Shown here piece by piece: positions 1 through 64,000 of a stretch of 64,000 bases of DNA. Both the position numbers and the translations under genes were made by a program. The stretch is from Tetragenococcus osmophilus (lineage in GTDB: Bacteria > Bacillota > Bacilli > Lactobacillales > Enterococcaceae): positions 372,001 through 436,000 of the forward strand of contig NZ_CP027783.1 in NCBI RefSeq assembly GCF_003795125.1, given 5' to 3'. How positions within the stretch are numbered: the stretch's first letter is position 1; each line of letters begins with the position of its first letter. The notes under the pieces are model-generated. The model saw only the letters and a program-made list of their open reading frames with translations. It had not been told where the DNA came from and made no database searches.

Positions 1-793
1 GATCTCTTCCTTTACTCAAATCATCATACATAGAAGAGACATGCTTTCCGAAAGGTAGCCCTAACATCATACCAGAAAGGATATCTACCATCATCATTAA
101 ACCATAGCCCTTGGGTCCAGCTATCGGTAATAGACCTCTTACATTATAAGGATCTGTTGTTGGATTTCCTTGAGCATCAACTGCCCAAGTATCTGGTATA
201 CTTTGGTTTTTCGAACGAGCATCCAATACTTTTCCCCAAGCTTGCACAGTTGTCGCCATATCAAAAGCAATAGGCGAACCGTTTTCTCTAGGGAAAGCAA
301 AACCAATAGGATTAGTCCCAAAATAATTTCCAGAACCACCAAAAGGTACCACCATAGGGTCTGATTGGCATACAGATATAGCAACCAGATTTTCTTCCGC
401 TGCTTTTTGCACATAATAAGCCATAGTACCCGTATGACTAACTTTTCTAAGCCCTACTACCGCGACACCAGATTCTTTACATAGATCAATAGCATGGTTT
501 AATCCCTCTAAAGCAACATAGTGGCCCATCCCGTTATCACCTTGTACGATTCCAGAACTAGGACCTGTTTTTTCAAAAGTAATATCAGGATTAGTATTAA
601 TACCACCTTTAGCAATTCTTTCTGCATAATAATCTACGCGTACTGCACCGTGAGAATGAATTCCTTTAGCGTCAGCATAAACTAAATGATTAGCTACAAC
701 ATCTGCTTGATCTTTTTTTAAACCAGCCTTAACAAACTTCTCAGCTATTAATTGATGCAATTCTTTAGGTTGAACTGTTACTGTTGCTTCCAT
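1..793 (-). CDS. allD: ureidoglycolate dehydrogenase, copy 1 (C-terminus beyond window edge)
   Basis: The reading frame is open from an ATG at 793 to the window edge (about 264 residues seen), so the C-terminus is missing. The start has a GAAAGGGG ribosome binding site. The protein belongs to the LDH2/malate-lactate dehydrogenase family, which uses NAD(P), and closely resembles the complete paralog at 3082-4146: both have SHGAVRVDYY, SHxGxMxYY, QSDPM, PFGG, NYFGTNP, FDMATTVQAWGK and GPKGYGLMMMVDILSGM. In the allantoin pathway AllD oxidises ureidoglycolate to oxalurate. It is the last gene seen in the allC-allE-allD unit, 49 bp after allE. Having two allD copies in one locus is unusual; they may differ in substrate enantiomer or cofactor, which the sequence alone cannot show. 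Confidence 0.88.
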   Translation of the reverse strand, partial: MEATVTVQPKELHQLIAEKFVKAGLKKDQADVVANHLVYADAKGIHSHGAVRVDYYAERIAKGGINTNPDITFEKTGPSSGIVQGDNGMGHYVALEGLNHAIDLCKESGVAVVGLRKVSHTGTMAYYVQKAAEENLVAISVCQSDPMVVPFGGSGNYFGTNPIGFAFPRENGSPIAFDMATTVQAWGKVLDARSKNQSIPDTWAVDAQGNPTTDPYNVRGLLPIAGPKGYGLMMMVDILSGMMLGLPFGKHVSSMYDDLSKGRD

Positions 794-842
794 TTTTGTG
801 CCCCTTTCAATATTAATTAGCTCTAGTTGCTCTTAACCACAA

Positions 843-1628
843 TTAAATTTCAGGGTCTCTGTTACAATCTTTCGAGTAAAGATATTTCAATGGTTCCCCA
901 CGGCCTACTCCGTAGGCAGCTTGTTGAACGTATGCACCCATAAAGATATAGTCTCCCTTTTGTACTGGGTACCATTGATTATCTAAATTATACATTCCTT
1001 TTCCAGAAAGTAAGTAAGCTCCATGTTCTTGATAATGAGTTTCCACGTAGCCATGACTTGCGCCAGGTTCAAAAGAAAGAATATGGAAGTTCATGTCAAA
1101 ACCTAAATCCTTAGGCAAAAGATCCCAAAGAAGCACATCTTTCATCCCTTCGTACTCAATAGCTTCCAAATCATCTACATTATCAACCACTTTATAAGCT
1201 TCATATCCTTCTAAAGGTTCATAACGTTTTTTGTATAAAAAGATTTCTGTTTCATCTGCTTGAGCATTACGTAAATACATCAATTGTCCAACTGGAAAGT
1301 ATGCATAGCCTCCGCTTGTCAACTCATGCGTTTCTTTGTCGTCACTAACTTCTAACTTACCACTTACAACATATACAAATGTTTCAATACCTTCGCCACC
1401 AAAACCACGTTCGTTTTTTCCGTTTTGATGCATTGTAATAATATAATCAACAAAACTAGCGCCTAATTTTTTTGAACCCAAAATAGAAACATCACTATCT
1501 TCAAAACCAGGGATAACATTATTTACAAGTCCATCTGGAGTAATTATTGCAAAATCATTTTTTTTAATTACTGACCTTGACTCTAACAGACCATCTAAAT
1601 ATCCCATATTATTATTCTTATAACCCAT
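843..1628 (-). CDS. allE: (S)-ureidoglycine aminohydrolase
   Basis: This 261-residue bicupin protein matches the AllE/YlbA family, which releases ammonia from (S)-ureidoglycine to give ureidoglycolate. The C-terminal cupin carries the expected metal-binding set: E196 and H198 in VETHY, H202 in QEHG, and Q235/Q236 in YVQQA. The N-terminal cupin (about residues 50-130) includes [14 protein letters not shown]. The first ATG at 1628 is chosen over the internal Met8 because an AGGAGG site lies 7 bases upstream. It sits 11 bp downstream of allC and before allD, so product channelling allantoate to ureidoglycine to ureidoglycolate to oxalurate is encoded in gene order. A cytoplasmic, Mn-dependent enzyme is expected from the family. 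Confidence 0.93.
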
Positions 1629-1639
1629 TAATATTCCTC

Positions 1640-2869
1640 CTAATCTTTATACGCTAACTCATATAGTGCACTTGCTAAAACTTGTACACCTACCGTTAAG
1701 TCTTCTAGCTCTGTATATTCAGCAGGGCTATGGCTCACTCCGTTAACGCTTGGTACAAAAAGCATTGCTGTTGGATAAAACGGCGCAATAACTTGAGAAT
1801 CATGCCCTGCGCCACTATGCATTACTTTATAACTTACTTCTTCTTTTTCTGCTGCATCTTTAATTTTTGATACCACTGTTTCATCCATTGGAGTAGGAGC
1901 TTCATCCATCCACAAATCAATATCTGCTTCTAAACCAAGTTCAGTTGCAACATTGTTTACCTCTTCTTCAAACTCAGTAGCAAAAGCCTTAAGCGCTTCA
2001 CTATCTGTATGACGACAGTCTAAAGTAAATGTAACTTCCCCTGGAACAACATTTACAGTATTTGGAACAGGCTCTACTTTTCCAAATGTAGCTACCAGTG
2101 GATTTCCAATTTCATTGGCACGGTCAATCATCTTAGAGCTAATTTTTGAAAAACCATAGACCGCATCTTTTCGGTAATTCATAGGAGTCGTGCCTGCATG
2201 ATTAGCTTCACCTTTTAAGGTTACTGTGTATCTGCGTTGTCCTGCAATACTATTAACTACTCCAATTTGTAAGTTTTCTTTTTCCAGAACACTACCTTGT
2301 TCAATGTGAATTTCTACGAAAGAACGAATATCATCCCTTAACGGTTTATTTACATCTCGGAAATCAAAACCTTGGCGGTGCATTTCATCAACAAATTTAG
2401 CCCCTGTAGAATCTTCAATTTCTTCTACATCACCACGTTCGGCAACTTGGACAAAGTTTTTACTCCCCCAAAAAGCAGTTGGAAAACGGCTACCTTCTTC
2501 TTCAGCCATAGAGATAACTTCCAAAGAGCGCAATGGTTTTCCATAAGTTTCCAACAAATATCGCACCGCTAGATAAGAAGAAATGACACCAAATTGACCA
2601 TCAAGTGTTCCGCCATTTACCACAGTATCAATATGTGAACCCGTCATGATTGTTTCTTCTGGATGTTTAGATCCTTCAACTCTACCAAAAAGATTACCAA
2701 CTTCATCATAATGAGTATTCAATCCTTCATCTTCCAATTGCTTTTGTACGTACTTTTGTCCTTCTAACCAAGAATCTGAGTATAATAACCGAGTCATACC
2801 ACCTGCTGGATCGCTTCCAATGCTTGATAATGCATTAATATTTTCTTCTAGAACCTTTTTTAAGTCCAT
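1640..2869 (-). CDS. allC: allantoate amidohydrolase (M20 peptidase family)
   Basis: This M20-type dinuclear metal amidohydrolase converts allantoate to ureidoglycine, CO2 and ammonia. Visible motifs are GSHIDTV and GTLDGQFGV (metal His and Asp), [10 protein letters not shown] (catalytic and metal Glu), EIHIEQG, AGTTPM and GAGHDSQ in the C-terminal half. The reading frame can be extended to a TTG at 2878, but that codon directly abuts the GGGGG ribosome binding site at 2879-2883. The ATG at 2869 has correct spacing (9 bases) and gives [10 protein letters not shown], 409 residues, the family's usual size. It is the first gene of the allC-allE-allD unit and has its own upstream regulatory element. 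Carbamoyl-amino-acid hydrolases are close relatives, but the neighbours decide for AllC. Confidence 0.92.
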
Positions 2870-2948
2870 TCTATTCAACCCCCTGAGTTTATTTTCTAAC
2901 TAACATCTATCTCTTAATCCGTTACCTCATCATTTATCTTACAAATTC

Positions 2949-2985
2949 ATTGTAATTTTATATGTTCGCGTTTACATTGGATAAA
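2949..2985 (-). promoter_or_regulatory. conserved promoter element upstream of allC (candidate PucR site)
   Basis: The block contains GCGTTTACATTGGATAAA at 2968-2985, preceded at fixed distance by TGTAAT, so TGTAA and TTACA form an inverted repeat with 14-15 bases between arms. The same block with the same spacing lies at 10329-10365 between allFG and the PucR-type gene. Read on the minus strand both contain TTTATCCARTGTAAACGC followed by an ATAAA sequence placed like a -10 box. Only these two copies were noticed in the window, and both precede allantoate-pathway genes. Binding by the PucR-type regulator is inferred. Confidence 0.68.
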
Positions 2986-3081
2986 CAAGGGAAAACAATC
3001 AGTGTTTTTCCCGAAAAAGGGGAGGGCTATACAATAAGAAAAAATCTTAAGTAATAGTCACCTCTATCATAAAGTAAAAAG

Positions 3082-4146
3082 CTACTTCTCAGCAAATGCA
3101 TCCATTCCACCATATTGGTTAAAATGAAGTGTATCACTTTGAAGGTATTCATAAACATTTTTCGCGATAAATATGCCTTCATTTTCAGCACTATTTAAGA
3201 ACAGTTGATTAATTTCTCCAGGATAATAAACTTGTTGAAATCCGTCTGCTGCAGGAATTGCGTGTAACTCTTGTACCATAGTATCTATATTTTCTTTAAA
3301 TACATCCGCATTTGAGAACTTTTGTGGATCTATTAATAAATAAAACTGGCCTAAATTGCGACCTTTAGTCAGATCACTATACATGGATGAAACATGTTTA
3401 CCAAATGGAAGACCTAAAAGCATACCTGATAATATATCAACCATCATCATTAGACCATAACCTTTAGGGCCTGCAATAGGTAATAAACCACTAACTGCGT
3501 GTGGATCACTAGTTGGTTGTCCATTTTTATCAACAGCCCAAGTTTCAGGAATTTCTTGGTCTTTAGCCCGTGCGTCTAATATTTTCCCCCATGCTTGAAC
3601 AGTAGTAGCCATGTCAAATACAATTGGTGCGTTATCCTTACGTGGGGCAGCAAAAGCAAGTGGGTTCGTACCAAAATAATTTTGCGTACCTCCAAACGGA
3701 ACAGCCATAGGATCAGACTGACACATAGACAACGCAACAAATCCCTTTTCTGCCGCTTTACGGGCGTAATACCCCATCATGCCGCTATGGCTCATTTTCT
3801 TTATCCCTACGGCTGCTATCCCAGTTTCTTCTGCCATGTCCACAGCATGATTAAGTGCGTTCAATGCTACAACATGCCCTAAACCATTATCGCCATTAAC
3901 AGTCCCTGTACTGTCCCCAGTTTTTTCAAAGGTGATGTTAGGGTCTAAATTCACGCCACCCTTTGCAATTCGTTCAACATAGTAATCAACACGGACAGCA
4001 CCATGTGAATGTACACCACTCGCATCTGCAGATACTAAATGTTCTGCTATGATTTGCGCATACTCCTCTTTTAAACCAGCTTTTATCAATTTTCCTTTAA
4101 TTAATTGATATAGCTCTTGAACATTTAATTTTACTGTTTCACTCAT
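3082..4146 (-). CDS. allD: ureidoglycolate dehydrogenase, copy 2
   Basis: This complete 354-residue LDH2-family NAD(P)-dependent dehydrogenase oxidises ureidoglycolate to oxalurate, the branch that saves a carbamoyl group for ATP synthesis. Visible motifs are SADASGVHSHGAVRVDYY (about residues 50-66), KMSHSGMMGYYARKAAE, QSDPMAVPFGG, FGTNPLAFAAP, FDMATTVQAWGK and GPKGYGLMMMVDILSGMLLG. The start has GGGAGC 5 bases upstream. It ends the allFG-allH-MFS-carbamate kinase-allD unit; the allC promoter region follows. It is strongly similar to copy 1 at 1-793 across the visible length. Malate, lactate and sulfolactate dehydrogenases share the fold, so the assignment rests partly on context, which here is unambiguous. 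Confidence 0.92.
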   Translation of the reverse strand: MSETVKLNVQELYQLIKGKLIKAGLKEEYAQIIAEHLVSADASGVHSHGAVRVDYYVERIAKGGVNLDPNITFEKTGDSTGTVNGDNGLGHVVALNALNHAVDMAEETGIAAVGIKKMSHSGMMGYYARKAAEKGFVALSMCQSDPMAVPFGGTQNYFGTNPLAFAAPRKDNAPIVFDMATTVQAWGKILDARAKDQEIPETWAVDKNGQPTSDPHAVSGLLPIAGPKGYGLMMMVDILSGMLLGLPFGKHVSSMYSDLTKGRNLGQFYLLIDPQKFSNADVFKENIDTMVQELHAIPAADGFQQVYYPGEINQLFLNSAENEGIFIAKNVYEYLQSDTLHFNQYGGMDAFAEK

Positions 4147-4245
4147 ATTTTTGCTCCCTTTGTACCATCCAATAATATCAATTTAGTAATAATCTACTAG
4201 TATTCATAAAAATAATAAATATAACTTTATTTTAAAAAGTAAGTT

Positions 4246-5187
4246 CTAATCCTCGCCATTCACGATAATTGTACCTTTATCTTCAAAAATGTGTGGAAGA
4301 TTTTCAATTGAAGTAATAATCGCTTTACGACCATTATGTCCTTTAACAAATTTTATAGCTGCTTGAACTTTTGGCAGCATGCTTCCTGCTGCAAATTGCT
4401 CTTCTGAAATATACTGTTCAGCTTCAGAAACAGTAATCGTTTCTAATGCCTTTTGGTCAGGTTGGTTGAAATTAACATAAATATTATCCACACCGGTTAA
4501 GATGATTAAGCGTTCAGCGCCAACTTCTTCAGCAATAACACTTGCTGAAAAGTCTTTATCATTAACCGCTTCAATACCTTCATATTGACCATCTTTTTCA
4601 ACAACAGGGACACCGCCGCCACCAGAACAAATCGCTACAGCATTTGAAGCAATAAGTGCATTCACTGCTTCTGTTTCCACCATTTCTTTAGGCATTGGAG
4701 AAGCAACAACTTTACGATATCCTCTACCAGCATCTTCTTTGAAAACAGAACCATCTATTTTTGCTTCCTCATCTGCTTCTTCTTTAGATAAGAATGGTCC
4801 AATAGGTTTTGATGGATTTTTAAAAGAAGGATCGTCAGCATCTACACGCATTTGAGTAACCAAGGAAACAACAGGCTGTGCCATTTTCAAACGATTAAAT
4901 TCATTGATCAAAGCACTTTGTAACCAGTAACCAATACTTCCTTGGGTCATAGCAACGCATGTATCTAATTTCATTGCAGGATTTTTTTCATTTTCTGCTG
5001 CTTTTTGTTGTATCAATAAGTTTCCCACTTGTGGGCCATTCCCATGACAAATAACGACTTTTTCCCCTTCATCAACAAATTTAGCAATATGTGTAGCTGC
5101 GTCTCTTACCACCGCTTTTTGTCCTTCATCTGTAGGACCAGTTTCTAAAATCGCATTTCCGCCAAGGGCAATCACATTTACACTCAC
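4246..5187 (-). CDS. arcC: carbamate kinase
   Basis: This 313-residue amino-acid-kinase-fold enzyme transfers phosphate from carbamoyl phosphate to ADP, giving ATP, CO2 and ammonia. Motifs are VIALGGNAI at the N-terminus, CHGNGPQVGNL, AMTQGSIGYWLQSAL, SPMPKEMVE, ICSGGGGVPV and the C-terminal ASVIAEEVGAERLIILTGVDN. The start is a GTG at 5187 with AGGAGG 9 bases upstream. It lies in the allantoate operon, not in an arginine deiminase operon, so its carbamoyl phosphate should come from oxamate carbamoyltransferase (AllFGH); it is the functional counterpart of E. coli AllK. The product is the energy-conserving step of the pathway. Confidence 0.94.
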   Translation of the reverse strand: MSVNVIALGGNAILETGPTDEGQKAVVRDAATHIAKFVDEGEKVVICHGNGPQVGNLLIQQKAAENEKNPAMKLDTCVAMTQGSIGYWLQSALINEFNRLKMAQPVVSLVTQMRVDADDPSFKNPSKPIGPFLSKEEADEEAKIDGSVFKEDAGRGYRKVVASPMPKEMVETEAVNALIASNAVAICSGGGGVPVVEKDGQYEGIEAVNDKDFSASVIAEEVGAERLIILTGVDNIYVNFNQPDQKALETITVSEAEQYISEEQFAAGSMLPKVQAAIKFVKGHNGRKAIITSIENLPHIFEDKGTIIVNGED

Positions 5188-5205
5188 GATATATTTCCTC
5201 CTCTA

Positions 5206-6450
5206 TTATTCACTAATTGGCTTGTCTTTAGCCATAAATGAAAAGACTATTAAACCAGCAACTAGCAATACACTAGCTAAATAAAAACCAATTTGCATAG
5301 AACCTAGACTGTCAGATAAAGCCCCCGTAATATATGGAGCTAAAATTGAGCCAGACATTCCAATAAAGTTATACGCACTTAAAGATGTACCTAGCGCTCC
5401 TCTTGGCGCATTTTTTGTTACAAAAGTAATCAAAATTGGATCTAAAGCTAATTTTCCTGTCAATCCATAAATAACCAATACTGCAAGTAAAAGCGGGCGA
5501 TTTGTTACAAAAGCAATAGCAAACACTGACAATAATGCAATAGGTACCAGTGTGTAAACTAAAGGTTTTGCTTTGCCAATTTTGTCATTAACCCATGCAA
5601 AAATTAATGCCCCTGGAATAGAAGCCCATGGTACTAAGGAAGAAATAAAACCAACACTAGAACCAGCAAATCCACGTTCTGAAATCAAAAATTCAGGTAA
5701 CCAAGTAATAATTACAAAGTTTGCATAAATACTGACAAAACATAGAATAAAGGCTGCTAACAAATTACGGTTTTTAAAAATTTGACCAAGCGAAATTTTA
5801 TTTTCCGACTCTGTCCCATTTGTTTGTTCATCTTTTTCTACATCTTCAGGTCGAATGACTTTTTCTTTTAATACAAAGTAGAAAATAATACCCATAATTA
5901 CTGTTGGAATTGCCATAACGGTAAACGGCAAGCTCCAATGCTCACCATTGTCTAGTACTAATTTACTAGAAAGTAAATAACCACCAGAAGTACCAAAAGC
6001 CATCCCACTATTGATAATCGCGTTTCCTACTGTTCGCTTTGAATCAGGAATCGCTTCTGTCGATAACGCGTATTGCGGGCCATAGTACGCCCCTTGGCTG
6101 ACACCAGCCAACGCACGAAATATCAAAAACATTACAAATGTGGTAGCAATCCCACTAAAGTAAGTCATTGCCGCAAGAGCAATAAACCCGACTGCGATTA
6201 CGATTTTTCTTCCAATTTTATCACCAATCATGCCAGATGGAATTTGTAGAATCGCATAAGTTAGAAAGAACACACTATTGGCTAAACCTAACTGCGTATT
6301 ACTTAATCCAAACTCATCGCCAACAACGCCCATAATTGGGTTAAAAATGGTACGAGTAGCGTAGATTAAAATCCAACCGATGAAAAAGAGTAAGACAACC
6401 TTCATCCAATAATTCTTGCTGACTTTCACTCCTTGTTTCGCATCATTCAT
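5206..6450 (-). CDS. MFS transporter, probably for allantoate or a related ureide
   Basis: This 414-residue integral membrane protein has twelve predicted hydrophobic segments. The motif GDKIGRKIVIAVGF lies between helices 2 and 3, and a charged central loop (about residues 195-220, EDVEKDEQTNGTESENK) separates two six-helix halves, as in major facilitator proteins. The N-terminal helix reads LLFFIGWILIYATRTIFNPIMG, a type seen in anion symporters of the family. It sits between allH and carbamate kinase with 18-bp gaps, so uptake of the operon's substrate (allantoin, allantoate, oxalurate) or export of the end product oxamate is inferred from position only. No allantoinase gene is in the window, which favours allantoate as the imported compound unless allantoinase lies beyond the left edge. 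Confidence 0.82.
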   Translation of the reverse strand: MNDAKQGVKVSKNYWMKVVLLFFIGWILIYATRTIFNPIMGVVGDEFGLSNTQLGLANSVFFLTYAILQIPSGMIGDKIGRKIVIAVGFIALAAMTYFSGIATTFVMFLIFRALAGVSQGAYYGPQYALSTEAIPDSKRTVGNAIINSGMAFGTSGGYLLSSKLVLDNGEHWSLPFTVMAIPTVIMGIIFYFVLKEKVIRPEDVEKDEQTNGTESENKISLGQIFKNRNLLAAFILCFVSIYANFVIITWLPEFLISERGFAGSSVGFISSLVPWASIPGALIFAWVNDKIGKAKPLVYTLVPIALLSVFAIAFVTNRPLLLAVLVIYGLTGKLALDPILITFVTKNAPRGALGTSLSAYNFIGMSGSILAPYITGALSDSLGSMQIGFYLASVLLVAGLIVFSFMAKDKPISE

Positions 6451-6468
6451 TGTTAACTTTCACTCCTT

Positions 6469-7293
6469 TTATTTTTGTAAACCTAAAAGTAACCCCATAC
6501 TTAAGTCTTTTCCAGAGGTATGCCCAATCATCATCACTTTTTGAACATCTCTTTCAATTATGTTTTTATCTTTTTCTTCTTGTAAATCTTGATATAATTG
6601 ATAAACCAATGAGTTCACATGACCTTGCATAGAAGCCACTACATACTCTTTACTTACATCTGTCGTTGACAAATTCGATTGCGCGAGAACTGAGGAATAT
6701 TCCTCAGCTCGCGAATCTTTTTTTAATTTTAAAATTGATAAATAGGCTACTAACAAATCATCTCCACTAGGCGTCAAGCCTTTCCCGCGACCAATCAAAA
6801 ATCGGGTGATTTCTTCATAGTCTACTGTAGTTAATTCTTCTTTTGTAGCATAGGCCAATTTTTTCAAAATCGTTTTTGTTTCCTCAGTCAAATCTAATCC
6901 AATTTTTTCCTCGAGATTTTCGTTACTTAAAACCTCTTTTAAAACAGCTAACTGTTCAGTAGGAATCGTCATTTTAGCCACATCTAAGTCAACAATTTCT
7001 TGCTCTTCCTCTTGCCAGCTTACAGATTGCACGCCTTTAATACTGTAGGCAGTCAATTTTTGTTTTTGAATCTTCACTTTATTTCCTTGTTGAATATAAG
7101 GAAATAATTGAGCAAACATTGCGTCTGGCAAGTATAAGCCAAAGCTTGAAAGATATCCACTGTAATTAGCGACGTTAATTAAATGACCACCAATTTGTAA
7201 ATTAAACGAATGGTCAAACACACTATGAACAGTTGCCATTTTCCCGAGTTGATCGATCGGATAAATCCATTGACTAATAGTTACTTTATTCAT
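6469..7293 (-). CDS. allH: AllH-like subunit of oxamate carbamoyltransferase (DUF2877)
   Basis: This protein matches the DUF2877/YlbF family by RGKGLTPSGDDLLVAYL near residue 175 and MIGHTSGKDLSMGLLLGLQ at the C-terminus, both hallmarks of the family. E. coli AllFGH (formerly FdrA, YlbE, YlbF) has been identified as the oxamate carbamoyltransferase; AllH is the third component. The reading frame extends to an ATG at 7320, but that start lies 35 bp inside allFG with a poorly spaced GAGG. The ATG at 7293 overlaps the allFG stop by 8 bases (ATGAATAA), a pattern of translational coupling, and gives MNKVTISQW. I prefer 7293 with moderate certainty. It lies 18 bp upstream of the MFS gene. Confidence 0.85.
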   Translation of the reverse strand: MNKVTISQWIYPIDQLGKMATVHSVFDHSFNLQIGGHLINVANYSGYLSSFGLYLPDAMFAQLFPYIQQGNKVKIQKQKLTAYSIKGVQSVSWQEEEQEIVDLDVAKMTIPTEQLAVLKEVLSNENLEEKIGLDLTEETKTILKKLAYATKEELTTVDYEEITRFLIGRGKGLTPSGDDLLVAYLSILKLKKDSRAEEYSSVLAQSNLSTTDVSKEYVVASMQGHVNSLVYQLYQDLQEEKDKNIIERDVQKVMMIGHTSGKDLSMGLLLGLQK

Positions 7294-10200
7294 CAACATC
7301 AATGCCAAAGTCTTTGGCATAAGCCTCTAATGCTTTTTCAAAACAACCTAAAGGTGCGCGAACTGTACCCGCACCAACTTGGCCTACACCAGCTTCATTA
7401 CTAGCAATACCAGTGTTGATTAGTGGTGTAATCCCAGTTTCTACAACTTTTCTGATATCAATGCCTAGACAAGTTCCCTTGAAGTCCCAAGTTGGAATTG
7501 TAAATGTTGGATTATGAGAAAGTGTGATTTTTTCCATTTCATTTGATACATCTAATGCATCTTGGAAACCACCAGCACCGACAAAACGAGTAACACCAGG
7601 AGCTGCAACCATTGCCATACCGCCAACACCAATTGTTTCAGTAATTGAGCTATCCCCAAAGTCAGGATTTCCATCTTCTTCAGAAAAACCAGTAAAGTAT
7701 AATCCTTTTGGCGTATTTACTGGTGCAATATGCCATTCATCTTTAGTTTGAGCAATCCGTACGCCAAAGTCACGTCCATTACGTGTCATGGTTGTAACAA
7801 CAGTTCCTTTAGTGTCTTTTCTAGCACCGTCCACGATCGCTTTACCGGTAGCCATCATAATATTTAAGAAGAATTGATCCGTATCAGCTAAGAACTGAAT
7901 AACTTCTTGTTTTTCATTTTGTGGAATATCCAAATCTACAATTAAAGGTGCCATTTCTTTTAAGAAGTTCATTGAAGCAGCGATATTACGTTGATGGAAT
8001 TCATCCCCCATAGTAATGGAACGAGCGATTAATACGCTTAAATTCACGCCTTCTTTAGTTGTTTGTAACGCTTTAGAAAGAGTTGGCCCTAATGTATCTC
8101 TGATCCAATCCAAGCGGTCAATGACTTCTTGTGAGTATGCACCAAAACGTAGGACTTTACCAATACCTTCGTTAAGAATACAGTAAGCTTGGTTATTCGT
8201 TAAACGATTTTGGATAACGGTTACTGGCATACTACCAGAAGTAATACCACCCATAGGTCCAACAGCTTGTACTTGGTGACATGGAATAAAACGAACTTCT
8301 CCACTTTCAAGTAATTTAATAGCATCTTCTTCGTTATCTGCCCAACCTTCATACAATGCGGCCCCTACACAAGAACCTTGCATTGGACTCGTCATTTCAT
8401 TGTATTGAATTGGAGGTCCAGCATGAAGTAATGTTTTTTGTTCATTGAATTCTGGAATTACTGTATTAGCTGTTACGACATCTACTAAGAACGGCTGGGC
8501 ATTTTGAATTTTATCTGTTACTTTTTGGTTTTCTTCTGCTATTTGGTCGTCGTATTCTTCTAGCGCATCAAGAATGCGAATCATCTTCTTATTCCCATTA
8601 GCACGTGGACGCCAGTTAAATTGAACAGATTTTCCACCAAAATCAGTAATGGATTGATTAAAACTTTGTAAGCCAATATTAATAATGCTTGGCTTAGTAT
8701 TTAGTAATTCATCAATCTTATCACTTACTGCAGGAACATCTACCGTTTCCCCTTTATAAGGCACAACTTCCTTATCTTCATCTGTTAAAGTAATTCCTTT
8801 TAATTGAAGAGCAAAACGAACAGCTTTTTCGTTGCTTTCTTTAACAAAGACGCCAGCTTCTTCTAAACGTTTCACTGAATCATCATAATCTTGTGGGTCT
8901 TGTCTCGTACCACAAACTGTCGCAACAAAGTGTAAGTCTCTACCATCTGCTTTAGCTGTTTCTTGAGCTTCATTAATTGCGGGAATTAATGCACCAGCCA
9001 TATCTTCGTGAGCACCATACCCTAATACGACATCTAATAAAATGACGCCTGTTTGAGGATCTTGGGCATACTCTTGAATTTTCTTAATACGCACATCTGG
9101 ATCGATCATTGGGTGAGGGCGACCTTGTGTATAAATATCGTCACCTAAGTCAATCACATCATAACCTTTTGCTTTTAAGATATATCCTTCTTCTTTAACG
9201 ACCCCACCTAAATCCAATGCTTCTGAAATTAACATTCCTGCTTCATTAGCTAATGTTCCTCCAGAGTATAACCCTTTAACAACTTGATTTTCTGGTAATA
9301 CATTTACATTAGGTTTTTCAATTGTATCCATGTAGTTTGGTTTAATTGTTTCTTCATTAGCTAAATCAACCGCAATTTTAGCTGTTTCTTCTAATGTATG
9401 AGCTAGATAAACTTGGCCTTCATGGTTTTCTGGTTTTTCCCCTAAGAAAATAGCAACAACAGGTTTAGAAACACTTTGTAAAAGTTGTACGACTTGATCA
9501 CGTACAGATTTTTCTGGTGGTTTAGAAATAATACAAATGACATCCGTCGGCTCATGATTTTCCAAGCCAACAATCGCATCCATCATAGTTGTAGCGCCGA
9601 CTTTTTCGCTCAAATCTCGGCCGCCTGTACCAATCGCATGAACAACGCCGCCGCCTAAACGGTCAATAATCGTTGTCACTTCTTGAATTCCTGTGCCGGA
9701 AGCGCCTACAATACCAATATTTCCAGGTGAAACAACGTTTGTAAAAGCGATAGGGATACTTGAAATAATACCGGTACCACAATCAGCCCCCATCATCATT
9801 AACCCTTTATCATGGGCTAAGTTCTTCAAACGTACTTCACCTTCTAACGGTACATTATCGGTAAAAGAAAAAACGTGTAGGTTATTTTTTAAAGCCTTTT
9901 CCATTTCAGGCGCTGCATACTCCCCTGGAATACTAAACAACGCAACATTGGCATCTGGTAATTGTTCCATTGCTTCATCCCAAGTAGTTGCCGTGGTATT
10001 TTGTGTTTCACCACTGTCTTCAGAAGCTAGATCATTCAAAAAGTCGTCAATAGCTGGCAAAACATCGTCCATTACATTTTCATCTTCACTATCAACAACG
10101 ATCATCATATCATTAGGAGAAGCTTCTTTTGCTTCATCTGTCAACAAATCCGTATTTTGTAGAATATCCTTGTTGGCATCTGTCCCCATCATGATTTGAC

Positions 10201-10297
10201 TCGAACTAACATTATCAAAATCATTGATCTTATTTGTCAATAACATCAAGTTAATCGAGTCTTGGTAATTATTTTTCGAAATTACCGTTTGTAACAT
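7286..10297 (-). CDS. fused AllF-AllG (FdrA-YlbE) oxamate carbamoyltransferase
   Basis: This 1003-residue protein joins two proteins that are separate in E. coli. Residues 1 to about 530 are FdrA/AllF-like: a succinyl-CoA-synthetase-type Rossmann core with GNIGIVGASGTGIQEV, GTGGRDLSEKVGATTMMDAI and VVLGYGAHEDMAGAL. Residues 535-1003 are YlbE/AllG-like (DUF1116): GPPIQYNEMTSPMQGSCVGA, HQVQAVGPMGGITSGSMPV, GVGGMAMVAAPGVTRFVGAGG. E. coli FdrA (555 residues) plus YlbE (419) sum to nearly the same length. With AllH it should convert oxalurate and phosphate to oxamate and carbamoyl phosphate. The start has GGGGAG 7 bases upstream. It is the first gene of its operon, behind a candidate PucR site. 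The joint near residue 530 shows no stop or frame change. Confidence 0.93.
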   Translation of the reverse strand: MLQTVISKNNYQDSINLMLLTNKINDFDNVSSSQIMMGTDANKDILQNTDLLTDEAKEASPNDMMIVVDSEDENVMDDVLPAIDDFLNDLASEDSGETQNTTATTWDEAMEQLPDANVALFSIPGEYAAPEMEKALKNNLHVFSFTDNVPLEGEVRLKNLAHDKGLMMMGADCGTGIISSIPIAFTNVVSPGNIGIVGASGTGIQEVTTIIDRLGGGVVHAIGTGGRDLSEKVGATTMMDAIVGLENHEPTDVICIISKPPEKSVRDQVVQLLQSVSKPVVAIFLGEKPENHEGQVYLAHTLEETAKIAVDLANEETIKPNYMDTIEKPNVNVLPENQVVKGLYSGGTLANEAGMLISEALDLGGVVKEEGYILKAKGYDVIDLGDDIYTQGRPHPMIDPDVRIKKIQEYAQDPQTGVILLDVVLGYGAHEDMAGALIPAINEAQETAKADGRDLHFVATVCGTRQDPQDYDDSVKRLEEAGVFVKESNEKAVRFALQLKGITLTDEDKEVVPYKGETVDVPAVSDKIDELLNTKPSIINIGLQSFNQSITDFGGKSVQFNWRPRANGNKKMIRILDALEEYDDQIAEENQKVTDKIQNAQPFLVDVVTANTVIPEFNEQKTLLHAGPPIQYNEMTSPMQGSCVGAALYEGWADNEEDAIKLLESGEVRFIPCHQVQAVGPMGGITSGSMPVTVIQNRLTNNQAYCILNEGIGKVLRFGAYSQEVIDRLDWIRDTLGPTLSKALQTTKEGVNLSVLIARSITMGDEFHQRNIAASMNFLKEMAPLIVDLDIPQNEKQEVIQFLADTDQFFLNIMMATGKAIVDGARKDTKGTVVTTMTRNGRDFGVRIAQTKDEWHIAPVNTPKGLYFTGFSEEDGNPDFGDSSITETIGVGGMAMVAAPGVTRFVGAGGFQDALDVSNEMEKITLSHNPTFTIPTWDFKGTCLGIDIRKVVETGITPLINTGIASNEAGVGQVGAGTVRAPLGCFEKALEAYAKDFGIDVDE

Positions 10298-10328
10298 TTC
10301 GATCTCCCCTTTCTTTATTTACATTTTT

Positions 10329-10365
10329 ATTGTAAAATTTATTGTCTGCGTTTACACTGGATAAA
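10329..10365 (-). promoter_or_regulatory. conserved promoter element between allFG and the PucR-type gene
   Basis: This block contains GCGTTTACACTGGATAAA at 10348-10365, preceded by TGTAAA at 10331; TGTAAA and TTTACA form an inverted repeat. It matches the element before allC in sequence and internal spacing. It lies 32 bp upstream of the allFG start and 53 bp from the divergent regulator gene, so it could control both. The 5' leader of the regulator also has a small hairpin, CCCTTTTT pairing with AAAAAGGG at about 10380-10400. Confidence 0.68.
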
Positions 10366-10417
10366 AAGATAAAAATTCGCCCTTTTTTTATCCAAAAAGG
10401 GAAAGGCGAGGACAACT

Positions 10418-11998
10418 ATGAAAATTAAAGATTTAATTGCAATGAAATTATTTAAAAAGTGTAAGCTATTAACCAAAAATATTGGTTTAGAAAATACCAT
10501 AAGTTCTGCGATGGTATTAGAAGCTATGGATATTGAGAATTGGACAAGAAGAAACCAATTGATTATGACTTCCTTTTATGCATTAAAAGACGCTTCAAAT
10601 AATGAAATCACTGATTTTTTTCAAAAAATGAAAGAAATTGGCATTAGTGGGCTTATTGTAAAAGTTGACCGTTTAATTGCAAATATTCCTGATTGGTTAA
10701 TCGAGCGTTGCTTCGAATATGAAATTCCTTTAATTAAAGCACCTGAAAATATCAGCTATGAAAAAATTATGTTAACGATTTACGAACCACTTTTAAACCA
10801 TCAAGAACATTTATTACGTACCTATTATGACGTAAGACAGCAGTTTACTAAAGTTGAACGGAACCTTCGTTCATTTGAACAAATTATGGAAACTTTCTAT
10901 CAACTAATTAAACTTCCTTGTAGGTTAAAAATTGATAGTTTAGGCATTGACATTCATTATGGCGGAAATTTTGATAATTATGTTGTTAGCCAGCATCAAT
11001 TTTTACAAACAACAGAGTTCACCAAAAATTTGTATGAAAAACTCACTCTATTTTCTCAAGAACAAAACCAACAAATTACTGCCTTAAAAACAGAAATTCT
11101 CTCTCCTCTTGCACAAAAGTGTACATTGTCCATTTATCAGGAAAGTTCCGAAGTGAAACAATCAGATTTAATGATTATTGAAAATGTCACAGATTTAATT
11201 CAGGAAAAATTACAAACAGAGTCGATCTTAAAAAAAGAACGCTATGCGCGCATGAATAATTTAGCCGACGCCATCTTACAAAATACTCCCAAAAATGCTG
11301 ACGAGTTAAACAGCCTATTAGATGAAGCACATATTAATTCTTATCCCTATTATCAAGGGATCGCCTTTATTTGTCCTAATGAAGAAAAACGAACAGAAGA
11401 TGAGTCTTTTATCGCAAAAAAATTGCGACGTTTACGAAAGTTAGAAATCTACTTTGATCATTATAATTACACCGTTGTTTTATTTAATTTAAAATCGGAA
11501 AGTGACGCCGTTACAAAAAAAGAAATTAAGCAATTATTCACTGAAAAAGAAACTATTTCCAAACAGTTTCATTTTTCGCTTAGTCAAATCAAGAAAAAAA
11601 GCGGACTAAAAGAGATCTTATTCGAGTGCTTGGATACACTTCGTTTTAATCGTTCGTTTTTTATTGATTATGTTATTTCAGTAAAAGATCTAGGGATCTT
11701 CCGTTTTTTCATGCAGGAAGATCAGTTCAGACAACTCGAAACAATTATTCCCGAAGAATTGACCAACTTACGTTACGACAACAAAGAGCTTTTTGATACA
11801 TTGCATACTTTTTTTAAAACAAATCGAAATTATAAACAAACAGCTGAAACACTTTTCTTACATCCTAAAACCATTCGTTATCGTTTAAATAAGGTCGAAG
11901 AACTTTTAAGAATTGATTTGACAAACCCAATTCAATTAGTTAATTATGAAATAGGAACTTATCTATTATCAATGAAAAGGAGTTCAACAAATGAGTGA
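10418..11998 (+). CDS. pucR: PucR-type purine catabolism regulator
   Basis: This 526-residue protein has an N-terminal PucR-like sensory domain (residues 1 to about 125, including RRNQLIMTSFYALKD and EIPLIKAPENISYEKI). It also has a C-terminal helix-turn-helix of the PucR/CdaR class at about residues 470-520: TFFKTNRNYKQTAETLFLHP followed by KTIRYRLNKVEELL. The family regulates purine and sugar-diacid catabolism; B. subtilis PucR controls ureide genes and responds to allantoin-type effectors. The gene is divergent from allFG and shares a 120-bp intergenic region containing the conserved element. The start has GGCGAGG upstream. It overlaps the following hydrolase gene by 8 bp. Activation of both all transcription units is the likely role. 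Confidence 0.87.
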   Translation: MKIKDLIAMKLFKKCKLLTKNIGLENTISSAMVLEAMDIENWTRRNQLIMTSFYALKDASNNEITDFFQKMKEIGISGLIVKVDRLIANIPDWLIERCFEYEIPLIKAPENISYEKIMLTIYEPLLNHQEHLLRTYYDVRQQFTKVERNLRSFEQIMETFYQLIKLPCRLKIDSLGIDIHYGGNFDNYVVSQHQFLQTTEFTKNLYEKLTLFSQEQNQQITALKTEILSPLAQKCTLSIYQESSEVKQSDLMIIENVTDLIQEKLQTESILKKERYARMNNLADAILQNTPKNADELNSLLDEAHINSYPYYQGIAFICPNEEKRTEDESFIAKKLRRLRKLEIYFDHYNYTVVLFNLKSESDAVTKKEIKQLFTEKETISKQFHFSLSQIKKKSGLKEILFECLDTLRFNRSFFIDYVISVKDLGIFRFFMQEDQFRQLETIIPEELTNLRYDNKELFDTLHTFFKTNRNYKQTAETLFLHPKTIRYRLNKVEELLRIDLTNPIQLVNYEIGTYLLSMKRSSTNE

Positions 11999-12797
11999 AA
12001 ACATTACACTAGACTCTGGAGGCACAGTAGCAGTTGCTCGTCCTGAAGCGAGTGCCAAAGGGGCAGTTATTTACATCCATGGTGGTGGGTTTGTCTACGG
12101 TAGTAAAAGTGACTTACCACAAGCACTGCAAAACGTTTTTTTGAATAAGGGATATATTATGCTAGCTATCGATTATTTACTAACACCCAATTCTTCATTA
12201 ATTGATAGTTTAAATCAAATGCAACAAACCTTAGAAGAATTACAAGAAAAAGAAATTAAAGATTTACCCTTTACTTTCTGTGGTAGATCAGCGGGTGGCT
12301 TTGCCATCAATTATTTGACTAAACAATTAATCGAGCAAAATAAAACTTTACCTACACAACTTGTCCATTTTTATGGTTATAGTGATCTCGCTTTTATTAA
12401 TAATCCACGCGAACTAACCGATACAACAGTAACCAAAGAAATGATTGCTAACATTAATCAAAGTGACAAAATATGGGATGATCCTTTCTTGCAACGTTAT
12501 TTACTTTATATCTATGGTGTTCAACAACAGAAATTAAGTGACTTTTATCAAACATCAACTAAGGATAATTCACAATTTGTTATCGAAAAAGATATACTAC
12601 AAAAATTTCCACGCACGTTCAGCTCGGCTAGTACAACCGATGAAGAGGTGCCTTTTAAATACAGTAAACAACTAAAACGATTGATTCCAGATTGTAAGTT
12701 TGTCCCTGTTTATGACCTAGGGCACGATTTTTTGAAACATACGGAAGATGAACAGGTGGAAAAAGTGTTGAATAGCTTGGAAGAATGGTTGGAGTAA
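11991..12797 (+). CDS. alpha/beta hydrolase (HSL/esterase-like)
   Basis: This 268-residue protein has the oxyanion-hole motif HGGGF (H30-F34), the nucleophile elbow GRSAGG (S100), an acidic residue in TTDEEVP (D217) and a C-terminal H245 in DLGHDF. These make a complete Ser-Asp-His triad in the hormone-sensitive-lipase class of alpha/beta hydrolases. There is no signal peptide, so it is cytoplasmic. The start overlaps the pucR-type gene by 8 bp and has AAAGGAG upstream, so the two are co-transcribed and probably coupled. A link to ureide metabolism (for example hydrolysis of an ester or a formyl/ureido intermediate) is only suggested by position; I do not recognise a specific substrate. Confidence 0.8.
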   Translation: MSENITLDSGGTVAVARPEASAKGAVIYIHGGGFVYGSKSDLPQALQNVFLNKGYIMLAIDYLLTPNSSLIDSLNQMQQTLEELQEKEIKDLPFTFCGRSAGGFAINYLTKQLIEQNKTLPTQLVHFYGYSDLAFINNPRELTDTTVTKEMIANINQSDKIWDDPFLQRYLLYIYGVQQQKLSDFYQTSTKDNSQFVIEKDILQKFPRTFSSASTTDEEVPFKYSKQLKRLIPDCKFVPVYDLGHDFLKHTEDEQVEKVLNSLEEWLE

Positions 12798-12845
12798 GCT
12801 TTTATATGTAAAAATACGCCCCCTAGTAGGGTTAAGTCCAAAATC

Positions 12846-14397
12846 TTGTGTAAAAATATCAATGTCATTTACGCCCTGTCTGTTGAACGATTTTCCAATC
12901 ATTTGATAAAGGTTCTTTTCATTTATGGTTTAAATTTTTCTCGAAGCAACGGATAAGATCAGGTAGTCGACGGATTTGACAACGAATCTATTCAGACATG
13001 GTGATCTTGGGCGGCTTCTTCGGTTCTTCAACCTAAGAACAGGCGCCCATTTCGCTTACCGCGAATACCATGCCTTCATTCATTGTCAAATCGTCCTTCG
13101 TTTTCTTTCAAGATCAATCCGTAGAGAATGGGAACTCTTCTTCTAAGACAGGGCCTTGTAAAAAGGGTTTGGGCATTTGTTGCCATTCTTCTTGTATATC
13201 CATTAAAACGGCGCCAATCAAACGTTCAGCGGAAACGACATTGGGAAAGATCGAAACCACTTTTTCCCGACGTCGAATTTCCCGGTTTAAGCGTTCTAAA
13301 GAATTTGTTGTACGTAACGAAAAATGATAGTCTTCCGGCTCGCTTAAGTATTGTAAGCCATCATGGAAGCCTTGATCGAGTAGCGCCAATACTGCTTCGT
13401 AACGAGAATCTCCTTGCACGCATGCTTCAAATTTCTGACGAGCTTCTTTGGCTCCTTGTAGGGTATTCGAACGGAAGATTTTTTTCAAATGCTTGCGGGC
13501 TTCTGAGTTATTTTTCTTGGGCATTTGGTCGATCATATTTCGTAAGAAATGGACCGTGCAACGTTGCCAAGCAGCCCCTGTAAAGATTTCTTGAATCGCT
13601 TTTTTTAGCCCAGAATGAGCATCGGAGATAATGAGACGTGGTTGCGTTAAGCCTCGTTCTCGCAACTCTTGAAAAAATTGTTTCCAGCTAGCGTACGATT
13701 CTTCTTCACTCACCTTAAAGCCTAAGATTTCCCGGCGGTTTTTCTGGTTGACCCCTTGCGCAATATATACGCCTTTACTCACCACGTGATGGTTTTCTCG
13801 AACTTTAATATACATGGCATCGACATAAACATAACGAAAGGAACTGTGGGTTAATGAACGAGACTTAAAAGCTTCGATTTCCGGATCTAATCGTTTCATC
13901 GTATTCGAAACAAATGATTTAGACACCGACTCGCCACACAATTCTTCGACAATGTGTGTGACTTTCTTTGTGGAAACACCTTGAATGACTGCTTCCATTA
14001 AACTTAAGACAAAGGCTTGATCTTTGCGCTGATATTGTTCAAAAACGTGCGTGGAAAACTCCCCTGATCGTGTACGTGGGATTTTCAAACGAAGTTTTCC
14101 TACTGCTAAGGTAAAACTTCGTTCATAGTAGCCGTTACGATAGTCTAAGCGCTGACCATTGCGTTCATAGTGTTGAGCTTGAATAAATTCGTCCCTTTCC
14201 ACTTCCATATAAGCGTTGAGTACAGTGACAGCTAACGATTTCATCATCATATTCATATCACTTTGCATAATTGCCTCTGTTAATTCTTCAAAATCTATAT
14301 TAATATTAAGTTGGGTCATATCCATCTTCCTTTCCAATGTTTTCGGCTAAATGACATTGTAACAGAGATGGATATGATCTCTTTTCTTTTTACACAA
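12846..14397 (-). mobile_element. IS256-family insertion sequence, boundaries tentative
   Basis: The transposase gene is flanked by inverted TTGTGTAAAAA sequences at 12846-12856 (plus strand) and 14387-14397 (minus strand). A second shared block, CAATGTCATTTA, lies inward of both ends in inverted orientation. These are taken as the element ends, about 1.55 kb apart. The left arm holds about 250 bp beyond the transposase stop with no intact gene, which is long for this family; it may be part of an older decayed element. I could not find an 8-bp target duplication next to these ends, so one or both ends may be rearranged. Confidence 0.6.
13114..14319 (-). CDS. IS256-family (mutator-type) transposase
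   Basis: This is a complete DDE transposase of the IS256/Transposase_mut family. Visible signatures are RDEFIQAQHYERNGQRLDYR near the N-terminus, FRYVYVDAMYIKVREN (first catalytic Asp), LIISDAHSGLKKAIQEIF (second Asp), the family WQRCTVHFLRN motif and a TTNSLERLNREIRRR region carrying the catalytic Glu. The frame extends to a TTG at 14337, but the ATG at 14319 (MTQLNINIDFEEL) is favoured: AAGGA lies 8 bases upstream and this is the typical start of the family. Length is 401 residues, normal for an active enzyme. It has no stops or frameshifts, so the copy may still be mobile. Confidence 0.93.
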   Translation of the reverse strand: MTQLNINIDFEELTEAIMQSDMNMMMKSLAVTVLNAYMEVERDEFIQAQHYERNGQRLDYRNGYYERSFTLAVGKLRLKIPRTRSGEFSTHVFEQYQRKDQAFVLSLMEAVIQGVSTKKVTHIVEELCGESVSKSFVSNTMKRLDPEIEAFKSRSLTHSSFRYVYVDAMYIKVRENHHVVSKGVYIAQGVNQKNRREILGFKVSEEESYASWKQFFQELRERGLTQPRLIISDAHSGLKKAIQEIFTGAAWQRCTVHFLRNMIDQMPKKNNSEARKHLKKIFRSNTLQGAKEARQKFEACVQGDSRYEAVLALLDQGFHDGLQYLSEPEDYHFSLRTTNSLERLNREIRRREKVVSIFPNVVSAERLIGAVLMDIQEEWQQMPKPFLQGPVLEEEFPFSTD

Positions 14398-14410
14398 TTA
14401 TATGGAAACA

Positions 14411-14460
14411 ACTCTAGTTTCCCAATTTCTAGAGTCACTTTCTTATTCCTACTCTAGTTT
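14411..14460 (-). terminator. hairpin cluster downstream of the NERD gene
   Basis: Three alternating copies of ACTCTAG and its complement CTAGAGT lie at 14411-14417, 14429-14435 and 14451-14457. The middle one can pair with either neighbour, giving two mutually exclusive hairpins directly after the stop of the minus-strand NERD gene. The U-tract is weak. Confidence 0.4.
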
Positions 14461-15432
14461 TCAATCTTTTCTATTCCAAAAAATTCTGCTTTCTATCGAA
14501 TCGAGATATTCCTTTTTATCGTCAAACCAAATATCAAAGCTAACTCCTTTATTTTCGTAACAATAAGTATCCCCTATACGCTTAAAATGTTTTTTTAGCA
14601 ACGTTTCAACATAGGCTAAACTATACTCTTTTCCAATAAATTCATGAATATCTTTTTTCTTCAACGAAACATCATGCCTGATTATGCCGTACTCGCTAAT
14701 TGTACGTAAAATGGCTTTTTCTTTTACTCGAAAACAACCACAAGAACATTCTAACGTATGATAATGTTGTTTTTTCGTGGCAAAGCTACCACAATTAGGA
14801 CATCGAATTCCTTTCTTCAATTTTGCAAAATGTTCAGCAGTTGTGATACGCGTTGTCCTATAATTAGGTATACGATATTTTTCGATTGTAGATTGCCAAG
14901 CCACAGAATGACTAAGCTTCTTCAACGACATTAACCACTGTGGAATTTGATTCGAGCTAAGTACAAGCTCATTGATTGAGTCAACAATCTTCACTTCAGA
15001 ATGAGGATTAATAAATACCAAAACTCCTTTAACAGTCATTTTAATTCCTTCTTGATTAAGTATTTGTTGAGTAATTCGGCAAACTCTTGCTAATTGCTCA
15101 CAAATATTATTTGACAAAATATTTTCATTTACGGTCCAACAATTGTTTTCATATTTGTACTTTCCTTGATAGTTTTTTATATCAATCACCCATAACACTT
15201 TGTCTTCTGCGATTAGTTTATCAATTTGAGTGACACTTTTTCCTAGCTGCAAGGTAATATCATCCATCATCGCAAATTCAGTATTCAAAAAATGATAACA
15301 TAACTGATCAAATTGTATTTCTCCTTGATACCCTCTTAATAGCTTCCAATATTCTTTTTCTTCATCTATAGTCAATCCTCCTCGTTGATACAACACTTCT
15401 AAATACTGCAACTCATGACTTTTTTGACGCAT
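14461..15432 (-). CDS. NERD domain protein with C-terminal zinc ribbon
   Basis: This protein of about 323 residues has a nuclease-related (NERD) domain in roughly residues 30-160, with EIQFDQLCYHFL, ITLQLGKSVTQIDKLIAED and LWVIDIKNYQGKY; the D/K residues fit a restriction-endonuclease-like fold. A zinc ribbon follows (CPNCGSF then LECSCGCF). The frame is open further upstream to 15660, but that extension runs through the Met T-box leader and lacks a ribosome binding site. The ATG at 15432 has GAGGAGGG 8 bases upstream and gives MRQKSHELQY. It is divergent from metY and stands alone. NERD proteins are linked to DNA processing; its target here is unknown. Confidence 0.82.
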   Translation of the reverse strand: MRQKSHELQYLEVLYQRGGLTIDEEKEYWKLLRGYQGEIQFDQLCYHFLNTEFAMMDDITLQLGKSVTQIDKLIAEDKVLWVIDIKNYQGKYKYENNCWTVNENILSNNICEQLARVCRITQQILNQEGIKMTVKGVLVFINPHSEVKIVDSINELVLSSNQIPQWLMSLKKLSHSVAWQSTIEKYRIPNYRTTRITTAEHFAKLKKGIRCPNCGSFATKKQHYHTLECSCGCFRVKEKAILRTISEYGIIRHDVSLKKKDIHEFIGKEYSLAYVETLLKKHFKRIGDTYCYENKGVSFDIWFDDKKEYLDSIESRIFWNRKD

Positions 15433-15500
15433 AATCAATCCCTCCTCTACTATATAAATACGCAAAAAATACCTATTTCTTTTTTTGAATAAAAAAAGAG

Positions 15501-15529
15501 TTGACAAAAATAATAAATTAAGATATCGT
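15501..15529 (+). promoter_or_regulatory. promoter of the Met T-box / metY-metA operon
   Basis: A consensus TTGACA at 15501-15506 is followed after 17 bases by TATCGT at 15524-15529. Transcription would start about 15536, just before stem I of the T-box leader. It also lies within 70 bp of the divergent NERD gene start. Confidence 0.7.
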
Positions 15530-15552
15530 GTATCAAAATAAATACAAAACAC

Positions 15553-15826
15553 GTTGATGAAGGAAGTAAAATTCGCTGAACTTTGAAAAAGAGAGCTTCG
15601 GTAGCTGAAAAGGAGTGAAAGTGCGGGAATTTGAAAATGGCTTTTGAGTGGGTACTTCAAAAATTTTTTAGAGGTACACGGATATCCCCGTTAAAAAGAT
15701 CGTAATATCGCACAATAGATGTGCCGTATTGACGCAGAGGTAAAAGCATTCGCTTTTGCGAAGTAAGGTGGTACCATGTATACATATACATCCTTAGAAG
15801 GAATTTTTCCTTCTAGGGATTTTTTT
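15553..15826 (+). ncRNA. T-box leader, probably methionine-specific
   Basis: The leader has the canonical T-box core AAGGTGGTACCATG at 15765-15778. It ends in a strong terminator at 15790-15826 (ATCCTTAGAAGGA pairing with TCCTTCTAGGGAT, then seven T). Stem I begins near 15553. On its 3' side, GAAAATGGCTTTTGAGTGG contains an ATG placed as the specifier, matching tRNA-Met. The downstream genes are metY and metA. Uncharged tRNA-Met should favour the antiterminator and allow methionine synthesis. Lactobacillales commonly use Met T-boxes in place of SAM riboswitches. A TGC (Cys) specifier is less likely from placement. Confidence 0.9.
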
Positions 15827-15848
15827 ATTATAAAGGAGGAAAAACATT

Positions 15849-17123
15849 ATGTCAGAACAACAATTTGAAACATTGCAATTGCACGGAGGACAAAGTGTCG
15901 ATAAAGAAACAGGCAGTCGAGCAGCACCTATTTATCAAACAACGTCTTATGTTTTTGAAGATGCTGATCAAGCAGCCGGTCGATTTGGATTAAGTGATCC
16001 AGGAAATATCTATACTCGTATTACTAATCCGACCAATGCTGTTTTAGAAGAACGTCTCACCTTACTCGAAGGAGGCGTCGGTGCCATCGTAACGGCTTCA
16101 GGGTCTGCCGCAATTACTTATGCCATCCAAAATCTTGCGCAAAATGGTGACCATATTGTTTCAGCATCCAGTCTTTACGGGGGAACCTATAATTTATTCG
16201 CTCACACCTTGCCTACGCTGGGGATTACAACAACCTTTGTAGATTCAGATGAATCAGCGAATTTTTCAGCTGCTATTCAGGAAAATACAAAAGCTATTTT
16301 CCTTGAGTCTTTAGGCAACCCCGATATTAATATTGCAGATTTTGAAACAATCACTGACATTGCACATCAAGCAAATATTCCAGTGATTGTCGATAATACG
16401 TTTGCGACACCTTATCTCTTTAAACCCTTTGAACACGGCGTAGATATCGTGGTTCATTCAACAACGAAGTATCTAGGTGGACACGGTGTTGCATTAGGCG
16501 GCGCGATTATCGATTCAGGGAATTTTGATTGGACAAAAGGAAACTTTCCTCAATTTGTCGAACCAGATCCTAGCTATCATGGGACTTCTTGGGTTGAAGC
16601 GGCCGGCAATGCCGCTTTTATCACACGAGCTCGCACAGTACTGTTACGTGACACTGGGGCTGCCGCTTCACCATTTAACTCTTGGTTAATACTTTTAGGA
16701 ATAGAAACATTGTCACTTCGTTTAGAACGCCATGTTGAAAATGCCCAAAAAATTGCGGAATATTTAGAAAGTCATCCTAAAGTCGCTTGGGTCAATTATC
16801 CTGGTCTAAAAAGCAACAAGTATCATGAGTTAGCTCAAAAATACTTTCCTAAAGGTACAAGTGGTATTTTCACTTTTGGCCTTAAAAATGGCGCTGAAGC
16901 TGGAAAAAATTTAATTAATCAAGTGCAGTTGTTTTCATTATTAGCAAATGTTGGCGACGCAAAATCACTGATTATCCATCCTGCTTCCACCACTCATTCT
17001 CAATTGGATGAACAACAGTTAAAAGAAGCAGGCATTCAACCAGAAACGATTCGCTTGTCCATCGGTTTAGAAAATAGTCAGGACCTAGTCGCAGATTTAT
17101 CGCAAGCCTTGGAACGTATTTAA
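15849..17123 (+). CDS. metY: O-acetylhomoserine sulfhydrylase
   Basis: This 424-residue Cys/Met-metabolism PLP enzyme makes homocysteine (or methionine with methanethiol) from O-acetylhomoserine and sulfide. Key features are [10 protein letters not shown]-like N-terminus, [40 protein letters not shown], the PLP lysine K207 in [11 protein letters not shown], and the long insertion [20 protein letters not shown] typical of MetY rather than MetB/MetC. AAAGGAGG lies 7 bases before the ATG. It is the first gene behind the Met T-box and is followed 16 bp later by metA, whose product supplies the substrate. Confidence 0.94.
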
Positions 17124-17139
17124 ACACGGAGGTGCGAAT

Positions 17140-18054
17140 ATGCCCTTAAAATTAGCGAATGACTTGCCAGTTAAACAGTTGTTGGAAAAAGAGAATATTT
17201 TTGCTTTAAAAAATGACCAAGCGCTTCAGCAAGATATTCGACCATTAAAAATCGCGATTTTAAATCTGATGCCCGGTAAAATAGAAACAGAGCTACAACT
17301 GTTACGCCTACTATCGCAAAGCCCTTTACAAATTGATATTGATTTTATTCAAATGAAATCTCATACATCAAAGCATACGGATATTACCTATTTAAACAAA
17401 TATTATCTAACGTTTGATCAAATCAAAGCAAAGTACTTCGACGGCCTGATTATTACTGGCGCGCCAATAGAACAACTTGCTTTTGAAGAAGTAGATTACT
17501 GGAAAGAACTGACTGAAGTTTTGAAATGGAGCCAAACGCATACAACATCGACATTGCATATTTGTTGGGGCGCACAAGCAGCTCTTTATTATCATTACGG
17601 AATAAATAAAACAAAGTATTCAAATAAATTATTTGGTGTTTACGAAAATAGCATCATCGATGAGCATCCGCTTTTGCGAGGATTCAGTGATGTATTTTTC
17701 GCTCCTCAGTCACGCTACACAAGTATTGATGAAAACCAAGTAGCACAGGCCCCAATTACTGTCTTGACCGAAAATAAAACAGTCGGCTCATTAATGCTTG
17801 TATCTAATGATCAGCAAAATGTTTTTATATTAGGTCATATGGAATACGATACCCAAACTTTACACGATGAGTACCAACGCGATCAAAGTCAAGGCCTTTC
17901 CACGACTTCTCCTAAAAACTATTACTTTGGAAGCCCTAAAAAAGAAAACATCAAAAATCAGTGGCGTTCAGAGGCGTACTTGTTCTATCATAACTGGTTA
18001 AATGATATCTATCAACGAACCCCGTATGAATTTATCGGAAATATTTCAGAATGA
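17140..18054 (+). CDS. metA: homoserine O-acyltransferase, predicted acetyl-CoA specific
   Basis: This 304-residue MetA-family enzyme has the class-I glutamine-amidotransferase-like fold. The nucleophile is C142 in LHICWGAQAALYYHYGI; H233 and E235 in GHMEYD complete the active site. Residue 111 is Glu (TGAPIEQ). In this family Glu at position 111 has been linked to use of acetyl-CoA and Gly to succinyl-CoA. So although databases often call such proteins succinyltransferases, this one should acetylate homoserine. That agrees with the neighbouring MetY, which needs O-acetylhomoserine. The start has GGAGGTG 6 bases upstream. Both genes are controlled by the Met T-box. Confidence 0.93.
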   Translation: MPLKLANDLPVKQLLEKENIFALKNDQALQQDIRPLKIAILNLMPGKIETELQLLRLLSQSPLQIDIDFIQMKSHTSKHTDITYLNKYYLTFDQIKAKYFDGLIITGAPIEQLAFEEVDYWKELTEVLKWSQTHTTSTLHICWGAQAALYYHYGINKTKYSNKLFGVYENSIIDEHPLLRGFSDVFFAPQSRYTSIDENQVAQAPITVLTENKTVGSLMLVSNDQQNVFILGHMEYDTQTLHDEYQRDQSQGLSTTSPKNYYFGSPKKENIKNQWRSEAYLFYHNWLNDIYQRTPYEFIGNISE

Positions 18055-18156
18055 GCAATCTCTTTTGTTAAATACGAATAAGAAGAACAGATCTTCTTAT
18101 TTGTTGGGATTTTTCTAATAGTCCGTTAAATTTACGGTGTTTCGGTATAAACATAA

Positions 18157-18195
18157 GATGTCGAGCACTTTTAGATGCCCGACGTCTTTGTTTTT
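18157..18195 (+). terminator. terminator after metA
   Basis: GATGTCGAGCA pairs with TGCCCGACGTC, followed by a T-rich tract. It lies about 100 bp after the metA stop. The rest of the 18055-18414 gap is AT-rich, holds a weaker AGAAGA/TCTTCT hairpin at about 18080-18105 and the promoter region of the next gene, and shows no coding sequence. Confidence 0.6.
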
Positions 18196-18414
18196 ATATC
18201 AAAGTTTATATCCTTTTAAAACATAATTTTCGTAAAACATCATGAGAAAAACTCCCAATGCTACTATGCACAAAATTCTCCTAGCACATTAGAACCGTTT
18301 CTTATATTCCATAAAATAAGCAAGATATCACTTGAAACTTACTAAAAGTAAGTATATAATGATTAAAAGATCTATCTTTTATCTTATATCTTACTAGAGA
18401 AAGGTGTTTTATAC

Positions 18415-19173
18415 ATGTATGAGAATCAAAGCAAGTACAATTATCCAGATTTATCCAATAAACAAGTTGTTATTGCGGGTGGAACAGGTGCTGTAGGTGA
18501 AGGAATTGTCCGTGCGTACTTACGTTCCGGAGCAAAAGTAATTGTGCTTACTCGCTCTTCTGGCTCTGGAGAAAAATTGAAGAAACTTTTAGTTGACGAA
18601 AAAAATCTTTCTTCTCTTTCTATTGTTATTGGAGATTACAGTTCATTCCACGGAGCTATGTCGCTTGCCCAAGAAATTGTATCCGAACACGGAAAGATTA
18701 CCGATGTTATCACTTCCATTGGAAGCTGGTGGCAAGGAAAAACACTCTGGAATGTTTCTCAAGAGGAGTGGGACGAATACTTTGTCTCTTATTCCACAGC
18801 TCAACTAGCAATGGTCCGTGCTTGGATTCCCAAATTACCTAAAACAGGGACGTTCCAAATTGTTACAGGCGGTTCTGGCGTAACCCCTGTTCCTCATTCA
18901 GGTATTGTCTCTATGGAGCAATCTGCCTTATTAATGATGGCCAATGTGTTAGAAAAAGAAACACAAGAAAATAGAAGAATTTTCTCCTACATTTTTGGAT
19001 ATATCAATACTCGAGATCGTGCCATTAAAAAGCCAGAATGGGTATCTTCTGAAGATGTCGGTTATATCGCTTCTCTTGCTTCTGCTAATGAATCTTTAGG
19101 CTCTGGCCAACATAAACTATTCAATCAGAGCTATTTTAAAGAGAAAGTAGCTGAATTTACAGACTCTAAGTAG
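18415..19173 (+). CDS. SDR-family NAD(P)-binding protein lacking the YxxxK pair
   Basis: This 252-residue protein has an N-terminal Rossmann fold: VVIAGGTGAVGEGIVRAYLRSGAKVIVLTR (residues 19-48) with the TGxxxGxG-type glycine pattern, then DVITSIGSWWQG where SDR enzymes carry NNAG. The usual catalytic Ser is present (TGGSGVTPV) but the YxxxK that should follow is replaced by PHSGIVSMEQSALLM, without Tyr or Lys. It is therefore either a non-catalytic NAD(P) sensor or uses a different mechanism. It is a single-gene unit bounded by terminators, with AGAAAGGTG upstream of the ATG. Function not recognised. Confidence 0.75.
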   Translation: MYENQSKYNYPDLSNKQVVIAGGTGAVGEGIVRAYLRSGAKVIVLTRSSGSGEKLKKLLVDEKNLSSLSIVIGDYSSFHGAMSLAQEIVSEHGKITDVITSIGSWWQGKTLWNVSQEEWDEYFVSYSTAQLAMVRAWIPKLPKTGTFQIVTGGSGVTPVPHSGIVSMEQSALLMMANVLEKETQENRRIFSYIFGYINTRDRAIKKPEWVSSEDVGYIASLASANESLGSGQHKLFNQSYFKEKVAEFTDSK

Positions 19174-19195
19174 GCTTTTTTTGAATAAAAAAATT

Positions 19196-19243
19196 CGGCT
19201 ATGTCTTCCCCTTTTTGGGTGGAAAGACATAGCCGTTACTTTT
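19196..19243 (+). terminator. strong terminator after the SDR-like gene
   Basis: CGGCTATGTCTT pairs with AAGACATAGCCG (with one bulge in the inner stem), loop CCCCTTTTTGGG-like, followed by a T-rich tract. Confidence 0.75.
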
Positions 19244-19415
19244 GTTCTCAATTATCGCACAATTCCTTATGCACACTTTCCTAGCATACTGTAGTCATTT
19301 TTTACTCCCCCTGTTCACATATAGATCATAGGAGAATATCTTTATGCTCCGCATTATGCTTCTTGCCCTTTTTTGATCTTCTCATTTACTAGGACAAACT
19401 TCTCATTGCTATTTT

Positions 19416-20000
19416 CTAAATAATTTCCTCTTCATAAGGAATCGAAGGTTGTGCCCCGTAACGCTGTACAGTCAAAGACGAAGCTTTATTCCCATAAGCA
19501 ATCGCCTCTTCTATATTGCCCATATCTGTCGATAATTTCGTTACTAAAGCACCAATAAATGTATCGCCAGCAGCCGTCGTATCCTTGGCTTCCACTTTGA
19601 AAGCTGGAACAAATCCACTGTCAGCATCAGCAAAAGAATAAAACGAACCTCTACTTCCTAGCGTAACGATCAATGCTTGAATCCCCAGTCGATGAATGAT
19701 TCGAGCAGCTTTAAATAGTTCTTTTTGATTGGTTACTTTAGTCCCTGTGATCATTTCTAGCTCTGTTTCATTAGGGATAAGGATATCGGTTAATTGGATA
19801 ATTTTTTCTGAAATTTGTTTAGGGGCTGGCGCAGGATTCAGAACTGTGGTTACATGCGCTTGTTTAGCAATTTCAAATCCCATTTCTATACTTGATAAAT
19901 TGGTTTCTAGCTGCGCAACAAGAAAATCACTCTCAGTAATTATTAAGTCAATGTTGTATTTTTTTAATAATAATTTTATAATAGCTAAGTTAATTTCCAA
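19416..20000 (-). pseudogene. rbsK: ribokinase fragment (N-terminal third missing)
   Basis: The 194-residue frame aligns with the C-terminal two thirds of PfkB-family ribokinases: SDFLVAQLETNLSSIEMG, TTVLNPAPAPKQIS, ILIPNETELEMITG, ALIVTLGSRGSFY and the ATP-site DTTAAGDTFIGALV with the catalytic Asp. Ribokinases are about 300 residues; the sugar-binding N-terminal region (first ~110 residues) is absent. The upstream DNA (20001-20237) does not contain it in any frame I could read. The first codons (MEINLAIIKLLLKKYNID) have no ribosome binding site. It is probably a relic of a ribose-utilisation gene rather than an active kinase. Confidence 0.75.
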
Positions 20001-20060
20001 ATTTTACAAAAAGCCTCTTCACATCATTTATTTCTTATTGTACAATTTCTAGTGGCTAAA

Positions 20061-20097
20061 AACACTATATATTGTGTTTCGTGTTATAGAGAAACAC
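20061..20097 (+). promoter_or_regulatory. paired inverted repeats upstream of pnuC
   Basis: AACAC-8-GTGTT at 20061-20078 is followed after two bases by GTGTT-7-AACAC at 20081-20097. The alternating arms look like a regulator binding site about 140 bp before pnuC. NiaR-type niacin regulation is a reasonable guess from gene function, but I could not match a known consensus. No NAD riboswitch could be recognised with confidence in the remaining leader. Confidence 0.4.
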
Positions 20098-20237
20098 TTT
20101 ATTTGATATTTTTCACTTGAATCATATTTAAGAAAAACTAAATTCATAGCAATTATGGGAGGAATGCTTGCATCAGAAAAGAGGTGCTATAAAACAAAGA
20201 GGACTGGGTAGCAAATTAGATAAGGTGGATAGTAAAT

Positions 20238-20942
20238 ATGGAGCATGGAAAGTTAAACGCGTTATATTTAGCAGAAAATAAACTACATAAAGTAAATGAT
20301 GATTCTAAAGGACTCAAACTTTTTAATTATTTTGTTACTTTTGCGATGGTTATCGTTACAATATGGGGAAGTTTTAACAATGGATGGTTAAATCTAGCAA
20401 ATTTAATGTCATGGTTAGGTCTTATTGGCGTTATTGGAATTGCCTACAGATGGAAAGGCAACTTTTTATTTAATATGAGTCAAAATGTGGTTGGATTTAT
20501 CGTAAATACTAGAGCAAGATTATTTGGAGACGCCGCGATGTCTCTATTTTTCTTTGCTTCTCAAGTTTGGGGAATTAAAGATTGGTTTGGCCATCAAGAT
20601 AGTGAAGGGAAAGTAACTACTCACTCGCAAACCAACTGGAAACAAGTAAGCATTATGATCTTATTTCTTTCAATTGGCATCGCAATTGTTTCCTACTTTT
20701 TAGGTGGCAATTACATTATATTGGATGCTGTAACCAATGCAACTGCTATTATTGCACAAACAATGCATATGAATAGAAATAAAAATGGATGGGTTATTTG
20801 GACTTTGACCAATATTATCTCAATTTATATGTTTGCTTCTTTAGGCGTCACACAAGTAGCTGTTATGTACACAGCATTCTGTTTTAACAATGTAAGAGGT
20901 TGGGTTAACTGGACAGTAGCTGGAGAGCATGAGGAAGCATAA
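20238..20942 (+). CDS. pnuC: PnuC-family pyridine nucleotide precursor transporter
   Basis: This 234-residue membrane protein has about seven hydrophobic segments. It carries PnuC signatures: NFLFNMSQNVVGFIVNTRARLFGDAAM-type region and QVWGIKDWFG followed by TQTNWK-like SQTNWKQ. Conserved aromatic/Asn positions follow in MHMNRNKNGWVIWTLTNIISIYMF and CFNNVRGWVNW. PnuC proteins facilitate diffusion of nicotinamide riboside, which is trapped by phosphorylation. The start has AAGGTGG 8 bases upstream. The gene stands alone between inverted repeats and a strong bidirectional terminator. Confidence 0.9.
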   Translation: MEHGKLNALYLAENKLHKVNDDSKGLKLFNYFVTFAMVIVTIWGSFNNGWLNLANLMSWLGLIGVIGIAYRWKGNFLFNMSQNVVGFIVNTRARLFGDAAMSLFFFASQVWGIKDWFGHQDSEGKVTTHSQTNWKQVSIMILFLSIGIAIVSYFLGGNYIILDAVTNATAIIAQTMHMNRNKNGWVIWTLTNIISIYMFASLGVTQVAVMYTAFCFNNVRGWVNWTVAGEHEEA

Positions 20943-20956
20943 AGACTACTTTAAGA

Positions 20957-21003
20957 AAAGAGGGCGAACTGTTTTAGCTACATAAGCAGTTTGCCCTCTT
21001 TTA
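20957..21003. terminator. bidirectional terminator between pnuC and glycerate kinase
   Basis: AAAAGAGGGCGAACTG at 20957-20972 pairs with CAGTTTGCCCTCTTTT at 20988-21003. A-tract and T-tract flank the stem, so it can serve both converging genes. Confidence 0.85.
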
Positions 21004-21027
21004 AATCATTATTTCCAGACTTACATG

Positions 21028-22176
21028 CTATTTATTAAAACAAAATACACGGTACGCTTTTTCTGCTGCTCGTTCTATTAATTGCGAGGTTTGCGCTAAA
21101 GCTTCTTCTAAATTCATAGGCTTGTATATGATTTCTATAACCAAATCTATCCCTTCATTATACACTTTGCTCAAATCATAGTCTGCACTTCCAACGATCG
21201 CAATAACGGGTAAATGATGTTTTTTAGCCAGTTTAGCTACTCCCATAGGCGCTTTTCCTTGTAATGACTGACCGTCCATTTTGCCTTCGCCAGTTATAAC
21301 AAGTGAAGTTTCCTTCATTTTTTCTTCAATGGGTAACAAATTAAGTATTTCATCAATTCCACTCATCATCTTTGCTTCACAAAATGCAATCAAAGCTAAA
21401 CCCATACCTCCTGCCGCCCCTGATCCTTTTTTGTGAATTAATTTTGTATCAAGTGCTTCTTCAACTTTTTTTCCATAGTTCTCTAATATTCTATCTAGCA
21501 CGGGTAAATCTTCTTCTGAAGCCCCTTTTTGTGGACCATAAGTGTAAGAAGCTCCCTTTTCTCCACACAGGGGATTTGTAACATCAGAAAGAATAGTAAT
21601 AGAAACATCCTTAATTCTTTTATCCAAATCTTCCAATTCTATAGTAGATATTTGCTTTAATTCTTCAGCTCCAAATCCTATTTCTTTTCCATATAAATCT
21701 TTCAAAGATACTCCTAAAGCCTGGACTGCCCCTGCTCCGCCATCATTGGTTGCACTTCCACCAATTCCTATGAAAATTTCCTCAACTCCGTAATCAAGGG
21801 CCTTTTTTATCACTTCTCCAGTACCAAAACTTGTAGCTTTAAACGGATCCATTACATCGTTTTCAATTAAATGTAAACCAGATGCTTCTGCCATCTCAAT
21901 TATTGCAGTCTTTCCCTCATTAAGTAAACCAAACTTTGCCTTAACTGTGTTACCGTAAGGGCCTATGACATCTACATATTCGTATTCTCCATTTAGTCCG
22001 ATTACTAATGAATCTACCGTTCCTTCTCCACCATCAGCAATCGGAAATTTCAAGACTTCACATGCTGGATTCATTTTCAAAATCCCATTTTCTATATACT
22101 GTGCAACCTCATAAGAAGAAGCACTTCCTTTAAAAGAATCACTCGCGATAATTATTTTCTGTTTATTTATATCCAC
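21028..22176 (-). CDS. glxK: glycerate 2-kinase (GlxK/GarK family)
   Basis: This enzyme of about 382 residues has GarK-family motifs: IIIASDSFKGSASSYEVAQYI, FPIADGGEGTVDSL, GEVIKKALDYGVEEIFIGIGGSATNDGGAGA and TGEGKMDGQSLQGKAPMGVAKLAKK. It phosphorylates D-glycerate to 2-phosphoglycerate, the last step of glucarate/galactarate breakdown here. The open frame begins with a TTG at 22188, but that codon abuts the AAGGG ribosome binding site; the GTG at 22176 has 12-base spacing and is preferred, though the start is uncertain. It is the last gene of the glucarate island. It could also take glycerate released by the MngB-type hydrolase at 53-56 kb. Confidence 0.9.
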   Translation of the reverse strand: MDINKQKIIIASDSFKGSASSYEVAQYIENGILKMNPACEVLKFPIADGGEGTVDSLVIGLNGEYEYVDVIGPYGNTVKAKFGLLNEGKTAIIEMAEASGLHLIENDVMDPFKATSFGTGEVIKKALDYGVEEIFIGIGGSATNDGGAGAVQALGVSLKDLYGKEIGFGAEELKQISTIELEDLDKRIKDVSITILSDVTNPLCGEKGASYTYGPQKGASEEDLPVLDRILENYGKKVEEALDTKLIHKKGSGAAGGMGLALIAFCEAKMMSGIDEILNLLPIEEKMKETSLVITGEGKMDGQSLQGKAPMGVAKLAKKHHLPVIAIVGSADYDLSKVYNEGIDLVIEIIYKPMNLEEALAQTSQLIERAAEKAYRVFCFNK

Positions 22177-22260
22177 GCTATCAAACAACCCTTATCATAA
22201 TTTATTTACTAACGCTACTTTTGAACGAACTACATACTTTAGATTGCTTACGTCTAATTG

Positions 22261-22560
22261 CTACAAGCATTGTTCAGTACCATTCCTTATTTTCCATCCA
22301 TCTTTTTGAACGTCCTTTAAAATATTGCGATAGTCAGATATTGATCGTCCAACTACGATTTCTTCATAACTTTGCAACATCTTAGTAATATCGTCTCCGC
22401 CATGAATTTCACCTATCCCCTCGTTACCTGAATCATCCGTTAAAATAATAATATTTCTCGTAAATAATGGTCCATGGGCTCCACTTAAAGATAATAACAT
22501 ACTATCATAACCTGCTATTGGAACAACTTTAAGAGAAGTAACACTTGGAATTGTATTCAT
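22261..22560 (-). pseudogene. truncated second glucarate dehydratase (N-terminal 99 residues)
   Basis: The ATG at 22560 has an AGGAGG site and begins MNTIPSVTSLKVVPIAGYDS, clearly paralogous to the start of gudD at 26241: both have [25 protein letters not shown] and YKNIL/YRNIL. Similarity stops after about residue 85; the frame ends at 22261 with no barrel domain following. So the catalytic domain has been deleted. An intact tandem pair of glucarate dehydratase paralogs is known in enterobacteria (gudX-gudD), and the same arrangement probably existed here. A start further upstream at 22626 is spurious because it lies inside the preceding gene. Confidence 0.82.
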
Positions 22561-22603
22561 CGATAACCTCCTATTATTTTTCGTCTTTTTTGACATAAAA
22601 GAT

Positions 22604-23731
22604 TTACTTAAATTCTGCTGAGTCAACCATCAGTTTTCTCACTACATCGTTATTTAGCGTTAAGCCAATTCCTGGGCGATTAGGCACTTTCATTAGCCCA
22701 TTATTCATTTCAACACGTTCATTAAAAATACCCATTTTCTCAAACCATTCAAAGTGTTCTACCCATACTTCTCCGTTATAACAAGCTACTAGTGGCAAGT
22801 GAAGCTCCATGCTGTAATGAGGTGCTAGAACTAATTGCTGCTCTTCACAACGGTCGATTACTTTTTTATATTGTGTAATCCCACCTATTCTTGGTGCATC
22901 AAATTGGCAAACATCAAAAGCACGGCGATCTAAATATGGTAGACCTTCATTAAAACTAACTAACATTTCACCAGTGGCAATAGGTGTTTCTAAAGCACGT
23001 GACAATCGATAATGTCCCTCTACATCATAAGCACCAACAGGTTCTTCTAACCATACTAAGTCATATTCATCGAGGTATCTTCCTGCTTTTAATGCAGTAG
23101 AAACATCCCATTGCTGATTAGCATCTACCATTATAGGCACATCATCTCCGAGAGCTTTACGTAGGGCCTCCACTCGACGAACATCTTCTTTGTAATCTTT
23201 TTGTCCTACTTTTATTTTAATTCCGCCAGCACCTTCTGACAGTACTTTTTGAGCGTTATCAATCACTTCATCAATGCTATCTTGAAGAAAACCTCCTGAA
23301 GTGTTATAGCAAGGAACTTCTTCTTTGAATTGCCCTAAAAGTTTAGTAATTGAGAGCTCTGCCTTCTTGGCCTTCAAATCCCATAAAGCGATATCAAAGG
23401 GAGTAATTGCTTGTACAGCGACACCACCGGCCCCAATTGAAATACTTGACCATAGCAGTTTGTCCCATAGTCTGGAAATATCATCAGGATCTTCATCGAT
23501 AAGTAACGGTGCATACTCTTTTGCAAGGCTATATTGTGCCGGCCCGCCGTTACGCTTGCAATACACATATCCAAACCCTTCTCGTCCATCATTCGTACGA
23601 ATAATTGCACAAGTTATCATAACTTCTTTTAAAGGTGTTTGTTTCCCTGTAATTACTTTTGCATCACTTACTGGTTTTTCTAAAGGAACCTTTAGTAATT
23701 TAATTTCAATATTTTTAATGAAATCTGGCAT
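22604..23731 (-). CDS. enolase-superfamily sugar-acid dehydratase (galactarate/L-talarate type)
   Basis: This 375-residue enolase-superfamily enzyme has an N-terminal capping domain and a (beta/alpha)7 barrel. Catalytic and metal residues can be placed: K172 and K174 in GIKIKVG, D203 in VDANQQWD, E229 in LEEP, E255 in TGEM and H305 in APHYSMELH. A KxK motif plus barrel His and this length fit galactarate/L-talarate dehydratases rather than glucarate dehydratase (443 residues). The substrate is inferred. With garD reduced to a remnant nearby, this enzyme could be the only galactarate dehydratase of the locus, feeding the same aldolase. GGAG lies upstream of the ATG. Confidence 0.8.
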   Translation of the reverse strand: MPDFIKNIEIKLLKVPLEKPVSDAKVITGKQTPLKEVMITCAIIRTNDGREGFGYVYCKRNGGPAQYSLAKEYAPLLIDEDPDDISRLWDKLLWSSISIGAGGVAVQAITPFDIALWDLKAKKAELSITKLLGQFKEEVPCYNTSGGFLQDSIDEVIDNAQKVLSEGAGGIKIKVGQKDYKEDVRRVEALRKALGDDVPIMVDANQQWDVSTALKAGRYLDEYDLVWLEEPVGAYDVEGHYRLSRALETPIATGEMLVSFNEGLPYLDRRAFDVCQFDAPRIGGITQYKKVIDRCEEQQLVLAPHYSMELHLPLVACYNGEVWVEHFEWFEKMGIFNERVEMNNGLMKVPNRPGIGLTLNNDVVRKLMVDSAEFK

Positions 23732-23867
23732 TTATTTTCTCCTTTTCATAGCTATTAATTTTTTTATGATTCTTACTTATTCAAAACTTCCGGCTTAATT
23801 ATACCGATTTTTCCCAGCCTCAATAACTTCATTAGTACCTCTAATTTATATAAGCAAAATAAGCTAT

Positions 23868-24764
23868 TTACAGCAAATTAGCATCTTTTATTGTCCTCTT
23901 CATATCTTCAAGAACCTTCCCTTTTGACTCTGGTGTAGGAAGAACTGACTTACCTACCTCCATTCCTAACAAATTAGCCATATCTTTTGTTGCTGCAGGG
24001 AAACTAGCGGCATCTTGGGATATGCGAACTGGATTTAATTTAAATTGTAGTTCGAGTGCCTTTTCATAATTGCCTTCCACATAGTTATTATAGATATCGG
24101 TTACAAGTTCAGTAAACATATTCCCTGTTGACATAACTGCGCCTACAGCACCAATACAAAGTCCTGGATAAGTAATAGTATCTTTACCTGTAAACACACG
24201 GAATCCAATATCATTATTTCGTCTAATTACTTCGCTTGTATAGGTTAAATCACCGCTAGAATCCTTCATTCCAACAATATTTTTAACATTATTAGCTAAC
24301 TTTTCTACATTATTTAAGCTAATAGCATACCCTGTTTTCCCCGGATTATTATACAAAAGAACAAATTTCTCAGGAACTGCTTCTGCTATCGTTTTAAAAT
24401 GGTTATACAAGGCTTCTTCAGTAGGTCTTATAAACATTGGTTGCAGTATGGAAATTCCATTTATGTCAAGTTGAGCTGCTTTTTTAGCCAAACGAATTGC
24501 ATGCTTTGTACGAATAGCACCAATACCAAAATATAGTGGTACCCGTCCCTTTGTTTGATCAATAATAATTTTCATTCCTTCTATTTGCTCATCTTCATCA
24601 AACATATAAAATTCACTATTACTACCAAAAGCCAAAATTCCGTGTATACCATGAGTAATTACATGTTCAACAATTTTTCTCAACTTTTTTTCATCAATGT
24701 TTTCATCTTCATCAACTGGCGTAAGTAATGGTACAATAATACCTTTTAAATCTTCTAATTCCAT
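23868..24764 (-). CDS. DHDPS/NAL-family aldolase, probable 5-keto-4-deoxyglucarate aldolase
   Basis: This 298-residue class I lyase has the Schiff-base K167 in GMKDSSGD and Y138 in LLYNNPGKT. GSNSE at 47-51 replaces the usual GTTGE in the substrate loop. In the glucarate pathway, 5-keto-4-deoxyglucarate is cleaved to pyruvate and tartronate semialdehyde, normally by GarL, a class II metal aldolase of another fold. No garL is visible, but tartronate semialdehyde reductase and glycerate kinase are present, so this enzyme most likely fills the step. The alternative, 5-keto-4-deoxyglucarate dehydratase as in B. subtilis YcbC, is less likely because that family lacks the YNNP motif. The start has AGGAG. 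Confidence 0.8.
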   Translation of the reverse strand: MELEDLKGIIVPLLTPVDEDENIDEKKLRKIVEHVITHGIHGILAFGSNSEFYMFDEDEQIEGMKIIIDQTKGRVPLYFGIGAIRTKHAIRLAKKAAQLDINGISILQPMFIRPTEEALYNHFKTIAEAVPEKFVLLYNNPGKTGYAISLNNVEKLANNVKNIVGMKDSSGDLTYTSEVIRRNNDIGFRVFTGKDTITYPGLCIGAVGAVMSTGNMFTELVTDIYNNYVEGNYEKALELQFKLNPVRISQDAASFPAATKDMANLLGMEVGKSVLPTPESKGKVLEDMKRTIKDANLL

Positions 24765-24909
24765 TCTTTTTACTCCTAATCATTTTTTAATACTTAATCG
24801 ATGGTTATTAACTTGACAACAGTTTTAAAATTTAGGAATACACATTTTTTAAAAAGAGTTTGATTGTGAAAATTTATGTGTATTCCTAATAATCATCATT
24901 TATAATCCA

Positions 24910-26241
24910 TTATCTAACAAAAGATGGCTTTTTATTATCAAAAGTCCAATTAGGGACAAGATATTTCATTGCTATTGAATCATCTCTTGTACCAAGATTG
25001 TTTTGAATATATAGTTTATTTGCTTCTTTAATTTTAGCCATATCCATTTCAATACCTAACCCAATCATATCTCTAGGCACATCAATACTTCCATTTTCAA
25101 TCTTCATAGCGTTTTTCGTTAAATCTTGTCCATCTTGCCAAATCCAATGTGTGTCTATAGCATTTACGTTTCCTGGTGCTGCAGCAGCAGTATGAGCAAC
25201 CATAGCTAAAGAAATGTCAAAATGATTATTGGAATGTGCTCCCCATGTCATTCCAAAATCATGAGATAATTGTGCCACTCTAACAGAACCTTCCATTGTC
25301 CAAAAATGGGGATCAGCTAACGGAATATCTACACTGTCTAAGTTTACAGAATGTCTCATTTGTCTCCAATCTGTAGCCACCATATTAGTCGCTGTTGGAA
25401 GTCCTGTAACTTTCTTAAACTCTGACATTATTTCCCGTGAAGAGAATTCATCTTCTGCTCCACAAGGGTCTTCAACATATGTCAAAGTACCAAGCATATC
25501 TTCACATAGTTCAATTGCTTCATTTAAGGTCCACGCACCATTTGGATCTAGTGTAATTCGAGCATTGGGATAAGTTTCTTTTAATGCTTTTATTGCCTCT
25601 ATTTCTTCTTTTCCATCAAATACGCCGCCTTTTAATTTAAAGTCTTTAAAACCATAACGATCGTAAGCGGCTTTTGCTAGTTGAACAATTGAGTCAGGAG
25701 TGATCGCTTCCTCTCTTCGAAGTCTTCCCCAGTCGTCAGAAGTATCGTCATTTTCAATATATGGTAAATCAGTTTGATCTTTATTTCCTACATAAAAAAG
25801 GTAACCAAGGACTTCTACTTTTTCACGAACTTGTCCATCGCCCATTAAAGCAGCTACTGGAACTTCAAAATGCTTACCAAGTAAGTCTAATAAAGGAGCT
25901 TCAATAGCTGTCATAACATGTACGGTAGTTCGTAGATCAAAAGTTTGTGCACCTCTTCCATCGATATCCAGCTTGATATATTTTTCCTTAATATCACGTA
26001 AAATATTCTTATATTCTCCAATACTTCTTCCAACAACGAGCTCTTTAGCATTCATTAACGTATTAGTTATTTTTTGTCCGCCGGGAACTTCTCCCACGCC
26101 TATTTCACCACTATCTGCTTCCAAAATTACAATGTTGCGGGTAAAAAAGGGGCCATGTGCTCCGCTTAAATTTAATAACATACTATCGTAGCCTGCTACT
26201 GGATAAACAGTCATTTCTTTTACTTTAGGAGTTGTATTCAC
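24910..26241 (-). CDS. gudD: glucarate dehydratase
   Basis: This 443-residue enolase-superfamily enzyme dehydrates D-glucarate (and usually L-idarate) to 5-keto-4-deoxyglucarate. The match to E. coli GudD is close through the C-terminal half: [40 protein letters not shown], the catalytic His in [14 protein letters not shown] and THWIWQDG. The KxK pair is K202 and K204 (FKLKGG), and D232/N234 (LDPNGAW) begin the metal site. The start is a GTG at 26241 with GGGAG upstream. It lies between garR and the aldolase, in pathway order. Confidence 0.95.
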
Positions 26242-26306
26242 TTTTAATTCTCCCTTTCTTTGTTATTTTTATTTAGTATTTTCAATGCTTTACTCCTTAG
26301 CTACTT

Positions 26307-27194
26307 TTATTCACTTTCAATAGTAGTATTATTAATTTTTTCAAAATATTGGGCAATGCTTGCGTGATCTTTTTCTTCAAGTCCGTCTATTTTAAGTGCC
26401 TGCATAATTTCCATTAATTGAGCAGTAATTGGAATAGAAGCATTTACATCATGTGAAGTATCTAAAGCGTTCTGTAAGTCTTTAATATGGAGCTGTATTC
26501 TAAATCCTGGTTCAAAATCTCTATCTAAAATCATAGGCATTTTAGCATCCATTACTGTGCTTCCAGCTAGCCCACCACGAATAGCTTCAAAAACTAGTTT
26601 TGGATCTGCTCCAGCTTTTTTGACAAAAGACATTGCTTCACCCACTGCTGCTATATTTGTAGCAACCACCATTTGATTAGCTAATTTAGTAATATTTCCT
26701 GCGCCGGCTTCTCCAACGTAAGTTACTGAGCCAGCCATAGTCATCATTAAGTCGTAATATTTATTAAATACTGATTCATCTCCTCCAACCATTACAGCGA
26801 TAGTTCCATCGATGGCCTTTGGTTCTCCCCCAGAAACTGGAGCATCTAAAAAGTCAACATTTAGCTCTTTTAACTTAGTAGAGAATTCCTGACTCGCTAC
26901 AGGAGAAATAGAGCTCATATCAATAACTGTTTTTCCAGCTGACAAACCTTCAGCAATACCATTTTCATCAAAAAGCGCAGCATTTACATTAGGTGAGTTT
27001 GGTAACATTGTGATAACAATATCTGTTTTTTCTGCTACTTCTTTTCCACTGCCTGCTTTATTCGCTCCTTCGTTAGCAAGTTCAGTTACTGAGTTCTCAT
27101 TGAAATCAAAAACTATAACATCATAACCTGCTTTTAATAGATTTTTTGCCATAGGCTTGCCCATAATTCCTAGTCCGATAAATCCTATATACAT
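26307..27194 (-). CDS. garR: tartronate semialdehyde reductase
   Basis: This 295-residue beta-hydroxyacid dehydrogenase begins with the NAD(P)-binding MYIGFIGLGIMGKPMAKNLL. It contains DAPVSGGEPKAIDGT (substrate loop), the catalytic Lys in GNITKLANQMVVATN, and DLQNALDTSHDV near the C-terminus. It reduces tartronate semialdehyde to D-glycerate. The family also includes 3-hydroxyisobutyrate dehydrogenase, but the GLGIMG start and the neighbouring dehydratase, aldolase and glycerate kinase define the role. AAGGAG precedes the ATG. The next minus-strand gene upstream is the garD remnant, then the permease. Confidence 0.92.
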   Translation of the reverse strand: MYIGFIGLGIMGKPMAKNLLKAGYDVIVFDFNENSVTELANEGANKAGSGKEVAEKTDIVITMLPNSPNVNAALFDENGIAEGLSAGKTVIDMSSISPVASQEFSTKLKELNVDFLDAPVSGGEPKAIDGTIAVMVGGDESVFNKYYDLMMTMAGSVTYVGEAGAGNITKLANQMVVATNIAAVGEAMSFVKKAGADPKLVFEAIRGGLAGSTVMDAKMPMILDRDFEPGFRIQLHIKDLQNALDTSHDVNASIPITAQLMEIMQALKIDGLEEKDHASIAQYFEKINNTTIESE

Positions 27195-27207
27195 TTTACA
27201 TTCTCCT

Positions 27208-27321
27208 TTAATGTTTTATTTTCTCAATGGCTTCGTTTACTACTCCTTCAGTACATTGAACCGTTGTATTAATAGCTAAAAGATTTCTGGTACCTGCTGT
27301 ACCATCTTTATTAAGTAACCT
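27208..27321 (-). pseudogene. garD: galactarate dehydratase remnant
   Basis: One minus-strand frame reads KDGTAGTRNLLAINTTVQC followed by TEGVVNEAIEKIK and a stop at 27208. This matches the start of the catalytic UxaA/GarD domain (E. coli GarD: ADGSVGTKNLLGITTSVHC). Just upstream, FFIGYL in the next frame resembles the preceding FEGY of GarD, so a frameshift at about 27320 is also visible. Everything after the first ~35 residues of the domain is gone. Further upstream to about 27440 there are short stretches with coding flavour in shifting frames (for example EEKMHILEPVDIYCKLF) that I cannot assign. This explains most of the 27195-27554 gap. Confidence 0.75.
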
Positions 27322-27554
27322 ATAAAAAATCTTTTCTCGACAGCCTTTTCTCTGAACCGATCCCTTTTATTAGGGTCATTGGTTTCATTTGAATAGCTTG
27401 CAATAAATATCTACTGGTTCTAAGATATGCATCTTCTCTTCATTATTAACCCACCCCCTTTCACTAATAGACATGTGCGTTAGCATAACCTACCATTTCG
27501 CTATAATGGATAATTGAATTATTTTTTTATAGTATTTTGTTTCTTTTTCCTTTC

Positions 27555-28943
27555 TTAGCCTACAAAAGCATTAGCAACTAATACTACTATTAACGCAGTC
27601 CCTGCCCCTACAAATGAAATTACAGTTTTACACATAAATTGATCTTTTATACTTTTTAAACCATACAGGCCATTAAATACCCAAAATCCACTATCGTTAA
27701 AATAGCTAAAAGATACTGCCCCAGCACAAGTTGACATTCCTACAAGTGTAGGATCTAACCCTAGCTGAGATACTAACGGCGCTGTTAAAGTAGCTGCAGT
27801 TACTAAGGCCACTGTCGCGCTTCCTAAAGAAATTCGCATCATTGCAGCAATAATGAATGGGATTAAAATCCCTGGAATATTTAATGAAATGATAGCTTCT
27901 CCTAGTGCATTCCCAATTCCAGCATCTTGAACTACATAACCTAAAGCACCACCAGCTCCTGTAACAAGCATAATCATCCCAGTTGTTTTTATTCCATCTT
28001 CCATAGCAGTCATAAGTTCATCTTTCGTAAATCTTTTCGCAAGTCCATATATAGAAAGAACTAAACCTATGATCAAAGCGATAATTGGATTACCAATGAA
28101 TCCAGTTACGGTAGTTAAAGGGCCTTGTATATTTAAAAAATTCATTACAGTATCAGAAAGAATAAAAATAATTGGAACTATTATTGGTGCAAAAGACATC
28201 ATCGTATTAGGCAAGTTTTTTTCTTCCATCATTTGGTTAATATTATCAATAGACTTAATATATTCTTCCTTATAATCTTTACGTATATACTCTGTTCCAT
28301 CCTCATTAGGCACTTGATAGATTTTTTTACCTACCCAAATACAATAGATCGTTGAAGCAATAATTGTTGGTATCGTTAGAGCTATTCCCGTAATAATCAT
28401 AATTCCAAGATCAATATTTAATATCCCAGCTACGGTTAGAGGCCCCGGAGTAGGTGGAACAAACACATGTGTTAATTGAAGACCAGTAGCAAGAGCTAAA
28501 CCAAGCCCCACCACGCTTTTCCCAGTAGTCCTTGAAAGAGACTTAGCTAGCGGGGTTAAAATAACTAGTCCAGAGTCTGAAAAAACTGGAATAGCAACTA
28601 TATATCCTGCGAAACTTAACGCCCATTCTTCTTTTCCCTGGCCAATCAATTTAATGATTGAAAAGGCCATCCTCTCAGCTGCTCCGGATTTTTCTAAAAC
28701 TGCTCCCATCATGACGCCTAACCCGATAATAATACCGGTACTTCCAAGAGTATTTCCGAAGCCTTCAGTTATAGACTCCATTACATTTTCAAAAGGCAGT
28801 CCTCCGATTAATCCTGTAACAATAGAGGCAATTAATAATGCTACAAATGTATGAATACGTGTTTTCATTGCTAGAAATATCAAAGTTGCTATACCAACTA
28901 ATAAACCAACCAATAGTTGCGTGCTACTAACTGTTGCTTCCAT
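27555..28943 (-). CDS. GntP-family permease, probable glucarate/galactarate uptake
   Basis: This 462-residue membrane protein has about 12-14 hydrophobic segments. It carries GntP-family signatures: GFGNTLGSTGIIIGLGVMMGAVLEKSGAA, GIPVFSDSGLVILTPLAKS-like VAIPVFSDSGLVILTPLAKSL, THVFVPPTPGPLTVAGIL and SLGSATVALVTAATLTAPL. Members are proton symporters for gluconate and related sugar acids. It is the first structural gene of the glucarate island, so a sugar diacid is the likely substrate. AGGAG lies before the ATG. The 280-bp leader contains a cre-like site, and a terminator-type leader element lies further upstream. Confidence 0.87.
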   Translation of the reverse strand: MEATVSSTQLLVGLLVGIATLIFLAMKTRIHTFVALLIASIVTGLIGGLPFENVMESITEGFGNTLGSTGIIIGLGVMMGAVLEKSGAAERMAFSIIKLIGQGKEEWALSFAGYIVAIPVFSDSGLVILTPLAKSLSRTTGKSVVGLGLALATGLQLTHVFVPPTPGPLTVAGILNIDLGIMIITGIALTIPTIIASTIYCIWVGKKIYQVPNEDGTEYIRKDYKEEYIKSIDNINQMMEEKNLPNTMMSFAPIIVPIIFILSDTVMNFLNIQGPLTTVTGFIGNPIIALIIGLVLSIYGLAKRFTKDELMTAMEDGIKTTGMIMLVTGAGGALGYVVQDAGIGNALGEAIISLNIPGILIPFIIAAMMRISLGSATVALVTAATLTAPLVSQLGLDPTLVGMSTCAGAVSFSYFNDSGFWVFNGLYGLKSIKDQFMCKTVISFVGAGTALIVVLVANAFVG

Positions 28944-29083
28944 TAATCCCTACCACTCCTTTATATAATTTTTTACTCAATCTCCTCTACAAACATTGCT
29001 CACCATTGATCATTTCTGTTGAAATTCATTTAGTCTCTTAACAATCAATAGCAAGCATTTTATAAATAGTTTAATATCAACAA

Positions 29084-29097
29084 ATTTAGCGCTTTCG
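29084..29097 (-). promoter_or_regulatory. cre-like site upstream of the GntP permease
   Basis: On the minus strand CGAAAGCGCTAAAT has the central AAGCGCT core of CcpA sites but departs from the consensus at the outer positions. It lies about 140 bp before the permease start, downstream of the leader terminator. Confidence 0.4.
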
Positions 29098-29220
29098 TAA
29101 AATTACAAAGCAAATATAAACTATGAAAAAGTTTCTGTAACTAACCGCTTTTCACTTAAACTAATTACTTAGCCTACTTACAAAACCAACGCTATTATCC
29201 TTTAATTAAAAATAACCAAA

Positions 29221-29289
29221 TAAAAAACCCAATTTTTCCCCACTAAAGTTGGAAAAAATTGGGTTAAGCCTTCTATCTAGTTACCCCCC
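29221..29289 (-). promoter_or_regulatory. leader attenuator A (RAT-like element plus terminator)
   Basis: Read on the minus strand, GGGGGGTAACT-AGATAGA-AGGCTTAACC (29289-29262) runs into a terminator: CCCAATTTTTTCC pairs with GGGGAAAAATTGGG, followed by six T. The closest relative in the window is leader B at 51391-51465, which shares AGGCTTAACCCAA, TAGT-GG in the loop and the same stem. The layout (conserved block whose 3' end is the 5' arm of a terminator) is that of BglG/LicT antiterminator targets, but the sequence diverges from the known consensus. A different protein or ligand may act here. Confidence 0.55.
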
Positions 29290-29482
29290 TTATTCGTTTT
29301 TAAATAGTTCAATTAGAACCTTTACTCATCAATAATGGTTATTTTTAATAAGAAATAAAGCCGTTTTTTCATTAGTTACTATCTTTTTTTTATTACTTTT
29401 CTCTACAATTAACGATCTACGGCGAACAAATCTGCTATAAATTCCAATTGTGAAAAAATTAATAATTATATGAAAAAGCGTA

Positions 29483-29504
29483 TTGATATAGATATCTATA
29501 TCAA
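29483..29504. promoter_or_regulatory. 22-bp perfect palindromic operator before mini-XRE gene 1
   Basis: TTGATATAGAT is followed directly by its exact reverse complement. A -10 box TATAAT lies at 29524-29529, so the palindrome covers the -35 region. The same half-site occurs before the second mini-XRE gene. Autoregulation is inferred. Confidence 0.65.
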
Positions 29505-29564
29505 ATCTAAAATTATTATATACTATAATAATTTTAAATGCAACTAGCGAAAGGGCTTATTTTG

Positions 29565-29792
29565 ATGAAAACAAAAAGAATTGTGGTTCATATATTAGAA
29601 CTAATTGAACAAGAAAATATAAGCTTGCGGGAATTAGGTAGACAAGCAGATATCCAAATTTCTGCGTTAAGCCCACTTGCTAGTGGGAAAAAGCAACGAA
29701 TAGACCTGGGACATCTTAAAAGAATCGCCGAGGCCTTAGACATTGATGACATGAATAAAATCATCTCCATTGAAGACGAAGAAGACGTATAG
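29565..29792 (+). CDS. mini-XRE helix-turn-helix regulator 1
   Basis: This 75-residue protein is little more than an XRE/Cro-type helix-turn-helix: ISLRELGRQADIQISALSPL, then SGKKQRIDLGHLKRIAEALDIDDMNKIISIE. An upstream ATG at 29538 lacks a ribosome binding site; the ATG at 29565 has AAAGGG 9 bases before it and gives MKTKRIVVHILELIEQEN. It is paralogous to the next gene: both end in IDLGHL-RIAEAL--DMN-IISIE. A palindromic operator overlaps its promoter. Such small proteins often act as autoregulated partners in a two-gene switch. Being beside the glucarate island and aldA, it may regulate them, but this is only a position-based guess. Confidence 0.78.
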   Translation: MKTKRIVVHILELIEQENISLRELGRQADIQISALSPLASGKKQRIDLGHLKRIAEALDIDDMNKIISIEDEEDV

Positions 29793-29813
29793 AAAAAACT
29801 ATACGTCTTCTTA
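29781..29813 (+). terminator. terminator overlapping the stop of mini-XRE gene 1
   Basis: GAAGACGTATAG at 29781-29792, loop AAAAAA, CTATACGTCTTC at 29799-29810, then TTATTT. A perfect 12-bp stem that begins inside the coding region and includes the stop codon. Confidence 0.75.
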
Positions 29814-29821
29814 TTTCATTT

Positions 29822-29842
29822 TTGATATAGATACGTATAACA
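29822..29842. promoter_or_regulatory. second copy of the mini-XRE half-site
   Basis: TTGATATAGAT, identical to the half-site at 29483, is followed by ACGTATAACA, an imperfect inverted partner. It lies about 60 bp before the second mini-XRE gene start, in its presumed promoter. Confidence 0.55.
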
Positions 29843-29904
29843 CTTTTGAACAATAACTATACTATGCTTTTGGTAGCCTAATAAATGATGGAAGGAAGAC
29901 TGCT

Positions 29905-30159
29905 ATGAAAGCTGGATACCAACCTAAAAAGATTGTTCTTCACATAGATAAACTTGCTAGGGAAAACTATGATTCGCTAAGAGATATGGGGATAGACACA
30001 GACATTCAAATTTCTTCACTAAGCCATTTAGCTAGAAATGACCGAAAACGTATTGACCTTGGTCACCTTCAAAGAATTGCAGAAGCTTTAAACCTTACCG
30101 ATATGAACGAAATTATCTCAATTGAAAATGATGATTCTTATAAAGATGATGAAATTTAA
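29905..30159 (+). CDS. mini-XRE helix-turn-helix regulator 2
   Basis: This 84-residue protein is a paralog of the preceding gene, with SLRDMGIDTDIQISSLSHLA, DRKRIDLGHLQRIAEALNL and TDMNEIISIEND. It carries an extra acidic tail (SYKDDEI). GGAAGG lies 7 bases before the ATG. Separate terminators after each gene and an operator-like sequence before each suggest that the two are transcribed independently but controlled by the same protein or by each other. Recognition-helix residues differ little (IQISALSPLA against IQISSLSHLA), so shared operator binding is plausible. Confidence 0.78.
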   Translation: MKAGYQPKKIVLHIDKLARENYDSLRDMGIDTDIQISSLSHLARNDRKRIDLGHLQRIAEALNLTDMNEIISIENDDSYKDDEI

Positions 30160-30168
30160 AGCAAAAAA

Positions 30169-30201
30169 AAGTGTCTGCCAAGTTATAGCAGACACTTTTT
30201 T
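30169..30201 (+). terminator. terminator after mini-XRE gene 2
   Basis: AAGTGTCTGC pairs with GCAGACACTT, followed by a T-tract; an A-tract on the other side makes it usable by the converging aldA-like gene as well. Confidence 0.8.
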
Positions 30202-30287
30202 ACTGATCTCTTTACTTCTCTAATCCTAAACCTTTTAAAGTAACACGTCTTAACTTAATAGGACGGTTTCCTCTTAACCAGCGATTA

Positions 30288-31711
30288 TTATTCATAACGT
30301 AGATAGCTAACCGTAGTATTCAAATATTCTTCAAATCCGTGCTGACCATCTGCGCCTCCAAGACCGGATTGTCTCCAACCAGCATGGAAGCCCGTCATTG
30401 CTTCTTCGGCTTCACAATTAATATAGACTTCACCAATATTTAATTGATTTGTAAGTTCCATAGCTTCTTTCATATCTTCAGTGTAAGCAAATGACGAAAG
30501 GCCATATGGTGAATCGTTTGCTTTAGTAATTGCTTCATCCAGCGTATTAAATTGAACTATAGGCAATACAGGCCCAAAAATTTCTTCGTTCATGACACTA
30601 GAACCTTCATTAACATTTACAATAACTGTTGGTTCATAATAGTTCCCATCACTTTCGATAATGTGACCACCAGTAAGTACTTTTGCTCCTTTAGATACTG
30701 CGTCTTGTACTTTTTGATCGATTGACTCTAATTGTTTCCGGTTAATAATTGGTCCTATGTCAGTATTTGGAAGTGTTGGATCGCCTATATCAACTTGGCT
30801 CATCTTATCTGTTACTTTTTTGACAAATTCATCGTAAACATCTGATTGGACATAGATTCTTTCTGGACAAGTACATACCTGGCCGCTATTTTTTATACGA
30901 GCCATCACAATATATTTCACAGCTTTATCTATATCCGCATGATTGGTCACAATAGCAGGAGCATTCCCTCCTAGTTCAAGATTGACCTTTTTCACATTTG
31001 CTGTAGAAGCTTCCATAACTGACTTTCCGGCACCAGTACTTCCTGTCAATGAAATCATATCAATACGCTTGTCTTTAGCTAACATATTACCAACTTCAGA
31101 GCCTCGACCAGTAATAATTTGTACCAAACCAGCTGGAATATCTGTATTTTGAATCAATTCAGCGATTTTAAAAGTTCCAAATGGCGTTTCACCACTAGGT
31201 TTAACCACAATCGAACAACCAGTGATTAAAGCAGGAATCATCTTACGCATCAAAACAAAAATGGGAGCATTCCACGGAACAATACCAGCGGTAACGCCTA
31301 TAGGTTTTTTGACTAATAGAATCGTTTCGTGATCCACTTGGTTTTGTATTACCTCACCTTTATCTTTCTGCGCTAAGGATGCCATGTACTTAATATAACT
31401 GATAGAACCCTCAATTTCACCTAAAGCGTCAGAATAAACTTTTCCTTGTTCTTGTTGATAAATTTTCGCAATTTCTTCTTTGTTATTATCTAGTTGTTCA
31501 GCTAGTTGCAAAACAATATTAGCTCTTTCAGGACGGTTCACATTTGTCCAGGATTTTTGTGCTTTTATCGATCCTTCCACAGCTTGTTGGACATCTTCTT
31601 CGTTCCCTCTTGCAACTGTTCCAATAGAATTATTATTAGCTGGGTTAAAACTTCAATGGTTCTATCTGAGTGACTATTGACAAAACTACCGTTAATAAAT
31701 TGTTTTCCCAT
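30288..31711 (-). pseudogene. aldA: frameshifted aldehyde dehydrogenase (AldA-like)
   Basis: The gene starts at an ATG at 31711 with AGGAGGG (MGKQFINGSFVNSHSDRTIEVL). A one-base loss in the run GTTTTAACCC at about 31644-31650 shifts the frame; adding one A restores NPANNNSIGTVARGNEEDVQ, which joins the 430-residue downstream frame. The protein would be about 474 residues and closely resembles E. coli AldA (lactaldehyde/glycolaldehyde dehydrogenase): GVTAGIVPWNAPIFVL, LELGGNAPAIV (catalytic Glu), SGQVCTCPERIYV (catalytic Cys) and the C-terminal GFHAGWRQSGLGGADGQHG. A sequencing error or phase variation in the A-run are alternatives to a true null allele. The oxidised product might have been glycolate, lactate or a keto-diacid. 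Confidence 0.85.
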
Positions 31712-31917
31712 AAATGAACCCTCCTGAAATGATTGGCTATAATTCATTACCTATTTCAAACCTAAAAGATTGCAGTTTAGTTGTCAAACAAAACACAAAT
31801 CGCTTGTTAGCTTACAGAAAGAGACGCTACAATTAAAAGATCTAGTATTATACTAAAAGACATTCAAGATGGCTTCTACAACGACTCTTCCGTGTTCTTC
31901 ATCTTCTCACAGTAAGA

Positions 31918-31961
31918 ATCCCCTTATCTAGAACACAGAGAAGAGTTCTAGATAAGGGGAT
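31918..31961. terminator. 17-bp perfect hairpin between aldA and the ABC operon
   Basis: ATCCCCTTATCTAGAAC pairs perfectly with its complement around a 10-base loop (31935-31944). It lies just after the ABC permease stop on the minus strand; the flanking U-tract is poor, so it may stabilise the mRNA end as well as terminate. Confidence 0.6.
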
Positions 31962-31986
31962 ATAGCAAAACTTTAATTTTCTTCTA

Positions 31987-33426
31987 TTAAAGCGGCAAAT
32001 CTTTACGAGTAAAGATAAATCCACTAATTGTATATAGCACAATTGGTATAACAGCCAATACACCCATTTGTATTAAGAAGTCACCATCTGCGATGATTTC
32101 ACCAGTATTATACAAGGTTGTTATTGTGATATATTTTAAGTCTTCTAAGTTATCATTTTGTTCAATCACTATGCTTACGATATAAAATGCTAGTGGCAAT
32201 CCACCACCAAGAGCCATCGCCGTATTTGTCCGATTGAATAATGTACTAGCAAAGAAGGAAATACTTCCCATAGCTAAGGTCAATAGACAAGAACCTAAGA
32301 TCAACCAACCAAATGTTTCAAGATCAAATTCAGTACCTTCATCGGAATCAATTGCAGAACTTACCATTGATTCATCAATCATCTCGGACAATTGGTCTTC
32401 TGGAACGTCGGTTGCTTCAGATGCTGCTTCTAAAGCACTGTCGTTTTTCATTAGATTCATATTGTCATCTACTGTAGCAGAGCTTACATCTAATTCATTT
32501 TCAGTGACCTCTTTAGCTGTTGTTAAAACAGCTGACGGATTGGTTTGTTCATCGTCGTTCTCTTCGTCTTCATTTTCTTGTTCATCAACTAAGTCATTCA
32601 CATAATCACGATATTCATTCACGTTCATGCCTAACGGCTTACCGCCTTCTTCCAAGGCATCGCTATCGTCTAAAATCATACCTGGGTCATCTGCTAATTC
32701 GTCTGTGGTAATTTCGATGTCGTCTCTATCCATATCATCGTCATCATCGTATTCATCGCGACGGCTATCGGTAATTTCATCAGAAGCTTTATCCAAACTA
32801 TCACGTTTCATCGCTTCATCTAGATATTTTTCATAAGCAGTGGTATCCATGCCTCGTGCATCAGCACCAGCTTGTAGGGCGTAATCATCGTCTTCGATCA
32901 TGTAAAGGTTATCGCGCACATAAGAAGGATCGCGATCAAGCGAAGCCGCTGCTTCTTCCACATCTTCTGTAATGGCATTACCTGAAAGATTGTTATGGAC
33001 AATTTCGGTTACGCCCATACCAACGCCTGCTGTAATAGCAAACATTAAAATAATGGAACCAATCATATAAACCATTTTGGTAAAAATAACCGTTCCTCTT
33101 TTAATCGGTGTGGATAAGGTATAAGCCATTGAGCCACTATCCACTTCGCTTACGACCAAATTATTGGCACAAAACACGCCATAGATTAAACCAAGTAAAA
33201 TGGCAACCATCTTAAAGAACATTTCTAAGGTTCCCATTAAAGTTCCCAGATCAGAAACTTGATCACCAAAAGACGTATCTTCTGCTGCACTGACAATTTG
33301 TCCGATATCATCAGCATCAAAACTTACAATAAAAATCGTAATCAGTAAGCTTAAAACAATCGTGATAACTAGCCATAATGGCCCATTACTACGTACACTC
33401 TGTTTAAAAATCGGTTTACTAAACAT
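31987..33426 (-). CDS. ABC transporter permease with large acidic repeat loop
   Basis: This 479-residue permease has about three N-terminal hydrophobic segments (near 16-36, 72-90, 118-142) and three C-terminal ones (near 372-396, 402-420, 450-472). They are separated by a loop of about 225 residues (145-370) extremely rich in Asp and Glu (for example EYDDDDDMDRDDIE). The loop contains three related repeats centred on YALQAGADARGMDTTAY (182-198), DALEEGGKPLGMNVNEY (256-272) and SALEAASEATDVPEDQL (330-346). With a cytoplasmic N-terminus and three preceding helices the loop would be outside. Motif DSGSMAYTLSTPIKR is typical of ABC-2-type permeases. It is the third gene of an exporter operon with two ATPases. 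The substrate is unknown. Confidence 0.85.
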   Translation of the reverse strand: MFSKPIFKQSVRSNGPLWLVITIVLSLLITIFIVSFDADDIGQIVSAAEDTSFGDQVSDLGTLMGTLEMFFKMVAILLGLIYGVFCANNLVVSEVDSGSMAYTLSTPIKRGTVIFTKMVYMIGSIILMFAITAGVGMGVTEIVHNNLSGNAITEDVEEAAASLDRDPSYVRDNLYMIEDDDYALQAGADARGMDTTAYEKYLDEAMKRDSLDKASDEITDSRRDEYDDDDDMDRDDIEITTDELADDPGMILDDSDALEEGGKPLGMNVNEYRDYVNDLVDEQENEDEENDDEQTNPSAVLTTAKEVTENELDVSSATVDDNMNLMKNDSALEAASEATDVPEDQLSEMIDESMVSSAIDSDEGTEFDLETFGWLILGSCLLTLAMGSISFFASTLFNRTNTAMALGGGLPLAFYIVSIVIEQNDNLEDLKYITITTLYNTGEIIADGDFLIQMGVLAVIPIVLYTISGFIFTRKDLPL

Positions 33427-34321
33427 TGGTTACTTCCTCCTTGAATACATTGGTAAAGTAATCTTCAAAATTCGTTTTAATTTCTTTGAAGAATAGAATA
33501 TCGTAATGCTGAAGATCATCCATCAAACGATTGATATCTTTATCGTTGATATGAACTTTCACTTGCAGATCGTCCTCATTTACATCAGCCAATTCATAAT
33601 CCAACGCTTGAAATTGTTGTAGACTTTCGCGAGTCTTAAATTCTAATTTATAAGTTTTATTCTTATTATGCAGTAAGTCTTCCATAACTAGCTGATCAAT
33701 AATTCGTCCGTCCTTAATCATTGCTACACGATCACAAGTTTGTTCGATTTCTTCAAAAATATGACTAAATAAAAAGATGGTATGACCCATTTCTTTTTCT
33801 TCTTTGATCAAGTCAATAAACACATCGCGCATTAAAGGATCCAAACCAGTTGAAGGTTCATCTAAAATCAACACATCAGAATCCAAGGAAAACGCCGCAG
33901 CCAAAGCTGTTTTTTGCTTCATTCCTTTACTCATTGTCTTTAGTCCAGCAGTATAATCTAATTGCAGCCTTTCACAAATTTCTTTACAACGTTCCCAGCT
34001 GCCACGGCCTGCTTTTTCTAGCTGCCGTTTCAAAAAAGTCTCCCCAGTTTTATCCGCAGGAAAGTTAATTTCTCCAGGAACATAGCTGACAAATCGTTTG
34101 ATCTGGGCACTACTTTTTTGACAATCCATTCCATTGATAGAAGCTCTACCACTATCAGGTTTAATAAAACCCATTAATTGGCGAATCGTTGTCGTCTTGC
34201 CGGCGCCATTGATACCCACAAGTCCGAAAGTTTCTCCTTGTTCAATAGAAAGAGAAATATCAAATACCCCTCTGTTCTGTCCGTAATCTTTGGTTAAGTT
34301 CTCTAAATCAATGTAACCCAT
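33419..34321 (-). CDS. ABC transporter ATP-binding protein 2
   Basis: This 300-residue ATPase has Walker A GINGAGKTTTIRQLMGF, signature MSKGMKQKTALAAAF (degenerate, KGMKQ in place of SGGQ), Walker B VLILDEPSTGLDPL and the H-loop LFSHIFEEIE. It is followed by a C-terminal domain of about 80 residues. It overlaps the permease gene by 8 bp and the first ATPase gene by 14 bp. The two ATPases are about 40% alike by eye and probably form a heterodimer with the permease as a drug, peptide or lipid exporter of the ABC-2 class. Confidence 0.9.
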   Translation of the reverse strand: MGYIDLENLTKDYGQNRGVFDISLSIEQGETFGLVGINGAGKTTTIRQLMGFIKPDSGRASINGMDCQKSSAQIKRFVSYVPGEINFPADKTGETFLKRQLEKAGRGSWERCKEICERLQLDYTAGLKTMSKGMKQKTALAAAFSLDSDVLILDEPSTGLDPLMRDVFIDLIKEEKEMGHTIFLFSHIFEEIEQTCDRVAMIKDGRIIDQLVMEDLLHNKNKTYKLEFKTRESLQQFQALDYELADVNEDDLQVKVHINDKDINRLMDDLQHYDILFFKEIKTNFEDYFTNVFKEEVTNV

Positions 34322-35246
34322 GACTTAACACCTCTTCTCCTGAACCAATACTTTTATTAGTATCATAAAAGTTCATAAAGTAATCTTCTAATGAGAACTT
34401 CACTTCCGTTAGAAAATTCAATTGATATTGGCTCAAATCACTAAATAAGTGGACGATATTTTCGTCGTGAATTTCAATTTTCACTTGATTTTGACTTGGT
34501 CGCTTCACAGCTACATTTAATGGGGTGTTTTCTACAAAACGTTCATATTCATTTTCATCCGCAAATTCGACTTTGTACATTTTGTTTTCATTTTTTCGAA
34601 TATCGTCAGCTACGACGGTAGAAACAATTTCACCTTCTTTAATAATCGCAATACGATCACAAGTCGCATCCACTTCACTGAAAATATGACTAGATAAAAG
34701 GATCGTTTTGCCTGCCTCTTTTTCATTTAAAAGAAACTCGATGAAACGTTCTTGCATGACTGGATCTAACCCACTGGTCGGCTCATCTAAAATCAAGATA
34801 TCCGGATCATGCATAAAAGCTGTAACGATCGCTACTTTGCGTCGTGTACCTAAACTCATATTATCTAATTTTGGTGACGTTTCTAGTTCAAACATTTCAA
34901 TTAATTCATTGGTTTTCGACATATCGGTAATTTTACGTTCTTGTGCCATAAAATCAATAAAATTCGCCGCTGTCATGTTCTTAGGAAATGCCAATTCGCC
35001 TGGTAAATACCCAACTTCGCGTTTAATTGCGCCCGCATTTTTCCAACAATCTTTATTTGCGACTCTGAGCGTTCCTGATTGGGCTTTAGAAAACCCCATA
35101 ATGTGACGAATTGTTGTTGTTTTTCCAGCTCCATTTGGACCTAAAAAGCCAAAAACTTCGCCTTGTCCAACCTCAAAAGATACATCAAACACGCCACGGT
35201 GAGAACCATAATCTTTTGTTAGTTGTTCGATTTCAATCACTGACAT
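34308..35246 (-). CDS. ABC transporter ATP-binding protein 1
   Basis: This 312-residue ATPase has Walker A GPNGAGKTTTIRHIMGF, signature MSLGTRRKVAIVTAF, Walker B ILILDEPTSGLDPVM and the H-loop LLSSHIFSEVD. GAGGAGC lies before the ATG at 35246. It is the first gene of the operon and faces the TetR-type regulator across a 183-bp divergent promoter region that contains a 6-6-6 inverted repeat. The C-terminal extension (residues 225-312) resembles that of ATPase 2 (VKIEIHDENIVHLFSDLSQY against VKVHINDKDINRLMDDLQHY). Confidence 0.9.
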   Translation of the reverse strand: MSVIEIEQLTKDYGSHRGVFDVSFEVGQGEVFGFLGPNGAGKTTTIRHIMGFSKAQSGTLRVANKDCWKNAGAIKREVGYLPGELAFPKNMTAANFIDFMAQERKITDMSKTNELIEMFELETSPKLDNMSLGTRRKVAIVTAFMHDPDILILDEPTSGLDPVMQERFIEFLLNEKEAGKTILLSSHIFSEVDATCDRIAIIKEGEIVSTVVADDIRKNENKMYKVEFADENEYERFVENTPLNVAVKRPSQNQVKIEIHDENIVHLFSDLSQYQLNFLTEVKFSLEDYFMNFYDTNKSIGSGEEVLSHGLH

Positions 35247-35271
35247 ATCTTTTCGCTCCTCATTTACAAAA

Positions 35272-35289
35272 GTATGTTAAATGACATAC
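35272..35289. promoter_or_regulatory. inverted repeat between the ABC operon and tetR (candidate operator)
   Basis: GTATGT, six bases, then ACATAC: a perfect inverted repeat 25 bp upstream of the ABC operon start codon. A related TACATATGTTCA lies at about 35310-35322. TetR-type dimers bind such sites. Confidence 0.55.
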
Positions 35290-35429
35290 GATTGTTTATT
35301 TACATATGTTCATTTATTGATTATAATAAAATCGTTGAAAATTACAACGAACAACTTCACTTAATATGAAACTTAAATAACATATCCCGCGAAATTGTTT
35401 ATTAAAATTTTAAGAAAGGAATATCTTTC

Positions 35430-36008
35430 ATGGAAAACTCATTGGATTTACGTATTCAAAAAACTTATGAAGCATTGATTAATGCCCTATTAGAATTACT
35501 TACCGAAAAAACGCTCGATAAATTAACCGTCAATGAATTATGTGAAAAAGCTAGAATTCGTCGTCCTACCTTTTACAAGCACTTTAATGATAAATACGAT
35601 TTTTTCAATTTTACTGTGAAATCATTACAAGAACACTACATAGCTAAAGTCGAAGAAGAAACCGATGATAAGCATCCTGTCCGTTATTTCACGACACTAT
35701 TTCAAACGATGCTTGACGCAATCGATGAGTATCAAAAAGTTCTTTTGCCTTTACAAATTGACAACACCAGCTTTTTTATCTTTGAAACAGCAGACGAGCA
35801 GCTAAACCAACAATTAGAAAAACAGTTGCGCCACTTCTATGATATGGGCTATCAACTACCTACTAATGTTGATTTTAGCCTGCAAGTTTTATTAGGTGCT
35901 TTTAGACAAGCAAATTTTTGGTGGTTAAAGAACCAAAAAACAGTTTCCAAAAAAAATGCGACAGATGAAATGAAGAAAATTTTACAGTGGTTTTTTGGAA
36001 TGGAATAA
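35430..36008 (+). CDS. TetR-family regulator of the ABC exporter
   Basis: This 192-residue protein has an N-terminal TetR helix-turn-helix: RIQKTYEALINALLELLTEK, LTVNELCEKARIRRPTFYKHF (recognition helix RRPTFYKHF) and DKYDFF. The C-terminal ligand-binding region is all-helical without an assignable ligand. AAAGGA precedes the ATG. It is divergent from the two-ATPase exporter operon, the classic layout for a repressor induced by the exported compound or a membrane stress. A GC-rich hairpin follows the gene. Confidence 0.87.
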   Translation: MENSLDLRIQKTYEALINALLELLTEKTLDKLTVNELCEKARIRRPTFYKHFNDKYDFFNFTVKSLQEHYIAKVEEETDDKHPVRYFTTLFQTMLDAIDEYQKVLLPLQIDNTSFFIFETADEQLNQQLEKQLRHFYDMGYQLPTNVDFSLQVLLGAFRQANFWWLKNQKTVSKKNATDEMKKILQWFFGME

Positions 36009-36040
36009 TCAAACACATTTTTCTATGAAAAATAAAAAGA

Positions 36041-36063
36041 CCCGCCAGCGGGTAACTGGCGGG
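36041..36063 (+). terminator. GC-rich hairpin after tetR, before a small ORF
   Basis: CCCGCCAG, loop CGGGTAA, CTGGCGGG. There is no U-tract; instead AAAGGAG and a small open frame follow at once. It may be a terminator, an mRNA stabiliser, or a structure placing the ribosome binding site of the small ORF. Confidence 0.5.
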
Positions 36064-36077
36064 AAAGGAGTTAAAAA

Positions 36078-36140
36078 ATGAAAAAGTGTTTTAGGGTGTT
36101 TCGTTGGTATATTTATAATGTACCGATAAAAAGTGAATAA
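36078..36140 (+). CDS. possible 20-residue peptide
   Basis: An ATG at 36078 with AAAGGAG 7 bases upstream opens a 20-codon frame ending in TAA: MKKCFRVFRWYIYNVPIKSE. The peptide is basic with an aromatic core (FRVFRWYIY) and could associate with the membrane. It follows the GC-rich hairpin directly. I recognise no family. The good ribosome binding site is the main support; a chance frame cannot be excluded. Confidence 0.4.
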   Translation: MKKCFRVFRWYIYNVPIKSE

Positions 36141-36222
36141 ATTATGACATTTCTTTTTTTTAAATCTAAAAAAGAAATGAAAAAGATGTTTCGGGAGAAG
36201 GTAGTTATAATAATACAAAAAA

Positions 36223-37062
36223 TCAACTACTTTTATTCATTAAACGGTTAATATGCACACCCAAATAAGCAACTTCTTCTTCTGATATGGTTTTACCATA
36301 CATTTTAGTTAAATAGTCTTGAACTTTAATACCAATTTCCATTGCCGAAGGATATAGTGTCCACATTTGTTTGTACAACTCACTTCCACCCTCGTCATCC
36401 ATCAATTTTCCAGTATAAAATCGTTCCACAAAATATTTAACATGGGTAATAAAACGAAGATAATGTACTGAATCTTCATCAATTTCAGTTTGAATAGAGT
36501 ACCTAACCATATTTACAATACCGCCAATCATTTTAGCAGACGCCAAACTATCCGTTGAGTCACTTTCTGACTGGGCGTTAATAAGATGGAAAGCAACGTT
36601 AGCTGCTTCTTCTTGCGGGAGTGTTATGTCAAAATACTGATTAATCATCTCTACTGCTTGAGTACTAATAGCATATTCTTTCGGGTAATAATTTTTGATT
36701 TCCCAATATAAACGATTTGCGATGTTGATTCCTTTTTGATAACGGTCCAAGGCAAAATGAAGATGATCTGTTAAAGTGAGAAAAATATTATTATTTAATT
36801 TTGTATTTAAACGTTCTTCAGCTAATGCAACAATTTTTTTAGTCAGTTCAAAAAAAGCTAGCGGAATATCATCTATTAGTTCCAAAATATATTCATTTTT
36901 GCTTTCATTTAGAGGAATGAATATTTTATCAATATCATTTTCATCGAGTAATTCTTCTTTTTTACGAGAAAAACCAATGCCTTTTCCTAAAACGATCATT
37001 TCTGAACCATCTTTATCAGCCAACACAACACTAGAATTCAACACTTTCTTAATCGTTAGCAC
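36223..37062 (-). CDS. licT: LicT/BglG-type transcription antiterminator
   Basis: This 279-residue protein has an N-terminal RNA-binding CAT domain (LTIKKVLNSSVVLADKDG through LVLGKGIGFSRKK-like VLGKGIGFSRKKEE, residues 1-55) and two PTS regulation domains (about 70-165 and 175-275). Conserved His residues lie in TDHLHFALDR, EAANVAFHLINAQ, LRFITHVKYFVERF and LGVHINRL. It binds the RAT RNA in the operon leader and blocks the terminator when sugar is present and HPr phosphorylation is right. The start is a GTG at 37062 with AGGAGG. It is the last gene of PTS-glucosidase-licT, so it amplifies its own expression. Confidence 0.94.
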   Translation of the reverse strand: MLTIKKVLNSSVVLADKDGSEMIVLGKGIGFSRKKEELLDENDIDKIFIPLNESKNEYILELIDDIPLAFFELTKKIVALAEERLNTKLNNNIFLTLTDHLHFALDRYQKGINIANRLYWEIKNYYPKEYAISTQAVEMINQYFDITLPQEEAANVAFHLINAQSESDSTDSLASAKMIGGIVNMVRYSIQTEIDEDSVHYLRFITHVKYFVERFYTGKLMDDEGGSELYKQMWTLYPSAMEIGIKVQDYLTKMYGKTISEEEVAYLGVHINRLMNKSS

Positions 37063-37083
37063 TTCGACTCCTCCTAATAAATT

Positions 37084-38556
<1,473 letters not shown>

Positions 38557-38577
38557 CTATACCCTCTCCTTTTTCTA

Positions 38578-40434
38578 TTATCCTAGTTGACTCACTGTTA
38601 ATAATTGATCATCAAAAGATACATTTCCTTGGTTAACTGATGGTCTTACTTCAAAATTATTATTAGTTACCACACAGATCACAGTGGCTTCAAAACCACT
38701 ATTCTTAATTTTATCGATATCAAAGGTGATTAACTGCTGTCCCTGCTCTACATGGTCCCCTTGTTGAACATAAGACTGAAAACCTTCACCTTCCATTTTG
38801 ACGGTATCAACACCAATATGCAAAAGTAATTCAGCGCCATTATCTGTTTTTAAACCAAGCGCATGATTTGTCTCAAAAATCATGCTGATTTTCCCTGCTA
38901 CAGGTGCAGTCAGCTTGCCTTCTGTCGGTTCAACAGCAATTCCATCTCCAACTAAACCGCTGGAAAATACTTCATCATTAATCTTTGTTAAAGGTAAAAC
39001 TTCACCTTTAACAGGGCTTTCCAAAATAACATCTTTAGTTTCATCAATCACCGTAGCTTCCACTTCATCTTTTTCTTCGTCATCTACCTCATCCTTATAG
39101 AGGATAATAGCAGAAACAAAAGCGGCTACAAAAGAAATACCAAAGGCAACAAATGCCCACACAATATTCATTGCATTTTGTGGGTTAATAAACATTGTAA
39201 TACTAGCAAGCCCTGGTCCAACAACTGCAAATGCCTCGAGAACCATCATTCCGCTGAAAGAACCTCCAATAAGACTGGCTATAATCACGCTGTATAATAC
39301 CTTTTTGTGTAAAATTGTCACCCCGTATAAAGCAGGTTCTGTAATACCAAAAAGTGCAGAAATCCCTGCTGAAATAGCAGTAGGTCTTAATCTTTTATCC
39401 TTTGTTTTCAGCGCAACAGCAAAACAAGCCCCTGATTCAGCAATATTATGCGCTAAAGATGCTGGCATATATAATGATTCTTTCCCTAAAGAACTCATTG
39501 AACTAATCGCATATGGGATCATCGCTTTATGCATACCTGTAACTACCATAAATGGTAAAATTCCTGCTAGTACTCCGGTAGCAACCCAACCAAAATTGCT
39601 ATATAACCAAATGATAGCTGAAGAAAATAAAGTACCAAAGTTATAACCTAACGGACCTAAAACTACTAAAGAAATCGGTACTGTAATTAACAAACTCATC
39701 ATTGGAACAAAAAATACACGAATCGACTTTGGTGTAATCTTATTAAATCCTTTTTCCATCAATGCATAAAATAAAACAGTCAAAATAGCAGGAAAAACTT
39801 GTGAACTATAATCGATCTCTTGAATATTTATCGACAAAAAATTTGCATCGCCTGCAATTAATTCATTCATAGTTGGTAGCAACAAAGCTCCAACAGCAGA
39901 TATAGCGACAAGTGGATTGACTTTTAATTTATTTGCCGAGGTTACTGCAACTAAGATTGGTAAAAAATATAAAGGCGCTGTTCCTACATTATCTAAAATT
40001 TGATAAGTGGAGCTCCCATCATCCATAACGCCAATAGTTGCTAATAAAAGTAAAATAGATTTGAGAACACCACCGCCGGCAATGGCAGGAACTAATGGCT
40101 GAAATACGGCAATAATAAAGTCAAGAATAGTACTCCCTATACTTCTTTTTTGTGTAGGTCCGTTACCACTATTTTCATCTTCATTTGAAATATTTCCCAC
40201 AATATTATTCACTTCTTGATAAACTTCAATAACATCATTACCAATAATAATTTGATATTGAACATTTTTACGAACACCTAATACGCCATCAATTTTCTCC
40301 AATGCTGCACCATCGGCTTTATTATCATTTTTTAAGGTAATCCTTAACCGAGTTGAGCAATGATTTAAAAGCGAAATATTATCTTTTCCACCAAGCGCTG
40401 CAACAATTTCTTTTGCTGTTTGCTTATATTCCAT
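38578..40434 (-). CDS. bglP: beta-glucoside PTS enzyme IIBCA
   Basis: This 618-residue PTS permease has domain order B-C-A. The IIB domain at the N-terminus has phosphorylatable C26 (LLNHCSTRLRITLK). IIC occupies about residues 100-440 with many membrane helices (FQPLVPAIAGGGVLK, GMHKAMIPY, ALFGITEPALYG). IIA lies at the C-terminus with the active His in ELLLHIGVDTVKMEG. It imports and phosphorylates beta-glucosides. It is the first gene of the operon, behind a RAT/terminator leader and a cre-like site, so it is under both LicT antitermination and carbon catabolite control. Confidence 0.95.
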   Translation of the reverse strand: MEYKQTAKEIVAALGGKDNISLLNHCSTRLRITLKNDNKADGAALEKIDGVLGVRKNVQYQIIIGNDVIEVYQEVNNIVGNISNEDENSGNGPTQKRSIGSTILDFIIAVFQPLVPAIAGGGVLKSILLLLATIGVMDDGSSTYQILDNVGTAPLYFLPILVAVTSANKLKVNPLVAISAVGALLLPTMNELIAGDANFLSINIQEIDYSSQVFPAILTVLFYALMEKGFNKITPKSIRVFFVPMMSLLITVPISLVVLGPLGYNFGTLFSSAIIWLYSNFGWVATGVLAGILPFMVVTGMHKAMIPYAISSMSSLGKESLYMPASLAHNIAESGACFAVALKTKDKRLRPTAISAGISALFGITEPALYGVTILHKKVLYSVIIASLIGGSFSGMMVLEAFAVVGPGLASITMFINPQNAMNIVWAFVAFGISFVAAFVSAIILYKDEVDDEEKDEVEATVIDETKDVILESPVKGEVLPLTKINDEVFSSGLVGDGIAVEPTEGKLTAPVAGKISMIFETNHALGLKTDNGAELLLHIGVDTVKMEGEGFQSYVQQGDHVEQGQQLITFDIDKIKNSGFEATVICVVTNNNFEVRPSVNQGNVSFDDQLLTVSQLG

Positions 40435-40473
40435 AAGACACCCTCCAATTTAATTATGTTTTATTAGTTAAAT

Positions 40474-40530
40474 AAAAAAGGCAGAACCAAATACACTAGG
40501 AATAGTCTTCCTAACATAAAAGGTCCTGCC
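40474..40530 (-). terminator. leader terminator of the bgl operon
   Basis: On the minus strand GGCAGGACC (40530-40522) pairs with GGTTCTGCC (40488-40480), followed by six T. The 5' arm is part of the RAT element, so the two structures exclude each other. Confidence 0.88.
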
Positions 40531-40550
40531 TGCACTACCAGTCACATGCC
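40522..40550 (-). promoter_or_regulatory. RAT antiterminator element for LicT
   Basis: The 29-nt minus-strand sequence starts GGCATGTGACTG, has a five-base loop GGTAG, then TGCAGGCAGGACC. It agrees with the BglG/LicT consensus (GG-n4-ACTG … GCAGGC-n3-ACC) in length and at the conserved positions. It overlaps the 5' arm of the leader terminator. LicT encoded by the same operon is the expected ligand. Confidence 0.9.
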
Positions 40551-40584
40551 TGTATTAACTGTTTCTAAATTAACACATCTTATA

Positions 40585-40598
40585 TGGAAACGCAAACA
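40585..40598. promoter_or_regulatory. cre-like site upstream of the bgl leader
   Basis: TGGAAACGCAAACA matches most of the CcpA consensus (TGWNANCGNTNWCA), missing two fixed positions. It lies 35 bp before the RAT element, in the presumed promoter. Confidence 0.5.
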
Positions 40599-40716
40599 CA
40601 TTTTTAATTCCCTTGCAAGTAAAAATATATTGGAACTAACCCTACTTAAATAGCTCTTTCCTCCCTTAATAAAAAAATCGTGAAAAATCGATAAAATTCA
40701 GGTAGGATTAGTACAA

Positions 40717-40739
40717 CGCATAAGTCACCATTTTATGCG
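40717..40739. promoter_or_regulatory. palindrome before the DUF969-DUF979-pcp operon
   Basis: CGCATAA, nine bases, then TTATGCG: a perfect 7-bp inverted repeat ending 25 bp before the first start codon. It could be an operator or a 5' hairpin of the mRNA. Confidence 0.5.
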
Positions 40740-40763
40740 AAACTTTTTAAGGAGGCTCTTATT

Positions 40764-41462
40764 TTGGAGTGGATGAAATTAATTGGTATCTTCATTATTT
40801 TAATAGGATTTTTATTTAAATTTGATACGATTGCAGTTGTCGTTCTTGCTGCTCTTGCGACAGCTTTGGTCTCAGGTATATCAATCATGGACTTTTTAGA
40901 AGCGTTTGGCCAAGCGTTTGTTGACAATCGACTAGTCACAATTTTTCTATTAACTTTGCCGATGATCGGCCTTTCTGAACGTTTTGGACTACGCCAACAA
41001 GCCGTCATTCTAATCAAAAAAATAAAAGGAATGACACCCGGGAAGTTTTTAACCCTGTATACAGCTATTCGCGAAATTGCTGGCCTCTTGGGAATTCGGA
41101 TTTCAGGGCACCCGCAATTTGTACGGCCTATTGTCAATCCGATGACGCAAGCAGCGGCTAAAACGAATTATGGTAAAATTTCGGAAAAAGATTATGAAGA
41201 GTTAAAAGCGCGTGCGGCAGCGAATGAAAATTATGCGAATTTTTATGGACAAAATACTTTTGTCGCAGCCTCTGGAGTTTTATTGATTGCTGGAACTTTA
41301 CGAGATTTAAACTATGACGTCTCCGAAGCTAGCATTGTTCAATACTCTCTAATTATTGCAGTCATTGCACTTGTTTTGGCTGCTATTTCGAACATGTTAT
41401 TTGATCGTAAATTAGCTAAAAAATATAGCCCAACAAAGGATGGTGAAACAAACGATGACTGA
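40764..41462 (+). CDS. DUF969 membrane protein (transporter half)
   Basis: This 232-residue protein has about five to six hydrophobic segments and DUF969 signatures such as FLEAFGQAFVDNRLVTIFLLTLPMIGLSERFGLRQQA and GLRISGHPQFVRPIVNPM-like LGIRISGHPQFVRPIVNPMTQAA. The start is a TTG at 40764 with AAGGAGG 8 bases upstream; the next ATG (40773) is too far from the site. DUF969 and DUF979 proteins occur as pairs next to pyrrolidone-carboxylate peptidase in Firmicutes and probably form a two-part carrier related to the ion-transporter superfamily. A pyroglutamyl peptide or 5-oxoproline as substrate is inferred from the partner gene. Confidence 0.85.
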   Translation: MEWMKLIGIFIILIGFLFKFDTIAVVVLAALATALVSGISIMDFLEAFGQAFVDNRLVTIFLLTLPMIGLSERFGLRQQAVILIKKIKGMTPGKFLTLYTAIREIAGLLGIRISGHPQFVRPIVNPMTQAAAKTNYGKISEKDYEELKARAAANENYANFYGQNTFVAASGVLLIAGTLRDLNYDVSEASIVQYSLIIAVIALVLAAISNMLFDRKLAKKYSPTKDGETNDD

Positions 41463-42375
41463 GACAATTGATAACATCCTTGAATTATTTTATATTTTAA
41501 TTGGTATTTTATGCGCGCTGACTTCGATTCGTTCGTTTAGAGACTCTACGAATTCGGCTCGAATTGGCACTGGCTTATTTTGGCTATTATTAGGCATTAT
41601 CTTTGCTTTTGGAAATTTTCTTCCGTATGCCGCTTCTGGTATTATGCTAGTCATCATCGGCTTTCTTACATTATTTAAGCAAGTAAAAATCGGTAATATC
41701 GCAAAATTAAATGACGAGCAAGGAGAAAAAGCCGCTAAACGAATTGGTAGTTGGATTTTCTTTCCTTCTATTGTATTAGCTTTAACGGCAGTAGGTGTTT
41801 CCTATACTGTTTTAGGAGGACAAGTAGGAATTGGTGTTGCCTCCATCGTAGCATTAATCGTAGCTGTACTTATTACTTCGGCTAAACCTAAAACTATTCT
41901 AGATGATACGGATCGTATGTTTCAGTCTGTCGGAACAACTGGTATCTTACCTCAATTGTTAGCTGCTTTAGGTGTAATTTTCAACCTAGCAGGCGTGGGA
42001 GAAGTCATATCTGATGCCATTGCAAATATTATCCCTGTTGGAAATCAGTTCCTTGGCGTCGTCGCTTATTGCTTAGGAATGGTCTTATTTACCATGGCGA
42101 TGGGAAATGCTTTTGCTGCATTTACTGTCATCACAGCAGGCATCGGTATTCCTTTTGTTATCGCACAAGGGGGCGATCCAGTGGTTGCTGGTAGTTTAGC
42201 AATGACCGCCGGATTTTGTGGCACTTTATTAACCCCTATGGGCGCAAACTTCAATGCCCTGCCCGTTGCGCTGTTAGAAATGAAAGACACAAATGGCGTC
42301 ATCAAAGCACAGGTTCCTATGGCATTAATTATGATTGTGGTGCACATTGTCTTAATGTATGTATTAGCTTTTTAA
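41455..42375 (+). CDS. DUF979 membrane protein (transporter half)
   Basis: This protein of about 306 residues has roughly nine hydrophobic segments, with GMVLFTMAMGNAFAAFTVITAGIGIPF and GSLAMTAGFCGTLLTPMGANFNALPVALLEM in the C-terminal half. The open frame begins at 41440, but that ATG sits on its own ribosome binding site; the ATG at 41455 has GGTGA 8 bases upstream and overlaps the DUF969 stop (ATGACTGA), implying coupled translation. It pairs with the DUF969 protein; together they likely form one transporter serving the downstream peptidase. Confidence 0.85.
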   Translation: MTETIDNILELFYILIGILCALTSIRSFRDSTNSARIGTGLFWLLLGIIFAFGNFLPYAASGIMLVIIGFLTLFKQVKIGNIAKLNDEQGEKAAKRIGSWIFFPSIVLALTAVGVSYTVLGGQVGIGVASIVALIVAVLITSAKPKTILDDTDRMFQSVGTTGILPQLLAALGVIFNLAGVGEVISDAIANIIPVGNQFLGVVAYCLGMVLFTMAMGNAFAAFTVITAGIGIPFVIAQGGDPVVAGSLAMTAGFCGTLLTPMGANFNALPVALLEMKDTNGVIKAQVPMALIMIVVHIVLMYVLAF

Positions 42376-42421
42376 ATAAAGAAACTGAGAAAAACCACTC
42401 AAGAAAGAAGGAAGAAACAAT

Positions 42422-43069
42422 ATGAAAATTTTAGTTACGGGATTCGATCCATTTGGCGGAGAAAAAATAAATCCTGCTTGGGAAGCAGTAAAAAAACTTC
42501 CTAACACAATTAAGGATGCTGAAATTGTTAAAGAAGAAATTCCAACAGTTTACGGTAAGTCAGCAGATGTTTGTAAAAAGGCTATCCAAAAACACCAACC
42601 AGATGTTGTTTTAAATATTGGCCAAGCCGGCGGGCGTTTCACTATTACCCCAGAAAGAGTGGCTATCAATGTAGATGACGCGCGTATTCCTGATAATGAA
42701 GGTAACCAACCAATTGACCAAGTGATCCAATCCGATGGACAAGCGGCTTATTTCACACAATTACCCGTAAAAGCTATGGTTAAAAATGTTAAAGACAACG
42801 GCTTTCCAACAGCAGTCTCAAATTCAGCTGGAACCTTTGTCTGCAACCATATCATGTACCAAGTACAATATATGATTGATAAAGAATTCCCCAATATGAA
42901 AGGCGGCTTTATTCACGTGCCTTTCATTGCAGAACAAGTGGTTGATAAACCTAACCAACCTTTTATGAATATTTCTGATATGGCCTTCTGTATTGAAAAA
43001 GGTCTTGAAGCGATTGTTGATTTTGAAGGTAAAGAAGATTTAAAAACCGTTGGCGGAAAAACACATTAA
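42422..43069 (+). CDS. pcp: pyrrolidone-carboxylate peptidase
   Basis: This 215-residue C15 cysteine peptidase removes N-terminal pyroglutamate from peptides. Motifs are [37 protein letters not shown] (catalytic Glu), [16 protein letters not shown] (nucleophile Cys) and [11 protein letters not shown] (catalytic His). AAGGAAG precedes the ATG. It is the third gene after DUF969-DUF979 and is followed by a strong terminator. The operon looks like a uptake-and-cleavage module for pyroglutamyl peptides. Confidence 0.96.
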
Positions 43070-43080
43070 TCTTTAATAAA

Positions 43081-43127
43081 ATACCGAAGACAAGCATCAC
43101 AAATAGTGCTTGTCTTCGGTATTTTTA
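43081..43127 (+). terminator. terminator after pcp
   Basis: ATACCGAAGACAAGC pairs perfectly with GCTTGTCTTCGGTAT around a 12-base loop, followed by five T. Confidence 0.9.
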
Positions 43128-43183
43128 TTAATTATCAGTAAAATCTGTAAGACTATCCAATAATGGATATAATTAAGCTGAGC

Positions 43184-43417
43184 TATGTCCTGAAAAAAGT
43201 CTCAGTACATAAGTCCGTCTGACTTATGGCCTGAAATTTCGCTCAGGACATGATTTATTGTTAGTTATGTACTGAAATCGTGTTCAGTACATAGATCCAC
43301 TACTTTTTTCGTAAAATTCGAGTTTTTAGAACATAAGTCTGCTAAAGTTATGACCTGAGTTTATTTTCAGTGCATAAATCAAGCATTTCTATGTACTGAG
43401 TTGGTTTTCAGGACATA
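43184..43417. repeat. tandem array of 28-bp palindromes with 41-bp period
   Basis: Five 28-bp units lie at 43184, 43225, 43266, 43349 and 43390. Each reads TATG-(T/G/A)-(C/A)-CTGA, eight bases, TCAG-(T/G)-(A/G)-CAT-(A/G), an inverted repeat. The starts are 41 bp apart; the double gap at 43266-43349 holds a decayed sixth unit (AGAACATAAG at 43328-43337 is its right arm). The 13-bp spacers are unrelated. Arms vary but pairs change together in part (CTGA/TCAG is constant). It lies between the pcp terminator and a toxin-antitoxin operon, outside any gene. Confidence 0.85.
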
Positions 43418-43491
43418 GGTTCTCGATATTTTTACCCTATTCAACTTTTTTCAAGTTTATTCTATCTGTTTATGCTCAAGTAACTTCTTTA

Positions 43492-43758
43492 TTAATCATA
43501 AACATTTTTCCTATGCCCAACTTGAACAACAAGCACAACCAATTGGCTGCCTTCTATTTCAACTATAACGCGATATTTGCCAATTTTATACCGCCATTGT
43601 CCAGACCGATTAGCAGTTAGATCTTTGCCAAATTTGCGAGGATCGTCAATTCCATCAATATTTTGATATAACCAACGAGTAATTAAGGTAGCTTGGTATT
43701 TATCCATCTTTCGAAATTGTTTTTGCACTTCAGACGTAAAGACTAAGCGATAGCTCAT
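43492..43758 (-). CDS. RelE/ParE-family toxin
   Basis: This 88-residue protein matches RelE-type mRNA interferases: SYRLVFTSEVQKQFRKMDKY, DDPRKFGKDLTANRSGQWRYKIGKYRVIVEI and VVQVGHRKNVYD. The central GxWRYxxGxYR and the C-terminal GHRxxVY are typical of RelE/StbE toxins, in which basic residues cut ribosome-bound mRNA. It overlaps the antitoxin gene by 4 bp and lacks its own promoter. Length is normal, so it is probably functional. Confidence 0.9.
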   Translation of the reverse strand: MSYRLVFTSEVQKQFRKMDKYQATLITRWLYQNIDGIDDPRKFGKDLTANRSGQWRYKIGKYRVIVEIEGSQLVVLVVQVGHRKNVYD

Positions 43759-43985
43759 TCTAAACCTCCAAATTCAGTGAGGATTTCATCCATGGATACC
43801 GTTTGTTTCCCATTTTCTAACCAACGTTTATATGCGATATCAGCCGTTTGACAGTCATACTCATCTTCTAATTGTTCCATCGAATATGTTTTTAATAGAT
43901 CGGACAAAGAAATTCCATAGAAATTAGCCATATAATCCAACCATTCTTTTTCCGCGTCGCTCACACGTACTGTGATCATAGCCAT
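43755..43985 (-). CDS. RelB-type antitoxin (ribbon-helix-helix)
   Basis: This 76-residue protein begins MAMITVRVSDAEKEWLDYMANFYGISLSDLLKTYSMEQLEDEYD, a ribbon-helix-helix DNA-binding domain, and has an acidic C-terminus (SMDEILTEFGGLE) that should wrap the toxin. GGAGGTGG precedes the ATG. It is first in the operon, as usual for RelBE pairs, and an extended palindrome sits right before its start, the likely autorepression site. Confidence 0.88.
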   Translation of the reverse strand: MAMITVRVSDAEKEWLDYMANFYGISLSDLLKTYSMEQLEDEYDCQTADIAYKRWLENGKQTVSMDEILTEFGGLE

Positions 43986-44000
43986 AACGATGCCACCTCC

Positions 44001-44025
44001 GTTTGTATTACGTTGTAATACAAAC
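44001..44025. promoter_or_regulatory. toxin-antitoxin operator palindrome
   Basis: GTTTGTATTAC, three bases, GTAATACAAAC: a perfect 11-bp inverted repeat 15 bp upstream of the antitoxin start. RelB-type antitoxins repress their promoters by binding such sites. Confidence 0.75.
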
Positions 44026-44160
44026 GAAAAGAATTGTCATTCAATACAGTATGATATCAATAAACACACTACAAACAAAAAACGATCGATAAAACTTTTG
44101 CAGTGATAGTGGACCTAATTTGAGCCAACTCCACCACTATGCTAAACTATAAATAAGTAA

Positions 44161-44174
44161 AGCAAGCGCTTACT
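44161..44174 (+). promoter_or_regulatory. cre-like site before the LDH2-family gene
   Basis: AGCAAGCGCTTACT carries the AAGCGCTTAC core of CcpA sites and departs only at outer positions. It lies 57 bp before the ribosome binding region of the gene at 44231. Confidence 0.5.
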
Positions 44175-44230
44175 ACTTTATTTCTATTTAATTAATGTAA
44201 ATAAAACAATAAATTTAGGAGGAATTTTGC

Positions 44231-45337
44231 ATGACAAGTTTTATAGAATGGGATTTTTTAACAGATTTCATTGAAAAGGCTTTTACTGCTTACGGAGTAC
44301 CTCAAGAAGATGCAAAGATTTGTACGGATATTTTACTTCAGGCGGATAAAAAAGGGATCGAAAGTCATGGAGTCAATCGTTTTAAACCTATTTACATCGA
44401 CCGAATCAAAGAAGGTATTCAAAACCCGGTGACTGAGTTTGAAGTTGTACGCGAAACACCTACGACCGCTGTTGTGGATGGACACGACGGAATGGGTCAA
44501 GTGATTGGTCAAAAATCTATGCAAATGGCAATTGATAAGGCAAAAGAATATGGTATGGGCATGGTGGTTGCAAGAAATTCCACTCACTACGGGATCGCAG
44601 GTTATTATACTGATATGGCCGCAGGTGCTGGATGCATTGGCATGAGCGGAACTAACGCCCGACCTTCTATCGCTCCTACATTTAGTGTGGAAAATAAATT
44701 AGGTACCAATCCTCTGACGGTTAGCTTCCCGACTGATGAAGAATTTCCTTTTTCACTAGACTGTGCTACGTCCATTATCCAAAGGGGAAAAATTGAATTA
44801 TATGAACGTCAAGAAAAAAATACGCCAGCTGGTGCTGTTATTGGCCGCGATGGTTCTGCGATGACGGATTCTCCTGAAATTTTAAAGGCCCTTCAAACAG
44901 GAAAAGCTGCTTTAGCGCCTCTAGGAGGGATAGGTGAAAAACTTTCCGGATATAAAGGTTATGGTTATGCCACTATTGTCGAAGTACTTTCTGCTGCTTT
45001 ACAACAAGGGAATTTCTTAAGTATGTTATCAGGTATTGGTGAAAATGGGGAGAAAACAAAATATCATCTAGGACATTTCTTCATTGCTATTGATACAGAA
45101 GCTTTTATGGGACTAAAAAGCTTTAAGAAAACAGCAGGTGATATTCTTCGTGAACTACGTGCTGCAGAAAAAGAACCAGACGCAGACCGTATTTATACTC
45201 CTGGAGAAAAAGAATACTTAGTTTGGCAAGCTCGAGAAAAAACAGGCTTACCCGTTGAAGAGTCTGTCCAAGAAGAACTAATGAAAATTCGCGACGAAGC
45301 TGGATTAACAGATTATCGTTTTTCATTTGAAGAATAA
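44231..45337 (+). CDS. LDH2-family NAD(P)-dependent 2-hydroxyacid dehydrogenase
   Basis: This 368-residue protein is in the malate/L-lactate/ureidoglycolate dehydrogenase family: DKKGIESHGVNRFKPIY, ARNSTHYGIAGYYTDMA, KLGTNPLTVSFP, FSLDCATSIIQRGKIE and KLSGYKGYGYATIVEVLSAALQQG. It is only distantly related to the two AllD proteins in this window, with IESHGVNRF against VHSHGAVRV. So it probably acts on malate, lactate or another 2-hydroxy acid. GGAGG lies before the ATG and a cre-like site upstream. A Nramp-like transporter follows 181 bp later with no clear terminator between, so the two may be co-transcribed. Confidence 0.85.
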   Translation: MTSFIEWDFLTDFIEKAFTAYGVPQEDAKICTDILLQADKKGIESHGVNRFKPIYIDRIKEGIQNPVTEFEVVRETPTTAVVDGHDGMGQVIGQKSMQMAIDKAKEYGMGMVVARNSTHYGIAGYYTDMAAGAGCIGMSGTNARPSIAPTFSVENKLGTNPLTVSFPTDEEFPFSLDCATSIIQRGKIELYERQEKNTPAGAVIGRDGSAMTDSPEILKALQTGKAALAPLGGIGEKLSGYKGYGYATIVEVLSAALQQGNFLSMLSGIGENGEKTKYHLGHFFIAIDTEAFMGLKSFKKTAGDILRELRAAEKEPDADRIYTPGEKEYLVWQAREKTGLPVEESVQEELMKIRDEAGLTDYRFSFEE

Positions 45338-45518
45338 GAAGACCAATATAAGAAACGATTTTACTTTAATGAAGGCAAACAATAGATTTCCTGAAAAACT
45401 AAAAACAAATTTAAATGTACTATTTCTAAAAAAATGTATATAATCATTATTACTAAGAAATAATTTTTAAAAAAGTTCGAATGAGGTATTTAAACGTAGT
45501 TTTTGGGGGAGATTAGAG

Positions 45519-46763
45519 ATGGGTAAAAAGAAAAAGCATAAGAAAAGTTTGACGGAAAGACTTAAGAATATGGGGCCCGCAGCTATTGTCACTAGTGCTT
45601 TTGTTGGACCCGGTACTATTACCACAACGACTTTGGCTGGTGTTAATTTTAAATATTCATTATTATGGGCGGTGCTTTTTTCTGGCCTATCTTTAATTAT
45701 TTTAATGGAGATGGCAGGAAGAATTGGTATTATTTCAAACCATGATATAGCAGAAGCAGCCACGGCGAGTTTTTCAAATAAAAAGATAGCTGGCATCATT
45801 ATCAAAAGTGTTATCGTGGTTACCTTATTTGCTACTGCATTTGGTCTTGAAGCTGGAAACCTTATTGGCGGTTCATTAGGATTAGCTGATGCCGTGAGCT
45901 TACCACAATGGCTTTCAGCGCTTATTCTGGGAGGGGCTGCCTTTTATGCCGTCGCTGTCGGGACGGCTAAAACGCTTGAAAAATTGATGACTTTCTTTGT
46001 TAGTTTAATGGGCTTTATCTTTGTGCTTACTATGATCCTTGTAGGCCCTCATTATATGGAAGTATTAAGTGGCTTTATTCCGACAAATGTTCCAGAAGGT
46101 GCAGGAGTAAACATTATTGCCCTGATCGGAACGACACTTATCGGTATTAATATATTAATGCATACAACAACGACTGCAGAAAAATGGCAAGGTCCTAAGC
46201 ATTTACAGGACGCTAATTTCGATGTGTTTTTCAATGTTGGGATAGGAACCATTATTACCTTTGCTATTATAATTACCAGCGGAACGGTTTTATATGGCAG
46301 TGGAGCTGTTGTAGATACACCTCTTGTGTTTTCGCAAATGCTAGAACCTACATTGGGAAATTACGCTCGAATCATTGGTAACTTAGGCATTGTAGCTGCT
46401 GGATTGTCCTCAGCAATCGCTACACCGCTCATTTTAAAAACCGTGTTGGCCAGATTATTTCACTGGGAAGCTAACGGCAAAAAAGCGCGAGTAACTGGAG
46501 GCTCAGCTGTTATTTTCGGTTCAATCTTTGCAGCCTTTGGTACAAATCCAACACAAATTATCGTATTCGCTTCTGCAGTTAGCGGGTTATTTTTACCTAT
46601 CGTAGCGATTTTAATTATGATTGCTGCAAATAATAAAGAGTTACTAAAAGAGTATAAAAATAATCTTTTACAAAATATTCTTGGCGGAATAGCAACACTT
46701 GTAACCCTGGGTCTTGGTATTAATAGCTTGCTTAATTTCTTTGACAACTTATCGAATTTGTAG
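45519..46763 (+). CDS. Nramp-family transporter, divergent (YcsG-like)
   Basis: This 414-residue membrane protein has about 11 hydrophobic segments in the LeuT/Nramp fold. The first helix motif, DPGN in metal-transporting Nramps, is here FVGPGTITTTTLAG, and the helix-6 MPH motif is replaced by LMHTTTTAEKW. Key metal ligands are therefore absent. B. subtilis YcsG, encoded beside 5-oxoprolinase genes, is of this divergent type as far as I recall. Transport of something other than Mn/Fe is likely. The N-terminus is very basic (GKKKKHKKSLTERLK). GGGGGAG lies before the ATG, and a strong terminator follows. Confidence 0.82.
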   Translation: MGKKKKHKKSLTERLKNMGPAAIVTSAFVGPGTITTTTLAGVNFKYSLLWAVLFSGLSLIILMEMAGRIGIISNHDIAEAATASFSNKKIAGIIIKSVIVVTLFATAFGLEAGNLIGGSLGLADAVSLPQWLSALILGGAAFYAVAVGTAKTLEKLMTFFVSLMGFIFVLTMILVGPHYMEVLSGFIPTNVPEGAGVNIIALIGTTLIGINILMHTTTTAEKWQGPKHLQDANFDVFFNVGIGTIITFAIIITSGTVLYGSGAVVDTPLVFSQMLEPTLGNYARIIGNLGIVAAGLSSAIATPLILKTVLARLFHWEANGKKARVTGGSAVIFGSIFAAFGTNPTQIIVFASAVSGLFLPIVAILIMIAANNKELLKEYKNNLLQNILGGIATLVTLGLGINSLLNFFDNLSNL

Positions 46764-46786
46764 TGCAAGATGAACGCATATAAAAG

Positions 46787-46824
46787 AAGCAGTGTTTTTA
46801 AACGATATAAAAACACTGCTTTTA
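46787..46824 (+). terminator. terminator after the Nramp-like gene
   Basis: AAGCAGTGTTTTTA pairs with TAAAAACACTGCTT, followed by a short T-rich tract. Confidence 0.78.
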
Positions 46825-46946
46825 CAATATTTTTATTCTACTTTTACGATATAACTTTCATAAGGAGATAGGTTCTTAGAAAGTTCTTTCTTATAATTAT
46901 GAATAAACGTTTTTTCTGATATTGGTATATAAAATTCTATCTTTTA

Positions 46947-48116
46947 TTAAATTGCTTCGTTTTCCAATGCTGTTATAAACTGCGATATTGCTCTTTCTAA
47001 CAACTCTTTTGGGCAGCCTATATTCATTCTTATATAATTTTTTCCTTCTCCTCGAAAAATAGTACCTTCATGTATATCCATAGCATATTTTTCTCTCAAT
47101 ACTTCTCGTATTTCACTGGAATTATTACACGCACTGTCTTTTACCTTTATCCAAACTAGAAAAGAGGCTTGACTTTTAACTATCTCACAGCGACTCTGCT
47201 TCTTAAGTGCCGTCTCTAAATAACGATAATTTTGTTCGATTCGTTGAATAATAGAATTTATGTAACTGTACGAATCTTTTATGTTAGTATATATTGCTTC
47301 CATCATAGTAATTGAAAAGATATCCAATTCTGAAGCAAAGTTCTTTTTTAGCCCTTCGACTAGTTTTTTCTGTAAACTTTGATCACGGGTAATCATAAAA
47401 GAAGCTTTTAACCCAGCCACATTAAACGTTTTTGCCGGTGAATGAAGTACAACCATTTTATTTTTATAAGAAAAACTTGTATCTAGTATTGAATAAAATC
47501 TGTTACCATCCAAGATTAAGTCGCTATGAATTTCATCTGAAATTAATAATAAAGTATATTTTTTTGTTAAGTTAATAATTTGAGATAAAACATCCCCACT
47601 CCATACTTTTCCAATGGGATTATGAGGATTACATAAAGTAATTGCTGAAATTTCTGAGTTTTCTTTTATCGTCTTTTCTAATAACTTAAAATCAATTCTG
47701 TAATTTTCTTCTTTAACTATAGGAATTTCAATTACTTCAATTCCCAAGTCTTCTGCTATTTTCATTAAAGGCGGATAAAGCGGAGTAAAGACTATAATAC
47801 TACCATTTTTCGGTAGGCAAGTTTGTAATATAATAGAATAACCATGGAGAACACTATTACAAAATAAAATATTGTCTTTTTGTAGCAAATTAACAAATTT
47901 ATATTTATACCATTCAATGATTCCTAGTTTTATTTTTTCAGAAATATCTGTATAGCCAAAATAATTTTGTTTTGCTCTTTGAATGAAACTTTTTTCTAAA
48001 AATTCAGGTGATTTAATATCCATATCAGCAATCCACAATGGCAGAATTTCACTCGATTTATAACGTCCCCATTTTTTTGAAGAGGTAGCCACGCGCGTTT
48101 TTCTCAATTTGTCCAC
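46947..48116 (-). CDS. MalY/PatB-type PLP enzyme (C-S lyase or aminotransferase)
   Basis: This 389-residue fold-type I PLP enzyme has LPLWIADMDIKSPEF at the N-terminus, LCNPHNPIGKVW, LLISDEIHSDLIL (PLP-binding Asp) and the PLP lysine K229 in HSPAKTFNVAGLKASF. This is the MalY/PatB subgroup, which usually has cystathionine beta-lyase (C-S lyase) activity. The start is a GTG at 48116 with GGAGG. It is the last gene of the mannose-family PTS operon, after the SIS protein. A PLP lyase in a sugar PTS operon is unusual: it suggests that the imported sugar carries an amino-acid or thio-conjugate part. This is an inference from context. Confidence 0.87.
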   Translation of the reverse strand: MDKLRKTRVATSSKKWGRYKSSEILPLWIADMDIKSPEFLEKSFIQRAKQNYFGYTDISEKIKLGIIEWYKYKFVNLLQKDNILFCNSVLHGYSIILQTCLPKNGSIIVFTPLYPPLMKIAEDLGIEVIEIPIVKEENYRIDFKLLEKTIKENSEISAITLCNPHNPIGKVWSGDVLSQIINLTKKYTLLLISDEIHSDLILDGNRFYSILDTSFSYKNKMVVLHSPAKTFNVAGLKASFMITRDQSLQKKLVEGLKKNFASELDIFSITMMEAIYTNIKDSYSYINSIIQRIEQNYRYLETALKKQSRCEIVKSQASFLVWIKVKDSACNNSSEIREVLREKYAMDIHEGTIFRGEGKNYIRMNIGCPKELLERAISQFITALENEAI

Positions 48117-48134
48117 ACTATTCTTACCTCCAAT

Positions 48135-48839
48135 TTAAATATGAAAAATACGATCGCTATATTGATTTTCAATTTCTAAATTGTATTCAAACCCACCATC
48201 AACATTGGCACTTTTATAGATTGGCGGTTCGAAATCTTTTTTAGCCATCATAGAGTAGGCTTCATACATTGTTTGTTGCAATAATAAAGTAGCCGCAAAT
48301 GAAGAAGTTCCACAAACTTTTGAATTAACCCCTTCAATGCTCAAAGCTGCGTCTCCATAACCAGAGTGATTATCTAGTACAACATCAGCAAATTCATATA
48401 ATAGTTTTCCACTACTATGTCTAGAAGTGGATTTTTTCGAAATATCTAGAGCAGTTACAACAATTAATTTGTTCCCATGATCTTTCACCCATTTTGCGAT
48501 TTCAATACCCATCGGATTACGTCCGGAATTTGAAATCAAAAAGAACACATCGTGTGGTTTAATCATTACTCTATGCGTCAGTAATTCGCCAACGCCTTCA
48601 CATTGCTCGTACATTCCTCCTGCAGGGTCCATAATTACTTTAGAAGGTATTAAACCGCCAGCTCTTCCACTAATTTCAAGTGCTCCTGCATGTGAATGGC
48701 CACTACCAAACGCTTGAATAATTCCACCATTCATAATTCCATCTGCTACTATTTCTGCTGCTTGAGAAATATTATTTTGTTCATATTCTTCCAGTAGATT
48801 TGTTAATCTTTTACACTCTTCAAAGAACGCTAAACTCAT
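48135..48839 (-). CDS. SIS-domain sugar-phosphate protein (UPF0309)
   Basis: This 234-residue protein has an SIS domain: [26 protein letters not shown] and [35 protein letters not shown], with the phosphosugar-binding Ser residues in the GSGHS and SNSGRN loops. It matches UPF0309, a group without an assigned reaction but often next to PTS or amino-sugar genes. AAAGGAG precedes the ATG. Placed between the PTS membrane subunit and the MalY-type lyase, it probably isomerises or cleaves the phosphorylated product. Confidence 0.85.
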
Positions 48840-48861
48840 GTCTATTCTCCTTTGTTTTTTA

Positions 48862-49671
48862 TTATTCTAAAATATTTAAATTGTATAATAGGATCGATAA
48901 CAACATAACTAATAATATTGCTTTAGTTGAACTCATCTTCTTTCTGCCTAACAACCAATAAACTAACCCCACTAACGCTGCAGGGATTAACGCAGGCATA
49001 ATTTGATCTAATATCTCTTGTAGTTCCAACTCTACTTCACCTGATTGATAAACGAATGAAACGTCTGCAGTTACGACTGTTGGGATTAACGCTCCAACAA
49101 CAGTAATACCTAACAATATAGCTGCATCTGTTAGTGCATTCAATTTATCACTAAATTCATTAACCAGTTTTAACCCTTGCCTATAACCAAATGGCATTAA
49201 AAACATACGACCCACGATAACAGCAACATTTACTAAAACCCATATAATAACGCCTGTGACGTTTCCTTGCCTACCCATATATGCTGCAATTGAACCACAA
49301 ATTGTAGGAATGAGAACACCGAAAATTGTATCGCCCACACCTGCAAACGGGCCCATTAAACCTGCTTTAATCCCAGTAATAACTTCCTTTGCTTCCATCC
49401 CCTCTTGTTCTTCAATAGCCATATCAATTCCAAGTATTATATGTCCTACCATCGGATTTGTATTAAAAAATTGATTATGAGTTTCCATTATCTCTTTCAA
49501 TTGATTTTCATCATGTCCATACTTTTTCTTAAGGAATGGAAGCATAGTATACAAATAGCCAGTCGACATCATTCGTTCATAATTCCAACAGATTTGGCTT
49601 GCTAATAACCATCGATAACTTGCTTGAAATAAATCTTTTTTTGTTACTAGGTTATTCTTCATACTCTCCAT
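48862..49671 (-). CDS. mannose-family PTS enzyme IID
   Basis: This protein of about 269 residues is a IID subunit: [36 protein letters not shown] at the N-terminus, [27 protein letters not shown], and [25 protein letters not shown]. The frame extends to 49701, inside the IIC gene. The ATG at 49671 ([12 protein letters not shown]) has GGAG 9 bases upstream, and the IIC stop lies inside, an overlap of 20 bp. IID and IIC together form the membrane channel of the sugar permease. Confidence 0.9.
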
Positions 49672-50461
49672 CTTCGTACTCTCCTTCAGAAATATTTCCA
49701 TTTAACTGCGAGCCCGCATTTTTTTGCATTACTTTTTGATTTGCTTGTTTAAAATGAATAATCGCTAAAGCTAGGCCAATAATCGCCACTCCTAACATTG
49801 GTGTTTCTAGGTAGGAGGCAAAGAAAAAACCAACGAGTAAATAAGGGAAATAGCTTGTTGTTGGAAGGTATTTTAATAACACTGCTATACCTACAACAGG
49901 TAGAAGGCCACCAGCAACTTCCAACCCGCCCATTAACCAATCAGGCATTTTATTGACTATGATATCAACTACATTTTGTCCAAAAATCAGCATAATAGCT
50001 ATAGGAATTGCTCTGGAAAGGCCCCATGGGATAATGCCTAATACTATATTTTTAGCTACTTTTTTAGAATCGGCTTGTTCAATGCTTTTATCCGTTCGAT
50101 GTAAAAAGAGTGTATTTGTAAAACGAGCTAATACATCTAATTGCACCATTAGTATTCCTACAGGAACCGCCAAGGCTAGCGCAAATTCCAAACCATTACC
50201 AGTAGTATGAGCAAATACTGTACCTACAATTGCACCTGAAGTAAAATCAGGAATAGAAGCGCCTCCATAAGTACCTACTCCTAATACCATTAATTGTAAA
50301 GTAGCTCCAATCATTAATCCTAATTGAATATCCCCTACAATAATTCCCACAATGGTACCTACAATTACGGGGTATTGCATACCTATATTCAGAGATATAC
50401 TATCAAGAATAGAGAAAAAAGATAACAAAATTAAAATTATAATTTGCCATGTAGCAAGCAT
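49652..50461 (-). CDS. mannose-family PTS enzyme IIC
   Basis: This 269-residue membrane protein has about eight helices: SISLNIGMQYPVIVGTIVGIIVGDIQLGLMIGATLQLMVLGVGTYGGASIPDF is the family signature region, and DVLARFTNTLFLHRTDK lies near residue 110. The C-terminal tail is acidic and repetitive ([10 protein letters not shown]). AGGAGG precedes the ATG. It forms part of an A-B-C-D operon in order. The substrate of this PTS family cannot be read from the sequence; known members take mannose, sorbose, N-acetylgalactosamine, glucosaminate or fructose-amino acids. Confidence 0.92.
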   Translation of the reverse strand: MLATWQIIILILLSFFSILDSISLNIGMQYPVIVGTIVGIIVGDIQLGLMIGATLQLMVLGVGTYGGASIPDFTSGAIVGTVFAHTTGNGLEFALALAVPVGILMVQLDVLARFTNTLFLHRTDKSIEQADSKKVAKNIVLGIIPWGLSRAIPIAIMLIFGQNVVDIIVNKMPDWLMGGLEVAGGLLPVVGIAVLLKYLPTTSYFPYLLVGFFFASYLETPMLGVAIIGLALAIIHFKQANQKVMQKNAGSQLNGNISEGEYEDGEYEE

Positions 50462-50465
50462 GAGT

Positions 50466-50945
50466 TCACACCTCCTTTAATAAATTCATAAAGTTTCTCT
50501 TTTCATCATTTGGTGTCATCTGCGCGAATAACTCTACATGACGCTTATTTAAAACTTCAAATTTTTCTATGTCTTCTTCTGTAAGACTAATTGACTTAGT
50601 GATCTGCTTTGAATCTTTTTTACTGGACATATTTCCAACATTGACTTCTATCAGGTCTAAATTATTTTTTAATAGCGCAACTAAAGTAGTGGGATTTTTT
50701 ACTAATATAAATACTCGTTCGTTTTCATACTTACCCGCATTGATTCTGTTAGCAGCTCCCCTAGTCGTTAAAATACTTAATTTACACGAGCTAGGCTTTG
50801 CCATCTTTAAAACATCTTTTTCCATCTCATCATGAACAATTTCATCATCTATTACAATGATACGGTCGGCTTTTAAATGGTTAGTCCACATTGTAGCCAC
50901 TTGTCCATGAATTAAACGTTCATCTATTCGAATACTAACTATCAT
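50466..50945 (-). CDS. mannose-family PTS enzyme IIB
   Basis: This 159-residue protein has the phosphorylated His at about position 15 in RIDERLIHGQVATMW and the family region DRIIVIDDEIVHDEMEKDVLKMAKP. It passes phosphate from IIA to the sugar. It lies 4 bp from the IIC gene and 12 bp after the IIA gene. The start has GAGGCGAG upstream. Confidence 0.93.
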   Translation of the reverse strand: MIVSIRIDERLIHGQVATMWTNHLKADRIIVIDDEIVHDEMEKDVLKMAKPSSCKLSILTTRGAANRINAGKYENERVFILVKNPTTLVALLKNNLDLIEVNVGNMSSKKDSKQITKSISLTEEDIEKFEVLNKRHVELFAQMTPNDEKRNFMNLLKEV

Positions 50946-50957
50946 TTTTCACTCGCC

Positions 50958-51308
50958 TCACAGTTCTTTTATGCTATTAATAGCACTCTCAATACTACTA
51001 CTAACCGATTCTCCCATAATTAAAGAAAGCAACATAGTCAAGTTCAAACCAGTAAAAACTCTTACTTGTTTATGTTGATTTTTATACAACAATGCAGCGT
51101 TTGCTGGACTACCACCAGGGATATCACTTAAAATTAAAATATCTTCATCAGTATCTTCTGCGATATTTTCATAAGAATTATAAATATCTTTTACTGACAT
51201 ATCTTCCGTAAAATCTACCGTATAGATATTTTTTTGTTTTCCCCCAATCATTTCAGCACTGTCTAAAAGATTCTTCCCATATTTGTTATGTCCACTCAGT
51301 ATAATCAT
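50958..51308 (-). CDS. mannose-family PTS enzyme IIA
   Basis: This 116-residue protein is a IIA of the mannose type: MIILSGHNKYGKNLLDSAEMIGG with the active His at position 7, and ILILSDIPGGSPANAALL. It is a little shorter than the usual 130-140 residues because the C-terminal linker is missing. It is the first gene of the operon (IIA-IIB-IIC-IID-SIS-MalY), 80 bases downstream of leader B. GAGG precedes the ATG. Confidence 0.92.
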   Translation of the reverse strand: MIILSGHNKYGKNLLDSAEMIGGKQKNIYTVDFTEDMSVKDIYNSYENIAEDTDEDILILSDIPGGSPANAALLYKNQHKQVRVFTGLNLTMLLSLIMGESVSSSIESAINSIKEL

Positions 51309-51390
51309 TTTTCAAATACCTCTTTACTAATAAATTTAAAATTACTTTATCCTATTTATAAACCGCCTTCAATTTAAACTTTTATACTAT

Positions 51391-51465
51391 ATAAAAAATC
51401 CCAAATCTTTCTCCAACTACAATGAAGAAAAATTTGGGTTAAGCCTAGCTAAACAGTTGCTCCCC
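51391..51465 (-). promoter_or_regulatory. leader attenuator B (RAT-like element plus terminator)
   Basis: On the minus strand GGGGAGCAACTG-TTTAGCT-AGGCTTAACC (51465-51437) leads into a terminator: CCCAAATTTTTC pairs with GAAAGATTTGGG, then six T. It is 29 nt long, the same as a BglG/LicT RAT, with GG, ACTG, AGGC and AACC in register, but other positions differ. It shares stem, loop (TAGT-GG) and flank with leader A at 29221-29289 upstream of the glucarate permease. It lies 83 bases before the PTS IIA start. Antitermination by an unidentified protein is inferred. Confidence 0.6.
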
Positions 51466-51686
51466 TTTATATTTTAATTATTTATAAATGGCGTTACATA
51501 TCGAGCTCTTATCAATAAGCTTATCGCATGACTAATATATCACTAAAACGAATTAAAAGTCAACTATATTTTATAAAACAGTATTTATAATTTGTATATT
51601 TGCTATTTAAGTACCTCTATAATTATTATTAATTATTCATTTCAGCTAATAAAATTTATCTTTCATTTAAACATAGGAGATTTATT

Positions 51687-52013
51687 ATGAAATTAGAACA
51701 AGAAACAGAAATTGGAAATCAAATCGCTATGTATCGAGAAAAAGCTGGTTTAACTCAACAAAAATTAGGCGATAAAATCGGTCTAACACAGGATCAAATT
51801 GGATTGTTAGAACGTGGGCAACGAAATTGGAAGTTGAGTACTCTGATAAAACTAACAAATGTACTCGATATAAATTTAGTTACTCTTTTTCAGCCTTTTG
51901 AACAAAGTGATGAAAAGGTAAATCAACTCATTAAAAAAATTGAACATAGTCCTAAAAAAGAAGTTTTTATTAAAGCATTTAATGATATTTTGGATGCCTC
52001 AAAGGAAAACTAA
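51687..52013 (+). CDS. XRE-family regulator
   Basis: This 108-residue protein has an N-terminal helix-turn-helix (QIAMYREKAGLTQQKLGDKIGLTQDQIGLLERGQRNWKLSTLIKLTNVL, residues 12-60) and a short C-terminal segment that may dimerise (VNQLIKKIEHSPKKEVFIKAFNDIL). AGGAG precedes the ATG. It is divergent from the mannose-family PTS operon, with the leader B promoter region between, so it may regulate that operon. The 51309-51686 gap is otherwise AT-rich with no coding signal. Confidence 0.85.
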   Translation: MKLEQETEIGNQIAMYREKAGLTQQKLGDKIGLTQDQIGLLERGQRNWKLSTLIKLTNVLDINLVTLFQPFEQSDEKVNQLIKKIEHSPKKEVFIKAFNDILDASKEN

Positions 52014-52050
52014 AGTATAACTAACTCGCTATTTAATTATGTAAAAAGCA

Positions 52051-52092
52051 AATGAACCTAAGGTCTCTATCTAAGTCTCAGGTTCATTTTTT
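52051..52092. terminator. terminator after the XRE gene
   Basis: AATGAACCT pairs with AGGTTCATT, with a T-tract after it. Together with the adjacent remnant it resembles the terminator at 63261-63305 in both position and sequence. Confidence 0.75.
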
Positions 52093-52215
52093 AAATAACA
52101 GAAACTTCTTTAGCTACTACGAATATCCTCACAAATTCACTTTTTGGAAGTTGAATAATCGTAACTTGTAGGTGCTTTTATCAAATTAGGCAAACCAAAC
52201 GACACCAAATAGTGA
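52091..52215 (-). pseudogene. remnant of an F420-reductase-like gene (3' end only)
   Basis: The minus-strand frame ending at 52091 reads LPKSEFVRIFVVAKEVSVI, matching the C-terminus of the intact protein at the right window edge (LPESDFGRKVVEAKEISIM). DNA similarity continues to about 52215 (shared ACTTGTA-G, TTTTA-CAAATT, CCAAAC blocks) and then ends, with frame breaks. So this is the 3' tail of a second, lost copy of that gene. The rest of the 52014-52329 gap shows no gene. Confidence 0.7.
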
Positions 52216-52329
52216 AAGGTATGCTTGTTTGATTTCACTTATTAGAAGGTTAACTATAGTTGTTTGTGCATCTGTTCTTAAAAATAACTGATATAAGTGA
52301 ACGACTAAATCCTCCTCTGAACGGTTATC

Positions 52330-53010
52330 TTATTTTAGATTGGCACGAAGACCTTCACAAACTTTTTGAATTAATATTATAATTCTATCTCTAAATGAAA
52401 AAGGAATTTTTTTATTCTTTAAAAAGAAACGTAGCCCGCTGTCTACAATTAAATATGTTAAATGTTGCGCTTCGTCAGTTGAAGAATGATAAATATCACA
52501 TTTTTCAACTTCCTTTAAAAGATCATATACAATAGGATATTTATCAAATTCAAAAAATAAACGACCAAGTTGATTTTTTCCATCAAGTTTTATGGTATAT
52601 CTTTGTTTCGACCGAGAAATAATTAAATAGATCGAAAGTACTATGTTTTCGATATGACTTTCAGGATTATCAATTTCTCTGTTTTCAATAGCTTCATGGA
52701 AAACGTCCGCAATTTGATTCATCAACGAGTTGTCAATGTCCATTATCTTTTCACACTGAAGAATAACCCGCTTCATCAATTTTTAGACCTTTATTTCATT
52801 TCCATTAAAAAAAGTTCCTGAGTTATCAAAAGTCAGTAATAATTCTTCTTTGGCGAATTGTTTTTTTATATATGAAATATCATTTGCAATACTACTTCTA
52901 GAAACAAAATATTCTTCAGAAAGTTGCTGGTAACTCAAATGCTCGTAGTTTAATAACCTTTTAAATATAGTAAATCTTCTAGTTTTGCTGTCAGTATACT
53001 GAATATTCAT
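52330..53010 (-). pseudogene. PRD-type regulator interrupted by an in-frame stop
   Basis: The first part (53010-52783) encodes a helix-turn-helix of the BglG/MtlR-regulator type: RRFTIFKRLLNYEHLSYQQL, SEEYFVSRSSIANDISYIKKQ, GTFFNGNEIKV. A TAA then interrupts; in the same frame, translation continues KLMKRVILQCEKIMDIDNSL with a PRD-like helical domain to 52330. A single change of TAA to CAA would restore a 226-residue protein. It could be a nonsense mutation or two separately translated parts, since an ATG follows the stop by one codon pair, without a ribosome binding site. It lies downstream of the mannosidase operon and may have regulated one of the adjacent PTS operons. Confidence 0.72.
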
Positions 53011-53121
53011 TTCTTTCTCATCTTATATTTACAAATTAGCACATAGTTTCTTCACAGAGGAGACCAAATAAATCTAGGTAAGTCTGTAAAAATAGTTGTA
53101 CACCTAAATAAAAACCTGGAT

Positions 53122-53174
53122 ATATAAAAAACTAACCTACAGCTCATTCAAAATAATAAGCTATAGATTAGTTT
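53122..53174 (-). terminator. terminator after the mannosidase gene
   Basis: AAACTAACCTACAGCT pairs imperfectly with AGCTATAGATTAGTTT; on the minus strand a T-rich tract follows. Confidence 0.7.
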
Positions 53175-53191
53175 ACAATATAAAAATTTAA

Positions 53192-55765
53192 TTATTTAAT
53201 TCGAAATGTACCAATTTCGCTCGGTTCTAAAACTTCATCAACACGTAAACCATATAACGTTTCATTTAACCGATAACGCTCCACTTTTCCTGGAAATGTC
53301 TCTGCTTTTTGGGATCCATTAAATAAACGAGTTAAAATTATGTCACTTCCTTCAGCTTTCTTGATCGTACTCATAATCAAATTAGTTTCTGCTAGATCAA
53401 ATAGACTATATTCATTTTCGACTTGAATATTCTCTTTATTTAGCTTCATCGCATTATATGGTATTTGATTATATGTGTATATTGGTGTTAAGAATTCCTT
53501 GGCATAATACAAAACATTTGCTTCATCAAATCCTTCGTTTGTAAAAAATAAAGCAAGTGATAATTTTAAGCGACCTAACATTTGCGAATTCGGTGTTTTC
53601 ATTTTTATCCCCGATGGCCTTCCTGGTCTACGTAAAAGATCTTCTTTTCCTAAAATCCCTACACTTCTGAATAATGTAATAGCAATGGTTTCAAAATTCT
53701 TACCAACTATTTCATATTCTCGCGTACTATTTGTAAAAACAGCTGCTGTATGACCAGGCTCGCTTAGGGCCGCAGTACTTAAAAATGGATAAATTGCATC
53801 TGGACGCTCGTCCCAATCTTCTTTTTCCCAAACATTTATCGCCTCGTCAATAACTGGACGTTGTACAAGCCCAAATTGGTTATCAGCAGTAGAAAGCTTA
53901 CTGGCTATTTGTGTAGGGACTAATAAACGTGTTCTTTGGTCTTTGCTATCATTATCCACTGTAATTTCAAATGGAATATAGCAATCATTTTGTGTTAATT
54001 GAATAGCAATTTCAATCCCTAGCTTTCCATTCATAGTTTTATTTTTACGTTCTTCCATATCACTTGGAATAGACCATTGATATCGAATATATAATTCTTG
54101 AGATTCTTTATATTGAATTACATTGATTGAAGCAGTGACTGAATCAACTGAATATAATGGTTGGTCATTTTCTAACGGAGAAAAATCATACTCATCACCA
54201 TCATCTGCAACATTTTCCAGCCCTAACACTTCCTTGTAAAGTTTGCCACTTCTCTTATCGTAAACATTAATTGTCCCGTTCATTTGTGCTTCAATTTTAT
54301 AGTTTACATTTTCAATTACATTGTCTCTTGTTTCTATCGTCGTTTGCTCATGTTCCCCTTGAACTATATATAAAGTTTTATAACCTACTGATTTTATATT
54401 GACAGTAAACTCGACTTCATACTGAATAAATGGTTCATAATCACCATAGTGAACAATTTGTCGATCTATTAAACCTGGGTCAATAACTTTTTTATTTAAT
54501 ACTTGGTAAGGAATTTCATTACCATATTGGTCCAAAATTACGAAATCACTTTTCTTAGAAATTACTTCACAACGAACAGTTTTTTTACGAAAATTTTGAA
54601 AAAGGTTATAAACGACTAGTTTTTCCGTCTCTTTATAATCAGTTGTAGCTTCCGAAATTTTTCTCATATAAAAATCAATCAAACGATCAATTCTTTCTTC
54701 GACGCTATTGTAACGTGCTAATATTTCTGCGTGAACTTTATCTGAACAGCAAGCTGCCATACTATCATGAGCATGGTTCACCATTAAGTCTTTCCATATA
54801 GCTTCTACTGTCCCCTCTTGATAATCAAAACCTAAAGCATAAGCAATTGACATTAGCGGTTCTAGAATGTTGGTAATTTTATTTTCAACCTGAACGTTAC
54901 TAGCTTTCAAATCCATTCTTGTAGAATAAATACTTCGATGAACTCGACTATATTTTCCATCAATGAATTCCCCTTGAACTTCTGGCAGATCTGTTTTTTC
55001 AATTTCTTCAAAAATATCCTCAAAACGACCTAATATAAAATTGCGATCAGGATATAATTTTTTTAAAGCAATAATTACTTCTGAAATATTTTTCTGAATA
55101 GGCATCTGGTCGTGTCCATTAGGTATAATTATATTTTCAGTTGTAGCCCCTTTATCAAGCACTGCAAAGTATTTATCCATTCTCTTTTTTAATGGAGCTT
55201 CTTCTATTGGTAAGTACTTGCCAATAGCATATCCTAACGGTAATAATTGTGTAGTGACCTTAGAACCTGCGGATCCTGCCCAATTAAATTCTGTCTTGTC
55301 CGTACCATAACGCTCTGAAATACCCCGCCAAAAAACCGAACGAGTTATTTCAAAATTATTTAAAATCTGAGGTATTTGAGCAGATTGACCAAACGAGTCG
55401 GGTAAGTAGCCAATTTTCATAGGTTCTCCAAATTCTCGACTATCTTTTATACCATATAGTAAATTTCTAACAATCGATTCTCCTCCTACTACCATTTCAT
55501 CCGTTTGAGTATACCAAGGTCCAATAATTAGTCGCCCATCTTCAACTAATTTTTTAAAACGCGGCATCTCTTCAGGGCATAAGGCAGAAAAGTCTTTTAT
55601 AATAGACGTTTGTCCGTCTAATATATAACTAGGGTATTCTGGGTTAGCCTCAAGAAAATCTAATACCTCTTTTAAATCATTTACTAATAAAATTTTCGAT
55701 TCCTCTGCAGAAAAATACCATTCTCTATCCCAATGAACATGAGGGACTATATATACATTTTTCAT
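53192..55765 (-). CDS. mngB: alpha-mannosidase, probable mannosylglycerate hydrolase (GH38)
   Basis: This glycoside hydrolase family 38 protein of about 857 residues begins MKNVYIVPHVHWDREWYFSAEE, with the zinc-binding HxHWDREW; the nucleophile Asp is in GYLPDSFGQSAQIPQ, and further zinc ligands lie in VNHAHDSMAACCSDKV. The frame extends to 55801, but the ATG at 55765 has GGAG 8 bases upstream and matches the family start. E. coli MngB (879 residues) hydrolyses 2-O-(6-phospho-mannosyl)-glycerate. Here too the gene follows a fructose-family IIABC PTS gene, the MngA-MngB layout. Products would be mannose 6-phosphate and glycerate. Other phosphomannosides are possible substrates. Confidence 0.88.
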   Translation of the reverse strand: MKNVYIVPHVHWDREWYFSAEESKILLVNDLKEVLDFLEANPEYPSYILDGQTSIIKDFSALCPEEMPRFKKLVEDGRLIIGPWYTQTDEMVVGGESIVRNLLYGIKDSREFGEPMKIGYLPDSFGQSAQIPQILNNFEITRSVFWRGISERYGTDKTEFNWAGSAGSKVTTQLLPLGYAIGKYLPIEEAPLKKRMDKYFAVLDKGATTENIIIPNGHDQMPIQKNISEVIIALKKLYPDRNFILGRFEDIFEEIEKTDLPEVQGEFIDGKYSRVHRSIYSTRMDLKASNVQVENKITNILEPLMSIAYALGFDYQEGTVEAIWKDLMVNHAHDSMAACCSDKVHAEILARYNSVEERIDRLIDFYMRKISEATTDYKETEKLVVYNLFQNFRKKTVRCEVISKKSDFVILDQYGNEIPYQVLNKKVIDPGLIDRQIVHYGDYEPFIQYEVEFTVNIKSVGYKTLYIVQGEHEQTTIETRDNVIENVNYKIEAQMNGTINVYDKRSGKLYKEVLGLENVADDGDEYDFSPLENDQPLYSVDSVTASINVIQYKESQELYIRYQWSIPSDMEERKNKTMNGKLGIEIAIQLTQNDCYIPFEITVDNDSKDQRTRLLVPTQIASKLSTADNQFGLVQRPVIDEAINVWEKEDWDERPDAIYPFLSTAALSEPGHTAAVFTNSTREYEIVGKNFETIAITLFRSVGILGKEDLLRRPGRPSGIKMKTPNSQMLGRLKLSLALFFTNEGFDEANVLYYAKEFLTPIYTYNQIPYNAMKLNKENIQVENEYSLFDLAETNLIMSTIKKAEGSDIILTRLFNGSQKAETFPGKVERYRLNETLYGLRVDEVLEPSEIGTFRIK

Positions 55766-55793
55766 TTTATAAACTCCTCTATTTATTTTAAAT

Positions 55794-57704
55794 TCATGCA
55801 TTTTGTTTATGCAGCTTTTGTCTTCTTGTTATAATTAATAAAATTGTAGACAGTATAGCACCAATTAAAGCAGCACCTAACCAAACCACTGCATTCATAA
55901 GCCCATTACTACCACCTTCTAATAAAAACATGGAAAAAATTCCTGCTCCAGGAACACTTAATCCAATCCCACTACTCATTACAATAGCTCCTGTTACTAA
56001 TGAGCCAGCAATAAATGAACCAATCACCCGTATAGGGTCTCCCATCGCAAAGGGAATAGCTCCTTCTGTAATACCAGCCAACCCTAAAATCCAAGTTTGA
56101 GTTCCAATTTCTCGTTCTTGTTCAGTAAATAGTTCTTTTTGCAAAAAACACGCAGCCGAAAGCGAAAATGCTGAAACCATCTTCACAGAAGCAAAAGCAC
56201 AATAAGGAGCGAAGTTTCCATTAGACATTGCACCGATACAAAAAGCATAAGCTGCTTTATTTACCGGTCCACCTAGATCAAAAGACACCATCATCCCTAA
56301 AACCGCTCCCATAATTAAAGCATTAGTTCCTTGTAATGTATCTAACCAACTAATTAAACTATTATTTATTGCTGCGACTGGTCTACCTAGCAGAAACAGC
56401 ATAATACAACCGACAACCAATGAACCTATTACTGGATAGACCCAAAATGTGACAAAACTAGAAAATACACCTTTTGGATTGATATTTTCTTTCATCCATT
56501 TCATGACAAAGCCGGCCAATAGCCCAGATAACATCGCTCCTAAAAAACCACTGTCAATTGTTATTGCCGCAAGTCCTCCAGCAAAGCCTGGAGCTAGACC
56601 CGGTTTATCAGCAAGTGAATATGCCATATACCCAGAAAGAACCGGTAACATCATCGTATTTAATAAGTCGCCACCCAGACCATTTAATAAATACAGCCAA
56701 CTCCCTTCTTGGTCGGCTATCTCCTGTAGCCCAAAGACTTGAGTAATTAAAACTGCAACTGTTGATATCATACCGCCAGCAATAATTAAAGGAATAATAT
56801 AAGAAATCCCTGTCATAACAGAGTCCTTAATTTCCGACCAAACTCCCTTAGATGGCTCTTCATCAAAAGTTTCGGTATCTTTTTGATTATTTGGTACAAA
56901 ATTTTTTGTTCTTTCAAACAAAGCATCTAAAACTTTACTAGAATTTTTAATAGGCTCAGCAACGTTTACATCAACCTGAGGAAGATTTACAAAACGATTA
57001 GTTTCTTTTAAGGCTACATCATGAGCAAATATAATACCTACCGCTTTATCTATATCCTGTCTAGTAATACGGTCCTCAATACCTTTTGCCCCTTGTTTTT
57101 CAATTTTTGCTTGATAGCCACGACGACTCGCTTCTTTGCTAATTTCTTCAGCAGCCATGTACGTATGTGCTATTCCTGCTGCACATGCTGTAATTCCCAA
57201 AATGAATCCTTTGTTTCCTGTCACTTGCTCTTCATCATTATGCTCAACATTATTATTGCTTAATAAATTCAATACCTGACTTACTGATCTCGCATTTTTA
57301 AATCCTTCTGTATAATTTTTATCTGATAAACGCGTAGCCAACTGTGCTAATAAATCTAAATGTCCACGATCTTCATGTTCTGGAATAGCTAACAGAAAGA
57401 GTATTTCCACCCGATTATTAGGGTCAAGACTTTCATATTTTTCAAGAGGAGAATTTAATTGCACTACAGCAAAAGCTGCCTTACGTACCGCTTCTGATTT
57501 CCCATGTGGTATAGCCATCCCGTTTTCAAAACCAGTTGGTGTCTCTTTTTCTCGATCAAATACCGCTGACAAATAACTTTCTTTATCCTCTATAATTCCT
57601 TCTTTTACAAATTTCTTAGCGACAAATTCAAAAACTTCTTCTTTAGTATTAAACGTTTGGTTTAAAAAAATTAAATTTTGATTTGTTGCGTCCGCCAAAT
57701 TCAT
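55794..57704 (-). CDS. mngA: fructose-family PTS enzyme IIABC (MngA-like)
   Basis: This protein of about 636 residues has domain order A-B-C. IIA (1-150) carries the His in GMAIPHGKSEAVRKAAF, IIB (about 165-265) the Cys in GITACAAGIAHTYMAAE, and IIC (about 300-630) the helices starting GISYIIPLIIAGGMI with GITEGAIPFAMGDPIRVI. The ATG at 57704 is chosen because AGGAGG lies 10 bases upstream; the ATG at 57713 is too close. The protein is similar in arrangement to E. coli MngA, the mannosylglycerate PTS. It lies between an RpiR regulator and the GH38 gene on the same strand. Confidence 0.9.
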   Translation of the reverse strand: MNLADATNQNLIFLNQTFNTKEEVFEFVAKKFVKEGIIEDKESYLSAVFDREKETPTGFENGMAIPHGKSEAVRKAAFAVVQLNSPLEKYESLDPNNRVEILFLLAIPEHEDRGHLDLLAQLATRLSDKNYTEGFKNARSVSQVLNLLSNNNVEHNDEEQVTGNKGFILGITACAAGIAHTYMAAEEISKEASRRGYQAKIEKQGAKGIEDRITRQDIDKAVGIIFAHDVALKETNRFVNLPQVDVNVAEPIKNSSKVLDALFERTKNFVPNNQKDTETFDEEPSKGVWSEIKDSVMTGISYIIPLIIAGGMISTVAVLITQVFGLQEIADQEGSWLYLLNGLGGDLLNTMMLPVLSGYMAYSLADKPGLAPGFAGGLAAITIDSGFLGAMLSGLLAGFVMKWMKENINPKGVFSSFVTFWVYPVIGSLVVGCIMLFLLGRPVAAINNSLISWLDTLQGTNALIMGAVLGMMVSFDLGGPVNKAAYAFCIGAMSNGNFAPYCAFASVKMVSAFSLSAACFLQKELFTEQEREIGTQTWILGLAGITEGAIPFAMGDPIRVIGSFIAGSLVTGAIVMSSGIGLSVPGAGIFSMFLLEGGSNGLMNAVVWLGAALIGAILSTILLIITRRQKLHKQNA

Positions 57705-57770
57705 TATGAACATTCCTCCTAACTTGATAGCTTCATCGTACTTATTTCAGAAATAAAAATGGCAAAATTT

Positions 57771-57806
57771 GAAAAAATAAACCCTTTTCATTTTTATAGA
57801 AAAGGG
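57771..57806 (-). terminator. terminator after the RpiR gene, before mngA
   Basis: CCCTTTTC pairs with GAAAAGGG; on the minus strand TTTATTTTTTC follows. Confidence 0.75.
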
Positions 57807-57810
57807 AACC

Positions 57811-57824
57811 GTGTAATATTACAC
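57811..57824. promoter_or_regulatory. 14-bp palindrome at the 3' end of the RpiR gene
   Basis: GTGTAATATTACAC is a perfect palindrome overlapping the RpiR stop codon, about 107 bp before mngA. ATTACAC recurs at 58611-58617 in the promoter region of the RpiR gene itself. Both could be RpiR operators. Confidence 0.45.
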
Positions 57825-58559
57825 AATATTTATAGTTTTTCCTAAGCGATGAGCATATTGTTTAAATAGATTGTTCATAATTAAAAGAATTGGAGTCTTA
57901 TCTGTAACATTATATTCTTCAATTCTTTGTTCTGGCGAGAAACAAAACAAATTAAAATCTCCCATGCTAGTTAGCGGATTTTTATTTAGATGAGTTAATG
58001 TTATAACTGTATGTCCATAATTTTTAGCTTCACGTGCTAGCTTTAGAAGTTGTTCCTTTTGCCCGGATAAACTAATGAAAAAAATTACTTCGTTGTTCCC
58101 ATGCGTAATAACATGGTTTAATTCATTAGGGTAATTATAAAAAAAAGATTTGTAATCAATAGAGTAAAAATTATCGACAATAACTTTAGTTACATACGCT
58201 GTTTGTCCGATGGAATAAAAGTTTATTCTAGCTGTATTTATTAATTGTTCTAAAATCTCATAATTGTCTTTTGTATCTATAATTTCAAAATTCTTTAGTA
58301 ACACCGATTTATCTTCATTATCATAATTTGTATGTTTATTTTCTTGCTTAATCAAATACTTTAACTCCGAAAAACCAGAGTATCCTAACTTATGAGCTAA
58401 ACGCACAATCGTATTTGGTGAAGTGAAAAAACGTTTAGCTAATGAGGTAATCTTAACCTCATCAATGATATCTCGGTATTCTAGCAGATATGCAATGATG
58501 TCATCTTCCATATCTGTAAAACGAATAGAATTTAGCAAAATCCTCTCTTCAAATTTCAT
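57819..58559 (-). CDS. RpiR-family regulator of the mng operon
   Basis: This 246-residue protein has an N-terminal RpiR helix-turn-helix (VKITSLAKRFFTSPNTIVRLAHKLGYSGFSELKYLI) and a C-terminal SIS domain with the phosphosugar-binding loop FFISLSGQKEQLLKLAREAK. GGAGG precedes the ATG. It lies upstream of mngA on the same strand, separated by a terminator. It most likely responds to mannosyl-glycerate phosphate or another sugar phosphate made by the following genes. Confidence 0.9.
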   Translation of the reverse strand: MKFEERILLNSIRFTDMEDDIIAYLLEYRDIIDEVKITSLAKRFFTSPNTIVRLAHKLGYSGFSELKYLIKQENKHTNYDNEDKSVLLKNFEIIDTKDNYEILEQLINTARINFYSIGQTAYVTKVIVDNFYSIDYKSFFYNYPNELNHVITHGNNEVIFFISLSGQKEQLLKLAREAKNYGHTVITLTHLNKNPLTSMGDFNLFCFSPEQRIEEYNVTDKTPILLIMNNLFKQYAHRLGKTINIV

Positions 58560-58710
58560 TTTTGACCTCCATTATTTTAACCTTCTTATTAAGAATTATT
58601 TTGAGTATATATTACACTAATTTTTTGCACAAACATTTTTTGATATTAAATAATTAAGAAGCTTATAAAACTGCAATTTTCTTTAGGAAAAAGGGAACTT
58701 AGCTCTAACA

Positions 58711-58761
58711 ATAAAAAACAATACTTATTTCGTCTACTACATCCAACGAACATAAGTATTG
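58711..58761 (-). terminator. terminator after the EIICB gene
   Basis: CAATACTTAT pairs with ATAAGTATTG; on the minus strand TTTTTTAT follows. Confidence 0.8.
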
Positions 58762-58789
58762 TCTTTTAATTTTTTAACAATATAAAAGT

Positions 58790-60205
58790 TTATTCATCTA
58801 ATAATTTATTCATTTCTCCCATAACGCTAGTTACTTCAGGTCCAATTACAATTTGAAAATGGTCATCTGATGGTTTTACGATGCCACTAACACCAGTTTG
58901 TCTAATACGTTCTTCATTAACTAAACTTGGTTGACTAACTGTTACTCTCATTCGCGTTACACAATTATATATATCATCGATATTATCTTTACCACCAAGC
59001 GATTCTAATAGTTTCTTAGCAAGGTATTCATAATTCCCAGTACTTAACGATAAGTCTTTTTCTTCTTCTGAAGACTCTTCCGTATAATTACTTTCTTTTT
59101 CTCTGCCTAATGTTTCAATATCCAATTTAGTAATTAAATAATAAAACGTAAAATAGTAAAGGAAGAAAAACACAATTCCTACTGGGATAATTAATAAAAC
59201 ATTATCTCCTATATTAAATCCCAAAATATAATCAATAATATTTGCACCAAATGAAAATCCTAACCTAATATTTAAAGAATATGCAACAATACCCGCAATT
59301 CCAGCTAAAATTGAATGTACAAAATAAAGCATAGGCGAGATAAACATAAAACTAAATTCAATTGGTTCTGTAATATTAGTCAAGAATGAAGTAAAGGCTC
59401 CACTTCCCATAATTCCTTTTACTCTTTCTTTATTTTCTTCCCGGGAAGCTCTATATATCGCAAATGTAATTCCTGGCACACCAAACATCATTACAATAAA
59501 AAAGCCTGCCAAAAAATAACCTGCTGTCGGATCTCCATTCAAGAAACGCGGAATTTCTCCACTTAATGTTTCCCCTGTCTGCGTTGTAAAACTACCTAGT
59601 TCGAAGTAAATGTACGTATTAATAACGTGGTGTAACCCCAAGGGAATCAATAAACGGTTGAAAAACAAAAACAAACCAACTCCAAAGGCACCCATTCCGA
59701 CCCAACTTTGGGCAAACAAATCGATAACATTTTGAACTGGCGGCCAAATAAATCCAAAGATTAACGATACAATAATCATAATCATTAATACCATTGTAAG
59801 TGGAAATCTTTCCCCAGCAAAAAATGACAAAACTTTCGGTAATGTTTGATTTTTAAATGTATTATAGGTCCAACTAGCAACGCCTCCAGCTAATAGCCCA
59901 CCAAAGATTCCCATATTTATATCTGGATCCATAATGGCTAGACCTTCACGTAGAGTTAATATCGATAAAACTGCTGTCAATGTTGCCATCCCTTTATCTC
60001 TAGCTTGAGCAAAACCGAATACTACTCCAATGGCAAATAAAATATCTAGATTTTCAAATACTGCATTTCCTGCTGACGATAAGATAGGAATGTTAAAAAG
60101 GTCATCAGCTGATAGTCTGAGTAATATTCCAGCTATAGGCATTGCAGAAACAGGTATTAGCATAGAACGTCCTAGTTTTTGAACATTTTCTTTTATTTTA
60201 ACCAT
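58790..60205 (-). CDS. glucose-family PTS enzyme IICB
   Basis: This 471-residue PTS protein has IIC first (about 1-375; GRSMLIPVSAMPIAGILLRL, GGLLAGGVASWTYN, GVGLFLFFNRLLIPLGLHHVINTYIYFELG, NITEPIEFSFMFISPMLYFVHS). IIB comes last, with the phosphorylated Cys in DDIYNCVTRMRVTV. No IIA domain is attached; it must come from another protein such as the bgl-type or a general glucose IIA. It closes an operon of GH4, ChbG and IICB. A cre-like site precedes it. The sugar is probably a beta-linked disaccharide of glucosamine or N-acetylglucosamine, judged from the neighbours. Confidence 0.9.
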   Translation of the reverse strand: MVKIKENVQKLGRSMLIPVSAMPIAGILLRLSADDLFNIPILSSAGNAVFENLDILFAIGVVFGFAQARDKGMATLTAVLSILTLREGLAIMDPDINMGIFGGLLAGGVASWTYNTFKNQTLPKVLSFFAGERFPLTMVLMIMIIVSLIFGFIWPPVQNVIDLFAQSWVGMGAFGVGLFLFFNRLLIPLGLHHVINTYIYFELGSFTTQTGETLSGEIPRFLNGDPTAGYFLAGFFIVMMFGVPGITFAIYRASREENKERVKGIMGSGAFTSFLTNITEPIEFSFMFISPMLYFVHSILAGIAGIVAYSLNIRLGFSFGANIIDYILGFNIGDNVLLIIPVGIVFFFLYYFTFYYLITKLDIETLGREKESNYTEESSEEEKDLSLSTGNYEYLAKKLLESLGGKDNIDDIYNCVTRMRVTVSQPSLVNEERIRQTGVSGIVKPSDDHFQIVIGPEVTSVMGEMNKLLDE

Positions 60206-60222
60206 TTTTACCCTCCTTTAAA

Positions 60223-60236
60223 AAACAGCGCTTACA
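60223..60236 (-). promoter_or_regulatory. cre-like site before the EIICB gene
   Basis: On the minus strand TGTAAGCGCTGTTT matches the CcpA consensus except for the last two positions. It lies 18 bp before the start codon, inside the operon, where a bound protein could act as a roadblock. Confidence 0.5.
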
Positions 60237-60254
60237 ATCCGTTAGTGAACCATT

Positions 60255-60998
60255 TTAAATATCTCCGTAATTTCCTAATGTGATATTGTTCTTTTCAAAC
60301 ATTTCTTTATACTTTCTATTTTGTAATTCTGCACATGTATAAGCTCTTAAATCTCTTAATCCAGAATTATCTAAAACAACTTGATCTATAAAACCTGGAT
60401 GGCACATGCATTCAACAGAATGGTATGCTTTGCAATCTTGAATAAGATTTTTTATTTTAATTGGTTTCCATATCTCTTTATCCTCGGCCATTTGGTCAAA
60501 ATCAAGAGAGAATCTGCTTGTTGTTTTTAAGCTTGATGGGACTTCAAAATTATTTCTGACTGGCAAATCATATTCTTCAGCTAACCTAATAAAGACTTCT
60601 CTAATTGGTTCCAACCTATTAACATGGTGATGGCTATCTAAATGCGTAGGTTTAATACCTGCAAGTAAAATTTTTTCTATTTGCGCTTGCCATTCTCGAT
60701 ATACATCATCAGTATCAATATAAAAATCGCTTTCATAAAATGATAATGGATAAAATTTATTATTATTAGTAATAGAAGGGACGTCCTCTAACAAAGGGCT
60801 CCCACATGTTAATGTCAAATGTACACCAATACCTAAGTTTATATTATTTTTAGCTATTTTTACCCCGTGTTCAAACCCCGGCATGTTAGCTAGCATTGTT
60901 GTAGAAGTTAAAATTCCTTTTTTGTGGGCAGCTGTAATCCCTAAATTAATACCTTCACTATAACCAAAATCATCTGCGTTAATTATCAATAAATCCAT
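60255..60998 (-). CDS. chbG: ChbG/YdjC-type carbohydrate deacetylase
   Basis: This 247-residue protein has MDLLIINADDFGYSEGINLGI (metal-binding DD), GVHLTLTCGSPL, and PTHLDSHHHVNRLEPI (metal-binding His pair), followed by CHPGF. Members remove an N-acetyl group from chitooligosaccharides or their phosphates; in E. coli ChbG acts on chitobiose 6-phosphate so that ChbF can cleave it. AAAGGGATG-type site precedes the ATG. It sits between a GH4 gene and a PTS gene, the same functional trio as in chb. Confidence 0.9.
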   Translation of the reverse strand: MDLLIINADDFGYSEGINLGITAAHKKGILTSTTMLANMPGFEHGVKIAKNNINLGIGVHLTLTCGSPLLEDVPSITNNNKFYPLSFYESDFYIDTDDVYREWQAQIEKILLAGIKPTHLDSHHHVNRLEPIREVFIRLAEEYDLPVRNNFEVPSSLKTTSRFSLDFDQMAEDKEIWKPIKIKNLIQDCKAYHSVECMCHPGFIDQVVLDNSGLRDLRAYTCAELQNRKYKEMFEKNNITLGNYGDI

Positions 60999-61012
60999 AA
61001 ATTCACATCCCT

Positions 61013-62323
61013 TTAATTTAATTCAATCCAATAATCACCATTTGCTTCTATAAACTCATCTAATACCTTCTTCGCAACGTCAGCATTAGGAACTGTTTGG
61101 TTAAGCGAGAATGATTCAAAAGCTTTTTGATACGAATTTTCAAAAAAGGCATCCACTAATAATTTTTCTGAAGCTACTTGAGCCTCCATCAAACCTTTGT
61201 GAAAATCTGGAATATTTTCTCTTAGGGAAATTGGTTCTACTCCTTTTGAATTAACATAACACGGTAGTTCAACTACAGCATCTTCCCTCAAATTAGGAAT
61301 AGCTCCTCGGTTTGGCACGATTAACATAAAACGTTTATTCGAATTATTTTGAATAGATATCGCCATATCCACAATATATTGTCCATGCGAATCACTTTCA
61401 TAATGTACTTCAGTAATATCTTTTGCCTTTTGTATTTGTTTTACTGTTTCTTTAATTTCTTTAAGGCGCCCATCCAAAATTTCGTTAGCCCGTGTATAAT
61501 CTGGGTCAGAATGTTCTAAGACAATGTTAGGGTGCAAATAATATTGTAAATAATTATTTGGAACATGTGTGGGGAAACTTTTTACCATATGTTCCATAAT
61601 TTTGTACGTAGTTTCCCAATTTTTTTCTAGATCATCCGTTTTAAAACCTTGATGAATAATTTTTTCTATAATTTCAGGCATAATGTCTCTATTTACACTT
61701 CGATCATATATATTTTTATACCAGCCAAAGTGATTTAGACCATAATATTCACTTATCCAATATTGGCGATCATAATCGAACGAATCAGCAATTAATTCTT
61801 CTATGCTAATGGTCATATCACAAGCATTGATTATTTTAGCATCAGGGAAACTTCTTCGAACACTTTCTGCTATTATGGTTTCCGGATTGGTATAATTTAA
61901 TATCCATGCATCAGGAGCGTATTCTTGAATATCACTAATAAGACCCAAAAATCCCTTCATTGAACGCATTCCATAAGAAAAACCACCCAATCCACATGTT
62001 TCTTGCCCAACAATACCATGATTTAATGGAATCTTTTCATCTAGCTCTCGCATTTCAATTCCGCCAACTCTAATTTGAGAAAAAACAAAATCAACTCCGG
62101 TGAAAGCCTCCTCAGGTTTTAAAGTAGCTAATAAAGGAATATCAAAACCGTGCTTTTTTAACAAGAAATCAATAATGATTTCCATATCATGATTTCTCTC
62201 TTCGTCTATATCGTACAAACGAATTTCTTGAATTGGGAAGTCCTCTTGATTTTTTAACAAAGTAAGCACGATACCTGGCGTATGCCCACTACCTCCGCCT
62301 GCAATTGTAATAACGTTTGACAT
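61013..62323 (-). CDS. chbF: GH4 6-phospho-beta-glycosidase
   Basis: This 436-residue glycoside hydrolase family 4 enzyme uses NAD and a metal ion. The N-terminus VITIAGGGSGHTPGIVLTLL binds NAD; the metal ligands are expected at the Cys in INACDMT and the His in YGLNHFGWYK. WILNYTNPETIIAESV and QETCGLGGFSYGMRSMKG are other family signatures. AAGGAAGG precedes the ATG. It is first in the GH4-ChbG-IICB operon, divergent from an RpiR regulator. By analogy with E. coli ChbF it should split mono-deacetylated chitobiose phosphate or cellobiose phosphate. Confidence 0.92.
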   Translation of the reverse strand: MSNVITIAGGGSGHTPGIVLTLLKNQEDFPIQEIRLYDIDEERNHDMEIIIDFLLKKHGFDIPLLATLKPEEAFTGVDFVFSQIRVGGIEMRELDEKIPLNHGIVGQETCGLGGFSYGMRSMKGFLGLISDIQEYAPDAWILNYTNPETIIAESVRRSFPDAKIINACDMTISIEELIADSFDYDRQYWISEYYGLNHFGWYKNIYDRSVNRDIMPEIIEKIIHQGFKTDDLEKNWETTYKIMEHMVKSFPTHVPNNYLQYYLHPNIVLEHSDPDYTRANEILDGRLKEIKETVKQIQKAKDITEVHYESDSHGQYIVDMAISIQNNSNKRFMLIVPNRGAIPNLREDAVVELPCYVNSKGVEPISLRENIPDFHKGLMEAQVASEKLLVDAFFENSYQKAFESFSLNQTVPNADVAKKVLDEFIEANGDYWIELN

Positions 62324-62400
62324 ATTATCCTTCCTTTCTAAAATTTCTTAATTACATACTAAGTTTAAAGTGTGATAAAATACAGTTTAAACAAAGATAA

Positions 62401-62413
62401 TGAAACGGTTTCA
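62401..62413. promoter_or_regulatory. palindrome between chbF and the divergent RpiR gene
   Basis: TGAAAC, one base, GTTTCA: a perfect inverted repeat in the 145-bp divergent promoter region. It resembles a cre site shortened by one base and may be a CcpA or RpiR operator. Confidence 0.55.
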
Positions 62414-62468
62414 AATAAAAAGAAGTTGTTTTCAACTTATGAAAAAATTTTCAAAATGAGGAAAAACT

Positions 62469-63233
62469 ATGAACCTATTAGAAATTCGTACATCTCAATA
62501 TATGCCAAAACTTTCCAATAATGATCTTCAAAGTTTAAAAGAAATAAATATCCATTATCACGATATTCCAGAGATTTTGATGAAGAATTTAGCTGATCGC
62601 TGCTATATTTCAATTTCTACGCTTCACCGTCTTATTTTAAAAATTGGGTTTAGTGGTTTTTCAGATTTTAAGCTTAGAATAACTGATGACCTTAAAACAA
62701 TTGAAACTGCTAAATTGTCTTCGTTTGATGAAGAAAATTATTTACAAAATTATTTGAATAATATTACACTTACAAAACGCTTAAATGAAGGAGAGATAAA
62801 AAAAGTCGCTAATGTCATTTTAGAGAAGACACATAGGTTTTGTTTTGGAACTGGATGGAAGCAAAAACAAGTTATCGATAACTTTTCAAATGATTTGTTA
62901 TACTATGGAGAATCTTTTATTACCTTACGGACAGAAAATGATCTTCGTCTTTCTGCTGATACAATGGATGAAAATTCAGTTCTGATTATTTTATCTTTAA
63001 GTGGAAACACTGAAAATTATAGTAAGATTCTTGAAACATGTAAGTTAAGAAATATCACTATTATTAGTATTACTTCTGATAAAATTAATTCCTTAAGTTC
63101 ACTTGCTGATTATTCATTATATTACAAAGAAAATGTTCTTGATGATATTGATAAACATTGGAATACTGGCGCTTTAGATTTTTTGGTTAATTATTTAATT
63201 GAAATTATTGTTTATCAGAAAGGTGAACAATAA
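62469..63233 (+). CDS. RpiR-family regulator of the GH4/ChbG/PTS operon
   Basis: This 254-residue protein has the RpiR helix-turn-helix (LADRCYISISTLHRLILKIGFSGFSDFKLRI, residues 40-72) and a C-terminal SIS domain (RFCFGTGWKQKQVIDNF, SVLIILSLSGNTENYSKI). It is divergent from the GH4 gene. GAGGAAAAACT precedes the ATG. It probably senses a phosphorylated amino sugar. The two RpiR proteins in this window are only distantly alike, so each likely serves its own operon. Confidence 0.9.
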   Translation: MNLLEIRTSQYMPKLSNNDLQSLKEINIHYHDIPEILMKNLADRCYISISTLHRLILKIGFSGFSDFKLRITDDLKTIETAKLSSFDEENYLQNYLNNITLTKRLNEGEIKKVANVILEKTHRFCFGTGWKQKQVIDNFSNDLLYYGESFITLRTENDLRLSADTMDENSVLIILSLSGNTENYSKILETCKLRNITIISITSDKINSLSSLADYSLYYKENVLDDIDKHWNTGALDFLVNYLIEIIVYQKGEQ

Positions 63234-63260
63234 ATAGAGGATAACTTATATATTTACACA

Positions 63261-63305
63261 AAAAAACGAACCCAGACCTCCACTAAGATCTGGGTTTATT
63301 TTTTT
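63261..63305. terminator. bidirectional terminator at the right end
   Basis: AACCCAGA pairs with TCTGGGTT; an A-tract lies before and a T-tract after the stem, serving both converging genes. Confidence 0.8.
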
Positions 63306-63993
63306 ACATAATAGAAATTTCTTTAGCCTCTACAACTTTCCTTCCGAAATCACTTTCTGGTAAATGATCGATCATATCTTGTAAGTCCTCTTTTACCAAA
63401 TTGGCTCCAAACAAGGGGCTACCGGGTTCTAAAATAATACCGTTTTTCAAGGGACCAATAAATAGTGGGTCAAACCCTAAGTCATCAATTATTTGTGCAA
63501 CAGTATTACCAGCTGAAACATCATCTGTTGTGTAAGCAATGGCTTTACGTCCATTTTCTTCCACTGAACGTGTCTCATCTTCTAAATCATGGTAGCCCAT
63601 ATGATTAAAAGCTTTGACTACAACACTATCTTCTAAAAAGTTTTGGACCACTTCTGAAGAGGAAACTTGGAAGTCCGAAATGGTATTTTCCTTTCCATCT
63701 ACTTCCCACCAATAATTCATCGCATCAATCACAATTTTTCCGGTTAATTCTACTTGCGGAATGGTTTGATATTTGCCAAGTGGTAAGGCTAGTAAGACAA
63801 TATCCGCTCTTTTAGCAGCTTCTTTTGCGGTTATTGCTTGTGCGCCAGGAGCTAACACTTCAACCGTTAATGAAATTTTTTCGACTGACCCTGATCCAGC
63901 AATGAGGACATCATAACCAGCAGCAACTGCTAAGCGTGCCAATGTCGTACCTAGCTTTCCTGCTCCTAAAATCCCGATTGTCATTTTATCCAT
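63304..63993 (-). CDS. NADP oxidoreductase, F420-dependent-reductase-like
   Basis: This 229-residue Rossmann-fold protein begins MTIGILGAGKLGTTLARLAVAAGYDVLIAGSGS, typical of the F420-dependent NADP oxidoreductase (NADP-binding) family. DIVLLALPLGKYQTIPQ and VVKAFNHMGYHDLEDE are other family features. Lactic acid bacteria lack F420, so the partner here is probably a flavin or NAD(P) only. The start could be 63993 or the ATG at 63984; only seven bases upstream are visible. A degenerate copy of its 3' end lies at 52091-52215. Function in the cell is not known. Confidence 0.85.
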   Translation of the reverse strand: MDKMTIGILGAGKLGTTLARLAVAAGYDVLIAGSGSVEKISLTVEVLAPGAQAITAKEAAKRADIVLLALPLGKYQTIPQVELTGKIVIDAMNYWWEVDGKENTISDFQVSSSEVVQNFLEDSVVVKAFNHMGYHDLEDETRSVEENGRKAIAYTTDDVSAGNTVAQIIDDLGFDPLFIGPLKNGIILEPGSPLFGANLVKEDLQDMIDHLPESDFGRKVVEAKEISIM

Positions 63994-64000
63994 TTGTTAC

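What the first reader, a model, noticed from the sequence alone, without database searches (positions are those of the whole stretch)
29221..29289. Twin leader elements upstream of the glucarate permease and the mannose-family PTS
Leaders A (29221-29289) and B (51391-51465) share AGGCTTAACCCAA, a matching terminator with TAGT-GG in the loop, and a GGGG-n-AACT 5' block. Layout and length equal those of BglG-type RAT/terminator pairs, but the sequence is off-consensus, unlike the perfect RAT of the bgl operon at 40522-40550. Two operons 22 kb apart may share a new antitermination system or RNA ligand.
Basis: partly seen in the sequence, partly recalled or inferred. Interest (0 to 1): 0.62.

Follow-up and report, generated by a model that had tools for sequence, protein, structure and literature searches.

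The report
Antitermination leaders for PRD-less CAT proteins
The two look-alike leaders are RNA on/off switches of the RAT type, part of a sugar and sugar-acid regulon found across the salt-loving food bacterium Tetragenococcus, and in its relatives they sit next to an unusually small switch-binding protein (a lone CAT domain without the usual sugar-sensing part) that this particular genome seems to have lost.

Summary
Leaders A and B are minus-strand antiterminator/terminator elements with the core GGGGRGYAACU-N(4-10)-RGGCUUAACC(C/U). The genome, a Tetragenococcus, carries four. The core has the layout of a RAT (the BglG/SacY/LicT target). Aligned with ordinary RATs, pair 5-25 (element A numbering) forms in 28 of 28 sequences through five pair types.

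Outside the genus, eight of nine covariance hits lie directly behind a CAT-domain gene, six of them a gene encoding only CAT (about 55 aa, no PRD). Two more species and two exact-pattern hits (Ligilactobacillus pobuzihii, Oceanobacillus neutriphilus) show the same CAT-only gene with the RAT, flanked by small XRE regulators. In T. halophilus Tet1 the only CAT proteins are CAT-only, and one gene immediately precedes the A-type leader.

So this is a RAT subtype served by stand-alone PRD-less CAT antiterminators, a new variant of a known mechanism. The twist: this genome has lost every CAT-only gene (A keeps promoter and operator, but the CAT gene has eroded), so A and B are orphaned or read by LicT, its only CAT protein. 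Binding and regulation are inferred, not measured.

The parts
29259..29289 (-). RAT-like antiterminator core A: GGGGGGTAACTAGATAGAAGGCTTAACCCAA
   Evidence: CM E=3.1e-8
29219..29265 (-). intrinsic terminator A, whose 5' arm AACCCAA overlaps the core
29290..29484 (-). leader stretch that in T. halophilus Tet1 holds a 53-aa CAT-only gene; decayed with stops in two relatives, eroded here
   Evidence: alignment, tblastn
29485..29502 (-). palindrome GATATAGATATCTATATC, probable operator of the divergent XRE protein
   Evidence: nearly the same in L111
29515..29543 (-). promoter of A: TTGCAT-17-TATAAT
   Evidence: sequence only
29538..29792 (+). small XRE (HTH_26) regulator, divergent from A; likely start 29565
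29905..30159 (+). second small XRE (HTH_26) regulator
27555..28943 (-). GntP-family permease, first gene behind A
21028..27194 (-). rest of the A operon: tartronate semialdehyde reductase, glucarate dehydratase, DapA/KdgD-like protein, talarate/galactarate dehydratase, glycerate kinase
51434..51465 (-). RAT-like antiterminator core B: GGGGAGCAACTGTTTAGCTAGGCTTAACCCAA
   Evidence: CM E=1.7e-6
51392..51438 (-). intrinsic terminator B
51513..51526 (-). palindrome-like CGATAAGCTTATTG just behind the B promoter, possible XRE operator
   Evidence: sequence only
51534..51563 (-). promoter of B: TTGACT-18-TATATT
   Evidence: sequence only
51687..52013 (+). XRE (HTH_3) regulator, divergent from B
46947..51308 (-). 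B operon: mannose-family PTS IIA, IIB, IIC, IID, SIS-domain sugar isomerase, PatB-like PLP enzyme
36223..37062 (-). LicT-type CAT-PRD-PRD antiterminator, the only CAT-domain protein found in the genome
40522..40550 (-). consensus RAT of the bgl operon (comparison)

Best explanation
A and B are RAT-type antiterminator/terminator leaders of a subtype (GGGGAG...CUUAACC) whose cognate protein in relatives is a stand-alone, PRD-less CAT RNA-binding protein of 53-63 aa. Transcription starts at an upstream promoter, which a divergent XRE repressor probably controls through a palindromic operator. Without CAT protein the 3' half of the core (AACCCAA) pairs into the terminator and RNA stops before the operon. 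When the CAT protein is made it should clamp the RAT hairpin as a dimer, keep AACCC out of the terminator and let polymerase through. Because the protein lacks PRDs, control must come from how much of it is made (XRE) rather than from PTS phosphorylation. In Tetragenococcus one such protein can serve several operons in trans. In this genome the CAT-only gene has been lost, so A and B are orphaned (mostly terminated, basal read-through) or are read by LicT. Shown by sequence: RAT architecture and covariation, mutually exclusive terminator, regulon, gene linkage, CAT loss. Inferred: binding, dimer action, XRE control, expression state.
For: RAT fold: on 15 element sequences plus 13 RATs (12 beside PRD antiterminator genes, and the window's bgl RAT), 92% of cells pair, 22 two-sided changes (shuffled mean 7.6; 0/500), the pair at alignment columns 5-26 (5-25 in element A) standard in 28/28 as AU, UA, GU, GC, UG. 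Three-way change: B and its G099 ortholog (same PTS operon) differ by G1-C31 to A1-U31 with the matching terminator change, and U11-A21 to C11-G21. Conserved leaders in Tetragenococcus, often upstream of PTS or GntP genes and often divergent from an XRE gene. Independent linkage: the RNA-only model's nine hits outside the genus include six within about 70 nt behind a CAT-only ORF (four of them 3-9 nt behind its stop) and two directly behind a PRD antiterminator gene; two further species have the RAT 1 nt behind the CAT-only stop; L. pobuzihii and O. neutriphilus carry XRE, CAT-only and element together. CAT identity: Pfam CAT_RBD only, PDB matches SacY 1AUU (E=1.5e-9) and LicT 1L1C. In T. halophilus Tet1 (G098) the only CAT proteins found are two CAT-only ones, one just upstream of the A-type leader. 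CAT loss: no CAT-only gene in G000, G101 or G102; in G101 the orthologous GntP leader has lost its terminator 3' arm.
Against: No binding or expression data. This genome has no CAT-only gene, yet A, B and a third leader keep every invariant core position. G000 and G101 are too similar (about 4% in one leader region, 0% in another) to say whether that is selection or recent loss. Covariation within the element set alone is modest because the core is nearly invariant. Two CAT copies in G042 look damaged.
Confidence: 0.85

Rival explanations
1. A and B are ordinary RATs bound by this genome's LicT, so they form a wider LicT regulon and the CAT-only link in relatives is secondary.
For: LicT is the only CAT protein in this genome and the cores are intact. 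A PRD antiterminator with a large trans regulon is known: NagY of E. faecalis, PMC12502629.
Against: G098 has the leaders but no PRD antiterminator; G101 has leaders and one PRD antiterminator whose CAT sequence differs from LicT. The bgl RAT differs at the lower-stem positions (GGCAUG..CAGGACC against GGGGAG..CUUAACC), the CAT-only genes sit beside the GGGGAG subtype, and classical RATs sit beside PRD genes in the same genus.
Confidence: 0.3
2. In this genome the elements are relics: with the CAT-only protein gone they act only as attenuating terminators.
For: CAT gene eroded at A and absent elsewhere; terminator arm deleted in the sister species; the GntP leader of G000 and G101 has an altered, otherwise invariant G.
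Against: Three of four cores keep all invariant positions and the operon ORFs are open. Compatible with recent loss, so not exclusive of the main explanation.
Confidence: 0.45
3. A small-molecule riboswitch shared by sugar-acid and PTS operons.
For: Conserved leader with a terminator upstream of metabolic operons.
Against: No Rfam match at these places; core of only about 31 nt with the loop free to vary; targets are chemically unrelated; the same RNA lies beside CAT genes in several other genera.
Confidence: 0.03
4. The conserved core is a DNA operator for the divergent XRE regulator rather than an RNA element.
For: XRE genes flank many leaders.
Against: GntP-type leaders lack an adjacent XRE gene; the core lies between promoter and terminator; pairs covary as RNA; separate palindromes lie next to the promoters.
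Confidence: 0.04

Closest known systems
RAT sites of BglG/SacY/LicT antiterminators (LicT-RAT; bgl, sac operons)
   Same: About 29 nt, two short helices with asymmetric internal loops, 3' part overlapping an intrinsic terminator, directly behind CAT genes in several genomes.
   Different: Lower stem GGGGAG..CUUAACC instead of GGAUUG..CAAAACC, upper stem often only two pairs, element used by several unrelated operons in trans.
BglG/SacY family antiterminator proteins (LicT, SacY, NagY)
   Same: The partner protein is their N-terminal CAT RNA-binding domain (Pfam CAT_RBD; PDB matches 1AUU and 1L1C).
   Different: Both PTS regulation domains (PRD) are missing, so PTS phosphorylation cannot control it in the known way.
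NagY regulon of Enterococcus faecalis (PMC9981650, PMC12502629)
   Same: RAT/terminator leaders in the same bacterial family, several trans targets.
   Different: NagY is a BglG/SacY-type (PRD) antiterminator; its RAT sequence is different.

Membership tests
RAT (BglG/SacY-type antiterminator site) | overlaps an intrinsic terminator so that the two structures exclude each other | tested here: met
   shared AACCC; three-way change between B and its ortholog
RAT (BglG/SacY-type antiterminator site) | imperfect hairpin with two asymmetric internal loops and the RAT pairing scheme | tested here: met
   28-sequence alignment with classical RATs, 92% paired, covariation 0/500 shuffles
RAT (BglG/SacY-type antiterminator site) | match to the classical sequence consensus | tested here: inconclusive
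   B differs at 3 specified positions, A not found with up to 4; intermediates occur
RAT (BglG/SacY-type antiterminator site) | genetic association with a CAT-domain protein | tested here: met
   met in relatives; in this genome only a distant LicT
RAT (BglG/SacY-type antiterminator site) | bound by a CAT dimer, giving read-through | not testable with these tools
   needs EMSA or a reporter
BglG/SacY antiterminator protein family (for the CAT-only partner) | CAT RNA-binding domain | tested here: met
   Pfam CAT_RBD; PDB SacY, LicT
BglG/SacY antiterminator protein family (for the CAT-only partner) | two PRD domains | tested here: not met
   ORFs of about 53-63 aa end after the CAT domain
Riboswitch | described RNA family or conserved aptamer fold | tested here: not met
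   no Rfam match at A or B; loop not conserved

The most novel reading that the evidence does not exclude
A mobile regulatory module made of a small XRE repressor, a PRD-less CAT antiterminator and its own RAT subtype exists in several Bacilli genera and replaces PTS-phosphorylation sensing by transcriptional control of a constitutively active CAT domain, acting on a multi-operon regulon in Tetragenococcus.
Probability: 0.6. Interest if true: 0.72.

Novelty: new variant of a known kind. Interest (0 to 1): 0.6.

Why it matters
CAT/RAT antitermination is described as controlled through PRD domains phosphorylated by the PTS. Small natural proteins that are only the CAT domain, with their own RAT subtype and flanking XRE regulators, would show a second way to run this switch and provide a minimal protein-RNA pair for testing RAT specificity. 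It also gives Tetragenococcus, a soy- and fish-sauce bacterium, a predicted sugar and sugar-acid regulon, and a case of leaders outliving their regulator. No description of such stand-alone CAT proteins was found in the open-access library; papers outside it were not searched.

Tried and rejected
Shared TAGT-GG terminator loop: not conserved. Rfam: only a T-box elsewhere in the window. G048 pattern hit: no terminator behind it, chance. G278 model hit: inside coding sequence with a large insertion, chance. Stand-alone CAT on viral contigs: none. Plasmid tblastn hits: the two opened are full-length antiterminator genes, not CAT-only (E. faecalis L097, Priestia L098); the other 31 records were not opened, most of those listed carrying LicT or PRD annotations. 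Selection on cores after CAT loss: G000 and G101 too similar to test. R2 over 398 sampled Bacilli genomes at E<=0.005: no genome but this one, so the subtype is rare. The residues MGRLR put in front of the L064 CAT sequence were my guess at an N-terminus; only the part from VIQV on is from the DNA.

Full report
Observation. On the minus strand, A reads GGGGGGTAACTAGATAGAAGGCTTAACCCAA followed by a terminator and B reads GGGGAGCAACTGTTTAGCTAGGCTTAACCCAA followed by a terminator. The shared 13-mer occurs exactly twice in the genome and the reversed control pattern does not occur even with one mismatch allowed. A heads a GntP permease plus glucarate/galactarate operon, B a mannose-family PTS operon.

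Distribution. The strict pattern occurs in 7 of 9 genomes of the same genus and, apart from one chance hit, in none of the 16 other genera of the family. The genome collection scan names the genus as Tetragenococcus and adds two outsiders, Ligilactobacillus pobuzihii and Oceanobacillus neutriphilus. This genome is closest to T. muriaticus among those compared and is probably T. osmophilus (inference). Covariance models found further leaders: this genome has four (A, B, one before a PTS operon at C1:1598381, one before a GntP gene at C1:1743411); G102 has neither an element nor any CAT protein.

It is a RAT. Aligned to the RATs beside PRD antiterminator genes and to the window's bgl RAT, the core has the same helices and the same 3-by-1 internal loop. 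One pair of the middle helix (positions 5-25 of element A, columns 5-26 of the alignment) is A-U in most of the new subtype, U-A in the classical one, and G-U, G-C or U-G in others, formed in 28 of 28. Leader B and its ortholog in G099 differ by paired changes, one of them matched also in the terminator, which supports both alternative structures.

The partner. A Pfam search for the CAT RNA-binding domain in the genus gave, besides PRD antiterminators, a family of ORFs that are only CAT. One (L024) lies between the XRE-facing promoter and the A-type leader in T. halophilus Tet1. The same place holds decayed CAT sequence with stops in G103 and G097, and in the window only the promoter and operator remain. 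A second CAT-only locus with flanking small XRE genes exists in G097, G098, G099, G100, G103 and G104 and is missing here. The neighbouring manganese catalase gene of G100 (named from sequence, my reading) is also absent from G000 and G101.

Independent test. The RNA-only model was run on 395 Lactobacillales genomes. Of nine hits outside Tetragenococcus, four (genus g4) are 3-9 nt behind the stop of a CAT-only ORF and before PTS genes, two (G042) are also just behind CAT-only sequence, two are directly behind full PRD antiterminator genes, and one is chance inside coding sequence. The CAT-only profile then found two more species with XRE, CAT-only, a RAT 1 nt behind the stop, a terminator and PTS genes; one of them also carries nearly the same operator palindrome as the window's A locus. 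L. pobuzihii has two elements in tandem, the second with a fuller CUGC-GCAG upper stem. The model was built from leaders without any CAT information (its 23 sequences include the L. pobuzihii and Oceanobacillus elements), so this linkage in other genera is strong evidence that the element is a CAT target.

Mechanism. Known for the family: a CAT dimer clamps the RAT and prevents terminator formation, and PRD domains put it under PTS control (PMC3369936). That CAT domains alone can be active is from my own knowledge of the SacY and LicT literature. A CAT-only protein should therefore be active whenever made; the flanking XRE proteins and the operator-like palindromes beside the promoters suggest transcriptional control (inference).

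This genome. LicT is its only CAT protein. Either LicT reads A and B, or the leaders are orphaned after a recent loss. The sister genome G101, also without CAT-only, has deleted the terminator 3' arm of the GntP leader, as expected if losing the activator favoured losing the terminator. The two genomes are too alike to test selection on the cores.

Verdict. Real, not a riboswitch; a RAT subtype served elsewhere by PRD-less CAT proteins. New variant of a known kind.

Noticed in passing
window 15545-15798 +: T-box leader (Rfam RF00230, 112.8 bits) upstream of the ORF at 15849-17123.
   Followed up: no
L075 (T. muriaticus) against L079 (this genome): Deletion removes the 3' arm of the GntP leader terminator while the rest of the aligned leader region is identical.
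   Followed up: partly
L093 7548-7710: Two RAT/terminator elements in tandem between a CAT-only gene and a mannose-type PTS gene in L. pobuzihii.
   Followed up: partly
L036, L039, L042, L086: CAT-only gene flanked on both sides by small XRE genes; two XRE proteins of one family around one antiterminator is unexplained.
   Followed up: no
L025, L073, L074, L080 upstream of the elements: Sequences like TGAAAGCGCTAAAA resemble catabolite-repression (cre) sites shortly before the RAT core.
   Followed up: no
L060 and L076 near the elements: Partial second copies resembling the 5' half of the core (GGGGAGTAGCTG, GGGGAATAACTA).
   Followed up: no
L064 and L071 (G042): CAT-only copies that look damaged: one with transposase-like genes at its 5' end, one with an internal duplication.
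   Followed up: no

Follow-up and report, generated by a model that had tools for sequence, protein, structure and literature searches.

On the basis of sequence comparisons, we favor, on balance, the view that a palindrome array in a 64,000-nucleotide stretch of the Tetragenococcus osmophilus genome (hereafter, the window) is a member of a dispersed intergenic family of mosaic repeats, similar in kind to BIME, BOX, and EFAR, and that its units are phased DNA sites for a dimeric protein; we infer both this protein and its function. Tetragenococcus is a salt-loving, Gram-positive food bacterium. Intergenic palindromic repeats are common and their use is mostly obscure; the present family separates the hypotheses cleanly, in that spacing and half-sites are kept and pairing is not, while a contrasting case from a related genus keeps pairing. 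If bound by a protein, the arrays of this Gram-positive food bacterium could be markers of boundaries, whether of the chromosome or of transcription.

The array occupies positions 43184 to 43417 of the window, on the 2.33-Mb contig of the 2.38-Mb genome (G000), and lies outside any gene, as the initial annotation had stated and as ORF positions bear out. The five 28-bp palindromes and one decayed unit that it described are real: the five regular units match the motif proposed there with 0 to 2 mismatches, where 0 are expected (100 dinucleotide shuffles). The regular units, starting at 43184, 43225, 43266, 43349, and 43390, keep the 41-bp period that had been called exact, but the decayed unit is 29 bp long, and its extra base makes the step from 43266 to 43349 one of 83 bp (41 + 42). 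The array and its neighborhood comprise the following features, in window coordinates.

42422..43069, plus strand: upstream gene, pyroglutamyl peptidase (PF01470), reading towards the array
43078..43125, plus strand: the upstream gene's own strong intrinsic terminator, separating that gene from the array
43184..43211, no strand: palindromic unit 1, TATGTCCTGA-8-TCAGTACATA
43202..43234, no strand: first spacer-centered dyad in an alternative parse (unit 1 right arm, 13 bp, unit 2 left arm)
43225..43252, no strand: unit 2, 15 of 16 core positions
43266..43293, no strand: unit 3, TATGTACTGA-8-TCAGTACATA
43307..43335, no strand: irregular central unit of 29 bp, with one extra base and a degenerate left arm, like central units elsewhere in the genome
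43349..43376, no strand: unit 4, two pattern mismatches, 16 of 16 core positions kept
43390..43417, no strand: unit 5, TATGTACTGA-8-TCAGGACATA
43492..43758, minus strand: ParE-like toxin gene (PF05016), reading towards the array; context only
43755..43985, minus strand: DUF6290 antitoxin-like gene (PF19807); context only

The pyroglutamyl peptidase beside the array is 95% identical to its Tetragenococcus solitarius homologue, and an Rfam scan near the array returned nothing above any gathering score.

The search of the genome and its relatives that the initial annotation had proposed revealed a many-copy unit in G000 that is also found in congeneric Tetragenococcus genomes. In G000, the pattern TATGNNCTGA-8-TCAGNNCATA is matched exactly at 84 places, every one of them on the main contig, versus 0 in a backward control, and the fetched stretches contain 27 arrays with 118 units scoring at least 14 of 16 core positions, totals that are lower bounds, since only arrays containing one or more exact units were counted. 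Two further loci lie near 21.5 and 248.4 kb, and, with a model built from 58 units (R1), 194 matches counted by strand were obtained among the 150 candidates scored. Steps within the 27 arrays measure 41 bp (72 cases), 83 bp (18 cases), or 124 bp (1 case), with no other length; exactly one irregular step occurs in 19 of the arrays and two in none. The shared layout is one of regular units, a single irregular central unit with a 9-nt loop, and regular units again, at a 41-bp step. Because the central units of about a dozen arrays, the window's included, have a similar degenerate sequence across loci, they look related by descent. A longer central unit is present in one array near 248 kb and in one array of G008 (steps of 114 and 155). 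We also observed that G000 array L278 (about 1470-1760; G000:C1 near 248.4-248.7 kb) has a long central palindrome, the left part of which, TATGTCCTGTAATTGC, recurs in G008 array L240.

The 13-bp spacers, described at the outset as unrelated, are not wholly so, given a family-wide tendency to AGTC-n5-GACT or AGTC-n5-GATC. Parsed differently, the arrays consist of a spacer-centered 33-bp dyad, TCAGGACATA-13-TATGTCCTGA, which is as good a unit and perhaps a better one; several arrays open with a right half-arm and close with a left one, and the dyad may therefore be the module. Pure tandem expansions of one unit make up arrays L015, L023, L030b, and L039. Watson-Crick pairs at loop-edge and spacer-edge positions (L012-L043) are below chance, so that extended perfect palindromes seem to be avoided.

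All 27 arrays are intergenic. With ORFs of at least 60 aa, 17 lie in codirectional, 8 in convergent, and 2 in divergent gaps; with ORFs of at least 80 aa, the respective numbers are 19, 7, and 1, compared with 55, 9, and 21 among the 85 other gaps of the same stretches. Arrays are thus depleted from divergent gaps (1/27 versus 21/85; P 0.023), with a convergent excess at P 0.061. The initial annotation had set its reading against that of a widely dispersed short repeat lacking any preferred period or context; the unit is indeed widely dispersed, but it keeps a strict period and an intergenic context. A tRNA or tmRNA gene lies near two arrays (L021, L023), and the ten neighboring genes scanned, out of about 54, code for ClpP, a metal ATPase, an ABC transporter, HMG-CoA reductase/thiolase, transaldolase, an AI-2E transporter, a TetR regulator, RecD2, D-Ala ligase, and homoserine dehydrogenase. 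An origin or plasmid-incompatibility context, also raised initially, did not hold up, the arrays being chromosomal and dispersed with no cluster at dnaA, which lies at 934 kb in G000. Clustering at the origin had appeared likely before dnaA was placed and was rejected thereafter (relative to dnaA, KS P 0.064; mean fractional distance, 0.61). Five arrays lie no more than about 55 kb from the point opposite dnaA (G000:C1 2063-2152 kb, L026-L029), the overall unevenness (P 0.064) being not significant. A phage or plasmid origin was likewise rejected, with 0 phage matches, three plasmid matches of 22 to 27 bases at chance level, and six single-unit viral contigs.

Exact matches to TATGNNCTGA-8-TCAGNNCATA number 47 in the congener G002, 1 in G008, and 0 in the other 38 genomes searched, and a strict two-unit pattern is found in 3 of 105 Enterococcaceae genomes, all of them Tetragenococcus. 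R1 matches in the relatives, counted by strand at E up to 1, number 32 in G008, 5 in G003, 2 each in G005 and G006, 1 in G007, and 0 in G001 and G004; those opened in G003, G006, and G007 consist of one to three degenerate units. In G002, 11 of 13 arrays sit in slots occupied by arrays in G000, and comparison of the genomes shows arrays of common architecture and with alike central units, many of them kept in place in the sister genome. Other G002 sites hold a single unit or a relic only; hence, arrays are evidently also being lost. This, together with the lack of a counterpart of most arrays in most congeners, makes an essential function unlikely.

Across 11 orthologous G000/G002 pairs, the arrays display 7 indel events (41, 82, 41, 42, 42, 1, and 1 bp) and their flanks 24 events of 1 to 53 bp; as aligned, array growth and shrinkage between the sister genomes is shown to be mostly by whole units, with loops and spacers drifting in sequence and hardly in length. 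In seven pairs, substitutions affect 7/480 core positions, a count somewhat biased by the choice of units by core match in G000, 10/120 variable arm positions, 20/240 loop positions, 31/509 positions in spacers with the center, and 221/2104 flank positions. A second sum, from which L025/L043 was dropped because its right flank is not homologous, gives 7/416 for the core versus 141/1822 for the flanks (P 5e-7) and 20/208 for the loops (core versus loop P 1e-5). The divergent and not fully homogenized pairs L020/L032 and L031/L035, taken by themselves, give 3/96 for the core, 131/625 for the flanks, and 14/48 for the loops, L020/L032 being the only pair to combine divergence with a largely unit-by-unit alignment. 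The nearly identical pair L012/L042 and the tandem-homogenized pairs L013/L038, L015/L034, and L029/L039 were left out of these sums; in pairs like L029/L039, unit-by-unit homology has been lost. Judged from G000 versus G002, the half-site TATGnnCTGA is under purifying selection, and core conservation could partly reflect recent spread, recombination, or homogenization.

The 16 core positions (TATGnnCTGA/TCAGnnCATA) are conserved, and the nn positions, loops, and spacers change without base-pair compensation. Among 100 distinct G000 units, Watson-Crick pairing occurs in 78 cases at the variable pair 5/24 and in 54 at 6/23, versus 78.2 and 53.1 expected under independence, and loop-edge pairs fall below expectation. 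The 58-unit alignment yields a covariation score equal to the shuffle mean, with change on both sides at 1 of 10 pairs; compensation across the spacers is absent, positions 29/41 and 30/40 showing a deficit. At its predicted energy minimum, the window array forms a single long-range stem instead of successive hairpins. The long-range hairpin across the array suggested by this fold was rejected, mirror units giving 1.310 versus 1.298 for units of different arrays (P 0.42). As a positive control, seven terminator-like hairpins from 300 kb of G010, which we take to be probably Enterococcus faecalis, have both partners altered in 10 of 12 pairs (0/500 shuffles). Because base pairs do not compensate in the units, over the spacers, or over the array as a whole, a conserved row of RNA hairpins, to which the initial annotation had given room, is unlikely. 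The G010 hairpins and the Tetragenococcus spacer-centered dyad have a common 11-bp stem consensus, GGACATAAGTC-n5-GACTTATGTCC, which, with at most 2 mismatches, is found 11 times each in G000, G002, and G010 and nowhere else among 105 genomes of the family. Their common descent is possible; G010 has 0 two-unit patterns or 41-bp arrays. In the dispersed terminator-like hairpin of G010 (L274 859-887; L273, L268, L272, L269, L265), we further noted that a conserved TTCAGcTGATTaTCTTAAG-like stretch precedes the hairpin, the stem of which strongly covaries.

A DNA-binding array, as first proposed for the window, survives these comparisons: phased sites fit best, given the constant spacing, half-sites that are constrained at each position and independently of one another, and loops free to vary in sequence. 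The arrays would have spread long ago as an element of roughly 200 bp. The fixed step, single irregular center, core constraint, and lack of a pairing constraint suggest that a putative dimeric protein recognizes double-stranded DNA, most simply with one subunit per half-site. The fixed alternation of half-sites at 18 and 23 bp, combined with the 41-bp step, would phase the bound dimers, and a phased array could thus carry several dimers at a fixed pitch. Beyond gene ends, the arrays may serve as nucleoid or transcription-boundary sites, functionally like the BIMEs of E. coli; this possible role behind genes, proposed by analogy with BIMEs (PMC2817692), is the weakest step of the explanation.

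The main rival, which we regard as possible but rather unlikely, is a MITE-like nonautonomous mobile element devoid of host function, whose core and spacing would reflect recent spread and the needs of transposition and whose single loci would decay neutrally. Such an element would account for the homologous central units dispersed over loci, for the restriction of the strict two-unit pattern to three Enterococcaceae genomes, and for the relics in G002, G003, G006, and G007, and the avoidance of promoter-side (divergent) gaps has a parallel in pneumococcal repeats, for which a tolerance reading is given (PMC3049150). However, core substitutions at shared sites lie far below the loop and flank levels, and the 10 alignments read yielded no recognizable clean empty site or target duplication, the G002 sites holding relics or being rearranged. 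Moreover, the one IS200-like Y1 transposase present in each of five genomes (Y1 being the only family searched) has no unit adjoining it.

Structured RNA, in the form of a hairpin row in 3' untranslated regions or terminators, is strongly disfavored, and we give it little credence. The window array does fold better as RNA than 200 of 200 shuffles (z -8.1; z -7.0 for the other strand folded as DNA), as expected of any palindrome array, and the G010 terminator-like family has the same stem consensus; however, compensation is missing at all three registers, whereas the G010 hairpins compensate, the units have no T-run after them, and a strong terminator separates the upstream gene from the array. 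We consider very improbable an operator array that regulates the adjacent toxin-antitoxin genes or another neighbor. The ParE/DUF6290 pair singled out in the initial annotation does adjoin the array, which lies 74 bp from the toxin ORF end, but this association looks incidental, as 0 of the 10 scanned genes beside other arrays are in a toxin-antitoxin pair. Furthermore, the array lies past the toxin ORF's 3' end and not at the promoter, other arrays adjoin unrelated genes, and just 1 or 2 of 27 lie between divergent genes.

The preferred reading, that of phased protein-binding sites in a mosaic repeat, can be set beside known repeat systems. The EFAR elements of Enterococci, as reportedly described by De Gregorio et al. 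in 2009, are modular palindromic elements of variable length, the smallest being 42 bp. They would resemble the Tetragenococcus arrays in being modular palindromes that differ in length and belong to the same bacterial family; a whole-genome search of G010 for palindromic modules of this kind gave the 11 GGACATAAGTC-n5-GACTTATGTCC matches, whose stems covary, and no two-unit array at 41 bp. Composite palindromic repeats between genes are an established kind, exemplified by BIME and BOX (PMC3733652, PMC3049150, PMC2817692) and by EFAR. The BIME/REP of enterobacteria and relatives are imperfect palindromes that occur outside genes in many copies, clustered at regular intervals and for the most part behind genes, and are described as binding gyrase, IHF, and DNA polymerase I (PMC2817692). 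The Tetragenococcus arrays are of this general form, with 84 exact units and 27 of 27 arrays intergenic, that is, short extragenic palindromes in many copies. REP/BIME are, however, defined by a GTAG or CGTC tag at one end in PMC3733652, which reports GTAG repeats from other phyla and in which the word Firmicutes is absent; the Tetragenococcus unit consensus (58 aligned units) contains neither tag. A further difference from BIME is the 41-bp step, nearly constant, with a single irregular unit at the center. Again unlike REP, the Y1 (RAYT-like) gene, one in each of five genomes, is without a TATGnnCTGA/TCAGnnCATA half-site within about 1.5 kb, and a REP/RAYT link was rejected accordingly; many REP-bearing genomes have lone repeats as well, so this difference is weak on its own. 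BOX of Streptococcus pneumoniae (PMC3049150) is a composite repeat found between genes and containing an internal module that can be repeated, in which it resembles the Tetragenococcus arrays, and is enriched between convergent genes. It has boxA/boxC ends and a predicted RNA fold of its own, whereas every regular Tetragenococcus module is palindromic, with a uniform step and no RNA covariation. The near-identical direct repeats and long unique spacers of a CRISPR array are not seen, as units vary in loops and arms, spacers are 13 bp, and there are dozens of loci. A search of open-licence papers found no description of palindromic repeats in Tetragenococcus.

A second half-site family emerged from the congeners. 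The G001 counterpart of array L024 consists of different palindromes, and CTTACTCAATA-6-TATTGAGTAAG, if up to 3 mismatches are allowed, is matched 7, 6, 1, and 3 times in G001, G005, G006, and G007, respectively, and not at all in G003 and G004. The loci concerned (L172 825-1120; L229-L239) are rows of TTACTCA/TGAGTAA units at steps of 41 with a longer central unit, around which the steps are 114, 123-125, or 83+41; a few irregular steps (37, 40) occur in L236 and L238. Among 38 distinct units of this family, arm covariation is absent beyond one weak position. Array architecture is common to both families, and the half-site differs (TATGnnCTGA versus TTACTCA). L172 and L024 occupy one common gap, found by looking there, and L235 and L030b probably another. 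One speculation, which we hold to be doubtful, is that a single Tetragenococcus architecture has had its half-site swapped between species (TATGnnCTGA in G000, G002, and G008; TTACTCA in G001, G005, G006, and G007) and would represent a fast-evolving, genome-wide, co-evolving protein-array pair, like a centromere or boundary system, new to Enterococcaceae. If a protein binds the arrays, such a swap would make the evolution of recognition specificity directly testable. In the gap of G000 array L024, G003 has yet other palindromes, approximately ATTCCCTATGTTTTCAATATCAGGGAAT (L183 880-1120).
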